Source: Medicago truncatula (taxonomy: Eukaryota; Streptophyta; Magnoliopsida; Fabales; Fabaceae). Taken from it: DNA of 64,000 nt. Location: NCBI RefSeq assembly GCF_003473485.1, contig NC_053042.1:36732762-36796761 (forward strand). The letters run 5' to 3'. Made by a program: the position numbers and the translations under genes. Positions 1 through 64,000 of this stretch are shown one piece after another. The notes below the pieces were generated by a model. That model worked only from the letters and a program-made list of their open reading frames with translations, had not been told where the DNA came from and did not search any database. Position 1 is the first letter of the stretch, and each line of letters begins with the position of its first letter.

Positions 1-79
1 CAAATTCACATATCAACATTTGATTTTTAGATATATGATCTCAACCTCTCTAAATTGTTGGCAAATCAAACAGCTCCAC

Positions 80-812
80 TCAATAAGGTGATCTTCCATG
101 AGCAGTAGCGCAGGCAAGAGCCTCATGTCCCATATGCCCTCCATTGTAGGCATCAAATTTGGAGGCAAATTGTACAAAAGCATAGAAGGGTCTGGAAGTC
201 CACCCTACAACTAATAGACAATTACCGGCGAAGGCGATCCACCAGACGTTCCTCCACAATGCACAGCGCCACAGAACTAGGTTTTTCATTATTATCATTA
301 TCATTGTTATCAAGTCGAAGTCTCTGATAAGTTGCATTAGTAAAAGTAGCTGCAATAAGCATAAAAAGTCCTACTACAACAAGAGTTCCAACAACAAAAC
401 CTTTAACTACGTGACCTTGACCTCCATCCAGGTACACTATAAGGCCAATCGAAGCATGACCGAGTAGAAACTTCCTAGTTAAGGACAAAATCTCAATCCT
501 GTGAAGTGCTACAACAGCACCAAGAGCTGAAGGTTGTCTAAGAGTAACATTAGCTGCTATACAGAGCCACTTCCACTAAAAAAAAAAAGCACCACATTGA
601 CGCCTTCTTGCGAATTGTGCTATGTTTTTGGATCCAGGTGGTCTTCCTCTTGGTCTTCGGTTACCAATTTCAGTTGCATCTTCTCTAGGTTCATCTCTTT
701 TCTCATTGTCTTCTTCTTCTTCTTCATCGTGATTTTTGTGATTGTTTACGCAAGATTCAATGAAAAAAATCATAAAAATGTGGTCATGTCGACTTGATAT
801 TAGAACATACAT
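80..812 (-). pseudogene. Broken AT-hook motif nuclear-localized (AHL) gene
   Basis: AHL proteins are nuclear DNA-binding proteins with an AT-hook followed by a PPC/DUF296 domain. Reading the minus strand, an acidic N-terminus (EEEEEDNEKRDEPRED) leads to the AT-hook NRRPRGRPPGSKN at about 640-690. The sequence then jumps to IAQFARRRQCG, so the linker and first part of the PPC domain (about 30-40 residues in intact members) are missing. A stop inside a T-run near 576 and a 2-base shift interrupt the next strand. The domain resumes as NVTLRQPSALGAVVALH and EILSLTRKFL, then GLIVYLDGGQGHVVKGFVVG and AATFTNATYQRL (488-290). The typical C-terminal tail (GGHMGHEALA...HGRSPY) follows in another frame and ends at 80. 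A deletion plus at least two frame changes make this a pseudogene. Family identity is confident; the exact 5' limit is not. Confidence 0.85.
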
Positions 813-2676
813 TTATATGGAGTGATTAGATTACACTAGTGTAGCATTTAAGTGATGTTGCACCGGTCGATAAAGTTTAAACGAATACAAAATTTTAAAC
901 TCTTAAACAAATTTGAAATCATATGGTATGTTATTGACTCATCAAAACTAAGGTATTATCCGCTTTTACTGAACGTCATTAATCTCATGTTCCCCAATAT
1001 CAAATTGAGTTAGAATTAGGTAAAGTTTACATGATAAATTGATGTTCTGATATGTCAAGTGTGAGATAAAATTTCACAGATAGAAGAGTAAATATTACAG
1101 AGAATATAAGTGAAATAAATTATATACCTAATGCCTTAGAATTTTGAGTGAAAATATGTGGTGTCCAAATTCACCTAAATGTCAGGGTCGTTTCTATGAA
1201 ATTGGAAGCTCATTTCTCATAATAAAAATAAGCCCTTTATAAAATAAAAACACAATTATGCGAAAAAAGAAAGGATTATTAGGATTCTTTGAAATAGCTT
1301 TTCAAATTGATTGATTAAGTGATTATTCAAATTAGATAGTTTAATAGCATTAAATTCTTGTCCAAAAAGAAGAACTAGACCTTATGAGTAGAGTGAGTCT
1401 ATGTAAGCGTTCAAAGAAAAAAGACATACATATTGGTGAACCTTTCAACCTTGTAAGTTGTAACCATTTCAGCTACTAGCACACTATCCAACCCAACAAA
1501 CATTGTTACCGGTTGGTTGTTTTCTCATTTTTATTTTTCAATAACAGTTCTTCTTTTTTACTTTTATTTTTATATATTTTGTTTACTAGAGTTACATATA
1601 TTTAAAACATGATAGAGAACTAAATGACAGAGGATGCTTAGTTGAATTAATAAATTATTAGTGTAAATATGCTATTTAGTAATTTTTATATATTAGTTAT
1701 TATTTGTAATTCCTATGTTTCTAGCACTTTTTTAGGATGTTTAAGACTATGGGCCTGTTTAGATTGGCATATCTTAGAGTTTGTGTAAAACTGTTTATGT
1801 AAATAAATAAGCCTTCATGTATTATTTATAAGTTTCCATCCTATAATGAGTGACATACTTATGTTCATTTGAAGCATGACAAAAGGCTCCTTAGACAAAA
1901 CCAAAGACAATCTGAACAAATTAGATATTTTATACCAAATCGCACTAGCAAGATATATCATAGTACATGCATAGTTTTATCATCGCAATAAAATATTGAT
2001 CCCACATGAACTTGTGAATCTCAAGATGTATTTGATGGTAAGTGGTGTCAAACTAAAGAGAATAGTTATAGGCTAAGCACTAAACATTACAGGTGACGGT
2101 TTTGAAACTTGATGGTATGATTTCTGAAGTGGGTGTTGGGGTTTTTCCCATTTGTTCATTGAAAATGACCTTGATTGCATTAGGTATTGGCTTTGACAAA
2201 AGGCTTGGTACATTCTAGTATATTTTTACACCATTGAACCATATATCTCTCATATTACCTATTTATTCAAAATATAGTAAAAAGAAAATAAAAATACAAT
2301 TTTATAAAACAAATTATTATTAGAAAAATACTATAAAATATTGTGTTATTACATAGTCATAAGTTGTAAATAAATGGTTTTCCTTTTCCCTAATTTTCGT
2401 ACACCATGCACACAATGAATTAAAACTGCCACCATAAACATCTGTCTGCGAAAGATTAGCTCTTGTTGGCAACCACACCATAATTAGTTTTCCAGAAGGT
2501 CAATGAATTAAGAGTATCTCGAATTTTAATGAAGGATAGCTTTTTCATAGTTTTCCCATTTCAAGATTAATTTCCAACCTCAAGTTCAAATATTCTTTAT
2601 GCAATAACACGTTATGTAATCAATACATCGGATCAAAAAATGATTTCACCCAATTCTCAAATTTTTGAAAAAAAAT
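813..2676. other. AT-rich intergenic DNA, nothing recognised
   Basis: Both strands carry only short open frames without recognisable motifs. A short run around 2090-2220 reads open on the plus strand for about 40 codons but matches nothing I know. Confidence 0.5.
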
Positions 2677-2857
2677 AGTGATATTTGTACAACTCTTTAG
2701 TACAACTTTAATGACAACTTTGGTTTTCTCTCATTTGATTGGTCAAAAATAATAGAGAGAAAAAAGGGAAAAGAGATATATAATAAGAAGATATGTGAGT
2801 ATGAAAGAGAAAATTGTCAAAGAATTGCTAGAAAATTGTTGTACAAATATCATTTCT
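2677..2857. mobile_element. MITE, family with GATATTTGTACAAC ends
   Basis: The left end reads GTGATATTTGTACAAC and the right end is its inverted form, GTTGTACAAATATCAT. Between them lie purine- and pyrimidine-rich arms. A second copy with the same ends is at 12556-12735, and a diverged one may lie at 21958-22160. Short length, no coding capacity and several copies indicate a non-autonomous TIR element. Confidence 0.65.
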
Positions 2858-3864
2858 CTTTTAAAAATCATAGTGTTGTACCAATCTCCTTCGATATGTA
2901 ACCAAAAAAAAAACTCCTTCAATACCTCTTGACACGTCGAATCAACTCATATTCCAACCCTATATTTTGGAAATATATATCATTTGCTTCGAAGGAGATT
3001 AACAACCACGCCCTCCACTGTGTCAAAAGTGACAAGTTCATAATTCTCAATTAGATAAATTCCTCAGATTTCCCCCATCGATGGCCTCAAATATTTGAAC
3101 AAAAGACCTCCTTCACTACAATTTAAAAAATTATACGTCATAAACTCTTGTGAAACATTCACCCCCCACTAAACAACTTTTGAAAAAAATCACTTTCAAA
3201 CCCGACATTATCTCAAAACCTCTCGACAAAGCCATTAACATATTCTTTTGATTAAGGTGAGATGTAATTATATTTTTATTGAAAAAATATATCATAGAAA
3301 TGGAAATGATTTTAATTCTCTTAAAAAATAGAAATGGGTAATCTCGTGACCGTATTTTCTGTTTCATGTTTTCCAGGTTTTTCTAGTAAATAAAGGTATT
3401 TTAATGTTTTCTAATTTATAAATGATGCATATGGATCATGTATAAGATTTAATATGATTTAATGAGTTTATCTAATGGACCTCCTAAAAAGTTTCAAATG
3501 TGAACCTTAACCATTTGTACTAAAATAATAAAACTTATAATAATAAAAAATGGGAAAAGATGTAACGTTTTATTTAAAGAGTCAATATTTAGACTCTTTT
3601 TAAAATGTCCATGTTACATTCACCTTGATTTAATTACAAATAATCTAGTAAAAAGTCAATGAAATTGAAAATTTGAATTGGAGCTATACTTGTAGTTGGT
3701 GGTGAAGTCAAGGACATATGCAAACAAACGAAATGAATGAATGAGAGTCTATCAGCTGGTCCCATAGCAAAATACACAATGAGTTCACTTGCTTCCCGCG
3801 TGATACTCATCTTGGGGGCACGAAAAATATAGGATAAATTAATGTTGAATGTTTTGATTGTCAC
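2858..3864. other. AT-rich intergenic DNA, nothing recognised
   Basis: No supported gene. The open frames at 3131-3367 and 3634-3864 on the minus strand have no domain, no codon bias and no family resemblance. Confidence 0.5.
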
Positions 3865-3869
3865 ATGTA

Positions 3870-4165
3870 TGGTTATCTTGTTGGGAAGTTTACGGTTAAA
3901 TGGGAAACGATATGGTTAATGTTCCAAAACTATAAGAGAGACGTCACATCTCTTATCGAAAAAACATTAGATATATCGGCAAATTTGAACTTAACCGCTG
4001 CCATAATAGGATGCAACACGGAATCCAATCATGTTCCTCTACGAAGCCAAACAAAGGTTATGATACCACTTGTTGGGGAGTTCAGTGGTCGACGGAGCCA
4101 ATGCTCCAAGATCATAAGAGAGGGAGATGTCATATTTCCACTTAAAATCGTAAGACAATATTGAA
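3870..4165 (+). repeat. Two diverged direct repeat halves
   Basis: A block starting CTTGTTGGGAAGTTTA near 3877 and a block starting CTTGTTGGGGAGTTCA near 4069 share order and wording (…ATGTTCCAAAACTATAAGAGAG versus …ATGCTCCAAGATCATAAGAG). They then share a GACGTCACAT-like and GATGTCATAT-like continuation. The 99-codon open frame across them has no recognisable protein similarity and is probably fortuitous. Confidence 0.4.
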
Positions 4166-4175
4166 AGAGTTATGA

Positions 4176-4340
4176 TACATAGACATCCTTAGGTGGCAAT
4201 ACACCCTTTAACACCCACACAAAAATCTGACACGTGGTCACATGGACCCCGCACAAGCACACTTTCTCTTTTCTCTCCTCTTCTCTCTTCCTAATGTATG
4301 GGGTGTACAAGGGTGTATGGGAATAAATGGTGTCTATGTA
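4176..4340. mobile_element. Short MITE with TACATAGACA ends
   Basis: The left end TACATAGACATCC and right end GGTGTCTATGTA are inverted copies. Inner arms also pair (ATACACCCTT versus AAGGGTGTAT). The TA at both ends fits a TA target duplication of the Tc1/mariner (Stowaway-like) type, but the family is not certain. Confidence 0.65.
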
Positions 4341-5023
4341 ACATTTTCCATATTGAAAATATGAGTCACTTATGTTATCAATTCAGCATTTTACTCATTC
4401 ATAGGCGATGTGAGATTTAACCATTCTCACTTAAAATCCAACCGGTCATTACTTTTTTTGGAGTGTAGAACTAATGGAGAATAGTAGGTTGGTATTGTTG
4501 ATAACAAGGGTAATTATTGTTATATCGAGTGACTTGCATAATGCAATTTGTTTCAAGGGTATTATACTATTTTAATTTCATAAAAGAATGATGCTCTCAG
4601 TATTAGTCATGTACTTTTACCATGTTCATAACCTAATTAGCAATAGTTTGAGTTTTGGTACAACTTGTCCAAAAGGGGTATGAAGCTCAGATGAAAGATT
4701 GCCGTTTATGGCTTCAAGATCAAAATTATAATTTGATTGCTAGGGTGTTGCTTGAAGGCTGGCATAAAAGACGAATTTTGGATCAATCAAGGCTTTAAGA
4801 GACAAAATGATTATAAAAGTAATGTCTTTTATATATCATCTCAATCAATCATGTAAAACATGTCTTTTTGAAAGTATGCAAGAAGTTAATTTCCAAAAGG
4901 AGCAAATTTAAGAGTGAATCAGTCTCTCCAACTTTGTTTCATACGATAAGATGTGTGTGGCCCAATTGATCCATCTTTCTTTGATGATAATAATTAATAA
5001 TTAGGAAAATGCTAACAATTGTT

Positions 5024-5237
5024 CTTACGATATTGTTTAAGCATCTAAAAGGAGTAAATAGGTAATTACCCCCCTAAAATTATAAGTTTCGTCAATTACC
5101 CCTCTGAAATTAAACAAAACTTCAATTACCCTTACGATATTGTTTAAGCATCTAAAAGGAGTAAATAGGCAATTACCCCCCTAAAATTATAAGTTTCGTC
5201 AATTTCCCCTCTGAAATTAAACAAAACTTCAATTACC
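5024..5237. repeat. 107-bp tandem duplication across a transposon boundary
   Basis: Bases 5024-5130 and 5131-5237 are near-identical consecutive copies starting CTTACGATATTGTTTAAGC. Each unit contains host flank, the 10-bp target-site copy CATCTAAAAG and the first part of the transposon TIR. The duplication therefore arose after insertion. A run of 14 C residues follows at 5236-5249. Confidence 0.9.
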
Positions 5238-6099
5238 CCCCCCCCCCCCATCCGTCAAATTTTTCTATTAGTCAACATGATCTTTTGCAAATACCCCTCT
5301 GAAGTTTTGAACTTATGTGCAAATGCCCCCCAAACTTAAAAATTTATATATATTTTTCTCATACTTTTACTCAAAGGATATTAAAGGCAAACAAGAAAGC
5401 TTAAGAAATGTATTTAGGATTCAAGGAAGAGCTTAAAGAGTTACCTGGTGAAGAATACTACGGTAAAGGAGGATTACCAAAAGTGTTTATTGAAAAGAAA
5501 TACATTGGTGGAGTTGAGGAAATTCAGAAATTTCATGATGACAAGAAACTTGAGAAATTGTTTGATTGTTGTGAAAGGATTGATGACATTGAAGGAGGTG
5601 ATGGTTGATGTGAGGCTTGTGGTGATATAAAGTTTGTTCCTTGTTAAACATGTTATGTAAGTTGTAAAATCTACTATGAAGGTGATTACGAAGAAGATGG
5701 TAATTGTGAGGTTGGTGGGTGAGTGTGGATTTCAAAGGTGTTCTCATTTCAATGAAAATGTCCTAATATGATGTTCCATGTGTTGTTTCTAGTTCCATAT
5801 TTCATTTTGACGTTTAACAATGAAAATGACCTAAGTTAATTGTTCGCCTTTAATATCTTTTGAATCAAGGATAAGGAAAAAAAAAATATAAATTTTCAAG
5901 TTCGGGGGGCATTTTGCACATAAGTGCAAAACTTCATGGGGGTATTTGAAAAACATCATGTTGACTAACAGAAGAATTTGACGTAGGGGGTAAATTGATT
6001 AATGTTGTACAATTTCAGGGGGGTAATTGAAGTTTTGTTAATTTCAAGGGGGTAATTGACGAAACTTACAATTTCAGGATGGTAATTGTCTATTTACTC
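5052..6099. mobile_element. Pack-MULE-like TIR element carrying a glutaredoxin gene fragment
   Basis: The left arm begins GAGTAAATAGG and continues as blocks rich in AATTACCCCCCT. The right arm ends as the inverse, CTATTTACTC. The arms are each a couple of hundred bases and diverged. A perfect 10-bp direct repeat, CATCTAAAAG, flanks the element at 5042-5051 and 6100-6109, as expected for Mutator-type transposition (9-11 bp). No transposase is present. The interior (about 5360-5790) is a piece of a host gene, the definition of a Pack-type element. A fold-back relative with the same ends sits at 22568-23450. The left end is complicated by a 107-bp tandem duplication. Confidence 0.85.
5408..5790 (+). 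pseudogene. Captured glutaredoxin-domain gene fragment
   Basis: The plus-strand reading from 5408 gives MYLGFKEELKEL, then LPKVFIEKKYIGG and VEEIQKFHDDKKLEKLF. This is the second half of a plant glutaredoxin domain: the substrate-side strand plus the glutathione-contacting GG-[AV]-EE turn. It continues in the same frame, through a TGA at 5606, as CEACGDIKFVPC. A TAA at 5645 comes next, then TCYVSCKIYYEGDYEEDG, and a shifted frame reads ECGFQRCSHFNEN. This cysteine-rich tail is typical of the plant glutaredoxin family that includes At5g39865 and At3g57070 (recalled, not searched). The N-terminal half with the redox site is absent. At least two in-frame stops and a frameshift rule out a working enzyme. 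Confidence 0.8.
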
Positions 6100-6109
6100 C
6101 ATCTAAAAG

Positions 6110-6675
6110 TAACAAAATTTACATTAAAAATTATGTAATTATTACTTTTACATATGTTTGACTTGTATTTTTAAGATAAAATATCTTTTTGTGAGTTCTT
6201 TAAACAATGTTTTTAAAGCACTTATTAGTAAGACCCTAATAAATATGCTCTTGGACATCAGTAGCTTTTAAAAATTTCAAAGCTTTGTGAAAAAGAAGAG
6301 TGGTTATGTAATTCAAATCTATAAGATTCAATAGAGGTGGACAATTCACTTCTAGAATCTAAGGCATTTGTTCCTATATGAACAAGTGGGTTTACCTTAT
6401 GAGGGGAGAGTGTCCTTCCTTCACAAGTGAGTATAAAGTGTGACTGGTCGTAAGCTCCTTCTCTAAAATGCAGGAGGGGGAGGGGCAAAAGACACTAATG
6501 CACAAGTAAAATTGGGTGTTGGCGAATAGTGAAGTGAGTAATTAGTAAGTATGAGTGTGGTTATCGTAGGTGGGGCAAGGCCCCTTATTTATAATGATGT
6601 ATATGGTGTGATGCTCTATATTGGTTGCTAACTTCTCTTGATGGACCTTGACTTGACCCTTTTATTGAGGAGAAT
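6110..6675. other. Intergenic, no gene recognised
   Basis: The 76-codon minus-strand frame at 6258-6488 shows no family features. The 6300-6650 stretch is slightly richer in G+C and could be part of an old repeat. Confidence 0.4.
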
Positions 6676-6817
6676 TGTTCTTCTCCCATCTGTTTTTGGT
6701 CATTCCCACTGGAAAATACACATGCGTGAGTTAACTCACGTCGAGAATACATATGCGTGAGTTAGCTCACACTAGATTATTTTGACAGAAATGAGCAAAA
6801 ACAGATGGAAGAAGGGT
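6676..6817. mobile_element. MITE with TTCTCCCATCTGTTTTTG arms (copy 1)
   Basis: The left arm TTCTTCTCCCATCTGTTTTT and the right arm AAAAACAGATGGAAGAA are inverted. The middle holds a shorter direct pair of GCGTGAGTTAACTCAC-like palindromes. A second copy is at 18640-18767. Confidence 0.7.
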
Positions 6818-8167
6818 GGTACTCTTTATGATCCTAATGGGCTTTGATGTTGGACGACCCAAAAGGTAATTGGGTTGGACCTTTTAGGTTTGTACCATAA
6901 CACTACTAATATTAGGGGAGGGGGTATTGTGCTCGAGATTAGGGTGTGAATAAGGTAGATCAATTGGAGCTAAATTTAATTGGACGCATGTCATTAGTCT
7001 CACAAGCCATAGAGGCTTATGAAACGCCCAAACGTCAGTCTAAAAAATAAGTCTGCGTAGGCTATAAGCTAGACCTAGGCCTTGAATTATTATTTTTTAC
7101 CAAGTTAAACTTGAGTCTTATTAAGTCTAGTTCGGCCTAGCCTATTCTCACCAATACTTAGGATATTTGATGTGCTGGTGCTCACAAATCACAATACTCC
7201 TCTTTTCTGCGAGTAATGTGCATGAGTTTCGCGACTTTTAGATAGAAAAACTACTTATATTCAATAACAATATAGCTCTCAGGTGATAAATAGGAGTCAA
7301 AAAATTGATAAATAATTAAGATAGTTCATAAATAAACCAGTCTCATTGAAATAAAGTATTTCAATAGAGGAAAGTAATTTTCATAAGAATTTTTTTGAGG
7401 AAAGTAATAGATTGTTAGAGACACTTTCATTCCTTTAACATTTTTTCCTTTCACTTTTTTTTCAACCAAATCAATAGATAGTGAAACTTGAAATAAAAAG
7501 AAGGGAATATGAGTGGTGGTAGCAGAGGAAAAGGAAGTGAGAGAGAGTGTGGGGTGATTGAATGAAGGAAAAGGGTGAGGTGCTAACAGGGATTACCACA
7601 TCACATGTTCATTTCATTTATCACATCATTGTTTAAAAATGTAGGTAAGTTCAATGTTGCTAGGGAAGGCAAGACCATGCTAAGGAAGTAAATGAAAACT
7701 GAGATTTGTGATAAATGAATGTTCCATGAGTACATAACAAAATGGTGAATCAGCTGTGTGTGTAATGTATGATGCAATGATTCTTCAAGTCAACTCTGTC
7801 CACTGTCCACTGATTTGCCTGACACGGTAACTCAAAGTTTAAATAGTGCATCAAGCTCCAGAATTCATTTCATGGATCACAAATAAATGTGGTAACTCAC
7901 AGTCAGACAGTGGTATCTTTTGATGCATGGTCCCATGATGCAGTACAGCCACAACTGTCTAACACCTTAATGGAAACAAGATTTCAACATTGGGTGTGAA
8001 GCCACAACAGATTTACATTTACTACCCAAAAAAATCATTATTTCGAATCTCGTACCTTTGATTTCTTATAGCATATAATTACATTACATCCAAATGCAGC
8101 ATGAGAGGTTCAAATTTATCAGATTTCCAAACCAGAAAAGAAAAGGCCTTTAACTCGATATCTAGAT
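6818..8167. other. Intergenic with repeat fragments
   Basis: The 7010-7150 stretch (TAGGCTATAAGCTAGACC and GGCCTAGCCTA) resembles degenerate hAT-type MITE ends. The remainder to 8160 is AT-rich without coding signal. Confidence 0.35.
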
Positions 8168-8836
8168 GACTATTACTTTTCCCACCCTATAGCCTTCTCC
8201 CGCGCCCTGTAAAATTTTCAAAAATGCCCTTGTGCATTCCGGATTTTAAAATCTGGATTCATGTTTACTATTTCGGATTTTATAATCCGGACAATTCTTA
8301 TGTATAATCAGCCATCAGACTCTCTCACATTTCAGCAGTTTTGAGTTTTGCTTTTAAAAACAACAAAATAACTAAGTAAAAAAATGCTAAAAACCTGTCA
8401 AATAAAATCATAAAAATATAAAAATAGCACCAAAAAATTCTAAAAATCAAATAAAACTAATGCAAATTTTTTCGGATGACCCAAAACAGAAGGATGGGAG
8501 TTAGGAAGATTAATATTGTCCCTAAAATGACTATCCATGTTACAAACATGTTTAGGATTTGTGCTGATACAGTTCGGATTATATAATCCGAACTGTTTTA
8601 CCTTGAAAAAGGGTGTTTAGGGGGTTTTCGGATTATGTAATCTGGAAACATCATGTAATGCGCCCTATTTTTTGAAGTTTCCGGATTACAAAATCTGGAA
8701 AAACCCGTTACTCATTTTTTCACCCTTTAACAAAAGAAAACATCATTCCGGATTATATAATCCGGAATGCTCCGAGGGTAATTTTGAAATAAATAGGGCG
8801 CGCGAGGAAAGGCATAGGGTGGGAAAAGTAATGCTC
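8168..8836. mobile_element. Non-autonomous TIR element with internal CCGGATT palindromes
   Basis: Long inverted ends: the left arm contains ATTACTTTTCCCACCCTAT and the right arm ATAGGGTGGGAAAAGTAAT. A perfect 9-bp direct repeat TATCTAGAT flanks it at 8159-8167 and 8837-8845, which fits Mutator-like insertion. Inside are at least six short palindromes of the pattern CGGATT-(AT-rich)-AATCCG, for example CGGATTATATAATCCG. The 61-codon frame inside is not supported as a gene. Confidence 0.85.
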
Positions 8837-8939
8837 TATCTAGATTTTAAAGGCTAATGACCTGGTAGCACAATTTACATTGGCCCAAGTATCTCCCAAA
8901 ACAATATTTTTGTTCAAAATTTATGCCTAAATGTGTCAA

Positions 8940-9228
8940 ATCAGGATGTCCGGCCTAGCCCATCGGGCCAAAGTGCAAAAGCAGGCCAGACTATATGCCC
9001 ATATAGTCACATATTTTGTGGTCTAGTCTAGCCTAAAACACATCAACCCGAGCCCCGTGAAATATGCATTTTAAACACAGTATCTATGCAGTTTGGCTCA
9101 ACGTGAGAAACGGGTTGTGCCGAAATGAGCTAGTTTTTATGGACCTCTAAATAAGTTTAGTCCAGCCTGAAAAATGGGCCCATCGGGCTGGCCGGTCTGG
9201 TCTGACTAAAACTGGCATCTCTGTTTAT
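8940..9228. mobile_element. Probable hAT-like MITE
   Basis: The left end GGATGTCCGGCCTAGCCCAT and right-hand CATCGGGCTGGCCGGTCTGG with ACTGGCATCTC are imperfect inverted copies. GGGCC/GGCCC words are interspersed, as in common plant hAT-derived MITEs. No clean target duplication was found. Confidence 0.5.
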
Positions 9229-9850
9229 GTCAACTGCAGGCATCTTTTCACTGATAGCATAGCAGTAAAATTGATTGAAGGACAGAATCTTGCACAAGCT
9301 TACCTTCCAAAGTCCTTACTTTTGCAAAGTTAAGCCACTTCATTCTAAACATAAGTTTCACAATTCAAGATATTGATACATACACCACAAGAATGTGCCC
9401 TCTAATTAAGAGGGACTCACTCTCTGAATTAGCACGATGAACCACTTGAACAAATCAATGGAATCATGAACCGGCGGCAGGCAAGAATCTTAGATCTTAT
9501 GGCAGGATTATAAATTCATAATACAGAACTTTTCAATAGAGTAAATGCATGGATGAACTAACAGAAACTAAAAGAATGAATATTCATAGAGAGCAACATG
9601 CAAGGCGCGCATAAACATAATTAGAAGTACAGTATGAATGTTTTTGCCCATTTTATAAAAAATATAGCTTATATATTTTTATAAACCAAATTGCAACCAA
9701 AATGCTACTACGCTTTTCAAACATTCAACAAAATTAATCCTCGATTAATGTACAAACTAATCCACTGTGGTGTCAAAATGATACTTTTGAATGGTACGAT
9801 AAATTAAGGAAATGCTCACCACACTGAGGATTACAATATCTAGAATGAGT

Positions 9851-11590
9851 TCAATCGAGTAACGAATCACCGCACTGCAATTTCCATTTCATGCAATCTT
9901 CCAAATTGAAACTGCTTGCACAACCCAGTAATGCGTTTTGTTGTTGTTCATAACGACATATATAGTTCAATCCTTTAAGAAGTTCACATATAGCTTCCTC
10001 TGTCTTTATCTTATCAGCAAAGTATAATGTCTGAAATAGTAGCACATTCGTCCTGCTAACTATTCCACGTTGCTCAAAATTCCTCTCACTTTGCCATTTC
10101 ATCATATTATGAGCAAGCGGAGCAAGCCACCGAAGTATCCCGTCAAGAGTCGCCTTCCAGTCATGTGCAAGAGGGGCATCATATATGGCCAAATTCTTGA
10201 CATATGTCTTAAGTTTGGCCTTCAAAGATAACCTTAAGCTAGTTGGCAGCATCTTATATAGATCATCTCTAGCTTCCTCACCAATTAAATGTGGAAAGCT
10301 AAGTACTTTCTCAATGACAATAATGATATTAGCATAATGCAATGCAAGTGCACATCCTCCAAGAGTTGAAGGAGGAGCATAAACAACAGCTAATCCACTA
10401 TTTGCACCAAAGGTTGAGCATAAGTGCTCCTTTTTCTTGACAATATTTCCAATCCCAATAGGACTTTGAGAGCTTGATACACAACTGTAATGGTCCTCGC
10501 GATCGATAGCAACATCATCGAAATCGTCGAATTTTGAAACTGAGCTACTTAAACTCAGACATTCCATGAAAAGTCTCCCAGGACTTGTTCCACAAGGAAA
10601 ACCAAAATCTTCAAGTTGAACATATGCTAACTCACCTCTCTTCATATCTATATGAGACCTACTACTACCATTTCCCCCAATTGAACTCAAATTGTAACCA
10701 GTTTTCTTGCTATGACTGCGTTTCAACTTCTCCGACAAATTCACCTCAACATTAATCAAGCTAGACGCCGAACCACATTCATTTTGCACGAGTGGCGAAC
10801 CTTCACAGTTACCAATCCCAAGGCCATCCTTCCTCACAGTAGAATCACCAAAGACCATGCAGATTCTTGCATACAAGGTACAAACTGTCCTGGCCAACAA
10901 CTCAACAACCTTATCAAAAGTCTGATTCCAAAGTGAAATCTCCTTAAGCTGCCTCACATCTTGCTTCTGCCATACAAGCCTCTGCTCAAACCCCCTTCTA
11001 CTCTCCTCATTCTGACTATTATTCTGAAACTTCTTCACTGTTTGCTCCAACTCATTCAAACCCCCCATTTTACTATACAAACTCCTAGTAGCACTCACAT
11101 ACCTATCCATTTTCCTCACCATTCCTTCCATATGCTTAACTAAAAACCCCAATTCATTCACATCTATAACACCACTAACAATATCACCATAGACATGCTC
11201 AAACCCTTGCAAAGCAGGCACAGAACACTTCTTCCCTAACCTAGAAACCACACCAGCAACACGGTTCAATTCCTCGAGCTTCTCACGTCGAACAAGCTCG
11301 AATAAATAACCCTCTTCTGAAGAAACCAAGTTCCTAACACCCTCTGAGTTCAAGATCTCATTCCTTAACTTTGTTATCTCAGATTCAGACAATGATTTAT
11401 AAAGTTGAATGGTTTTGGACATTACATTAGCTACTTCAAAAGAAAGAATACCTATAGTTTCTACTTTCTTATTCTCTTTCCTTTTAGGACCATGTTTTCT
11501 ACTAGTAGAAGAAGTTTCAAGCAAAAGGGCTTGTTTAATATTTGCACTTACTTGGTTACCCATCTTCAAAATCCAAGCTTCAGCAACCAT
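9851..11590 (-). CDS. DUF3475/DUF668 protein, PSI (PSK simulator)-like
   Basis: The 579-codon uninterrupted frame encodes a plant-specific protein with the N-terminal DUF3475 segment at residues ~45-105 (IGILSFEVANVMSKTIQLYK, then EEGYLFELVRREKLEELNRV). The DUF668 segment is at ~400-495 (YAPPSTLGGCALALHYANII, DLYKMLPTSLRLSLKAKLK, DWKATLDGILRWLAPLAHNM). A low-complexity, probably disordered linker at ~250-395 joins them. Related Arabidopsis PSI proteins affect growth downstream of phytosulfokine signalling; transfer of that role is inference. The start MVAEAW matches, as far as I recall, the usual start of this subfamily. A second Met at residue 10 (MGNQVS) would make an N-myristoylation signal (G-x-x-x-S) if used instead. 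The single-exon structure is normal for this branch. No damage is seen. Confidence 0.93.
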   Translation of the reverse strand: MVAEAWILKMGNQVSANIKQALLLETSSTSRKHGPKRKENKKVETIGILSFEVANVMSKTIQLYKSLSESEITKLRNEILNSEGVRNLVSSEEGYLFELVRREKLEELNRVAGVVSRLGKKCSVPALQGFEHVYGDIVSGVIDVNELGFLVKHMEGMVRKMDRYVSATRSLYSKMGGLNELEQTVKKFQNNSQNEESRRGFEQRLVWQKQDVRQLKEISLWNQTFDKVVELLARTVCTLYARICMVFGDSTVRKDGLGIGNCEGSPLVQNECGSASSLINVEVNLSEKLKRSHSKKTGYNLSSIGGNGSSRSHIDMKRGELAYVQLEDFGFPCGTSPGRLFMECLSLSSSVSKFDDFDDVAIDREDHYSCVSSSQSPIGIGNIVKKKEHLCSTFGANSGLAVVYAPPSTLGGCALALHYANIIIVIEKVLSFPHLIGEEARDDLYKMLPTSLRLSLKAKLKTYVKNLAIYDAPLAHDWKATLDGILRWLAPLAHNMMKWQSERNFEQRGIVSRTNVLLFQTLYFADKIKTEEAICELLKGLNYICRYEQQQNALLGCASSFNLEDCMKWKLQCGDSLLD

Positions 11591-11960
11591 AGCTAGTTAG
11601 CTACTACTTTCACCAAATTTTCCTTCTGCAACAGCCCAAAAGTGAAACTTTCTAAAAAAACAGAATTTACCTAAAGAAGATCAAACCCATTAAAGGGAAG
11701 AAGGAGAAGATCACAAAAACTTGCTAAAAATCCAAACTTTCATGGTAAAAAAGGGGGTTTTTGAGATGAATTTTTTTAGGGGGTGTAAGAAAAACAAAAG
11801 GGTGCAAATAGAATAAAAATTGAAGAAGTCAAAAAGTGGCATAGCAATAGCAATGAGAAGAAGAGACAGAAAGAAAGTGGAGGGAAAAGGTTAAGGTTGT
11901 GATGTGTTCTTTGTCTCTTGTTCTACATTTCAAAAAGGAGATTCAGAATTTTTGAAAGTA
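11591..11960 (-). promoter_or_regulatory. 5' leader and promoter region of the PSI-like gene
   Basis: The region directly upstream of the start codon is rich in purine/pyrimidine tracts on the transcribed strand (CTTCTTCTC-like words around 11690-11890), as is common in plant 5' leaders. No clear TATA box can be fixed without transcript data. Confidence 0.35.
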
Positions 11961-12555
11961 AAAGGACTTTTCAATTAAAAAAGAATAAGTGCTTATTCAA
12001 TTTTGAATTTTATAGTGTCTGTTACTGATATTGCGTCTTTCAATTAATTTTGAAGGTTCTTTTTTTAGTAAAGAAATTAAAATAGTTGCCAACTTGTTGC
12101 CATTGTGAAGTATGCAAGTTTAACTTCTACCTACCAGCCAAAACAAGGGCATAAAACAGCTACACGATGCATAGACTTTATTAAAAATATGTTAAAAATG
12201 TATATTGCTATAATTATTCATACACAAAATTTTTGAAACTCAAGCTAGTTGATTGATCAATATATTTAAAAGAAATACAATTTAAGCAATAATGTGTATT
12301 GTTTATTTATTATATAATATTTTATTAAAACTATGTTTTGATGATGAGAAAAATTAGTCAAAATTGATGAACTATATTAGTGCATTAGTTATATGGATTA
12401 GGCATGGTTTTAGTTGTATTTCATTTTTGAACATTAGTATGAAGACAAAACATAAGTCAAAGTTGTTAACCAATGTGGTGTTGGTGGAAGCATATCTTGC
12501 CCCAATAAGAAGGAGGGTCTAAAAAATTTATCTATTCTCACACTATAAAACTTGA
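11961..12555. other. AT-rich intergenic DNA
   Basis: No gene, RNA or element was recognised. It presumably holds distal promoter sequence of the minus-strand gene at 9851-11590. Confidence 0.4.
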
Positions 12556-12735
12556 GAAATGATATTTGTACAACCACTTTGTGACAACTTTTAAACAATT
12601 TTCTCTCTCATACTCACATTATATTCTTACTCTCTCTCTTTCTTCTTCTCTCTCCATTGTTTTTTACCAATGAAAAGAGAGAAAATGAATGTTGTCAAAT
12701 AAGTTTTATCAAATGGTTGTTCAAATATCATTGTT
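12556..12735. mobile_element. MITE, GATATTTGTACAAC family (copy 2)
   Basis: The left end ATGATATTTGTACAACC is mirrored by the right end GGTTGTTCAAATATCAT. The arms carry TCTCTCTCATACTCAC-type pyrimidine tracts opposed by purine tracts, like the copy at 2677-2857. Confidence 0.65.
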
Positions 12736-12737
12736 CA

Positions 12738-13833
12738 AAACTTAATGGTTAGTAAAAACACAATCTTAACTTATTTTTATCAGTCAAAAACTTGTCAATT
12801 TTCTACTCTTTTATATATTTTTACAATAAACTTTCCTTTATTTCTTCTATTTTTTGAATTCAAATTTTAAATTTTACCATTTTTTTCCCGCTCATTCCAA
12901 TCTTCTCTTTTACACTCCTTGCATTTTCTCTTTCTCTTCCTCCCATTTGTTTTATCTTTCATGTGTTACACTTCCATCACTATCTTGTCATATTCGAACA
13001 CTAAACATTTAACTCTTTTAATCACTTAGTTCAATCAAATGAGCTACTCATCCCATATTTGTTTAATTTTATTAAATATATTTAGACAAGATAGTCCGTA
13101 TTGGCGTATAAACATTAAGCCTTACTTTTTGTTTTGTTAACTATTTAGGAGACTTAATTTGTGCGCGAACAGCATGGACTTCCTCTCATTTCACTGTGGT
13201 ATAAGGGGAAGATATGGTCATTTTAAAGGCTTTGCATTTGAATCAACAAGTGGGATATGAATATGTTCTTTTGGGTCAGACACTAAAATTGTAGCAGAAG
13301 CAATCAATACCAATTATGTTGTTATTTCCAACACATGAGGGAGATGAAAGTTGTTTCGAGCACCAGAGAAGAATGACTTTAAAAGAAACACATACACCCA
13401 ATACTCTACAATATAATAATGAAATAGAAGATACTCCATTTATATTTATGATCCAAATCCATCTGGGTCGGGTCATAATTCAACGGTGAGATAAAAGCCT
13501 ATGCCGCCGGTGAAGATTCTGATCACGAGGTCGTCATGTATCGCAATACCTTCGGTGTCATAGTCCAATGTCGGTTTGAGTCCCCTGTTCTTCTTTCTAA
13601 CATGAAGGTGGATTTTCTCGGTGGCATAAATATGATGAAATTTCAGAGATGATGAAATTTGACTTGAACATGAGAGAGGAAACAATTAATTTTTAAGGAA
13701 TGGCTAAATAAATGATACTAGTTTATTGTATTTAATGGCCCTTAAGCTGTGAAATTAATGATTTTTCCACTACCTTAATATGATCGTCAACAAGTTTGAT
13801 GTTTGACATTTAAAAATTGTCTAAAACATTTAA
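12738..13833. other. Intergenic, one unsupported small frame
   Basis: A minus-strand frame at 13473-13685 (70 codons, containing RKKNRGLKPTLDYDTEG) is somewhat less AT-rich than its surroundings. It could be a gene remnant, but I recognise no family. The rest is AT-rich. Confidence 0.3.
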
Positions 13834-14371
13834 GGGTGTTGCTAACCGATACCCCATGGCACTGGTTAAGGAACAATAATATTAATGTGTCTCATTTAAT
13901 TTCATTCAATTAAAGTGAAAAGTTTATCAACTTAATTAAAATAGAAAAACGCTACATTTAATACTCTTTAGAAAGATACGCTTCCTTTCTTTTTTTTTTT
14001 TCTTGTGAACTTTTTAGAATCCTTTTTTTTTAGTCCCCTTGCTTTCTTTCATATATCTTAACAATTTTTTTCTCTTCTTGTGAATTTTACCCCATCAAGT
14101 TTTTCTTTCTGTGATTTTTTTTAAGCATTTTTTACTTGCAAGCTAATTCACTGAAAAGTCTATACTCAAACCAATTTTTTTCCATTACTCGAAAAAAACT
14201 ATTGTTTTTTTTTAATTAAAAGCTGTATAAATAATTAAAATAAGACAAACATTATATAGTCCAAAATAAATTTACAATTACAAAGATAAAACATATCCAA
14301 TTAAAGTATGAAATACAAAATCATATTGATGGAGTTTAATGAGTATTGAATACAAGCATTCATATTTTAAT

Positions 14372-14565
14372 GGCTTAATATATGCTTTGGTCCCTTAACT
14401 TATTTTTGAATTTTATTTTGGTCCCTTAACTTTAAACTGTCTCAATTTGGTCCCATAACTTTACCTCTGTTTACCTAAATAACAGAAGGTAAAGTTATGG
14501 GACCAAATTGAGACAGTTTAAAGTTAGGGGACCAAAATAAAATTCAAAAATAAGTTAATATACCT
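14372..14565. mobile_element. Palindromic MITE, TTTGGTCCCTTAACTT family (deleted copy)
   Basis: The left arm reads TTAATATATGCTTTGGTCCC and then TCTCAATTTGGTCCCATAAC. The right arm is its inverse (GTTATGGGACCAAATTGAGA), with almost no loop. The copy at 14922-15174 is longer in the middle (it retains GTGGTCCCTTCGG), so this copy has an internal deletion. Confidence 0.8.
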
Positions 14566-14782
14566 TCCAATAATTTTTATTTTTTTTTACATTTGACTCA
14601 TTAGAAAAAAAAAATATTATAGTATAATATACTATCCGATTTTGGGAGAAAGAAGTAGTGGTAATTTGAAGTTTGATTAATAGGTAGGAAAGTCAGATCA
14701 ATAATTATTCTACTCAATAATTAATTGAGATTCTTGTTATATAGATTTTGGAATATATTTCTTTTGTATATGTTAATTTTAT

Positions 14783-14791
14783 TATTATTGG

Positions 14792-14842
<51 letters not shown>
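14783..14842. repeat. (ATT)n microsatellite
   Basis: An almost uninterrupted run of ATT units lies between two related MITEs. Confidence 0.9.
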
Positions 14843-14845
<3 letters not shown>

Positions 14846-14921
14846 TAAATTTTGTTTTTAATTGAAATTATTTTGATTTAGATTAAAATTATAGGTATAG
14901 ATATTAAAATTATATTTATTA

Positions 14922-15174
14922 GGTTTAATATATGCTTTGGTCCCTCAACTTATTTTTGAATTTCATTTTGATCCCTTAACTTTAAACCGTCTCAATTTGG
15001 TCCCATAACTTTACCTCTGTTTACCTAAGTGGTCCCTTCGGTTAGTTTTTTTAACAGAAGGGACCATTTAGGTAAACGGAGATAAAGTTATGAGACCAAA
15101 TTGAGACGGTTTAAAGTTAAGGGACCAAAATGAAATTCAAAAATAAGTTGAGGGACCAAAGTATGTATTAAGCC
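14922..15174. mobile_element. Palindromic MITE, TTTGGTCCCTCAACTT family
   Basis: It begins GGTTTAATATATGCTTTGG and ends with the inverse CCAAAGTATGTATTAAGCC. The arms pair over about 110 bp each. It could fold into a long hairpin if transcribed and is therefore a plausible small-RNA source (inference). Confidence 0.85.
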
Positions 15175-15563
15175 TATTTTAATTAAGTTGACCAACTTTT
15201 CACTTTAATTAAAGTAAATTAAGTGGAATCAATTAATTTTATTGTTCCTTAACCAGGGCCCCGAAGCACTAGATAACATTACCCATATTATATTCCTTTT
15301 ATCTTTCCTTGGCCATAACTTCTTGATGGCTGGTAAAATATGATTAATTACAAATATATTACTCACTTCTTTCGTAGTTATGTGTTTCTTTTTTAATGTT
15401 CCCGCGACTCTATTTACTTGATATTATGCATTGATTTAAACTTCGTATCACGATATATGATTCTATCATCAAGCATATATTGACAAACAATATTTTAAAA
15501 ATCTCTTATGTTCTAATCCTTTAAATATGGATTAAGTATTTTGAATAATAACGTATAACTCTA

Positions 15564-15913
15564 GGGTGTGTTTGTTTCAAATTTACGAAATTTATTCCTA
15601 GGAATAACATTCCTTGGAATATAAAGATGGGAATTTTATTCCAAGGAATTTATGAAAAATATGTTTGGTTAGCTTTATAATATTCCTAGGAACCATAAAA
15701 ATAGGGATTATAATAGGTAAACTATTTATGAATTTATTCCCATCTTCATGGGAACTTTATTCCCACCCTTTTCCTTTGGGAAATTTTTTCTATTCCCAGG
15801 AACAATTTATACCCGGAAATAAAATTTAGTAAACTTGTAACAAACATAGGCATATACATTCCTATTATTTTATTTCCGGAAATCAACAATTATAACTTGA
15901 AACAAACACACTT
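15564..15913. mobile_element. MITE with GTGTGTTTGTTTCAA ends
   Basis: The left GTGTGTTTGTTTCAA and right TTGAAACAAACACAC are perfect inverted ends. Inner palindromes include TTCCTAGGAA and ATTCCTTGGAAT. GTGTGTTTG ends are common to plant PIF/hAT-type MITEs; the target duplication is ambiguous. Confidence 0.7.
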
Positions 15914-16716
15914 CTAATCTTTTGCAATCTTATCAATGATGTTTTTATTAATGCCTACAACAAACTCTAGAGATTGAAGAGTTGTCGAAACAAATGATGT
16001 TTGATGATAGAACTTCACAAAACATTTGAGGGTAGAATTAAATACTTATAGGGATAAAAAAAAAAATTTAGGGATTAAAAGATAGAGAAAAGTTTTAGGG
16101 GAACTAAAATAAAAAGTTGAAATATTTATAGGAATTAAAAACATATTTAACCATTTATAGTATGTATAAATATTTAGAATCTTACTATTTTTTTTATAAT
16201 AGTATACATTAATAATTAGAGGAGTAACAACTTTTATTTTTTTATTTTTTAAAGAAGGAGTAACAACTTTTTGGTACTTGTGTGTTTTACAAAAGTGATT
16301 TTTATTTTACACATTTGTGCAAAAAAGGAAAGAAAAGAAGAAGAAGATAAATTAAGAAAAGATTATATGAAAAAAAATGAGAGACGAAACAAAGATTTTA
16401 TAAGTCACTTTGCAAAAAATATCTGTGTTTTATTATAAGTCACTTTACAATATTGCATCATTAATGAGTTTTTTTTTCCTATTATGTCCTTTACTGTTTA
16501 CTATTCTATCTTACTTTAATTCCTTTAATCTCTTTTTTCCATGTCATTGATAAGGGATAATTTTATAAAATCATTCATAATTTTTCTTTCCAATACAAAA
16601 TTATCAACATTTCTTAATTTATCTTAATAATATTTTTTCGTTGCATTTAAGTCTAAAATTCTACAATATAAATATATTATAAATTTTACTATAAATCACG
16701 GATGAAATTGATAGTT
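15914..16716. other. AT-rich intergenic DNA
   Basis: No gene recognised. Short direct words (AAGTCACTTTRCAA) recur at about 16398 and 16438. Confidence 0.35.
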
Positions 16717-16726
16717 TCTCCTCCAT

Positions 16727-16824
16727 GGAGGACAAATAATCAGCCAATCAATATCTAAATACTTTTGTCTCTCTAATATATATTTTTTATTATAAAAGAT
16801 ATTGATTGGCTGATTATTTGTCCA
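16727..16824. repeat. Short perfect inverted repeat (MITE-like)
   Basis: The left GACAAATAATCAGCCAATCA and right TGATTGGCTGATTATTTGTC are perfect inverses around a short AT-rich loop. Confidence 0.75.
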
Positions 16825-16866
16825 AATTGGATAACAATTTAAAAAGTATATATGAATAAAAAAAAG

Positions 16867-17147
16867 TATTCCCTCCGTCGGTAAATAATAGTCGTTTAAG
16901 GTTGATGCACGGTTATTAAGGAAATGATTAATGTGTTGATTTTGATGGTAAAATTAGTATCATTTACTAAAACACCTTTATTAATTGTAATTAGTGGAGG
17001 AGTAGTTAAGTTGGATGAAGTTCAATAAATAAGGGTATTATAATGGAAAAAATAATAAATGTTGTATTGGTATTTCAAAGTGACAATTATATTTTAAGAA
17101 AAAGAAAAATGAGTAAAAAGACAATTATCGTGAGAGGGAGTGAGTAT
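16867..17147. mobile_element. Stowaway-like MITE (TATTCCCTCCGTC)
   Basis: The left end TATTCCCTCCGTCGG is matched by the right end GAGAGGGAGTGAGTATA. CTCCCTCCGT ends with a TA target are the hallmark of plant Tc1/mariner-type MITEs. Confidence 0.65.
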
Positions 17148-18027
17148 ATATGTTTAACTTTCCAACTGTTAATACTTGACCCTTGAATTTTTTTTTTTAT
17201 GGAGTTTGACCCTTCGCTAGTTAACGTCTTTAGAATTTTTTTTTCCAAATTTGAATCTTAATCTCCTTGGTTTAATATGATACTCTGACTCCATTCATTT
17301 TCCTTTGACATAATTGAATTTGTTGTTGTTTCAAAAAAAATAAAATTGAATTTGTTGTGTTGTGAAAATAACTTTGCTAGGAATCAAACAACAAAAAGAA
17401 CATTTAAAAGGAATTATTGTTTATTTATATTTTATAGCTTACACGGATAAATTCTTATATTTCCTTGAAAGATCTTTAATTTTTCTTCTACAAAGCATAA
17501 TCACCATTGGATATGGATTGCCCATATAGTTTTTCTTAGATGAAAGTAAACTTAATATAATGTTATAATCATCGTGAACTTAGATAAGTTAGTAAAGAAA
17601 TTGTATAATATATAAAAGAGTTGGAGATCGAACCTTGAACCTTACATATATTATGCATTATTTTTACCAACTGAACTAAGCTAACGATGACATGCTAGTC
17701 TTAATATGCTAACATGGTTTTATTCTTGATTTCTTTTTTTTGTTAAAAAGATTGTTTATTTATTCTCTATTAACAGAACCCCGTAAACTTCCGGTAGACA
17801 ATTCTTATAGAATATTTTTCTTCTATATTTATTTTTTTGAGGAAATATTTTTCTTCTATAAAACAATAGATTCAAAGTAAACTTATTCAAAAAAAGAAAA
17901 AGAAAAATAGATTCAAAGTAAACAAACATAGAATGAAATCAATTAACTTTTCACCAAAAAAATATAAAAAATCAATCAACTCAGAGGAATTAAATGGACC
18001 AACAAATAAAGGCCCAATAGCAACTCA
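17148..18027. other. AT-rich intergenic DNA
   Basis: No supported gene. Around 17560-17700 there is a GAGATCGAACCTTGAACC-type phrase of the kind seen in degenerate tRNA-derived SINEs, too decayed to call. Confidence 0.35.
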
Positions 18028-18374
18028 GAGCATCCACCATGGTGAGGTCTTCACCATTTAAGACCTAGTATCTAATATGTACTTCCATTGTGGAAATTTT
18101 TTTTGAGGGTCTTCTAAGACTCATGGTCTAACTTAAGACCCCATCTTTCAGTGGTCTCCACACACTTTTTTTTATATTAAAATATTATGTTATTGATGGA
18201 ATGTAAATGAGGAAGAGTTAGTTGTGGAACCCATTTAGACTTTTAGCCAATAGGTCTTTATTGGAGTGAATGTATACCTATTATGTACTGTTATTAAAAA
18301 ATAATAAAAAATTGATGTGTATAAGTGGTACTCGTTTAAGACCTTCAAGTTGAGAATCTCTATTTTGGATGCTC
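18028..18374. mobile_element. PIF/Harbinger-like MITE, TCA target duplication
   Basis: It starts GAGCATCCACCATGGTGAGG and ends TTTTGGATGCTC. The 3-bp direct repeat TCA lies immediately outside both ends (18025-18027, 18375-18377), as in PIF/Harbinger insertions. A relative may lie at 42698-43052. Confidence 0.75.
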
Positions 18375-18639
18375 TCAGCAGAGCTCTGCTTTTTTGTCCT
18401 CTCCCCCTAGACTTTTTTTTATTTTTAAAACCATTCGGTTCGTAATTACCAAATAATATCTTTTTAGTTCTAATATCTTCAATAGATAACTTTCAAATGA
18501 CATTTTTTTTAGCATATAGAGGAAATGAGAGAGTGAGAAAAGCATAGCTCAGCTCAGCTCATCGAGGCACGGCCCAATCATGTTACAAGACATGTAGGAC
18601 ACAAAAATCCACGGTTGTTTGACATATTTGCATAGAGTA

Positions 18640-18767
18640 AAGAGTACTGCTCTTCTCCCATCTGTTTTTGCTCATTCCTGTCAAAATAGCCGAGTGTAGG
18701 TTAACTCATGCATGTGTATTTTCAGCGGAGATGAATAAAAACCGATGGGAGAAGAGAAGTTCTCTAT
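18640..18767. mobile_element. MITE with TTCTCCCATCTGTTTTTG arms (copy 2)
   Basis: The left TCTTCTCCCATCTGTTTTTG and right AAAAACCGATGGGAGAAGA are inverted. It is the same family as 6676-6817. Confidence 0.75.
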
Positions 18768-19440
18768 AGTAAATATGAAGTTGATGCTTGAAATTACATG
18801 GTTGTATTATTTTCAGAATCACTTTGAGATATCATAAATATAAGAGACTAAATTGATACTTCCTCCATCTTTTTATGGGACATTTTAATAAAAACTTATA
18901 AGTATTAAGAAAAATTGTCGAAGTAACAATATATTTTAAATATGTGAGACTATTATTAAACTACATTTTCCTCTTAGAAAAATGTATACACATATTTAAT
19001 GTTAAATTTTCATATTTTAATAAAAAAAATGGTAGAATTAATAAGAGGTATATTTAGAGAAGAAAAAAATAGTAAGAAATGCATCTAAAAATTTGAGATG
19101 ATCTCATATTCAGAGTAAAAAGACTTTTTTTTTAATTATCGTCATATAATTAGTGACCAAGGGAGTTTTTGTTTTTGTTTTTGTTTTTGATAAGAACGAA
19201 AGGAGTATAATCTTACAATTTTAAGGAGTAATTTAATTTGTGTATTTTTATTCTTTTTGCATTTTTTTCAAATCCATTTGGTAGTATATTTGATTTCAAT
19301 GATCGACCTAAAGAAAAGGATAATGCATGACATGAAATAGCAATAAATGAGTGAAAAATTGAAAACCACTCATTTTTGGCACGACATAGACATGCAAAAA
19401 GACAAATTAAAGAGAGAAAAGGCCATGGAATATTGCTTTG
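18768..19440. other. Intergenic; probable degenerate Stowaway-like MITE
   Basis: GATACTTCCTCCATC near 18856 and AACGAAAGGAGTAT near 19194 look like worn CTCCCTCC-type ends. No gene was recognised. Confidence 0.35.
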
Positions 19441-19479
19441 CGTATCAGCAACAACCATTTCCAATATATGAGGTGTACA

Positions 19480-21170
19480 ACTTTTTCTTTTCTTTCTATT
19501 GCCTTCTTTAAATTCCTTTTTCATCTTTGTTCTCTCGCCGCCGTATTCAACTCATCTCTCCAAAGCCCAATCCTGCTACCCTCCTTTCTTGTTTTGTCCA
19601 GATGTAGATGGCGGTGGTTGGCGATGCGACAATGGTGGTGGGTATGCCATCCGAATCGCAGCTCTCCCCTGTTCTCTCGACGGTGGTTCGTCGGTGGTAC
19701 AGGTTTTAGGCGCGGTTTATTCTGGTCCATCGGTAGCGCCGACGATTTGGGTTCATTCGAATCGTGCCACAGTGACTAGGTTTGAGGTTCTGTCATACAT
19801 CTATTCGGTTTGGAAGGTTGCTGCAGATTTGGGTTTGTCCCTTTGCAGGTTCGGTTTCTCTGTTCTCTACAGGTTTTCACGATTCAGTTTTGCATCTACT
19901 GCGTCAAAGGATTGGACTGCTTTGGGTTGTTGCCGTTTTTAAAAAAATCTGATTCGGTCTCGTGATCGATTTTGGATTGTGGGGCTAGAAATGGTCGTGA
20001 ATTTGTGTGCTTTGTCACAGTAAATTGTGGATGTGCGATATTTGTCACCGTGTTGGCGGTCGAGTTCATATGTCATCCTTAATGTGCCTCGGTTGTGTTT
20101 GTATGTTCGCTTGATGTGGGCCAGAAATGGCTAATTAATCAGTTGATCAGTTGGTGCGCGTGAATTCGTTAATTACCGTGTTGGCGGTCGAATCCACCCC
20201 CATTTTCAAGCATTTGTCTGTGGTATTGTATGGACTCGAAAGAGTCATCAATGCTTGCTAGGGGTGTTCGTGGGTGGTTTGGGTTGGGTTTGGCCAAACC
20301 CAAAACCAAACCAAATAGGCTACTCCGGTTTGGGTGAGGTAAAATAACCACTCGTTATACTATTGGGTGGGTTTGGACAAATCCACTAATTTTTGGGTTG
20401 GGTTAGATTGGGTAATGGGTTACCCGACTTATTTTTCTATTTTTTTAATATTAAATGACTAAATGATAAGTCCTCGTAATTTTGTTTTAAAATAGTACTC
20501 TACTTTTTAATTTTTTTAAAGAAAATGTTAACTTATTTTACTATAATTGTATGCATCATAATATCAAATAATAAACTCCATCATAAAATTCTGGCAGCAA
20601 ACTAAATTGCATGACATAAAATTGCATTAGTATCAAAATAACTAAAAAGTGCAACATATTAATGTGCAACTTTAGTATGTTTTGATTTTCAATATATAGG
20701 GTACAATGTGTATGTTTTGGAAATATAACTTTCTTATATCCTATGAAAATAAAGATAAAAAATATTAACATTATTGGGTATGTGGGTTTTATGGGATTGG
20801 GTCTGGTTTTATCCGAAACCCATTTATTTTTATGGGTTTTCCATTTTTTGAAACCACACCCACCTAATTACCCAACCCAACCCATTTTTTTGGGTTTTTT
20901 GGGTGGGTTTGACCGGATTTTCTGGGTTGACCCAACCCATGAATACCCCTAATGCTTGCTGTCTTTGTTGCAGGGAGTTGATGGTACGTGATCCGATTTC
21001 GTGTTGACGATCGGTTCATTCGTCAAACTTTAGACCCGAGCTCAATTGTTAGAAATCTTTAAGGTTGGATCCACTTTGTGGATTTTTTATTTTTTATTTT
21101 TTGGTTTTGCCCGTTAGGGTTGTTTACTGGGTCAGGTTTTATGTCCCCAAATTTTTCCTGTAATTTTTTC
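19480..21170 (+). other. GC-richer transcript-like repeat, interrupted by a hAT element
   Basis: From about 19480 (CTTTGTTCTCTCGCCGCCG) to 20250, resuming at 20952-21170, base composition is clearly richer in G+C than the surroundings. The longest frame is 147 codons (19499-19942) with no recognisable domain. The 3' part has the look of a transcript end (TTTTATGTCCCC, T-rich tail, AATAATATAT). Repeated phrases such as CCGTGTTGGCGGTCGA occur at about 20048 and 20176. It may be a non-autonomous retroelement or a decayed gene; I cannot decide. Confidence 0.4.
20259..20951. mobile_element. hAT-type non-autonomous element with 8-bp target duplication
   Basis: It starts TAGGGGTGTTCGTGGGT and ends ACCCATGAATACCCCTA. 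The 8-bp direct repeat ATGCTTGC flanks it exactly (20251-20258, 20952-20959). The subterminal regions are full of GGGTTTGG/CCAAACCC words, as in plant hAT MITEs. No transposase is encoded; the small frames inside are spurious. Confidence 0.9.
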
Positions 21171-22557
21171 CTTTTTTTAATAATATATATGAGCAATTGA
21201 CAACAGATTAGAGTAGGGTTTCAACTTAGTTGGACACTATTCTTTTTTATGTCATTTTACTCTTGGCCTATAAAAAAAAAATAAAAATCCTTTTTCATCT
21301 TTGAGTTTTTGGCACTAAAATGATATTAAAGTACAAATTCATGTCAACAGAACAATTCCATGTCATCCTTTGCAATTGTTTGAAGAATGAGAATTGTTAA
21401 AGTGGCAAATTACGGTTGGAACTACCAGGTAGACACCATATTGAGTAACCACCAATTACCAATGTATATGTTAGAACATGATTGTCTCCACCACCACAAG
21501 GTGGTTCATTAAAAAAAGAAAATTCTTCATTATTCATTAATGAATAACAAACTTGACATAACACTAGCTAGCAATAACAAATGCTTGAAATTTTCCTGAA
21601 AATAAAAAGCTTTAACAAGTTAGCATTTCTTTAAAATTGTTCATGTAGTAGTTACTTTTTTTTTTAGTCATTGGGAGAGCGGAGCAACATATGACCAATC
21701 CAACATGTTTATAGGTCCAAGAGTTTCCAACCGCAACACTATCTTGTCTTTTTGAGTTCTTAAATACAATAGATATAGACCAATGCTACCTTGTTACTCC
21801 TAGTATATTGCCCTCCCATCTCCTAGTTTATGACTTTCTTAGTTAGCCTAGCAAGAAATTACTTTGTCATCATGTAGATGTGAAACTTAAACATCAAGTC
21901 ATATTTTAGAAATCTTATTAAAAACCACATATTTCATACTCCTTTTAATTAGAAGCAAGTGATATTTTCTATTGAATAATGTTGTTTGAACATCTATTTG
22001 CCTGACAACCAAATAGACAACCATGTTTTTACAAAGAAAAGTATGGATTGACATGAAAATCAAAGTAATATAAAAAGAAAATAAAAATATAATGTAAATA
22101 TGAAAGAGAAAGTTTCACAAAAATTATAGAAAATGGTTGTATAAATATCATTTTTCTTTCCTATTTCAGTCTTTTGAAGCTATATGCAGCAAAACTACAA
22201 CTACTTTTTTCTTTACCCTCACGTCTTACAAATGACTTTATTAGCATTTGTCGTAGAAAATTGCTTTAAATTTAAACATAACAATGCAAGTCAAGTATCA
22301 ATTGAAAATCACTGTTAGAAGGATATTTAGAAAAAGTTAAATATATCTAGTAAAAACAGCCAATTAAATTGAATAACCCTACATTCCTGTCTGAACTTGT
22401 ATTAATTAGCCAGGTACGATTCACATTTACAAGTCCTAACTTTTAAATTGTACAGTCGATACTTGACAATGACATGAAGTCAAATTATGTAACATTTGTC
22501 ATTTGATTTGTTGTGATGAATGGTGATAGAAGCACTATTTGGAAAGCACATTACCCA
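21171..22557. other. Intergenic, AT-rich
   Basis: No gene was recognised. A diverged member of the GATATTTGTACAAC MITE family may occupy about 21958-22160 (ends GTGATATTTTC and GGTTGTATAAATATCAT). Confidence 0.35.
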
Positions 22558-22567
22558 TTTTTGTGTC

Positions 22568-23450
22568 GAGTAAATAGTCAATTTCCCTCCTGATATTGTA
22601 AGTTTCATCAATTACCCCCCTGAAATTAATAAAACTTCAATTACTCCCCTGAAATTTTACAACGTTAGTCAATTTACCCCCTCCGTCAAATTTTTCTGTT
22701 AGTGAACATGACGTTTTGCAAATACCCCCTTGAAGTTTTGCACTTATGTGCAAAATGCCCCCCAAACTTAGAATTTATATTATTTTTTTCTTTCTTAAAA
22801 ACAAACAATTAATAGTTAAATATTAAAACTAACTATTAATTTTAGAATTTGGGAAAACTACATGCATATATACATCAAAATAGACTCCAAAATGGGGAAA
22901 AATATGTATTTTTTAAAGTGACAATAATGGGATGATTTGTGGATTAATATTGGGGGTTGTGTAGTTTAAATGGTTTTAGCAAATTGTTGAAGGAGTTGGA
23001 GGAGTTAAAAGACTAAGATGGTGAAAGAGAAAATATAAATTTAAATCTGATTATTAATTTGTTTATAAACCTCTAAAAATAATAATTTGTCTATTAGAAA
23101 TAACCATTATTGTCACTTTAGAAATACACATTTTTCCCTATTTTGATGTATATATGTATGTAGTTTTTCCAAACTCCAAAATTAATAGTTAGCTTTAATA
23201 TTTAACTATTAATTGTTTGTTTTTAAGAAAAAATAATATAAATTTTTAAGTTTGAGGGGCATTTTGCACATAAGTGCAAAACTTCAGGGGGTATTTGCAA
23301 AACGTCATGTTCACTAACAGAAAAGTTTGACGGAGGGAGTAAATTGACTAACGTTGTGAAATTTCAGGGGGATAATTGAAATTTTGTTAATCTCAGGAGG
23401 GTAATTGATGAAACTTACAATTTCAAGGAGGAAATTGACTATTTACTTTT
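22568..23450. mobile_element. Fold-back Mutator-like element, sister of the 5052-6099 element
   Basis: The ends are GAGTAAATAGTC and its inverse GACTATTTACT. A TTTTGTGTC direct repeat (9 bp, extendable to 10) lies on both sides (about 22559-22567 and 23451-23459). The arms pair for about 350 bp each (22568-22930 with 23107-23450), leaving a loop of only ~175 bp. They share the ATTACCCCCCTGAAATT, TTGCAAATACCCCC and GCACTTATGTGCAAAATGCC words with the element at 5052-6099, proving a common family. No coding sequence is present. Confidence 0.88.
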
Positions 23451-23459
23451 TTGTGTCCC

Positions 23460-24600
23460 CTCCTCTACATGTGAGTTATACCCTATTTCTTGTATCAATT
23501 AATCTTGCTCTGAACACTGCATGTGCTTTTTGGACATAGAAGATGAGCTGTTTTGCACCAAAAGTGGTCCTCCCTTGGCATATTATTATCCATTAATGAG
23601 AAAACTGGCAAATCTAATTTACTTCTCTCCTCGTGCATAAACAACCACTACAGTTAATGAAACACATTTTCAAATATCTTTGCAACCTTCAAATTTGACT
23701 TGAATTTAATATAACTAATACTACTATATGATTTGAATGGAATCCTACGCATCCTTACAAATCTTACTTAAATTGAGTCTCTTTGTTTTCAATATAGATT
23801 GATTGCTCTATACATGTTTTTACTTTTACTTTGACTCAAAAACAAAAATGTTCTAAAGATTCAAAGCTAACCTTCAAATCAAACATTTTCAATTCAAGAA
23901 AGTTAACGAGTTAAGGAACATTGAAAGAGTTTATAGCATCAGGTCCTAAGTTCAAATCCAGAAACTTACATATATAACCCTTAATTTCTTAACAAAATTG
24001 ATAAGTTCAGGTCTTCCAATCAAACACAGGCACCATGTTTGCCAATATTGATTTTTTTATGCTTTGTATGTCAATGGAATGAAAATTTCTACTCTCAAGC
24101 TTGAAATATAACAACTACCATAATTTTTTTAATGACAAATATTAATATGTTAACAATTTTCATTTTTCCTTTACCAATATATACACAAATTGTTACATGT
24201 ATGAATTTGTCGTGTTGAAAAACAGAACAGCAGAGTAGCACATGAACGATGTTCCCAATTTTCGAACGTTGAGCCTGTCACCCACACACTGAGATTCTTT
24301 GAATTGAATAATTAACAACAACTAATTATTATTAATATTATTATATTATATGCTTGAAACTTGAAATTTTATATATACAACTTAACAGAGAAAGCAACAG
24401 AATGCAAATAAAAAAAAGTAGTGGCAATCTAATTGAAACCCCAAAATTATTAAAAATAATAATCAAGGGAAAAAAGGGGGAAAAGCTTTAAATCCAGAAA
24501 ATAAATAGAAACTGAAACACACACAGGGTAACATAACATAAACCCTAGCGTGAAAAATAGGTAAAAAACTTTTCCCACAAGGCAAAGATACAACGTTAGA
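23460..24600. other. Intergenic; 3' flank of the small minus-strand gene
   Basis: AT-rich with no supported gene. A GTCCTAAGTTCAAATCC phrase near 23942 resembles a worn tRNA-like B box of a SINE, but no A box could be placed. Confidence 0.35.
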
Positions 24601-24629
24601 AACTATATCAAATCATTTTCAACATCATA

Positions 24630-24917
24630 TCATAACCTAAGTGGCACCAAAGGAGCATGTTCATGGCAGAAAGGAGCAGCGGGATGCTGCCAGTTTTTGA
24701 ACGTGACGATGACTTTCTCCGGCTCGGCGGTGACTCCTTGAGACGGTCTTGTATCCGGCAGTTGAGGTGGTGGAGAAGATGATAAGGGAGATAAGAGAGG
24801 GATGGCGACGTTCCATTGGATGGAGCGGTTGATTTGTAAGGAAGATGGAGCACGTTTTTGTAAACGGCTTGGTTTTTGAAGGGTGGTGGTGGTGGTGTTT
24901 CTGTTTGGATCTGCCAT
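24630..24917 (-). CDS. Small conserved plant protein of unknown function (95 aa)
   Basis: The single-exon frame MADPNRNTTTTTLQKPSRLQ contains KRAPSSLQINRSIQWNVAIP and LLSPL, an acidic/proline linker, and FKNWQHPAAPFCHEHAP near the C-terminus. From memory, the combination of a basic PSRLQKRAP start, WNVAIPLLSPL and a terminal WQHPAAPF motif recurs in short uncharacterised proteins of many flowering plants. That supports a real gene although no biochemical role is known. There is no signal peptide or membrane segment. An AT-rich TATATATAA stretch on the coding strand lies about 75-85 bases upstream (24993-25003). A longer overlapping frame at 24608-25033 in another phase is a shadow. Confidence 0.75.
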   Translation of the reverse strand: MADPNRNTTTTTLQKPSRLQKRAPSSLQINRSIQWNVAIPLLSPLSSSPPPQLPDTRPSQGVTAEPEKVIVTFKNWQHPAAPFCHEHAPLVPLRL

Positions 24918-25033
24918 ATATAAAAGAGAGAGATGATTAGGTTAAAGTTGAAAGAAATAAAGAAGATGAATGAAGAGTGGTTGATTGGTTTTATTATATA
25001 TATAAAAAAGTGGGGTGGGGGTGTGAGATGCAC

Positions 25034-26022
25034 ACGTTTGGATTCGGAAACAGAAAGAAAGGATCAAGTCAGGTCATCCACTTATTATTCAAACAAACAT
25101 GGATGGCTCCACCTATCTGTTTCTCTCTGTCTTACACCTCGACTTGCCTGCCTATTCTTCAAATCTTTTACAGTAAATCTATTCCAAACAAGTTATAATA
25201 ACTTCTAAAAGTGATTGTTTTATTTTTAAAATGTAATTTATATGTAAGAAACATAATTAATTTCAAGACAATTGTTATTTTTTTTAGAATTACTTATTTT
25301 TTTCTACAATATTCCAACTGTTTATTATCTCATTTCACATCATCGACTCTATAGATCTATAATAAATTTCAATCATCCTCTCTATAGATTTATAATAAAT
25401 ATTTAAGAATATTATTAACAAACAATAATTAATATTGCATTGAACATTGTAAATAATAAATAAATAAATAATTATTTTCTCTATGGAGTAACAAGTAATA
25501 AATAACGAATGCAATATATCTTACATACAATATATTTTTCTTTTTGTTATTTTGGTTTAGAATTAAAGATAGAACATGTTTAACGGAGTAGAGACCCTCT
25601 TCCATTCTTAAAAGTAATAGACATCTCCATTACAATAATCTTAATATACAAATTTTAATTAATGTCATCAATTTTAAAAATACATCTTCAAAATTTTAGA
25701 AATAAACACTACTCCCTCCATCCCATTTTAAATGACCTAATTTAAAAATATGTAATGACATATAATTTGTTTTGATCCTATTTTTCTACTAATATATAAA
25801 GACAAAATATAACATATAAGATGATGTTGGATTCTTCTCGATGAATATTTTCAAAATATCAAATTTTTCTATTAGATTTTTAAAGATATTTAAGTTCAAA
25901 ATTGTGTATTAACATACATGTCAGAGTCAACTAGGTCACGTAATATGTGACCGTTAGAGCATCATTTATTTTAGGAAAAGATGATATGTACTTTGTTTGG
26001 TGAGCCAAAGTCAAATATGATT
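25034..26022. other. Promoter side and intergenic DNA
   Basis: AT-rich. An isolated CTACTCCCTCCATCCC end of a Stowaway-like MITE is visible at about 25711, without a partner that I could place. Confidence 0.4.
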
Positions 26023-26025
26023 AGT

Positions 26026-26635
26026 AGGGATGACAATTGAACCTAGGCCCAATGAATACCTGCATAAAATACCCACAATGGGTAGGGTAAAACTCCGCTA
26101 TCATGGGTCTGGGGACGGGTCCAGGTAATACCCACGAATTTAAATGGATATAGGCACGGGTAAGGGTACTATACTGCCCAGCCCCGCAACCCCGCATATA
26201 CATATTTATTTAATATCATAAGTAATTTATTTTTCTTAGTGTATAATTAAATAATTTATTTAGCTATTTAAGCCTAAACTAAAACCTAAACCAGAAAATT
26301 GCTTAATACAATAACAACTCCATCTTGCCGGGGTACAATTTTTAAGAGATATTTTGGATGTTTTTAATTTGACTAAATACCACGATTCATATTATTTTAT
26401 GAGTTAATTTTAAAAGATGTAAACCATAGTTTTATTTCAATTGTGATATTTTTATTGTCTTTTCATAGTTAAAGTGCGGGTAATGAGTGCGGGTATGAGC
26501 ACTTAGGTACCCATAAAGTATGAGGAAGGGCACTAAAATTATTGCCCAAAAGGATACGGACACGGATAATTTTTACAAATATAAATATGGGGATGGACAT
26601 TGTAATACACTTATTAGGTACCCATTGTCATGCCT
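26026..26635. mobile_element. Probable hAT-like non-autonomous element
   Basis: The left AGGGATGACAATTG and right CATTGTCATGCCT are inverted ends. The subterminal regions hold repeated GGGTA/TACCC words (GGGTAAGGGTACT, GGTACCCATAAAG). Flanking GATTAGT and GATTGGT may be a worn target duplication. No transposase is present. Confidence 0.6.
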
Positions 26636-26639
26636 GATT

Positions 26640-28230
26640 GGTTTTGCAAGTGATCGTTATATTGCAAATTGTAGCAAAAAGTGGTCAAAGGTTGAATGAT
26701 TATAATAGTAGTATCATTTCTCTAATATTGTGTGATTAAGATATGAGGGACCCTATAGATAGCACAAAGTGGATCATGATGCGTCTTTCTTTGTCTTGTT
26801 TTGACGTTTTTCTATTATTTTCACGTAATAATCAAACTTACTGGGTCCTCCTTCTCCATCCATGCCTAGTCGGTTTTCTGTCACATTCACCATAACAAAT
26901 TCTTATGTTTGATTGCATTATATTATTTAAATTCTACCACCCATAATTAATATGTGACTCAAGTTTTTTTTATACTAATGTTTACGTGAATTTATGGTCA
27001 CAATTTTTTTTACTAATCCACCACTCACAAATCTCTTTGAATCCCACGACTCAGGTGTGGTTACGTGGTCAAGTATAAAACCAGCACTCACAATACCAAC
27101 GTGTGATCCAGATCGTTTGCAATTAAAATAAGGCTTACTATACATTTTCATACCTACAAGATTGACAAGATCTATTTTTATTTTTAAATGATGATTTATA
27201 TGATTTTACAATAGGCTTTGTCATTAACTATATGGAAGAATTTGATGCAACTATAATTGCTAAAAAATTACAAATGAAAACCAGAGAAAGATTAAAAAAA
27301 AAATTAGACGGTGGGAGTAGCCCAACAAAATCAGACATTGAACATAACACATGAACCATAGTCTACTCTTTTATTTTTATTTTTTTACAAGAACCTTAGT
27401 CTAATTTCCTCCCTTTAATTTTGAAAGTTACAGTAAAAATAAGGTAGCCTTTGAATACTTTTTAACTAAAAAACAATCAAACCTATAAAGTAGTATGATA
27501 ACCAAAATGCATAACATTTGACAGCTTAAGTTAGTACAACTGTAGGATGACCAATATGAAAGCAAAGTAGAATGAATAGTGGAAGCTGGGAACCCACCCA
27601 TACTCTTTTAGACAAAAACTATAAAGAGTAAGACTTTAACATTTTTTCGCAGTTCAATTTAGTTTTTTACAAAAAATAATATTCAAATTAATCTCTAACA
27701 TTTATATGCGAAAAACAAATTAATCATCCACTTATTACAACAGATGAGCTAGTTTGTCTCCCAATTTAAAAATTATTTTTTATCAGAAACTAAATTGGAT
27801 CGCGAGAAAAATCATGAAAAACTAAATTGAGTTTTCACTCGACTATAAACAAAAAGGAAATAATGGATGTATTCCTTCAAATTATGCTTCACTGTCCGAC
27901 AAAGATGAGAAAACCACATGGAGGATATTTGACCAATCTAAGTCAGTCTAGAATACTATGATGTCTGCTCCATAACAGTTGTTTCTTTAGTCTGATTTTT
28001 GAAAATTGCATTAGATGAAAGTTCTAGACAGTGCATTAGATGGAAGTAAATTAAAATAGTCTAGTACAACATTGTCTAACTTAGCCAGGTGCAATGCTTT
28101 ATTGTGCATGATAAAGGAAGTTGCTATAAATCAATCAATTAAGCAGCATATGAAGGAATGGTCGGAGTGAATTTATATAGGCTTCTTTGAAGTGAAGGTA
28201 AAATACTACTGAAAAGTGTACTCTATCACA
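26640..28230. other. Intergenic, AT-rich
   Basis: No gene recognised. The GTCTAGTACAACATTGTCTA region (27960-28080) contains short repeated words (GCATTAGATGRAAGT) suggestive of a small repeat. Confidence 0.4.
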
Positions 28231-28238
28231 TATTATAA

Positions 28239-28290
28239 GTCCCACATCGATAAGGTGGAGTGGAGGGAGTACAATTGCTTCATATAAATA
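28239..28290 (+). promoter_or_regulatory. Plant snRNA promoter: USE plus TATA box
   Basis: GTCCCACATCG (28239-28249) is a perfect plant upstream sequence element (consensus RTCCCACATCG). TATAAATA follows at 28283-28290, after 33 intervening bases. In plants a USE-TATA gap of about 33-34 bases marks RNA polymerase II snRNA genes (U1, U2, U4, U5 type). Polymerase III genes such as U6 have about 10 bases less. Confidence 0.88.
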
Positions 28291-28315
28291 CACTAGAGAG
28301 CTGGTAGAGCAAATT

Positions 28316-28438
28316 AAAAAGGGTCAGTTGGCTAAATATGCCACGCTCATCATGATGATGAGTGCTGTATGGCTATCAAGACATATGGCTGACATAATTT
28401 TTGTAAATCAATAGGGTTGGTTCGTTTAGCCGACCCTC
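28316..28438 (+). ncRNA. U11: Sm-class spliceosomal snRNA gene, probably U11
   Basis: The predicted RNA starts AAAAAGGG about 33 bases after the first T of the TATA box. GUCAGUU (28323-28329) can pair with GGCUGAC (28387-28393) to close a junction. Within it, GCUCAUC and GAUGAGU form a hairpin. The Sm site AAUUUUUG is at 28396-28403. A terminal hairpin GGGUUGG/CCGACCC (28414-28420 with 28430-28436) ends the RNA. A near-match to the plant snRNA 3' box (CA-N4-AGTTTTAA) follows. From memory, human U11 also begins AAAAAGGG, has a closing GCUUC/GAAGC stem, an AUCAAGA motif and AUAAUUUUUUGG; here AUCAAGA lies at 28375-28381 and AUAAUUUUUG before the last hairpin. U11 recognises U12-type 5' splice sites. 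snRNA class is near certain, U11 identity likely. Confidence 0.78.
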
Positions 28439-29280
28439 CATCTTAGTTTTAAAATTTTGTTTATCATAATTTTTAAATAAGTTTTTGGGTCTGCGACTAT
28501 TTTTAAATATTTCAGATTATGTGATTTAATAAGAGCAACAATTTAAATCTCTCTACTTTTTTAATAATACTCTACAAGAAAAAGTTGACTTTTTAGGTTC
28601 ATAGAATAATTAATGTATTTTATTGTTAATATAGACTAGATAATAAGGACCGGAGGGAGTAGCTTGTATGCTCACCACACCAGGAGTGTTTGATTCACGT
28701 GGGCAAGCAAGAAAGCATAAACAGTTTAAAAACCTATCACAAGTGAAATTCTTTTTTACCATCTAAACTCATCAGAAATAGAGTCAAGTCTTTTTTGCTT
28801 TACGAAAAAAAAAATCAATTTTGTGATGAAAAAGCAATTAAATCTCTTTGTTGAAATCCGTTAATTGATTTTGGGGTAAAAAGTGATTAAATTTTAAGTA
28901 GTTTTTATGAGCTTCATCATCAACAAAAATCCCAAATTGAAGGAAGTCCGGAAAAGAAATTCCAAAAATAAAAACTTCAATATTTTTTTATCATCATCCA
29001 ATGGGATTGGTCCCTTTGGGAATTTTTTTTTTTTTTGGAATTTTATTTTCAGTAAAAATTAATTAAAAAAAGGTAATTTGTTGATTTGAACTTGTCAAGT
29101 AAGCACTTTTTAACCGAGTTGGATTGAAAAGGATAACAATGCAAACATTTTATAATTTAGAAGATCAATTTGTTACAAAAATATTTAAAGGATTAATTAG
29201 TTACAAACATCTAATTTAAATAACCGCCGCTTGATGTATTTGGCTTAAAATTTATGGAAAAAAAATAATAATAATAAAAC
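28439..29280. other. Spacer between the U11 gene and the ARP9 exon copy
   Basis: AT-rich. A GGACCGGAGGGAGTAG end of a small MITE is at 28649. A matching GGACCGGAGTGGGGG at 30338 sits in the equivalent place of the right-hand duplicate. Confidence 0.5.
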
Positions 29281-29690
29281 TAATGAGTCAACATGTGAAT
29301 TTTCACAAATTGAATATTTCCACAATTAATCTTTCTAGTTTCAAGGTGCTTTTAGAGTACAGAAACTATAACTATAACTTTAAAAAAAAAAAAAAACTGT
29401 CTAAACTCATTTGAATTGACTTTATCATGTGACACACCAAACAAAGACAAGTAACAAAGGATTATGTAACTTTAATCCATTAATTTATAGGTGTTTCAAA
29501 CTTGATAATGTATCACAGACCTTCCAGAATTCATGTAATACATAGCTTGAGCTTGAAGATGATAAAAATCCTTGTATTTTAATTTATTTCCAATGTGAAC
29601 CCCAGTTTGAATTGAGTCCTACCGATTTATTAATGCATCCCTACCTAAATCAAGTACTCCAAGAATCTGCAAACACAATGTCTTCAAGAG
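29281..29690 (-). pseudogene. Decayed duplicate of the last ARP9 exon and its 3' flank
   Basis: Bases 29523-29666 match the final exon of ARP9 (30586-30729) at clearly homologous positions. After an intact acceptor (TTTGCAG) the reading is ILGVLDLGRDALINR, then an in-frame TAG where ARP9 has GAA (E). It continues QTGVHIGNKLKYKD and LQAQAMYYMNS without the normal stop. The 3' flank (29281-29520) also matches the ARP9 3' flank (CAACATGTGAATTTTCA and TTTATCATG-GACACACCAA words). No other ARP9 exons are present here. Confidence 0.88.
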
Positions 29691-29736
29691 GTTATGAATT
29701 ATCCGTAAAAAAAAAAAGAGGTTATGAATTAAGAAA

Positions 29737-29898
29737 GTCCCACATCGAATAGGTAAAGTAAAAAGAACGCCAAGTATTTCTTATAAATATAATAGGTAAG
29801 AATTTTGAATAATTAGATAGGGTGAGTTGGCTAATTATGCCACGCTCATCCTCGTTGGTGAGTGCTATATGGCTATCTAGACATATGGCTGATTATTC
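29737..29898 (+). pseudogene. Decayed second copy of the U11-like snRNA gene
   Basis: The USE GTCCCACATCG (29737-29747) and TATAAATA (29782-29789, 34 bases apart) are intact. The RNA part keeps GAGTTGGCTAA, ATGCCACGCTCATC, GTGAGTGCTATATGGCTATC and GACATATGGCTGA. The 5' end is AGATAGGG instead of AAAAAGGG, the Sm site is replaced by ATTATTCTCAC, and no terminal hairpin follows. The promoter may still fire, but the RNA could not form a normal Sm particle. Confidence 0.8.
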
Positions 29899-30585
29899 TC
29901 ACAAAAGTTAAAATATAAAAATAAAAAAAAATAAGGAAAAATAAAAATAAGATTAAAATAGAGAGGAAGTACAGGATTGGTGGGGCATGGACCTGACCGT
30001 AAATCACAGAAACAACCCTAAAGGGTATAAAGCAAAACTCCAAATACCAACTACCACGGACAGTTCGGCGCACCCACGCGTGGATGCGAAACCGAATTGC
30101 AAAAAACACATAGAGCTAGTGTTTAGAGCATCTAGATAGGCGTATGAATCATCTACCTACACAGAAACGATCCAAGTTCCAACAACTCCCTAAATATCAA
30201 ATATTTTTAGTAGAATAGTAATAAAGTTTATGGAACACAAATGAATTAATGTAACTTGAGAAAGTTACTCTGATTCCAATTATAAGAAAATAGTATAGAC
30301 CAGATGAGCCTAAAAAGTCTAAAATTTCTTATAATAAGGACCGGAGTGGGGGTATTAATTTATATTTTAAAATACATGAGCCAACATGTGAATTTTCAAA
30401 TATTTCCACAATCAATCTTTCCGGTTCCCAGGTGATTTTGATGTACATAAAATATAATCAACTACATAAAAAAAAAACTGTAAACTCGTTTGAATTTACT
30501 TTATCATGAGACACACCAAAACTTCAATCCATGAAATTAGTAGTAGTAGTAATAAATTTGAAACTTTAAGATGTATGACAAACCT
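29899..30585. other. ARP9 3' flank
   Basis: Contains a stretch of higher G+C (29985-30110) of unknown origin. The 30355-30585 part matches the duplicated flank at 29281-29520. Confidence 0.5.
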
Positions 30586-33500
30586 TCAAGAATTCATGTA
30601 ACACATAGCTTGAGCTTGAAGATAATAAGAATCCTTGTATTTTCTGTTACTTCCAACGTGAATCCCACTTTGAATCCAGTCTTCCCGATTTATCCATGCA
30701 TCCCTGCCTACATCAATTACTCCAAGAATCTGCAAACACATTACAGGTACTTTAAGATGTTGAGAATTTAAAAGTTATTCATAAAACTATTTAATAACCA
30801 AGGAGAAGAAGAAGTTAATGAAGAAGTGAAGCATGATGATCATATGTACTCAACATACCGCCCCGCCTTTCCATGACACAAATGTCGGATTTGCCCTTGA
30901 TTGTATCACCTAAGAGCAAAGAAAAGAACATATTACATCAAAATAAGAGACAAGACATAATAAACAAAGCACAGTACAAAAAATAAGAACAGTAAAAAAT
31001 TAAAATACTAGAGCAGTTGCTTCATTTGGACTAACCTCCACTGTATCAATTGCTTCATTTGAAGGAATAGCATGTAAAACTCTGTTGTAAAAAGATAAAA
31101 AAGATTCATCCACCAGTTAAACTTGAAAAAGTAATCAACGAAATCATTGATAATGCTAGGTAAATCTACCAAAGTCGAAGGAAATTGAAACAAACCTTTC
31201 TTCAACTGCAGGAACTAAACCATTTGTCAAAGCCACGCCGCCAGTCTATTCCAGATAAAATGTGTCACTTTCTTTCGATCAACATGCAATATAATGAACT
31301 TCAAAATGCTGAGCTCAAAGTGTAAAACTCACCAATTGTATGCTACAAAATAATTTTCTTTGCATGTCTATGCGACCTGTGAAAATAAGCACCAAAGAGC
31401 TAAACAAGGCTTGAACTCTGTATAAAATGGAGGAATATAATATAAAATAAGTTACCAGTTGAGAGAATGCAGTTGGTAATAGCCTCTGCAAGGCCAAGAT
31501 TTTCTTCTTTTTTCGGCTTAGTTGAAAAAGGTGGATAACTTTCCCACATGGGCATTCCTCCATTAACGTTGGGATAGAAAGTGTCGGACATGTCAGACCT
31601 TCGGGAAAAATCAATTTGCCATGTATCTTCTAGCATATCCTCATGGTCATTAAACCTAGCAAGGGAAACGACCAGGGTTGTGTAAACGCAAAATTGTTCA
31701 CAAACATGGTCACAGGCTGATAGCACAGAGAGAAAAATTTATGAATGCACTAACCAAGTCCGTGGTGGAGGAGGATACACATCAGGAACAAAAAACATTG
31801 GATAGAACAATCCCATAGGAGGAACCTATGCAATAGTATTTGTCATTATTTAAACAGCATTATCTACTGGCAAAATGTGAGGGCAAATGAAGAAAGAATA
31901 CTACAGAGAGCACATACATTAAGAGCAGTAAGTCTTGTCTTGTGAGATCCTGGCAGCACTTTGTCCTCATAGGAATGAACTACTGCAACAGCATCAAGTT
32001 GCCCCTCCTATAGATAAGATACTAGATAATTTAAATTGAACTCAAGTTTGGAATCAAGTTAAATTTAGAGTATCACTAGTCGTACATGATTTGATGCCTT
32101 TTTTTTTTTGTAAAAATTCATCAGACACATGTTCAATTTCAATGTTATGGGTTATTTTTAATCAAAATATAATTTATTTTCTAAAGACTACAATGTGGCA
32201 AATACACAATGGCAAAGTGGCGTGACAGATTTTTCGACAACTGCTATGGCCAATTTGTGAAGATCCATTGGCCACTATAGCATGTTTATACTTTATATAG
32301 AGAATTTTCGGCCTTCCGCCATTGACATTACTGCAAATGCATGCAGCCATGCACGACTCCAACTAATAGATAACGAAGCCGAGAGAGAAATGAGTGCGAA
32401 AAAAAAAGAGATAATAGCTTTAGGCAGTCAAACAACCCTTGTGATGTAAACTCATGCTATAAATAGCTTCTCTGGTGTTTTTTCAACTCTGATTCGATAT
32501 TAGCAGTATTCTCTCATTTCTCCCAACTCTCTGTTTTCTCTCAACTAAGAATTATTAAAATGGCTTCTCTTGCGAGTTAATAAAGTGGTAATTTGGGAAA
32601 TGAGATAAAGTTGTAGAACTCACTCTGATTTCACAATATGACTCTTTGAGTTGATTTAACATTAACAGATCGATTGGCTTTGTCAGCATATCTGTTCGAA
32701 TTTGTGGCCAGGTCTGGTGATGTCTTTGTGTATAGAGAAGGCTCCTTGATATATCCTGAAAATATGAAGTTATTATTTGGAAATTACATAAAATATTACC
32801 ACAAACACAAAATTTGGAATACAAAATATAAGACCACACGTGCAACACTTAAAAAATCAGCACATTAGATACAAAATGGCAACATATTTCATACTTGATA
32901 AACACACTTTTTAATTAAATAAGCACGGGATTGAGAAGGAGTGTTCTAAATATTTTTAACTGATGGAGTTTTGTAAGTTGTAAGTGGCTCATCGACAAAG
33001 TATCAAGGTTTGGTGTCAACAAATATGTCTCCATACATCCAATTTTTCACTCTTAATCCAATTGTTCAATTTGTTTTCAGTATTTAGGTTTTCTTGGAAC
33101 GCTAGGGCTACAAGGGTTTTGTGTTCAATTTGTTTTCATTCATAAAATTAATACAAATGATTTGTTATAGACTCATAGACATCAAAAAGCTTTATGTGTG
33201 CTACGTGTGGTGGTTGGTCAGAATAGTTTGTTTTTTAAACTTATAATGTTATTTCCTTATGAAATACAGTGTTCATCCTTTTTGGTGAATGTTGGGTGTA
33301 AGATTGGTCCTTGGATCAACTTTTGCTGACTACCCATGATGGATTTAGTAAAAGTAAAGAGGCTAAACTTTTATGACAAAGTGCAATCTAGGTTATTATT
33401 TGATTTGATGCATTTAGTTAGAACATAAAGGTCATTTAAGGAGATTTCTTTAGCTCAGCAGCTGATACAGTATAAAATTAGGCATTTGGTTCTCTTTGTT

Positions 33501-36500
33501 GTAAAACACAAAATCTCAATAAGGGGATCTCCCTAAGTTCAGATTCTTCAGGTTTATAACTCATAATAGAGAGAAACCAAGAGAAATTGAAAGAATCCGA
33601 AGTGTGAAAATGTTAACTGAGAAATTACAGTTATCAGTAACAGAATTCTATTATTAGAGAGGCGGCTAGTCTGCGCCCCTTAGAAGGGCTGAATAGATGG
33701 CTCAGGGCCCAAACACACAGTAAAGACAAATGAATACAGAGGATATTCCTAATACCTAACAGATATCCCGGGGTCTTGGTAAGCTTTATTTCATATTTGT
33801 TTTCCTTTTTCTTTTGATGTTTGTGTTTTCCTTTGTCAAGGAGAACTCCTCATCCTCCGAATTCAGTTAGGTTTTCTTCTCTTTGCCATAATGAAATGAT
33901 TTTTCAACTTAATAACACTTTTAATCCCTATAGTTTTAATTAAGTGTGATCTTTGTCAGTCATGTTTTTTCGTTTTTGGGCCAATCAAATCCCTCTCTTT
34001 TTTATAATAGTTAAGTAAAGTTAGTCCTGCTGTCAATTTTTTTTTTTTTTTTGAGGGAACCTGCGGCCAATTACTTTTTACCTAGAATGCTTAAATTTTC
34101 ATTTTCAATCCAAATATTTGGGATTTATAATTGATTTGAGATATGCAATAATTTTAGAGGTTTGGATGTCAGAAAATTACTTGAAGTTTGATAAACTTTA
34201 AAAGATTATGTAGGATGGGAGATACGAGTTTTAAGAGGAGAAATTTTGGATTTTTTTAAGTGAAATTTGATTGTTTGATTGAATTTTTTTTCACTTCATC
34301 TCAATAAACTTGGTTTATGAAGAGAAGAGACAATTTCATTGGTTTACATACGTCGCATATGTGAAAGCAAAATAATGAAGTTTCTAAATAATATAAAGAA
34401 AAGATTGGTCAAATAAAATAACAAATAATGTATCAAACATGTTAGCAATCGATCATATACATCTTAAAAATTCATGACTATCTCAAAACACCAGTAACTT
34501 GTCCAATATTTAGAGTACCTCACCACCAAAAGTTAGAGTTTTTGCAGTTGAAGGCATAGTAGCTCCCTCCTAAACAGCAAAAGAAGCAGTTAACTACCAA
34601 ATACTTAGCCAGCTTTTATTTTTCAATCTATCTGAACTATCATCAAGCATTGAGAGAATCAAATTGATAGATAATTCGAGGCACAGCCTAATATACTCGA
34701 AGATGGTGAATGTATGTAGCCAGTAAATGTAAATTTCCATAGAAACTAAGATGGAAAAACTATATTCAGAATAATAACACTAGTGTCAAAGCCATAGTAA
34801 ATAGAAACTGTTTCACCATAAAAGTTGTTTTCCCTGAAGTGACGAAGTAAACCCAATCACTATCAAGAATCGAGACTCATAACAACTTGGCTAAAGTCTC
34901 TCCTACCTACCATGTCAGTAGCAACGATTTCAAAGGTTTGAGCCATTAGGTGAAAGCACATGCATGGCTTTGCATCTCTAACAGAAATGAACAATACAAG
35001 ATGTTTCACAAAAGATGATGATGATGATAATCAAAGACACAGAAGTTTCATTTACCTCTATGCATATAATTGATGTCACCTGAGCACCAATATTCACTAC
35101 ACATGCTGTTGATAATCCATTTCCAAAAACCGCAGCAAGTCCTTCCTGATCAAACAATTCAATTTGGACTGTCAAGCATACAGTGGTGTTCATGCCTACC
35201 AAAAAAGAAATCCTACATTCATTATATAAACATTTAGCAGCAAATAGAAGGCCATACCTGGTGCACCACCGCTGAGCCAAAGCATAGTTCTTCCAGTACT
35301 AAAGATAGAATTTCCTTTATTTCTGTTTGTGGCATGGACATAAATTAACTATACCAGAAGTGTGAAATACAAATTCAAAGGGAACTCCAACAGGAAAAAC
35401 TAAATGTGTAACATTGGCTTTGAAGGAATAATGTTCAAAATACCACGATTATCAAATGTTTCTGGCAACACAAGAATAGCTGAGTACATGTTTCTTTCAT
35501 TGCGAGGAATATGCAGTTTCTCTATTAAAATCCAGTCCCAAATAGCACGTAGATCCTCAAACACCTGCAAAATAGCCAAGCAATAGTGATGTAGAATGAA
35601 AGCAAGAAATAATCAGAGGCACTCAATTTTCATGTCTGAGACGTAGCTTATTAAACAACACAACAGACTCTAGATTTCTGGGAAATGTGACGCAAACTTT
35701 TCACTAGAGAAAGCCCAATTCTAGATAATAAAACTAAAGTTACAATTCAATTTGGGAACCAATATCCATTGACTCGAGCAACTAAACCATAAACTCCCAA
35801 ATTAATGACAACAAATCCCTAAATCACCAAAACAAACCCTAACTCCTAATTCACAATTACATCATAAATTGGTCTAGTTTATAAATACCCTCATCCATTG
35901 CTGCACCAAAGCAAACCCTAACTCATAGTTGTTCTCCATAACGGAGGAAACTTATTGTCAACTTTTGAAATAGTGAAATAATAGATGAAATGATGAATAA
36001 ATGAAGCACGGCATTTGACAACTAATGTCAAAAATATAGGACACTGGGACACCTCACACACATACACAGACACTAAATTGAGAATTAAGCTTCTAAAATT
36101 AGAGTCTCATTAGTATATTAAGACACAATAAGTCTTTACATAATACAATACAAATAACTTACATATGTACATCTCTATATGAAGCTTACATATCATGTGA
36201 GTTGAGTATCTATGTTAGTTGCTATGTTGTATTCCTATATGTACATCTCTATATCCATGCATACTACTCGGTATGTAGCATCTGCATACACATGCTTTAG
36301 TTAGTTAACAGTTAGATAGTTAAAATCAGCTACAGCAGTACATGACTTTGTGTACTATATGAGGATGAGTCTCATTAAGTCAGTAATTCAATAGTACAGA
36401 TTATTAGTTTTTGGTGAAATCAGAATTTCCCTTTTCTCTCAAACTTTCCCTATTCTCGACTTCAACCCTAGCATATCTTTTATATTTAAAATGAATTATT

Positions 36501-39500
36501 GTTATGCAGCATACATAAGTAGTAATAATAATTAGTTATAGGATGACTATGCTTTGACAATTGACATTAAATTATGATGCAATGCAACAGCTAACTTATA
36601 AGGCACAATACAGAATTCTCAAGATACACTTATCTATATTTTCTGCTCATCAACTAACTTGAATTGATTACATTTGGGTTAGGAAGTGACATGTACCTGC
36701 TGCATGGGATAGTGTTGTGAAATATTCAAATGTCCTCTGCGGATTGGACGACATAAACAATACGGTTCAGTGGGGGATATTCTTAATGCTTCCTCGCCAC
36801 AAATGAACTTTCTGAACTTTTGATTGCTCGCACCAATTTCCTTCAAATCTGTACCTTCTTCTTTTGGGTTCAAAGACTCACTAGTCTCAGCTTTACTCGC
36901 AGTATCTACAAATGTCAATTTATATATGTAAGATGTCCTAATTCATATAAAAGTAACGGCATTTCAAATCGAAACACGAAGTAATTTCAAATATTCGAGA
37001 CAGTTAACATCAAATTTTAAAAAAATTAATCCGACTAACAACTTAAAGTGTAATGACTACTGAGCTCATGCAAGCCTTCAGCAACTTGTCAGACCATGTT
37101 CTAACTTCAAGACAGGTATACTAAAAATAAAATCATCATAGAATGTTAAAATCTGAGATACCTACATGCAAACTTCCATGTGAGAACTTTTTTTTTTTTT
37201 AATTCTTAATTACCGTCTAATATTAGGTACTTGGTAAAACAGACTTGAGATATACCAAATGCTAAGCTAGTTGACACAAACATACCCAAAGCCACAGATG
37301 GAACTGAAGAACACAGAAAAGTACTAGGTAATATGCAAAAAAAAATACCATTTACTCTTACCTAATGCTGAAACTGAAGATGAACTAGTGACCTCCTCGT
37401 AAACATTAGTCCAAGTGAAGGGCGAATCTTTCCTATGTGGCATGTGTCCATCAACGCGCCCCATCTGTGCATTTAGTACAATGGAATTGACTAATGATCA
37501 GTTTTATGATATTATACTAATCGTACCAAAAACACAACCTAAGTATTTGACAGAATTCTCCAAATATACAAAACTCGTAGTATTCATTGAAGGGCGTTGC
37601 TCTTGAGAGTAAAAGTGATTTTTCAGAAATCTTAGTATTCATACTTGTTAAACTGCTATTAGATTTACTACCATTGAATGATCAGCTTATGTATTTTTAT
37701 ATACTGTTGGGATTAATGTTTACTGGTCATCCTGCTATCTGCTATACCACTTTAGCGGTTTCAGGTTTGGGCACTCTATCTTACTATCCGAGATAAACAA
37801 CATAGCTTAGAATTCCAAAAAAGGGTCAATCAAATTACGACGGCATATCCTCCACGAATGATATGTCTGTCAGCACGTTTGTGTTATGTAGTTAATTAAT
37901 TTCGTTAAGATCAAAATCTTCAACATGGCAAGTACAACAAATGTCACATTATTTGAAATGCAGTCCCAAGCTTAAACAGTTCCAAAGAAAACCCCAGAAG
38001 GTCCAAACATTATAAAGTATCATAACAAACATGAAATCAACCAAAACTGAGGAGTTCACTTAAAGTGTAACAGAAAAGAAATCATATACCTTACGAGGGA
38101 AAGAGTTACTGGAAGGTTCTTCATCCAGAAATGGTATCTTCAACAGCGATGCAATCTTTTTTACACAAGAAAAAAGGGAAAAAGCCAATATCAGCAAAAT
38201 GTAGCATAGAAGTAACAGTTCTGCAATGTATCATAACTTACAACATCATAAGCCTTTTCCCTTTCCATATGCTGTGCAGTTGTAACTTGACTATTGAGCA
38301 TCTAAACACAAACAAACAACAATTGAAGTAAAACATATATACCTCTAAAGGAACTGAAAACAACTGAATAAAAATATAGTACGATAAAATAATGAAGATT
38401 TAAATATGATTTTAGTCTCAGCAAATTCAAAAAATTGTTCTTTTAGTCCCTCATGCCATACATGGTCCAATAAAATCACTGCCACATGGCCCAATAAGCT
38501 GACGTCCGAGACTAAAATCAATAGTTTTTGAATTTGCAGGGACTGAACCCGAACAAAAAAACTTGCAGGGACTAAAACCAAACACACTATAATTGCAGTA
38601 ACTAAAATCATATTAAAACCATAAATTCACGAAATAAAATAATTCAAAAACCTGATCTCAGGGACTAAAACCAAAAACACTGTAATTGCAGGAACTAAAA
38701 TCATATTAAAACCATAAATTAACGAAATAAACTAATTCAAAAACCTGATCTCAGGGACTAAAACCAAAAACACTGTAATTGCAGGAACTAAAATCATATT
38801 AAAACCATAAATTAACGAAATAAAAGGCTTAAATAAGTAAAAGGTCCCTGTAAGTTGGCGCGTTTTTGGTTTTAGTCCCTGTAAGTTTTTTTCTTGCGAA
38901 ACAGCCCTTGTAATTACCAAACGTTTTGGAACTCGTCCCTGCCGTCAAGTTCCGTGAAAAAAATGGTTTGCTGGCTAACGGACGCCTACGTGGCACATGA
39001 TGGTATGGCAACTGGTGCCAACTGGGTTAAGTAGAAGGACTAAAACCAAAAAAGAATTTTTACACAGGGATGTAATTAAAAAAACCGTAAACATCAATTT
39101 TTGAATTTTAAAAAACTCTTTCCTTCTTCTTCATCTCTTTGATCTTTCATTCTTCTTCTTCTTCTTCAATCCTTCCATATCCAACTTTCAATTGCATGCG
39201 CCCTAAAACCCTTTTTCCTTCAACCATGTCTTCTCATTCCATTTCTCAATCATCATATTAGGCAACTCATCAATTCCCTAAAACCCTAAAATGCACCAAC
39301 TTACAGGGCCCTTTTCCTTATTTAAGCCAAATTCAAATTATCAATGTTGAAAAGTCACTACACACCCCAGTTGATCAAATATTTGATAAATAAAGCAACG
39401 GTATAAGCACCACAACTAAGTTCTCAATAAACTTGTGGACAGCTGAAATGATTAACAAACAATCATCGGAAGAACCTTAAATTCTTCAACATGCCACACC

Positions 39501-41782
39501 TTTGAAAGGAAAACAATGCCATATGGGTTCACTTTCACTAGGTTAATTTATGAAAAGGTAACATAGCCTTGTACTTATATCAGATAAAGAGGACTGCTAG
39601 CAACACTCTCTTTTGAGCACTTTCTCTAGCACTTACTCTTTTATTGGTTGAATTCAATGTAGGACCTACACTTTGAAAATGGAATCCACATAAAGTGGTG
39701 GGACATACAATGATTTCACCCAATAAAAGAGTGAGTGCTAGAGAGAGTGTTCAAAAGAGAGTGTTGTTAGCATTCCTCATCAGATACATTAGGCATAAAT
39801 ATAACACTAAAAGGGAAACATCACACAACAATGAGGAAGATCATGAACAGACTTATGCTGCAAACTAATTTGCCATTATACAAAGATCTATGAGAAATCA
39901 TGAACAAAACACATAATACACTAACCACACTAAAATAGAAAACCAACGTTATTTAATTTTCATAATATAACCGGTTGAACAATTCCAAATCATCACATCA
40001 CATGATAATCATTTGCTTTCTTACTTCATTCTTTATCATCTAGCATCAAATAAAGCAACACATATGCATTCAATCACACACACACACACACACACATCTT
40101 TTTGTATGTGCCAAAACAACACTCCTTGAAACTCAAAACCTTATCAAACACCAACTACAAAGAACTCAATAATCTTGGTAATGCATATCTCCATAATCAT
40201 CTCTGGCAGAAGTAAGATCACTCTCAACCATATCCGCAAGACCACGCTCTTCATACCTCACCCCTTCTTCCAGAGCAAGTCGACCCAGTGCCCCAACAGC
40301 AACACCAACAGCTAGTCCAGCTCCTAAGCCCATTTTACTGCCTTTTGGCCCCGGATCAAACGAGGATGAATATTCAAGTGGCGCAGACGGTCCACTAGGC
40401 CCAACAGCAGCATAACTTTCAATACATTCAAAGAAATGGTGTGGCGACGGTGGTGGTGGGTAAGCACCACTGGGATAATAACCGGGAAAGTAACTGCCAC
40501 TAGAATAGTTATCAGAGTAATTTGTGTAGTAATTATAAGGTGAAGGTGGTGGAGAAGGTGTAGAATAGTTATCAAATGAGTTGCCTATGGAATGAGAACA
40601 CATTGTTGAAGAAAATGGGTTTTAGGGCGCATGCAATTGAAATTTGGACATGGATGGATTGAAGAAAAAGAAGAATGAAAGATCAGAGAGAGGAAGAAGA
40701 AGGAAAAAGTGGTTTTTAAAATTCAAAAATTGATGTTTACGTTTTTTTAATTACATCCCTGTGTAAAAATACGTTTTTGGTTTTAGTCCCTCTACTTAAC
40801 CCAGTTGGCATCAGTTGTCATATCAGCATGTGCCACGTAGGCGTCTGTTAGCTAGCAAACCATTTTTTTCACGGAACCTGACGGCAGGGATGAGTTCCAA
40901 AACGTGTGGTAATTACAAGGGTTGTTTCGCAAGAAAAAAAATTGCAGGGACTAAAACAAAAAACGCGCCAATTTACAGGGACCTTTTACTTATTTAAGCC
41001 GAAATAAAATAATTCAAAAACCTGCTCTCAGGGACTAAAACCAAAAACACTGTAATTGCAGGAACTAAAATCATATTAAAACCATAAATTAACGAAATAA
41101 AATAATTCAAAAACCTGATCTCAGGGACTAAAACCAAAAACACTATAATTGCAGGAACTAAAATCATATCAAAACCATAAATTAACGAAATCAAATAATT
41201 CAAAAACCTGATCTCAGGGACTAAAACCAAAAACACTATAATTGCAGGAACTAAAATCATATCAAAACCATAAATTAACGAAATAAAATAATTCAAAACC
41301 TGATCTCAGGGACTAAAACCAAAAATGCTATAATTGCAGGAACTAAAATCATATCAAAACCATAAACTAACGAAATAAAATAATTCAAAAACCTGATCTT
41401 GAACGTTCTTCTTAGGAACTTGTTTGGTATAATGAGCAATGCAATGAGGGATATTATAAGGGGTATCTTGTGAAGCCAATCCAATTCTGATGTTTGCAGA
41501 ACCTGAGAAAATAACATAAAGTCACCATTTTTAAGTACATAATGTTGATTTTATTTAAACTTAGAGCTAAAATGATTAAAAGAGCATAAGATAAAAAATG
41601 GGTAATGCGCAAAATTGGATTTTTTTGCATACCTGGGTTGATAACAACGAGATTGGAACCACGGTCTGACATAATCTGTGAAGGAAGCGCGGATTTAAGG
41701 TAATCCTGTGACATAGAACACATGAGAACAGAATTGTTAAATTCAAAGGGTTAGTTAAACAGAATGAGAGAGAAAGTACCAT
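30586..41782 (-). CDS. ARP9: Actin-related protein 9
   Basis: Twenty coding exons give 592 aa, close to Arabidopsis ARP9 (596 as I recall). Plant ARP9 is a nuclear divergent actin of the Arp8-type subfamily, likely a chromatin-remodelling subunit by relationship. Exons (minus order): 41780-41782, 41633-41705, 41393-41502, 38242-38301, 38090-38155, 37362-37464, 36697-36905, 35444-35564, 35258-35322, 35056-35145, 34519-34569, 32624-32755, 31918-32007, 31755-31825, 31456-31655, 31333-31376, 31196-31245, 31036-31081, 30859-30909, 30586-30729. All junctions are GT/AG and every phase closes. It starts M|DYLKSALPSQIMSDRGSNLV with INPGSANIRIGLA (actin phosphate-1 region). An insert follows (about residues 90-200). 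Then come the core VFGNGLSTACVVNIGAQ, LTFGGE and TGGVALTNGLVPAVEER, and the end is LQAQAMCYMNS. The first intron separates ATG from the rest. Confidence 0.95.
32756..34518 (-). other. ARP9 intron 11 (1.76 kb) with repeat remnants
   Basis: A large intron between LTFGGE and DISRSLLYTQ. The 33440-33790 part (CTCAATAAGGGGATCTCC, GCGGCTAGTCTGCGCCCC, ATATCCCGGGGTCTTGG) is richer in G+C and looks like an old retroelement fragment. No frame supports a protein. Confidence 0.4.
38398..38620. mobile_element. MITE with AATATGATTTTAGT ends
   Basis: The left TTTAAATATGATTTTAGTC and right ACTAAAATCATATTAAA are inverted. The interior carries GCAGGGACTRAAMCC words. Its right end is the origin of the 93-bp tandem unit that follows. 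Confidence 0.65.
38621..38825. repeat. 93-bp tandem array, left part
   Basis: Units begin CCTGATCTCAGGGACTAAAA at 38651 and 38744. The array is broken at 38826 by the TIR element and resumes at 41001. Confidence 0.9.
39589..39778. mobile_element. MITE nested in the TIR element
   Basis: The arms GCTAGCAACACTCTCTTTTG and CAAAAGAGAGTGTTGTTAGC pair over ~58 bp. Flanking ATCAGATAAA (39579-39588) and ATCAGATACA (39779-39788) form a 10-bp target duplication with one mismatch. Confidence 0.85.
40074..40096. repeat. (CA)n microsatellite
   Basis: About 11 CA units upstream of the end of the internal open frame. Confidence 0.85.
40166..40603 (-). CDS. Captured gene segment: 145-aa Pro/Tyr/Ser-rich protein inside a TIR element
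   Basis: An uninterrupted frame lies wholly inside the 38826-41000 element. Residues 1-75 are rich in P, Y, S and N (STPSPPPSPYNYY, SGAYPPPPSP). At about 91-145 is KMGLGAGLAVGVAVGALGRL, then EEGVRYEERGLADMVESDL and a DDYGD tail. This resembles, from memory, the C-terminal tail of some plant SRC2/C2-domain proteins (YPPP-rich, then a GLGAGL small-residue stretch). The C2 domain itself is missing, so it would be a partial copy. The frame is open with a good ATG and lies antisense to nothing but intron, on the ARP9 strand. It may be expressed from the TIR or be a recent, not yet decayed capture. Function is unknown. Confidence 0.55.
   Translation of the reverse strand: MCSHSIGNSFDNYSTPSPPPSPYNYYTNYSDNYSSGSYFPGYYPSGAYPPPPSPHHFFECIESYAAVGPSGPSAPLEYSSSFDPGPKGSKMGLGAGLAVGVAVGALGRLALEEGVRYEERGLADMVESDLTSARDDYGDMHYQDY
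41001..41400. repeat. 93-bp tandem array carrying copies of the exon-3 splice donor
   Basis: Units start CCTG[AC]TCTCAGGGACT at 41021, 41114, 41207 and 41299. The last boundary, CCTGATCTT at 41392, is the true exon-3 end. On the gene strand every unit reads AGATCAG|GTTTTTGAATT (the first AGAGCAG), so the array repeats seven exon bases, the donor and intron start, joined to a MITE end. Confidence 0.92.
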
Positions 41783-42690
41783 TGGAAATTAGAGTTTGCA
41801 GAATTTGATGATTTTTCCTCTTGTTCTTGTTCTTAGTGGAAGTTTTGAACTGAGAAAAGAGAGCACTTTCTCATGTTCGTTTTTGAACTCCAAAATACAC
41901 TAATTTCTTCTACTCATTCTACTCTTTCTCTATATTTTTAGGACCAGGTTTTGATGCTGTAGCAAATGCATGCAGTTTCACACAGTTTTTGATCTTAATC
42001 GTCTATTTAATATTAAACGGTTGAGATTGAAAACTGTGTCATTTTTGTTAAAACAATCTCGATCATACAGTTATGATCGGATGTCTATCATTCATTACAG
42101 CACTCTACTCTAACAGCAGAAAATCTTGTTCCATATTTTTATGTTCTGTTTCGTTGTATTTATATTTGAGTAACGCTAACAACATTCAGTTTTAAACTTA
42201 ATCTTTAATACTCACACAAAATAATGAGACATATATTAATTTCATAAAATATAAATGTGGGTGGGTGTTGACAAATAAATGTTGTTAACGTTCCTCTTCA
42301 TATTTTATTTGTTTTTAAATTTACATTTAAAAAAATTGTTATGAGAAAATTTGTAAAATAAAACATTCAACTAATTTAATACTAAATATTTGGTTTGCAA
42401 ATTTTCTATAGTTTTGCTATGGATGTAGATTTAAAGTTAAATTTAAAATAAAACTAAGTTTTTTAGGGGAAAATAAAACTGGGTTGTAAAAGGTAATTTT
42501 GTCCATAGAAAAGTTCGACAAAATAGTTAGTTAACTGATGGTTTTTTTTTACAAAGATTAACTCTAAAGTTTTTTTATGCAATGATATATAAAATTTATT
42601 TATTAGTATTTTATAGGTTAATTTAGCATCTGATTTCAACTCCATCCGTGTATTCGGTCATTAATGAACTTCAATTAAAAGCAAATCAAT
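41783..42690. other. ARP9 5' leader/promoter and intergenic DNA
   Basis: Immediately upstream of the ATG (41783-41950) is a pyrimidine-rich leader on the coding strand. A GAGAAAGTGCTCTCTTTTCTC-like stretch lies at 41855-41875. Beyond it no gene was seen. Confidence 0.4.
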
Positions 42691-42697
42691 TAGGATG

Positions 42698-43052
42698 CAA
42701 GAGTATCCACAATGGAGACATCCATTTTTTGGTTACGAGTCTCACGCGTACACATCACTCATTTACAATTTTTTAATAGTAGTATCTAATAAGCAATCAA
42801 TTCCTCCATCCCAGATCTCCCACGAAGTTCTTAAATGGGACACACTAATCAACTATCAATAATTTTATATCACTACATTTCAATTTTTTAATATTAAAAG
42901 AGTGTGATTCTCGTTTAAAGTTGGGGTCTTATTTGGGGTATTAAATAAGACCCCGGGTCTTATAAGACCCTGAAAAAGATTCTCCCCAATAGGAGTATCT
43001 AATAGGTACAGGATCGTAAATGTTCAAGACCCTTCTATTGGAGATGGTCTAA
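42698..43052. mobile_element. Possible PIF/Harbinger-like MITE
   Basis: The left AGAGTATCCACAATGGAGA and right TCTATTGGAGATGGTCT are weak inverses related to the element at 18028-18374. Both have AAGACC/GGTCTT words inside. Confidence 0.45.
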
Positions 43053-45040
43053 TAACACCAAAGTTTAAAGTTAACCATCAAATAATTACCCTGAATTTCG
43101 AATTTTCAGAAGTCATTCTCCCTGTAAAACCAAAAATAAAATATCAATCAGATTAAAAATTAAAAATATGGAACACGTACAACATTTATATTTCATAAAC
43201 TTATGTGGAACAGACAAAATTTAGTCTGTCTTAATTAAATTCCAACCGATAGAGTGATATGGTCCAAAATGTGTGTTGAAGAGTATTTACCTTAATACAA
43301 CAAATACAACAATCGTGTGTGTTGAAGAGTATTATCCCTTCGTTCATCAAATTACCACCAAGGAGCATCATATTTTTAATTCAATTAACAATATATGATA
43401 CATTCTAGTGTACACCAACAAGTGTGTGTCAACCAATGACTAATAATGAATATCAACGAGCAAAACACAACATTAATTCAATGATAAATGTAATATATGA
43501 AAATTCTTCCTCATTTTAATCGGTAAAGAATAAGTCATAAGGTTATTTTCACAACAAACATTATAGGATTGAAGAGATGAGAGATTGCACATTTCATTTA
43601 TCTACTATCATTTCTATCAACTAATTACAAGCAGTTATCATGTTTAAAAAAACACAAGGAATAACCATTACATTAGCAAATGGAACAAATACATAAAAAA
43701 AATAAAAAAAAATAGGGCAATAGTTGATCATAGTGAAAGAACTTACTGTGAACAGCTGGCATAAGAGACAAATGGGGGATAACAATTAGATTAGCAAATT
43801 GATTGTGTGCATATAAAAAATAGTACATTGATTGATCGTATTAAAAGTACTTACCAGAAACATATGACAAAAGAGATACGAAGAGGAAGGAGATTTATCC
43901 CTTAAATCGAGATTCTTCAAATCGAAAGTTCAAACATTAATTATCAAAAACGAGAGGTCATAGTTTAAAATATAAAAGGGGGGAGACTTTTGGTGGTTTA
44001 GATTTTCACTACCCACTTAAAAGAAGTCATGACACTTGACGAAAAAAAAAAAAGAAGTCATGACATGAGAAAATTGATTTTCGAGGAGAAATTTTTCGAT
44101 AGAGAAGAAGAAAGGAGATTAGGACATAATCGATGGAGAAAAAATCAACAAAGGATGAACGAGGAGGAAAGATAATAACCTCGTGTAAATTAGGGCACAA
44201 AAATTAAACAAAACCTACAATTTTAATTATATATTTTAACGCTAATTTATCCTATCATTTATTTTTATTAGAGAGAAAGAAAAATCATAGAGCCCGCAAT
44301 TTTTTTTCTATCTTTTCATTTTTTTCTCTACACTAAATAAGGGATAATATCATTTTCTTTTATCTTTATCTCTCCACTCTTTTTTTTTAAGGAAGCTTTA
44401 TCTCTCCCCTCTTATTTTTTTCTTCTTTCTTCTTTTCATTAAGAGAGATAAAACAATAGACCCCACATTTTTTTCTCCCTTCTCACATTTTCTCTAAACC
44501 AAATTGAGGAGATTGAACTTTCTTTCGCATTATAATCCATTCCTTTAGTCATATGTTCCAATCAGGGGCGAATCCCTTCACATAAACGGGGTAGCAATGA
44601 CTACCCCAAATGAAAAATAAATCTTGCATAATTTGTATAGTTTTGAATGTAACTACACCAATAATATATTATATGATTACTCCAAACAATTTTGTTGTAT
44701 TAAAGTCGGACCAATCATATTTTCACATTCATCTAACTTAAATGACCATAAAAACTATTTGACCTAAATTTTATGAAATGTCAAAGTTAAATCTTACAAA
44801 ATTTAACTCGATAGATCCTATTTCCATCCGGTACTTTGACAATGATCTTTAGTGGACAATAATCTCTCACCATTGTCAAAGATAATTCATTTCAAATAGG
44901 TGCAGTCGGGTCGGGTCGGGTCATGTAAGATAATTAATAGTGGGGAGTATACGGTAACATTCTGACTTTAATTAATTAAAAAAAGTTCAAATGTAATGTA
45001 ACGAAAGTAACCAAAAAGAAAAACGCACACAAAGGTTCAA
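43053..45040. other. AT-rich intergenic DNA
   Basis: No supported gene. CAGGGGCGAATCCC at about 44563 looks like one end of a transposon without a visible partner. Pyrimidine-rich tracts (TTTTTCTCTACAC, TATCTCTCCACTC) fill 44280-44510. Confidence 0.4.
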
Positions 45041-45153
45041 ATGTTCCTGTTCAACAACGTTGTTCTCTTCTCTGCTTTCAGATCCATTCTTGCTCAAACA
45101 TTGCTGGAATCAAAGATAACACCCACCTCACCTACTCAATCTCATTTCACTGG
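45041..45153 (+). other. Probable non-coding 5' UTR exon of the 644-aa gene
   Basis: A less AT-rich stretch (TGTTCTCTTCTCTGCTTTCAG through ATCTCATTTCACTG) ends in a donor-like CTG|GTAACATTC at about 45153. The matching acceptor TTCTGCATTATAG|GT lies at about 46234, 20 bases before the ATG. This gives a 1.08-kb intron in the leader. Exon limits are inferred. Confidence 0.5.
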
Positions 45154-45404
45154 TAACATTCTTCTATGCTCGTTTCTATTTTAATTCGGTTTTCTGAAAT
45201 TGGGAATTTGTTTTTAATGAGTTATTGTTAGAAATTTCACACATTATGATACATATTTTCTTCAATTGAACTACAAAGGTTACTTTTTTTAGCAGAAACA
45301 TACAAGTTGCATGCTGGGTGTTTGTTTTTATTATCATACCTTGTGTTGTGTGCTGATTATGCACAATGTGTTTTTTTTAGATCAATTCAATGTGATGGCT
45401 TTTT

Positions 45405-46150
45405 GTTAGGATATAGAATAAAGAGGAAGAATTTGAGTAGTTATGAGCTGTTAGAACTTAGAACAGTTAATTAGTTAGTTAGTTACTTAACTGGCTAGTT
45501 TGTCATGTGATTTAGATTGGGTAGACAATCATTTTGGTCTCTAAACATGTGAGACGTTGTCATGTGAGACCCCTCAATGTTACGAAATTGCAGATACATC
45601 TCAAGAGAGTTAGTCATTTTGGTCCTCAAATGTGTTTTTTGCTAGTCAATTTAGTTCATAGAATTACAAACAAAAGAGCCAATTAAGGATACATTTGCAA
45701 CTTTGATACATTCAAGGACTATAATGACAGTGTCTTACACATTCCGGTACCAAAATGGTTGTTTACCTGATTTGGATTTTGTGTAGTAGTTATGTCATGC
45801 TGTATTAATTCGATCTCAACCATCCGATATCAAATTAACAGCTGAGATCGTTTGAAGCTAATTTTGATATTGTGAAATATAAGCTGTCAGATCTCAGATT
45901 AACGGTCAAGATCGTTTACTACCGGAAACTGTGTGGAATTGCTACTGCAGAGTGGATGTTCAGCTTATTAATAGCTGTGTGCTATTTCTGTTTGAAATTT
46001 GGTTATTGTTAGCAAGTCTTTAAATAGCCCTCAACGGGGAGAGGGGAGATAGATCTGAGTAATTGAGTTTTACGACCGATTAATCCAATGTGAAAGGAGA
46101 GTGCTCCTTTGTACTTCTTTTTCTTCCCATTTTGCTGTTGAATAAAAAAT
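45405..46150. mobile_element. Probable LTR-type fragment in the 5' UTR intron
   Basis: TGTTAGGATATAGAATAAAG near 45405 starts a block with TTAGTTAGTTAGTTAC. It ends with ATAGCCCTCAACGGGGAGAG, GTGCTCCTTTGTACTTC and TGTTGAATAAAAAATTCTAG, which together look like the promoter-leader part of a solo LTR. The terminal CA is not evident. A smaller element is nested inside at 45523-45770. Confidence 0.4.
45523..45770. mobile_element. Nested MITE with GTAGACAATCATTTTGGT ends
   Basis: The left GTAGACAATCATTTTGGT and right ACCAAAATGGTTGTTTAC are inverted. Flanking TGATTTAGATT and TGATTTGGATT form a near-perfect target duplication (one mismatch). Confidence 0.65.
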
Positions 46151-46253
46151 TCTAGTCTTTTTTTTTTTTTAATCTTGATTCTTTTGATTACTCAATGCTG
46201 TGTTGTTCTAACCGATGTAGATTCTGCATTATAGGTATATGTAGGGCCTCACT

Positions 46254-48188
46254 ATGAGTAGAGCATTTTCATCAAAGAAAACTTCATATTTGCCTCCGCC
46301 ACCAACACCAACAACCGCAATTGTAAAGGCCAATTCAAACAAGAAGCAAAGTCCTCGAAGCCCTTTACAGGATCTCAACCGAATTTCCAGTAGTAGCAAT
46401 GGTAGTGATGCTTCTTCATCTGTCTCCACGGAAGTCCCAAAGGGTTGCCTCAGGTTCTTGGCCTCCTCTCATTTCAAAACCCCTGTCAATAGACCCAAAA
46501 GTATCTCCAAAACACCAAATTCAGCACCCCGTGGACTTGCATTAAAACAATCTAAGTCCAATTCTAATTCCTCAAAGGAGAATCTTCCAAAGGGTAATAA
46601 TGTTGGACTGCAAACTAAAACTCTTGTATCTAATAAAGCTAAGAAGAACCCTCCATGCCTCTACCAATGGCAGTCCGGTAAGAAATCTAGTTCAAGGACT
46701 GGCCAAAAGTCGAAGCTTACTTCTACTTTGAATGAACATGGACAAATTTCACCTGCATTTCCATCTACATCCAAGGAGTTAAAGCAAAAGGAGGATATCG
46801 TTGGAGGGATAAGTGATAACGATGTTGAGTCTACCCATCTCAAATCATCTAACAGAGATGGAAATTCGACTCCCTCAAGTAAAAAAGTTTCTGAGTCGAA
46901 TTACGAGGAGGCGGAGGACAACCTTAACAGAAGTATTAGTAAAACACCCCCAATTCATAGCTCTCTTTCCCCAGAGATACAAGGTGGTTCTTCTTTGGAC
47001 TCAACAACAACACCTGGTTGTTATGCTGCAGGTTATATTGTTTCTGGTGTCACTGACAAAAGGAAATGTAGGCCTAGAGGGATTCTCACTGTAGAAGAGA
47101 ACTATTCATGCTCTGCTAAATCGGTTGCCGATAGTATTGATGATGGAGAAGACGATGATGACGATGAGAAGAAAACAATGGATGTCATTAAGGAAGATAG
47201 CCCTTCATTGTTGCCTTTGCCAACTGAAGCTTTAGTGCATTGGCTTAGTTCTCCAACTAGAAAGGGAGAGAAAATTCTGAATCGGAAGTCTGAAATTGGA
47301 CTCGTAGAGTCCATAACTCTTGGTTCCAGTACTTCACCATCATCCAGTTCAAAAAAATTCTGGAATTTATGTGATAGTTCTAAAACTGTTTGGAATGCAA
47401 GTGATAGCAGTGATATGTCTGGTACTGCTAATGGTATGAGGAGAAAAATGAGTTCTTCAATTTCTCCAGGTAGTCTTTCTGAATTTCAAGTACCTTTTGA
47501 TTCCATATTGTTTTCTCCGAAATCCTCACCCAATTGTAAGGCAGACAGATCAGAAAATTTTATTGATGAGAACTCTCCATTCTCGCTGAATTCAATTAGC
47601 AGTGGAAATGTGATTCAAACTCCACAGTCAGATTGCAGTTCAGATTTACATGTTGGACTATCACTGGCGCACATAGATAATCAAAGGAAAGATAATTTTA
47701 ACCCTGACTTTAATTCATTCAGTGATGTTCTTCAATCAGAAAACATCCTTCTCAATAGTTCTTTGCCACTGGAGGATTCAGTTAATTCAAGTTTCCAATT
47801 TGATTGTTTAACTATGCCTTATGAATCAATTGATCTCAGCAAACTTCCAAAAAAATTGGATGCTCGGGATCCTCCTTGGTTATCTAGTTCTACAATAGAG
47901 GATGGATCACAATCTCAAATGAGGATATCTTGGAGGGAAGGGTTAATGAACCAAGTTAATGAGGTAGATGAGTTTGACTCTTGTAGATGTCTGTCAGATG
48001 AAGATCTCTCCGATGACAACGACTGTGGTAGCAATAGGGTATCAGGTACTCTAGTTAATATTGAAGTAGATGACATCAAAAAACCAAACTATGATGTGGG
48101 ACTCACTGAAACTGAAGATAAGGAATTGGAAACAGATGGGATTGGCAATGAAATGTTTTCTGGTGCCGAGTCCATAAGCACCGATTAA
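46254..48188 (+). CDS. Serine-rich plant protein of unknown function (644 aa)
   Basis: The single coding exon runs from MSRAFSSKKTSYLPPPP to AESISTD*. No catalytic domain is visible. Recognisable blocks are SPRSPLQDLNRI (about 35), PKGCLRFLASSHFKTPVNRP (62-81), SISKTPNSAPRG, KKNPPCLYQWQSGKKSSSR (about 129-147), TPGCYAAGYIVSGVTDKRKC with RPRGIL (about 252-276), an acidic run DDGEDDDDDEKK (about 296-307), and LPLPTEALVHWLSSPTRKGE. Several TPP/SP/TP motifs and basic KK patches suggest a nuclear, phosphorylated, largely disordered protein (inference). From memory, proteins with the GCLRFL and CLYQWQSGKK blocks occur across flowering plants without a firm function. The ATG is the first after a probable leader intron. 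The frame is long and clean, so the gene is real. Confidence 0.88.
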   Translation: MSRAFSSKKTSYLPPPPTPTTAIVKANSNKKQSPRSPLQDLNRISSSSNGSDASSSVSTEVPKGCLRFLASSHFKTPVNRPKSISKTPNSAPRGLALKQSKSNSNSSKENLPKGNNVGLQTKTLVSNKAKKNPPCLYQWQSGKKSSSRTGQKSKLTSTLNEHGQISPAFPSTSKELKQKEDIVGGISDNDVESTHLKSSNRDGNSTPSSKKVSESNYEEAEDNLNRSISKTPPIHSSLSPEIQGGSSLDSTTTPGCYAAGYIVSGVTDKRKCRPRGILTVEENYSCSAKSVADSIDDGEDDDDDEKKTMDVIKEDSPSLLPLPTEALVHWLSSPTRKGEKILNRKSEIGLVESITLGSSTSPSSSSKKFWNLCDSSKTVWNASDSSDMSGTANGMRRKMSSSISPGSLSEFQVPFDSILFSPKSSPNCKADRSENFIDENSPFSLNSISSGNVIQTPQSDCSSDLHVGLSLAHIDNQRKDNFNPDFNSFSDVLQSENILLNSSLPLEDSVNSSFQFDCLTMPYESIDLSKLPKKLDARDPPWLSSSTIEDGSQSQMRISWREGLMNQVNEVDEFDSCRCLSDEDLSDDNDCGSNRVSGTLVNIEVDDIKKPNYDVGLTETEDKELETDGIGNEMFSGAESISTD

Positions 48189-49700
48189 GGCGGTTTAGTT
48201 GCTATTTGAACAAGTTATTTGAAGTGTGAAATTTAAATAGGAAGAAGGAAGAATCTACTTAGAGGAAGCAATTTTTTTTCTTCTTGTTTTCAATATTGGA
48301 ATAATTTACTGCTCAAGTGGTTGATCAGGTCAATAATGGTAACTCAGTTGAGCAATTTGTTCTTCCTGAACTACAAATATTTTTATTGACAGTCTCTTTT
48401 CATTTGTAATTTTCTCCCCATAGTTTTCCATCATTGTTTTTAGTGAAATTTGTTTTCATTCTTCTACCGGTTAACCTACATGGAAGCCATTTATAAAATA
48501 TTTATGTTATCAGTATGGCTTTGGACAGAGTCTCTAAGTTGTTAATTGGCCACAGGCAATTACAAATAGTAGCTAATGTCGATAACTTCAACTAATCTTT
48601 TTTGAGATATAATATAAAAATTGGTAGAGATTACATACTGATGCATAAGCTTGTGTTAAGTAGTTGAAGAGGCTCAATGACAATGTTTCAAAAGCAATCC
48701 ACAGGAGGCTAGTGAGTGTACCAAAATAGTTTATATTAGTCCTCTAAAAAAGGGGTTTAATTTCATGATCAAATGTAAATTAACCATAAAGTCGAAGAGT
48801 AAGATGCAAATTGATGTTACATGTGACTTCGAGTCTTCAATTAATCATTTACATTATTCCAGATCAACAATTTCCATTACCAAGTCCCCCCTTTCATTCA
48901 TAGAGAAGAAATGACTTTTTATTTTTATTTTAGCTTGGAAAACATAAGAAAAATTGGTTGAACCAACTCCGATGGAATTGATTTGAGCTACGAGTCAGGG
49001 TCTTAAGTTCAAACTCGAACGAAGGAGAAAAAAATTAATATAACTACTAATTACTAACATTTGTCGTTCAAATAAAAAAGTGACTCTCATTTCACATCAG
49101 CCTTTTACTAATCTCACTCCACAATGCAAATTCTGCTTTAAATTCGCGATGTTATAAATTGAAGTAATGTGTTGAAGAGGAAATTGACAGATAGAGAACC
49201 TCAATTTCTCAAAGAAATAAAAACTCTATTACTAATGTTGAGTGTATAAAAGTCTAATTATACACAATACTTCACCATTACTAGAATATAGACGTTTAGA
49301 CACCAAAATCCTTGAATTCTTTCGAAAAATAAAGACAAATCGTACTAATAGCTAGATACAAATATGTACCATGAATATCCATTTTTCCCAAACACACTAA
49401 ACCTTCCATAATTGAAGCTGCAGTAGCATCAGGTTCATGACCGAATGCTCATGTATATGTTGACCTTACTTAAGCCTGCACGACGTGATGATATTTGAGA
49501 AAGTAAGGTCTCCAAACTCGCCAAAAGTTTTGATCTCGGTAGGACATCAGAAGCATATATTTCTACCGATTTATTATATAATACCCCGGACATCATATAA
49601 TATTTGATTTAACTGGAATAGCTAATATAAAACAAATCGAACTGGATTTAACATTGCACGGTTAGCAAACAAATCTAATCAAATCTTTTGTTGATAACTA
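48189..49700. other. 3' UTR and intergenic DNA
   Basis: 48189-48430 is probably the 3' UTR of the upstream gene. Beyond it, 48950-49050 has a degenerate SINE-like phrase (TTTGAGCTACGAGTCAGGG, TTAAGTTCAAACTCG). The rest is unassigned. Confidence 0.4.
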
Positions 49701-49856
49701 TTCTTAGCCGCAAGTACAACAGAATTGTAAACGAAAGCTCAAGCACAACCAATCCATAATCAAATTGTGCCAATTAACAAAAACAACTATTCCAAAACAT
49801 AGCAACACAACAATTTGACAACCTGTTCTTAGTAAACAGACACATCTTTCTAATTT

Positions 49857-51584
49857 CTAGACTGCTTTTGCTTTTGGGGTTTTCTTCCTCAACTGTTTTC
49901 TGGGAATTGAGTTCTTCATCCCTATGAAAAATAGCAGTGCACCAAAAAGTGCTGCGTTCTGCAACCAAAAGTTAACGCATTATTAAATTGTATTAGAGAT
50001 AAACCATCAGCCAGAAACACAGGAAATAGCAAGAGTTTGCATACCTGAATGAACTCATTTAGCAACAAACCGTATTCGGGCTTAGTAGGTCTATAGTTGT
50101 AGAAATCATACAGAATAGGGGTAGTAAGCGCCAAATGTGAAAGCTACAAAAATAAAGAGGAAAAACTCAGTTTATAATACAACATTTTAGGACTAGAAGA
50201 ATATCAAAATATGAAAAGTGTATTTGAAAAATGCCAATATCTATGTCTATTCATTCTTAAGCTAACAGAGGAAGCATTTACCAAGAGAAAGGATCCAAAT
50301 GTGCTGCCAAACACAAACAGAATTCCTCCAACTCCCTTGAGAAATATGATAGTGGCAACGAATTGACGAACCTGTATGAAACATTTCAATCAGAAAGACA
50401 ATCAAGAAAAAATTGAGTTCATTCTGAAAAAACCATAACATATAGGAGAAGAAACAATAATCTTACATAAGTTGCGTTAAAATCTGGTATCGCTACCCCC
50501 AATTTGGAGGATAAATTTTTCCTTACAACCGTGAGCTTGGGAATCAACTCCTTTGAAAAGGGTCCACCAGTGGCATCAAATTCATTAAACCTAGCAATAC
50601 CGTAAATTACATATAAATAAGAAAGTACCAAATGTGTCTTCAATAATATTATTAGAAAATAAAAAATGTATACGATATACAGGCAAAGCACATTCATAAA
50701 CATCAACCCTGCAATTCACTTCTAAGCAAGATATGAAGTAAAGTAATAACCTTAACTGCAGAAAAAGCTGCAGCTTACAACAAAAATACATTCCAAGTAA
50801 CAAGTCTCCAAGACATTATATCATAGCAATAAAATTTAGTACTAGACACACAATCTCTGCACAAATGCATACGGATCTATTTGAATTGACTTACTTGAGC
50901 TTATCTACTAGCATAAGTACTTGTGAGACTTTAGGGAGAGTTCATGGAAACAATTTATAACATGTTCATAAATTGTTTTCAGCTTGTTTCCATAAGCTCT
51001 CCAGGGTATTACTTTAACCCTAACAAATCTATGTAACAACTACCATTGGAAAACAAACTCGACGGTCTTCTATTCCGCCAGATTTCAAAACACAGCTAAA
51101 CTTCTATTAAATGCAAACTTGAAAATCCTCAATGAATTGAAGAAAACAACTTAAAAGGAACAACAATGAAACCCATTATGAACTAACAAGCAACTTAAAA
51201 TTTCAAGATTTCATTGGTTAATAATTTTAAATTGCTATTGCATACCAATATCTATGCTAATGATAACACAACATTGCAATCCCAACAAGTAAAGCATAAT
51301 TTAAAACATAATGAATCAATAATTCACATAAAAACCACAAAGCATAAACAAGAACTCTCCTTTTCCTAAATCATCACTAATAAACAAGTAAGATTTGTGG
51401 GATCCAAAACCCAAATCTGGTGAAAACCCAGATGCAGAAAAACTAAAATATAACGGAAAAAAGATAAAAGGAGCAATTTTGAAAAGATTGGATCTAGAGA
51501 GAGAGAGAGAACTGACATCTGCCATGCGGAGAGGATGAAGAGGGAAGCAAAGAGAACACGACCCATGAAGGAGAAGAACCCCAT
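49857..51584 (-). CDS. HRLI1-like: HR-like lesion-inducing membrane protein
   Basis: Five exons (51517-51584, 50467-50590, 50282-50371, 50045-50143, 49857-49958) join in phase to 160 aa plus stop, the normal size for the plant HR-lesion family (PF05514). The protein reads MGFFSFMGRVLFASLFILSA and continues FNEFDATGGP, VRQFVATIIFLKGVGGILFV, FGSTFGSFLL, LTTPILYDFYNY and NAALFGALLFFIGMKNSIPR. It ends in a basic tail, RKKTPKAKAV. Four hydrophobic segments predict an integral membrane protein, N-terminal one at about 5-22. Members trigger lesion-like cell death when overexpressed in tobacco; the normal role is unclear and some are placed in the ER. All introns are GT/AG, with the first donor splitting the codon after WQ. 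Confidence 0.93.
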
Positions 51585-51589
51585 TTTTG

Positions 51590-51665
51590 TTTTCTCTCTC
51601 AAGCTCTCGGTCACTGTGTTGCTGGAGAGAGAGAGAGTGTGAGAGTCAGAGAGAGAGAGAGAGAA
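51590..51665 (-). promoter_or_regulatory. GA/CT-rich 5' leader of the HR-lesion gene
   Basis: Runs of GAGAGAGA (51630-51664 on the plus strand, CTCTCT on the transcript strand) directly precede the ATG, a common feature of plant leaders and GAGA-type promoters. Confidence 0.5.
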
Positions 51666-51699
51666 GAAAATATGAAGAGTCGCAGTGTTGTGTTGCACG

Positions 51700-54165
51700 A
51701 CACTCTCCTTAATCTGACCAATGGGAAGGAACCAAATTATGTTTGTTTTTTTCTTGAGAATCAAATTATGTGTTTTTTTATTAAAAGAATTAGATGAGAT
51801 AGTAATAGTAATTTTTATATTTTAGGGTAATATATGGATATGATTTTTTTTTTCTAAACTGGTATCCAACTATTTTAGTAAAATTGTAAAGAGTTTTTTC
51901 AAAAAAAGAAAAAAATAGATGTGGTATTTTATTTGATATTGGGGGGTCAACTTTAGACCAATTTTTTCAATCCTTATTAAGGAGATTTTTTAATTTTATT
52001 GGAATTTTTTAATTTTTAAGGGAATTGAATAAAATTTATGCTATAGTTTTACGTTTGGAATATATATAATTTTTTTAAGGGAATTTGTAATTTTATTTGA
52101 TTTTTTTTAATTTTTTATTAAATCTTTTAATTATTTTATTAACCTTCCGATTCCTAATGGGAAAAGACTCTAATGATTGAAAGTTTAAATCAAATGTATG
52201 TAAATTACGATCAAGAATAAACTCTATCATAAATTAAACTCGATTTTTTTGAACGATCTATCTCAGGAGGTCATTCGAGTCCAATCACTTAATTGAATAT
52301 TTTAAATTTTAAGGCAATTGAATAAATATTATGTTATAGTCTCCCTAAAAAAAATTATGTTATAGTTTTATGTTTGGAATATATAATTTTTAAATCCTCT
52401 CAAAAAATATTTTTAAGAGATTTTTAAAAAAATTATCTTTTAGTTCATTAAATTTTATATTTATTTCAATTCGATTTTTTAAGTTTTCTTTTACAATTTC
52501 TCCAAAAAGTGTTTGCTTACAACTAGATTGGTTCATTAAATTTTAATGAACTAATACACATCATACAACACAGTGAACCCAACACAGGCACAATATCAAA
52601 TTGCAAAAGAAATTGATGTGAAAAGTCGTAAGAATCAATGCAAACCTATGAGAAGTGAGTATAATCAAATTGCAATGTTCAAACTTATGCTATTAAAAAA
52701 AAATTAAAAAAAAAACTTTAAAGAGTGCAGAACAAATGAATACAACTTAAAAATCTTAACTAAAAACTTAAAAAGAATGTTGTTTTACAATTTTGAAATC
52801 AACTTTAACAAATAACTACAATTAAAGAGAACTTTAAATTTACAGACGTTAAACCATAATTTCTTAAAATTTAAACTTATTGATCCGGTCTCGACTCAAC
52901 AGTCTTAAAGCATTGAACAATTGACAAGTTACTTTTTTACTCATCAATCTTTCAATGTGTACTAATACCTGAAAACATCTCCCCAAAGATAGTGAATATA
53001 AAACTCAATAATATAGAATTTATATAAAATTGTTTTAATGTTTTCAGCCATGTCGGTGCTAAGAGTGGAAAATTCCTCTCAATCAAGTTTGACTTTCACC
53101 AAGAACCATCTTTTATTCTTATTATATCTCAAAAAATCATAGATATTTATATATTCTTAAACTTATCCTCATTGTTTAAGATGCATTTCATAAGGTTAAC
53201 CTCTTTTGGTAATATTTGAAGATTAACTAACTAACTCATGTAAACAATGCCCTAATATTATCACTTACCAATATACATTTATACCTATTCATATTTATAA
53301 GTATAACTATAAATATTATATATCATATACTAGAACTTAATATTATAATAAACAATATTATAATTTAGCTCTCCAACCAAATTAATTTCACTCCAAACTG
53401 AGTCAAGTTATAGTTTTCTACAGTTAGCAACTTTACCTTAAATTTTTGTGATAGAAGATATGTGAAGGAACTACTACATGTAGGTATATGATAAAATTAT
53501 GAGATATAATACGAAGGAAACTACTACATTTCTTCTTTCAGTCTAAACTAGTTCTACTAAAAAACGAGTTTTCTAGCTCAAGATATAAGTATTCTAAGCT
53601 GATTGGTGCAGAGTAACTTATAAATAAGATTTCAAAACAATACTTTCCAGTTATATGTCATTTTCATTTCTTTTTCTCTTACGGACTTATTATGTAAGAG
53701 AAGATTGTTAAACCAACTTGCTAGTTTCTACAACAAACTTATCTTCACTTTTCACCTTTTTCTGTCATACTCTTTCTTTTAATTCTTTTGAATTCGTTTT
53801 TCTTAGTGGGTTCAACTACCCCTACTGTATCTTTAATGGTTCACTTCTTCCTATTAGCATCAATGAGGCATGTGTCTTGGCTAGGTTATAGTGTCTTCTC
53901 TTACTTGAAATTAAGTTAAATGGTTAAATGTGTAATTTTACCTTCTTTAAACATTTTGAATTGAAAAACCAAATAGGAGAAAACATTGTAAATTATTGTT
54001 GATCGTCCAAAATAAGAAAGATACATGGCAAGGAAGGAATCTATGACCATAGGCGTAAAATGGTAATAATATTTAAATTATAAAGCCTCATTTCAATGCA
54101 CACACCTCAAATTAAAGGGAAAAGAAAATTGGAATATTGAATGGTATGCGATGAAAGTGAAATGG
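51700..54165. other. AT-rich intergenic DNA
   Basis: No supported gene. Repeated phrases such as AATTTTATG-TATAGTTTTATGTTTGGAATATATA occur at about 52036 and 52362, indicating an old duplicated repeat. Confidence 0.4.
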
Positions 54166-54422
54166 CTTCATGATTTTTTTTTTGAAACAACAAATTTTAT
54201 TAATCACCAGGTTCCTGCTCAAGACGAATAGGAATTGGTGAAAATGAGAATACAAACTAAATGTGTCGTATATAGGCGGAACACCTGAAAATAAACACCA
54301 AGAAAAACACCCAAGAGGACAACACCCACCAACATACACGTCACCGCCTAAAACAGAATCCTCCACGAAAACGACCATTGTAAACACGATATCTCGCACC
54401 ACTCATCGTCACAACTCATCCC

Positions 54423-55444
54423 CAGTGGTGGAGCCACGTTCACCTCAGGGGATGCACATGCACCTCCTCACATTTATAATTTTGCACTTCTATGCTATTA
54501 TATTTTTATGTTGAATCCCCTCAGTTTTCTATTTTGCACCTCCTTTGCATCTGACTTTGAAATATGTTCGTAGATTTAGGCACACATCTTTTTTCTATTG
54601 GATTTATTTATGTGCTGGCCTGCCGGAGCCCATCATTAGTTATTACCGATGCAATTCAACTTTTCTTGTTAACTATATATACCTTCTTCTTATTATTATA
54701 TTATAATAATTATTTACTAAAATACCAAGAATGAATCTCCTGCTATCGAATTTAACAAGATATACCACTAAGCCCATACGAATCATATTGGTTGATGCGC
54801 GCAAGTGTTATTTATAACTCATATTTCATAAAAAAAAAAATCTTATACCAATCTTATTTTTATTACCTTGTTAAAAAACTTTTTCTTTTCTAAATTATTG
54901 ATGATATTACTTCTCTATATGATTGGTGATTGATGATATTACTTTTCTAATGTCAAATGGTAAATATTAGAATTTACGGGTAGTGTAAGAAATTTACAAA
55001 ATTTATATGTTAATATAACAACTTTTGAAGTTAGCCATGATCATTTTTATGTTATGAAGATTGTGAAGACTATGTTGCGTAATCAAATGGAGGCAATGGG
55101 ATGTATTATACCACCAAAAAAAATATGGAGGCAATGGATGACCGATTATTATCTTATAACTTATATTGAGAGATGTGTTTGATAACATGAATAATAGGTT
55201 GATAAACCGCATTTGGGACCAAAAAAAAAATCGATAAACCACATAATGAGAAATTGTATAATATGTTTTTAATTTTGATTACAATTTTTTTTTGAGAAGG
55301 ATTACAATTTTAAATCAGTTGGTAGAGACAATGCATAATATATGCAAAGTCCGGGGTTCGAGCTCCGACCACCACAATACAAAAAAAAAATAATTTAGAT
55401 TCGTCGCTTGAACCCCCTGGTCCAGGGTCCTGGCAACGCCACTG
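54423..55444. mobile_element. hAT-like element with 8-bp target duplication
   Basis: It begins CAGTGGTGGAGCCACG and ends GGCAACGCCACTG, matching the common plant CAGTGGCGGA end type. The perfect 8-bp repeat CTCATCCC lies at 54415-54422 and 55445-55452. No intact transposase is present. Confidence 0.85.
55309..55392 (+). repeat. tRNA-derived SINE-like fragment
   Basis: ATCAGTTGGTAGAG resembles an A box and GGGGTTCGAGCTCCG a B box, with about 35 bases between and an A-run after. A weaker relative lies at 61260-61328. No tRNA cloverleaf can be folded. Confidence 0.45.
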
Positions 55445-55869
55445 CTCATCCCCAACGAAACACCCCTAAAAAATAAACTCCCAGACCTCAACACATAGTT
55501 AAGCCACATCCGAAAAGATCAAACATCATCCACCACCTCCCGACCTCTGATCCACAAAAAGAAACCATAAAAAGCCCAAAACCAAACTTGAGTCAAAGAA
55601 CCGACTTCCGATCTCGAATTAAAAGTGATTGGCCCACCAGCCTTTAGGACCAAATCGGAAGGGCACCCCTCACCCTCAGTAGATCAGATAAACACCAAAT
55701 AAAGCCAAAACAAGATTGTAGCTAGACACCGACTCCTGATTTCGAAGCAAAAGTAACCGGCCCACCGGAAAACTAGCACACAAAACGTATGACAAAAGAC
55801 ATGATAAGCAGAGGTGCAAACAACAATCAAAAGGATAAGGTTTAACTCAATGGGAACCGCTCCCTTCAT

Positions 55870-57200
55870 GATGTTTCATTTCATTTTATCTCATTCCATT
55901 CATTTTTTTATAAATCTAAAAAATGAACTTTAATTGCTTGTCACTCCATTTTAATTTATTTCACTACCTTCCATTAATCCAAACAAAATCTTAAAACTAT
56001 GTTTAAATTGATCGAAAGTGGTGGAATGGAATGGAGTGGGATGATAGTGCTAGATTCCGTTATAAACTAAGGTATCAATTCCTATGTTTATTCAACATCC
56101 TTAGTATGAATGATTTCAAATACTCCATATTTTTATACAACTATAAGTGAGATCAAAACTTTTATAAATAAATTTGTTTATATGCAATTTTTCCAAAAAT
56201 TTGGGGAATGGGGAAATTAATATTAGTAACATTTGCACTAATAATCATTTTTCAATTGTATAATAAGTGTCAATTTTACTTGAAATTATGAGTGTTAATA
56301 TGGCCCTTATGTATTTATACCTTTTGAACTTTAGTGTGATTTTACCCCAAAATGCTAGTTGTTGTAAATACTCCACGTAGATGAAGTTGGTTCTTAGTTT
56401 TTATGATTTCATCTATCTTTGTTAGTTTTTTTTCTTTTTCGGATATGATAAATTTGGATGGATAAACTTGAAATTCGCTCGGTTTAAATAAATTCGCTAA
56501 ACTCAGATTAACCAAAAAGATATACAGTTTTCGTGGAAAATTGTGATTGAAAAATAAAATAAAAACTACATTAAGTAATTTTGTATTCAAGTATCCAAGA
56601 GAGTTTAGATAAGATGATACATGTCTCTTCTGATTTAATCAAGGTCATGTTCGAATCGAACTTTGGGAACAGCGTTAAAACTTGTAGGAGAACTTGCCCC
56701 GTCTATTTGTGTTCCATAAGGCTCGAGAGAGTAGTCTCCACTAGTTGCGCGTGGAGGACATTGGTTAACAAAAAAAAAAAAATTGTAGTCAAGTTTTATG
56801 CATTAAAAATGGGTAAATCATGACATTTAAAATTAAAAAAAGTCAAAATATCTAGCAAAAACTATTTCTTGAATTGGAATTCCAAAAAATAAATTGATAA
56901 TATTTTAATAGTTTCGTGTTTTTAATTTAACACCAATTCTTACAAGTCTTTTAGCCTTTGTAACCAAAAAAAAACTCAGGTTAATCCCTCAATTTTTTTT
57001 TTCGTTGAATCAAAAGTCGACAAGAGAAACATGCATCATGTACCTAACTTTCTCCTTAGAAAAAAAATGTACTTAACTTTTATTTGGAAAATATAACATA
57101 AAATTGCAAAAGTCAAAATTAAGAAAAATAGACTCCGGTTGCCGTAGATGGATTGAAGCTGACAATACTTCTATTGTGCATAATCAGTTTCTAGAATTTC
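55870..57200. other. AT-rich intergenic DNA
   Basis: No gene recognised. The 80-codon plus-strand frame at 56581-56823 has no family features. Confidence 0.4.
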
Positions 57201-57203
57201 TAA

Positions 57204-57600
57204 AACAATAGTGACATAAAACTCAATTCAAACAAGAATATCGATATTGTTAGTTGTACACTTTTATCTGAGATCGAATTTATAACCTTACAATTATGTA
57301 TACTTTGTGTTAAAAAAATAGTGAAAAACTTTCATTAATAATAATTTCCTTGCCATTGTGAGGAACCCATGTTTGATGAGTCACTTTCAGTTTGTCAAAC
57401 AATAGTGACATAAAATTCAATTCAACTGAGAATATCGATATTGCTAATTGTACATTATAATCCAAAATCGAATTCATAACCTTATAATTGCGTGTACTTT
57501 GTGTTAAAACAAAACAATAGTGAAATTTTTTCATTAATAATAATAATTTCCATGCCATTGTGAGGGACCCATGTTGGTGAGTCATTTTCATTTTGTCAAG
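57204..57600. repeat. ~194-bp tandem duplication upstream of the CASP-like gene
   Basis: Copy 1 (57204-57397) and copy 2 (57398-57600) both start AACAATAGTGACATAAAA. Both contain GAATATCGATATTG, CTTTGTGTTAAAA and CCATTGTGAGG-ACCCATGTT. A stub of a third copy may follow at 57601. Confidence 0.85.
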
Positions 57601-57856
57601 AACAATACAAGGATCGTATGATGTGCAATTGCAAGCAACCAACCAAAGTAGTACATTTTGGTTTGGTCACACTTTTGACTTTAACCTTAATATAACATCA
57701 TTTGACACCTAACCTTTTTCATTCTCTTTTGGTTGATTTTATCATTTATGTAAATTATGCTCACCCCAGATTCCAATTTTCCCATATCATCACCAAAATT
57801 TGTTTTTGTTAGAGTGGAAAGTGGATGTTAAAGTTTGTACCATTTGGGAGAGAAAG

Positions 57857-59674
57857 ATGAAGGATTTTCCTGGGACACCAGGTACTGTCCTTGGTTTGAT
57901 TCTGAGGTTGTCACAGTTCATTTTTGCAGCAGGCTCAATTGCTTTCATGGTTTCATCATCAAGTTTCTTTAATTTTACTGCCTTTTGGTAATTCAAGATT
58001 ATTTATTTATTTTGATGTGATTTTGTTGCATGCTGTTAAATTCTGTAAATACATATTTATGATAAATTGTTTTAGTTGTATATGAAGCTTATTTTTGGAT
58101 GCTAAAATATATTGAATAATCATAATATATATTGACACATGACTGAATCAAATCAAGTGTATATGAATTAAAAATCCACTAGTGAATTGTTTATCTTATG
58201 ACACAGGTTTCCATAAGAATAGAAATTGAATGAAGAATGTCTTATTTGTTAGATTAGCAAAATCAATTTATGAACCTAGTTGTCTGTAAGAGAAGGATGT
58301 TTGTGAAAAGATATTGAAGGATGATTAAAATGAACCTAGTTGTCTAACATTGAATTATTTCCATTTCAATTGTACTCTCAATTGTTCCATAACCCATTCA
58401 AAGTTTGAGGATAGACCTTATTACAAGGACTAGGACAATGATCATTACCGCTTGCGCTAGCTTTTGGTTTGTTATGTTAGCCGTAGTCCGAATTATTCTA
58501 GATATATTTTATGTTATTCGGCCACTCACGTTTGTCTACACTAGATGTCTCGTGCTGGGGGTGAGGGGGTCGTTGAGATCACATATCGATTTAAGTTATG
58601 ACTTATCCTCACCAATTGAGCTAGAATTTGTTCTGTTTATGATTTTTTGGGCTTTCACCGTTTGTGATCTTCCTACTATGCTTAAATATATGCTTTGTCT
58701 TACACTGAAAATGGTATGTTTTCGCTCTCCATGCAAATGGGGACTTAGCTGGCTGTGGAATTCTGAATTAACTGAGAATGTAGCTGTAGACAGCTTGGAG
58801 ATGGAGACAAGAAAGAGAAATGTGTTGGCCAAACATCCCTGAAATGCGAGATAACTGCACAACATCATTTTTGTGTTTTGTTTCATGCATATGTTGTTGT
58901 TTTTCCCATGTATACGACGGGCTGTTTTACTATCAATATCGTGGTCGGGAGATTTACTCTTATAGCGTGTATACGATGAACAGTTTTTTCAATATATGCT
59001 TGGATTCATACGGAATTACTTAATGCTGACTGTTCCATTTGTATTGCAGTTACTTGATAGCTGCAATGGGTTTACAAGCCATTTGGAGTTTTGTGCTTGC
59101 TTTAATGGATGCATACGCTGTGGTGAGAAGGAAAGTTCTTCACAACCCTGTACTGGTTTGCCTCTATCTGGTTGGAGATTGGGTTAGTCTGAGCCAAATC
59201 TTTTACTACGATTAATTTGTTACATACAGCTGTGTTGTCAAAGTGTGGCTATAGCAGCGCTATAGTGCTATTGTGTCGCGGATTTTGAACAAATCGCTAT
59301 TGTTCTGCAATATACTATTTAGTGCAAATTGTTGTCAAATGGCGGCGCTCTAACACTCTAGCATAGCGGAATTTGAACAAATAGCAACTTTCCACGATCC
59401 ACAATTGACAACATTGACATATATTAAGAGTTCTAAAATCATGAATTTTCATTTACAATTTTCTTGACACTGTCCACAGGCAACATCCACACTATCTCTA
59501 GCTGCAGCGTGTTCCTCAGCCGGCATCACAGTTTTGTTCTTTAATGATCTAAGACATTGCTATTTTGGAGAGGAATGCCGAAACTACCAGCTTTCAGTTG
59601 TGTGTGCCTTCTTGAGCTGGATACCGATTTCAATATCGTCCTTAATTATGCTTTGGCTATTAGCTGCAGGGTAG
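57857..59674 (+). CDS. CASP-like membrane protein (5B/5C type)
   Basis: Exons 57857-57987, 59050-59182 and 59480-59674 join in phase to 152 aa. The start [20 protein letters not shown] is characteristic of CASP-like group 5 proteins. Four transmembrane helices lie at about 12-32, 42-63, 78-106 and 127-150, with conserved RLSQFIFA in TM1, [11 protein letters not shown] in TM2, [14 protein letters not shown] in TM3 and a Cys pair in the last loop (HCYFGEEC). It ends [11 protein letters not shown], the usual length. CASP-like proteins are plasma-membrane MARVEL-related scaffolds; Casparian CASPs organise lignin deposition, while group 5 roles are unknown. Intron 1 (1.06 kb) and intron 2 carry repeat fragments. 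A 194-bp duplication sits 250-650 bp upstream. Confidence 0.94.
57988..59049 (+). other. CASP-like intron 1 with possible LTR fragment
   Basis: 58410-58700 contains GGGGGTGAGGGGGTCGTTG, then GAGATCACATATCGATTTAAG, reminiscent of legume copia-type LTR starts (GTTGAGATCCCACATCGA). The 145-codon frame there shows no protein family. Confidence 0.4.
59228..59425. mobile_element. Probable hAT-type MITE in CASP-like intron 2
   Basis: It starts GTGTTGTCAAAGTGTGGC and ends AATTGACAACATTGAC. The interior holds GCGCTATAGTGCTATTGTG and AAATGGCGGCGCTC words known from plant hAT-derived repeats. The target duplication is unclear. Confidence 0.5.
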
Positions 59675-62278
59675 TAAAGACAATATATTGATTCCACAAG
59701 TATTGTCTCATCGAAAATGTGTTCATCTTGTTCATAAATTTCTTTGAAAGTGTCAATAGGAAAGGAAATAGATTAGGTTTACACTCATTCAAATTGATTC
59801 CTTCATTTCAACTGGAATTGTGATAGCATCAGATAGTAAAGAGACAGAGAAAAATGTATTTGATTTTGCCATGCAAAGAAACTAGTCTACACCAAAAGTT
59901 GTTACAAATTACAATAGTTATTAATTAAGATGTAATATCAAAGAGGTTATTGATTTGATATTGGAATTTTCTTTTCAAAAAGTCTTGCTTGTCATTTGAA
60001 AGTTAAGAAATGGTAGAGCTTCATATTCGTTGTTTATGATTTGAAAGTTGAGAAACTTAAACTTTGGGCACAAAAACTAATTTCTTCATTCAATCCTTAA
60101 CTTTCAACAAACCAACATCAAAGAAATCGTATATGTTGGCACATTTCTTCTAAAACCCAGCAAGTAAGTGTGAACATCTCTGTTTGTTTTTGTTGTAGTT
60201 TAGGGTTTTTATGTTGTTGATGAAATAAAAATTGTGTAGGGTCTGATTAACAAAATATTTGTAATAGGAATGATTTAAGTATCGTTTATGTTTAATGGGA
60301 GTGATTGTTTGCAATTAATGAAATGTGGTATTCAAATATTTTTTAGGAATGTGAATGAAGTTTTTGTGCTATAATTGTTCGAAGATAAGTTTGTGTTTTT
60401 TTGTTTGCAGTTCGATGTTGGTAAGACGAGAAATGGACGGAAAACCTTGCATAGTTTCATCCATAGATAGTGCGTGGAAAACGCATTGAACAATTTTTAA
60501 CTTACCAATCGTTCTATATTTGTAAACATAGTTGTGGTCGTCCGAACAATTATGTTTTAGGAGACCTGCATGATTATAATTTTTTGTATCTTTCACATGT
60601 ATTCTAAACTTGCTTGATTATTGTTACATTGATTTTCCTTCTATCTTTCAAAGTCGACAAAATATTTATCGGTTGCACCATATTTTTTTTGTCATTTCAC
60701 TAACAAGCTTCTTCTCTTCCGCATTTATACGACCGACTAAAATATGACATTCTAAATTTGACTCCATCTAATTGTTGTGTGCACAATTATAGAAAAACAC
60801 TAAGACTATTCATTTGATGCCTTCAAATAACCACACAACCTAAATGGACATCCAAATTTTTCCTTGAACCGATGTCTTCTGGTTTCAACTTCTTCGTTCC
60901 TTTGTACTCACCATCTCTTCCACAACCTAATAACAAAAATTGCTTTCTACGACCAAAACCACTATCGTATTTGTTTATTTCTATAATAAAGCTTACCTTT
61001 GTTGCTTCACAATGGACTCAATTAATCAACTCATCTCGATCGTAATATTTCTCATCTCGATTTTGATAATATATTCTGCACCATCAATGACATGAACTTT
61101 AATATTGACCTGTTGCTTCTCCTGATACTCCCCTAAACTTCCCAACACATGCAAACACGTCAAAAGTACACATAAAAAAATCCCATATCTTAATTTGTAT
61201 TTTTGGACAACAACACAGTTTTTCCTATACGGGTAAAAAGAGTTTCACCGTCCTTGTGAGCTTAATTCGGTTGGTAGAAATGATATATAATATATGTAAG
61301 GTCCGTGGTTCAAACCCTCACAAAAAAAAGCTTCACCAATGTTCCTTTTGATATGGACTCCAAATTGCTGATAGATAGCATTAATTTACCATGCTTGTGA
61401 TTTACAGTATGGAGTCATTTGTCCATTCCAGGCTTTTGCATTGATCTCCTTTTACAAAAAAAAAAGAACAAAAAAAGAGTAATGTTTCGTCAAAACAAAC
61501 ATCCGGATTTCACACACATGGAGGGAAATTATACGTGTTTTGTTCATGACAGATCAATAAACTCCCTAAATAACTGTTTTGATTTAAGATCAAGAAGTTT
61601 GTCAATTTTATCTCATTTTACCAAAACTTGTGGCTCTCGAAATCACGATATACTTGGTGACATCTTTAATTTTGGTCAATGCTTAAAGAAACACTGTTAT
61701 ATCAGACATATATCCTCATTAATCAAACAATTGAGCTTAATTATTAACCAACTTTACGAAAAGACGAATTAATCAAGTTGTATTTAGCTCAAAATCAAAC
61801 TTTACATTATCATACCCTCTTTATCTAAATACGAAGAATTAACACAAAAATATAAAATTGATCATAATTTATTTAGTATATAAAATCTGGACCATTATCT
61901 TTTTAGGTGGAAGTCGGTACAAAATAAACGAAAATATAGAAATATTGTAAACAATATTCATCAAATCAAAATTATAAAAGCTAGGTGGAGTTCAAACCAT
62001 CCATTGAAATTATCAAGGCTAGGTGGAGTCCGGTTTAGGGCTCCGCAAGAATCATTTAAGCCATCCATTGGTTGTGAAGATTTTAGCTAGTGGGAATCTA
62101 AATTGCCAAATCACACGTTATTCACCTTTAAATTACTTATTTAATTTAGACATCATAAATAGTAACTATTTATAAAATATGTGCATTTAATTGCTTATTT
62201 TAGAATAATTAAAGAGTATCATAGAGATACTCCTTAACAAGATCTTTTATTTAAAATTTTGGTCTGGTCGCCTTAACT
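59675..62278. other. 3' flank and unassigned DNA
   Basis: No supported gene. The 117-codon frame at 61419-61772 has no bias or motifs. 61980-62080 has a short internal duplication (CTAGGTGGAGT, CCATCCATTG). Confidence 0.4.
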
Positions 62279-62565
62279 ACTCCCTCCGTCCCAAATTGTA
62301 CGACGTTTTGAACATTTCATACATATTAAGAAATGTAATTAATATTGTGTGTGAGAGATTTTATGAGTTGTTTTACAAAATTGTCCTTAATAAATGATAC
62401 AGGAAAGATAAATGAAAGAATTAAAAGAAGAAAGAGTAATAAATAGTTAAGGATATAATAGGAAAAATAACATTAATGTTTAATTGGTATTGCATAATAA
62501 TATACAATTTAGGACAACTATATTTTTTTTAAAAAATAACATACAATTTAAGTCGGATGAAGTAT
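62279..62565. mobile_element. Stowaway-like MITE (TACTCCCTCCGTCCC)
   Basis: The left TACTCCCTCCGTCCCAAATT and right AATTTAAGTCGGATGAAGTA are imperfect inverses, with inner TTGTACGAC/ATACAATTT pairing. Confidence 0.65.
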
Positions 62566-63213
62566 TAACCCAATGAAACCCTTATTTTTTAGGCCCTAAT
62601 ATTCATGTATTATTACTACCTTCGAAAAAAATGTATATATTATTACTAGTTATGGATATCAACATTTTTTTTAACATTTCATGTTTCCTTGAAAATGCAT
62701 TAATTTCGTGATTCACCTTATATAAAGGTAGAAAATGATATCTCAGTTGACATACTTAATTGTGTAAAATGAATTAGATTTTTTTTCTTCAAATGCATAC
62801 ATTGTTTATAGAATTTATAGAACAATGTTGATAATTCATTCGTTACTCGTGCGTAACATAATTTTTTAAAATTAAAATCAATAATTTAATAAATAATTTT
62901 GCATATAAAAAGTCCGAAAAATAAAATTTACAAAAAAAATCTTGTCAATTTAAAAAATATCTCATTCTTAAAGTTCTTTTCATGCCTCAATGTTAATTGA
63001 GACGGCCATGAACGATTGTATACCTGCACACATAGCGACATGCACAATATTCACCTTAAATTCCACTTAAATAGTTAAGGCATAGTGATAGAATGGCCTC
63101 ACGGAGTAGAGATCCAATTTTCTTTTGTTACCTATGTTGATCATCTGCCTTAAATCAACGATCGAGATTATTTAAAGTTAATTTGAAGAATATATAATCA
63201 TTCAATATCAAGT
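62566..63213. other. AT-rich intergenic DNA
   Basis: Nothing recognised. Confidence 0.4.
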
Positions 63214-63345
63214 TACTTATTCCGTTTCTAATTACAAACAAAATTGACTTTTTATATTTATTCAATTAATGATATATATGGTCAATTAATTGAATGAATC
63301 TAAAAAGTAAATTTTACTTGTAATTAGAAACGGATGGAGTAAGTA
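63214..63345. mobile_element. Stowaway-like MITE with TA ends
   Basis: The left CCGTTTCTAATTACAA and right TTGTAATTAGAAACGG are perfect inverses flanked by TACTTA-type ends. The centre ATTCAATTAATG/CAATTAATTGAAT also folds back. Confidence 0.8.
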
Positions 63346-64000
63346 CAATGTTTTATTTTTTTTTCCGAGTTAAGACGTATAACTGCATGATAGGGTCACA
63401 CCAGTGGATACGGTTCCCACATAGTGGAACAATGAAAGTGGCCGAACTGTTGATATAGACGAATGATGAGCACTTCAATAGCATAATTGATTATATTCAG
63501 CACATTTGTTCGAACACAAAAGAAACATTATTAAGCACATTTTATTTCCTTTCATTTCATTTGAAAGCACTTCAATAGCTTGTGTTCGTATGTTTCTAGA
63601 ATCCTTTTGTGATATTCATTATCCTCTTAGTAGACAGAGATCAATTTAATAGTTTACTCATTATATCTTTGTTAGCGTTCGTTGAATTTGGAAGCTGTCT
63701 CTAACTATGAGTCTATAATAATGATCCATTGAAATCGGAAAGAACAATAAAAAAACATAAATTGAAATTTCCTCTCTTAGAGTTTTTGGTTTTGAAATTC
63801 ATTTTTAAAACCAAAACATGTTCGAGCAAATAGTTGTTCACTATAGCTCAAAAAATAATGCTAGCAAAACACTTTTAACATTCAATTTTATAGGTTCCAC
63901 GAAATTTATATGGGATTCAAAAGAATTAGGGTGATCCATGTGAATTTTAATTAATTTAATAAAGTGTGTCAGGAAGTGTGTGTTAGATAGCATATTTCTA
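63346..64000. other. AT-rich intergenic DNA
   Basis: Only short repeated phrases (AGCACTTCAATAGC at about 63469 and 63566) were seen. No gene. Confidence 0.4.

Follow-up and report, generated by a model that had tools for sequence, protein, structure and literature searches.

U11 is a small RNA that helps to remove a rare class of introns, and the question raised by this locus in Medicago truncatula is whether it encodes that RNA in a form that could still function, or one of the many things that can resemble such a gene. We consider it very probable, from sequence comparison, that positions 28239-28441 of the window (i.e., the whole 64,000-nt stretch of DNA analysed) constitute a complete, probably working legume U11 small nuclear RNA (snRNA) gene; this gene would be one half of a tandem duplication and the only promoter-bearing complete U11 among the loci found, with the dispersed loci having the look of retrocopies. 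Its parts are as follows.

28239-28249, + strand: upstream sequence element (USE), GTCCCACATCG, an exact match with a chance control by shuffling
28283-28289, + strand: TATA box TATAAAT, starting 33 nt past the end of the USE, with another 33 nt from there to the start of the RNA
28316-28441, + strand: predicted U11 snRNA gene (Rfam RF00548, 81.3 bits), with matches to the dispersed copies mostly ending at 28437-28441
28316-28323, + strand: 5' end of the RNA, AAAAAGGG, identical to the Rfam consensus and capable of pairing at 5' splice sites of the U12 type
28323-28393, + strand: multi-helix junction closed by GUCAG (28323-28327) and CUGAC (28389-28393), from the Rfam alignment and the fold
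28396-28403, + strand: Sm site AAUUUUUG, aligned with the Rfam consensus AUAAUUUUUG
28413-28437, + strand: 3'-terminal hairpin of 10 bp with a 5-nt loop, downstream of the Sm site, from the Rfam alignment and the fold
28439-28451, + strand: possible 3' box CATCTTAGTTTTA, with one mismatch against CA(N)3-10AGTNNAA

An earlier note, made from the letters of this region, had called the RNA U11-like and proposed a search with the Rfam U11 model. That search matched RF00548 over its full length (model positions 1-134 of 134) at 81.3 bits against a cut-off (gathering score) of 39, with an E value of 4e-13 for the whole 64-kb window. The individual elements that the note had listed, namely an RNA start at AAAAAGGG, a stem-closed junction, an Sm site and a terminal hairpin, were each recovered at the coordinates given above, and UAUCAAGACAUA is located at 28374. 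Like the Rfam family, the Medicago gene is full length and keeps the 5' AAAAAGGG, the junction, the GUAUGGCUAUCAAGACAUAU arm, the CAUAAUUUUUG Sm region and the terminal hairpin; it differs from the RF00548 consensus in having a shorter second helix and two missing terminal-hairpin positions, seen as alignment gaps. The full-length match together with the kept 5' end, closing stem, GUAUGGCUAUCAAGACAUAU, CAUAAUUUUUG and hairpin thus supports the identification as U11. The RNA folds at -41.9 kcal/mol (z -3.73), a stability reached by 0/200 shuffled sequences. The 5' AAAAA is paired with the UUUUU of the Sm site when the RNA is folded at minimum energy, and is free in the centroid.

It is extremely improbable that the locus instead encodes a small RNA of another kind, be it some other snRNA, a snoRNA or the hairpin of a microRNA. 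Families of snoRNAs, microRNAs and CRISPR repeats do match weakly at or near this place, but all under their own cut-offs; only U11 stands above, by 42 bits. The family scan returned no other Rfam family above its own cut-off here, so that a significant hit to a competing snRNA model, which the earlier note had named as a possible refutation, did not appear; another snRNA or snoRNA at 28316-28441 was accordingly rejected. Exact U11 core patterns had 0 matches in genome contigs of bacteria and archaea and 0 in viral contigs, as expected for a plant gene.

Two further features proved less informative for the U11 reading. The U12-type 5' splice site is AUAUCCUUU, and its duplex with AAAAAGGG has a predicted energy of -5.8 kcal/mol; among random 10-mers from the window, 187/20000 pair with AUAUCCUUU as well as the U11 5' end does. 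The 5' end of the decayed duplicate described below reaches -5.0 kcal/mol, and pairing energy was set aside as a weak discriminator between gene and duplicate. The 3' box, for which the consensus is CA(N)3-10AGTNNAA (PMC545797, PMC5079582), had been reported in the earlier note as a near match. The one-mismatch match is indeed present at 28439-28451, yet an equally good one is found in 49% of 5000 random 66-nt slots of this AT-rich window; the 3' box therefore carries no weight, and was dropped as evidence at chance level.

In the promoter, motif search placed the USE at -77 and the TATA box at -33, with a gap of 33 nt, bearing out the claims of a perfect USE and of a TATA box 33 bases beyond it. 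Counting both strands, the window has two exact USEs, versus 0.013 expected in each of its mononucleotide shuffles (n = 300), and TATAAA lies 33-34 nt downstream of both. The layout had also been called typical of plant polymerase II snRNA genes. In such genes the USE and TATA box are described as four helical turns apart, with U6 and U3 genes having them one turn closer (review, PMC9845283), and the 33-nt gap of the U11 gene has the four-turn spacing. The same arrangement recurs in a U12 snRNA gene of this genome (L024, assigned to RF00007 at 95.2 bits), with an exact USE at -76, a TATA box at -32 and again a gap of 33 nt; the two genes share these promoter elements, while their RNAs belong to different families. 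This USE/TATA layout points to transcription of the U11 gene by RNA polymerase II. A second U12 locus (L025, G000:C4:1014491-1014649), on a different contig from the intact U12 gene, has an exact USE and no TATA-pattern match between the USE and the RNA start.

The second exact USE in the window belongs to a duplicate that lies ~1.5 kb downstream of the U11 gene.

29737-29747, + strand: second exact USE, that of the duplicate
29782-29788, + strand: TATA box TATAAAT of the duplicate, 34 nt past its USE
29815-29899, + strand: decayed U11 duplicate with the 5' end AGATAGGG (RF00548, 25.2 bits against a cut-off of 39)

Over 82 nt the duplicate is 87.8% identical to the U11 gene. Its intact USE and TATA box (gap 34), its 24/26 readable stem pairs kept and an exact 3' box motif directly past it (29900-29912) might be taken to mean that it also yields a working RNA, as a second U11 gene or a regulator. 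We regard this as unlikely to a high degree: (i) neither an Sm motif nor a terminal hairpin was found in 29815-29899, and a stable snRNP is not expected without an Sm site; (ii) at minimum energy the duplicate folds into something other than the U11 junction; (iii) its score falls short of the family cut-off; and (iv) its 5' octamer is mutated. The repeats that lie around gene and duplicate hint at the origin of the latter.

29275-29700, - strand: decayed copy of the probable 3' end of an ARP9 gene, with an in-frame stop, 76.6% identical to 30368-30768
30586-30774, - strand: probable last exon of an ARP9 (human ARP8-like) gene, a 62-aa open frame convergent with U11

Exons upstream of 30586-30774 on the - strand match ARP8 of human and fungi. 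The 30586-30774 exon itself, when compared alone with the PDB, gave no ARP match up to E 10; within a joined query, it falls into place against the end of human ARP8, but at a negative score. A Pfam search with nine open-frame pieces of the ARP9 region returned, among the relevant matches, only a sub-threshold Actin. In the copy nearer the intact U11 gene, translation places the in-frame stop within 29494-29700. The repeat pair 29275-29700 / 30368-30768 makes it probable that a unit of U11 plus the probable ARP9 3' end was duplicated in tandem. After the duplication, one U11 probably decayed beside an intact ARP9, and the other probably stayed intact beside an ARP9 fragment that decayed. The description of the surroundings as a non-coding gap must be amended to this extent: the gap is not simply empty but holds, within 1.6 kb, a decayed copy of U11 and another of an ARP9 exon.

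In plants, the homologue of human ARP8 is given as ARP9, At5g43500 (PMC4358907). A literature search for coordinates of the Arabidopsis At5g435 loci found none. We take At5g43500 to lie close to the Arabidopsis U11 candidate on chromosome 5. From this arises a proposal that we hold tentatively, at somewhat less than even weight: that the U11 supply of the plant comes from a single gene, the surviving half of the tandem of U11 and the ARP9 3' end, and that the linkage of U11 to ARP9 may predate the split from Arabidopsis.

Further copies were sought in the genome, a 429.9-Mb assembly of 42 contigs. A DNA search with 28230-28445 as query, in which all 14 candidates were scored, gave 15 matches: the U11 gene, its duplicate and 13 more that fall at 12 dispersed places (two at one place). 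A family search, in which 40 of 49028 first-look candidates were scored, gave at least 8 matches over the cut-off, all at places already found by the DNA search. Of the 14 loci found, only 28239-28441 combines a promoter with a complete RNA. No USE with up to 2 mismatches was found within 120 nt upstream at the 12 dispersed places, nor one with up to 3 mismatches at the second piece of the place that holds two (L020/L023).

Retrocopies of RNA made by LINE-type machinery are marked by boundaries at the RNA ends, an A-rich tail and a target-site duplication. The dispersed matches start at query bases 81-90 in 8/13 cases (the RNA begins at 87) and none starts further upstream; 11/13 end at query 208-212 (window 28437-28441), and the two remaining ends lie at 204 and 181. 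At 10/12 places, 5 or more consecutive A stand within 16 nt of the end, versus 96/2028 background 16-mers from the same loci, with no such run in L011 and L022; tail A content exceeds 95% of the background at 5/12 places. Target-site duplications of 12-15 nt flank 3/12 places, versus 0/132 cross-locus pairings, and one of these three (L014) is a 5'-truncated copy with its duplication at the truncation point; no duplication of at least 9 nt was found in 8/12 copies. The dispersed loci thus look like retrocopies of U11 RNA, with the marks present for the set and not for every copy. A search of the literature found, by title, no report of plant snRNA or U11 retrocopies.

Since retrocopies begin and end with the RNA, they indicate that a U11 gene of this lineage was transcribed. 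Their boundaries imply an RNA that starts at ~28316 and stops near 28437-28441, and the presence of such decayed copies elsewhere in the genome suggests that a U11 gene of this kind has been switched on for a long time. The copies would serve as a fossil record of the ends of U11 RNA and of the past sequence of its gene. In the latter respect the gene and the majority consensus drawn from the 12 copies disagree at 8/125 positions (one a 6:6 tie and one a 6:5 majority), and the T at 28427 is in none of the 12; the retrocopies therefore speak for an expressed U11 of the lineage and not for the exact sequence of this gene.

The consensus of the copies keeps 37/37 stem pairs, and it agrees with the gene in both 5' octamer and Sm site. 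Counted on the structure folded from the gene itself, which favours the gene, 30-35 pairs are kept by each of the six copies with all 37 readable, and the remaining six keep 31/36, 34/36, 27/33, 28/28, 25/27 and 17/19, with the part-length copy L011 being the one that retains all 28 of its readable pairs. It seems, then, that the gene has changed over time and that its structure was kept.

The 8 departures from the consensus of the copies could also be read as the mark of an intact-looking pseudogene, with the working gene located at another site in the genome, hidden in an assembly gap or simply missed by the searches; that the family search scored 40 of 49028 first-look candidates leaves some room for this. 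We nevertheless think it very improbable. The DNA search, with every candidate scored, revealed no other complete copy with a promoter; 28316-28441 ranks first in the family search, at 81.3 versus 64.8 bits for the next best among the candidates scored; and the promoter and stems of 28239-28441 are intact.

For a working gene at 28239-28441, a course of action can be outlined, with family knowledge supplying its later steps. The USE and TATA box would recruit RNA polymerase II, the layout being evident and the polymerase presumed from it; transcription would start at A28316, and the RNA would be trimmed near 28437-28441. As in other members of the family, an Sm ring would bind at AAUUUUUG, the RNA would join the U11/U12 di-snRNP, and its 5' end would pick out U12-type introns at their 5' splice site. 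The sequence and the layout needed for this course are present; we infer present-day transcription, the cap, Sm assembly and the role in splicing.

Plant U11 had been called poorly annotated, a claim that published work corrects. A single Arabidopsis U11 candidate was reported in 2004, after BLAST with human U11 had failed (PMC545797), and in 2023 a survey of more than 3000 eukaryotic genomes is described as having searched each with RF00548 (PMC10639083). Compared by description, the Arabidopsis candidate (chromosome 5:17,492,101-17,492,600) resembles the Medicago gene in its USE, TATA box, Sm site and 5' splice-site pairing region (PMC545797). It differs in that Medicago U11 has a tandem duplicate and retrocopies, of which the consulted portion of that report mentions none for Arabidopsis (PMC545797). 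A literature search on Medicago U11 turned up no paper. Plant U11 genes are already known, and the annotation of the Medicago locus is sound and fairly ordinary. It gives a legume a well-supported gene of the minor spliceosome and leaves the knowledge of minor splicing unchanged. As the only complete promoter-bearing U11 among the loci found, the gene could offer a clean target to experiments on U12-type splicing in a plant.

Other features of the window were recorded along the way. A MIR5269 microRNA precursor at 39644-39723 scores 82.2 bits, above its Rfam cut-off. Matches to MIR2655 at 14388-14565 and 14920-15176, on both strands and under the cut-off, look like inverted-repeat MITE-type elements. 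Both microRNA families come from Medicago, and their matches point to M. truncatula as the host. In 22574-23442, two open frames resemble each other and face opposite ways, and ends of the TACYCCCTCCG type lie at 22675 and 23331; the segment is probably an inverted-repeat transposable element. On the - strand, 9851-11596 encodes a 581-aa open frame with DUF3475 and DUF668 domains. Finally, a 93-bp tandem repeat is nearly the same in two arrays, at 38566-38825 (2.8 copies) and 41000-41399 (4.3 copies).
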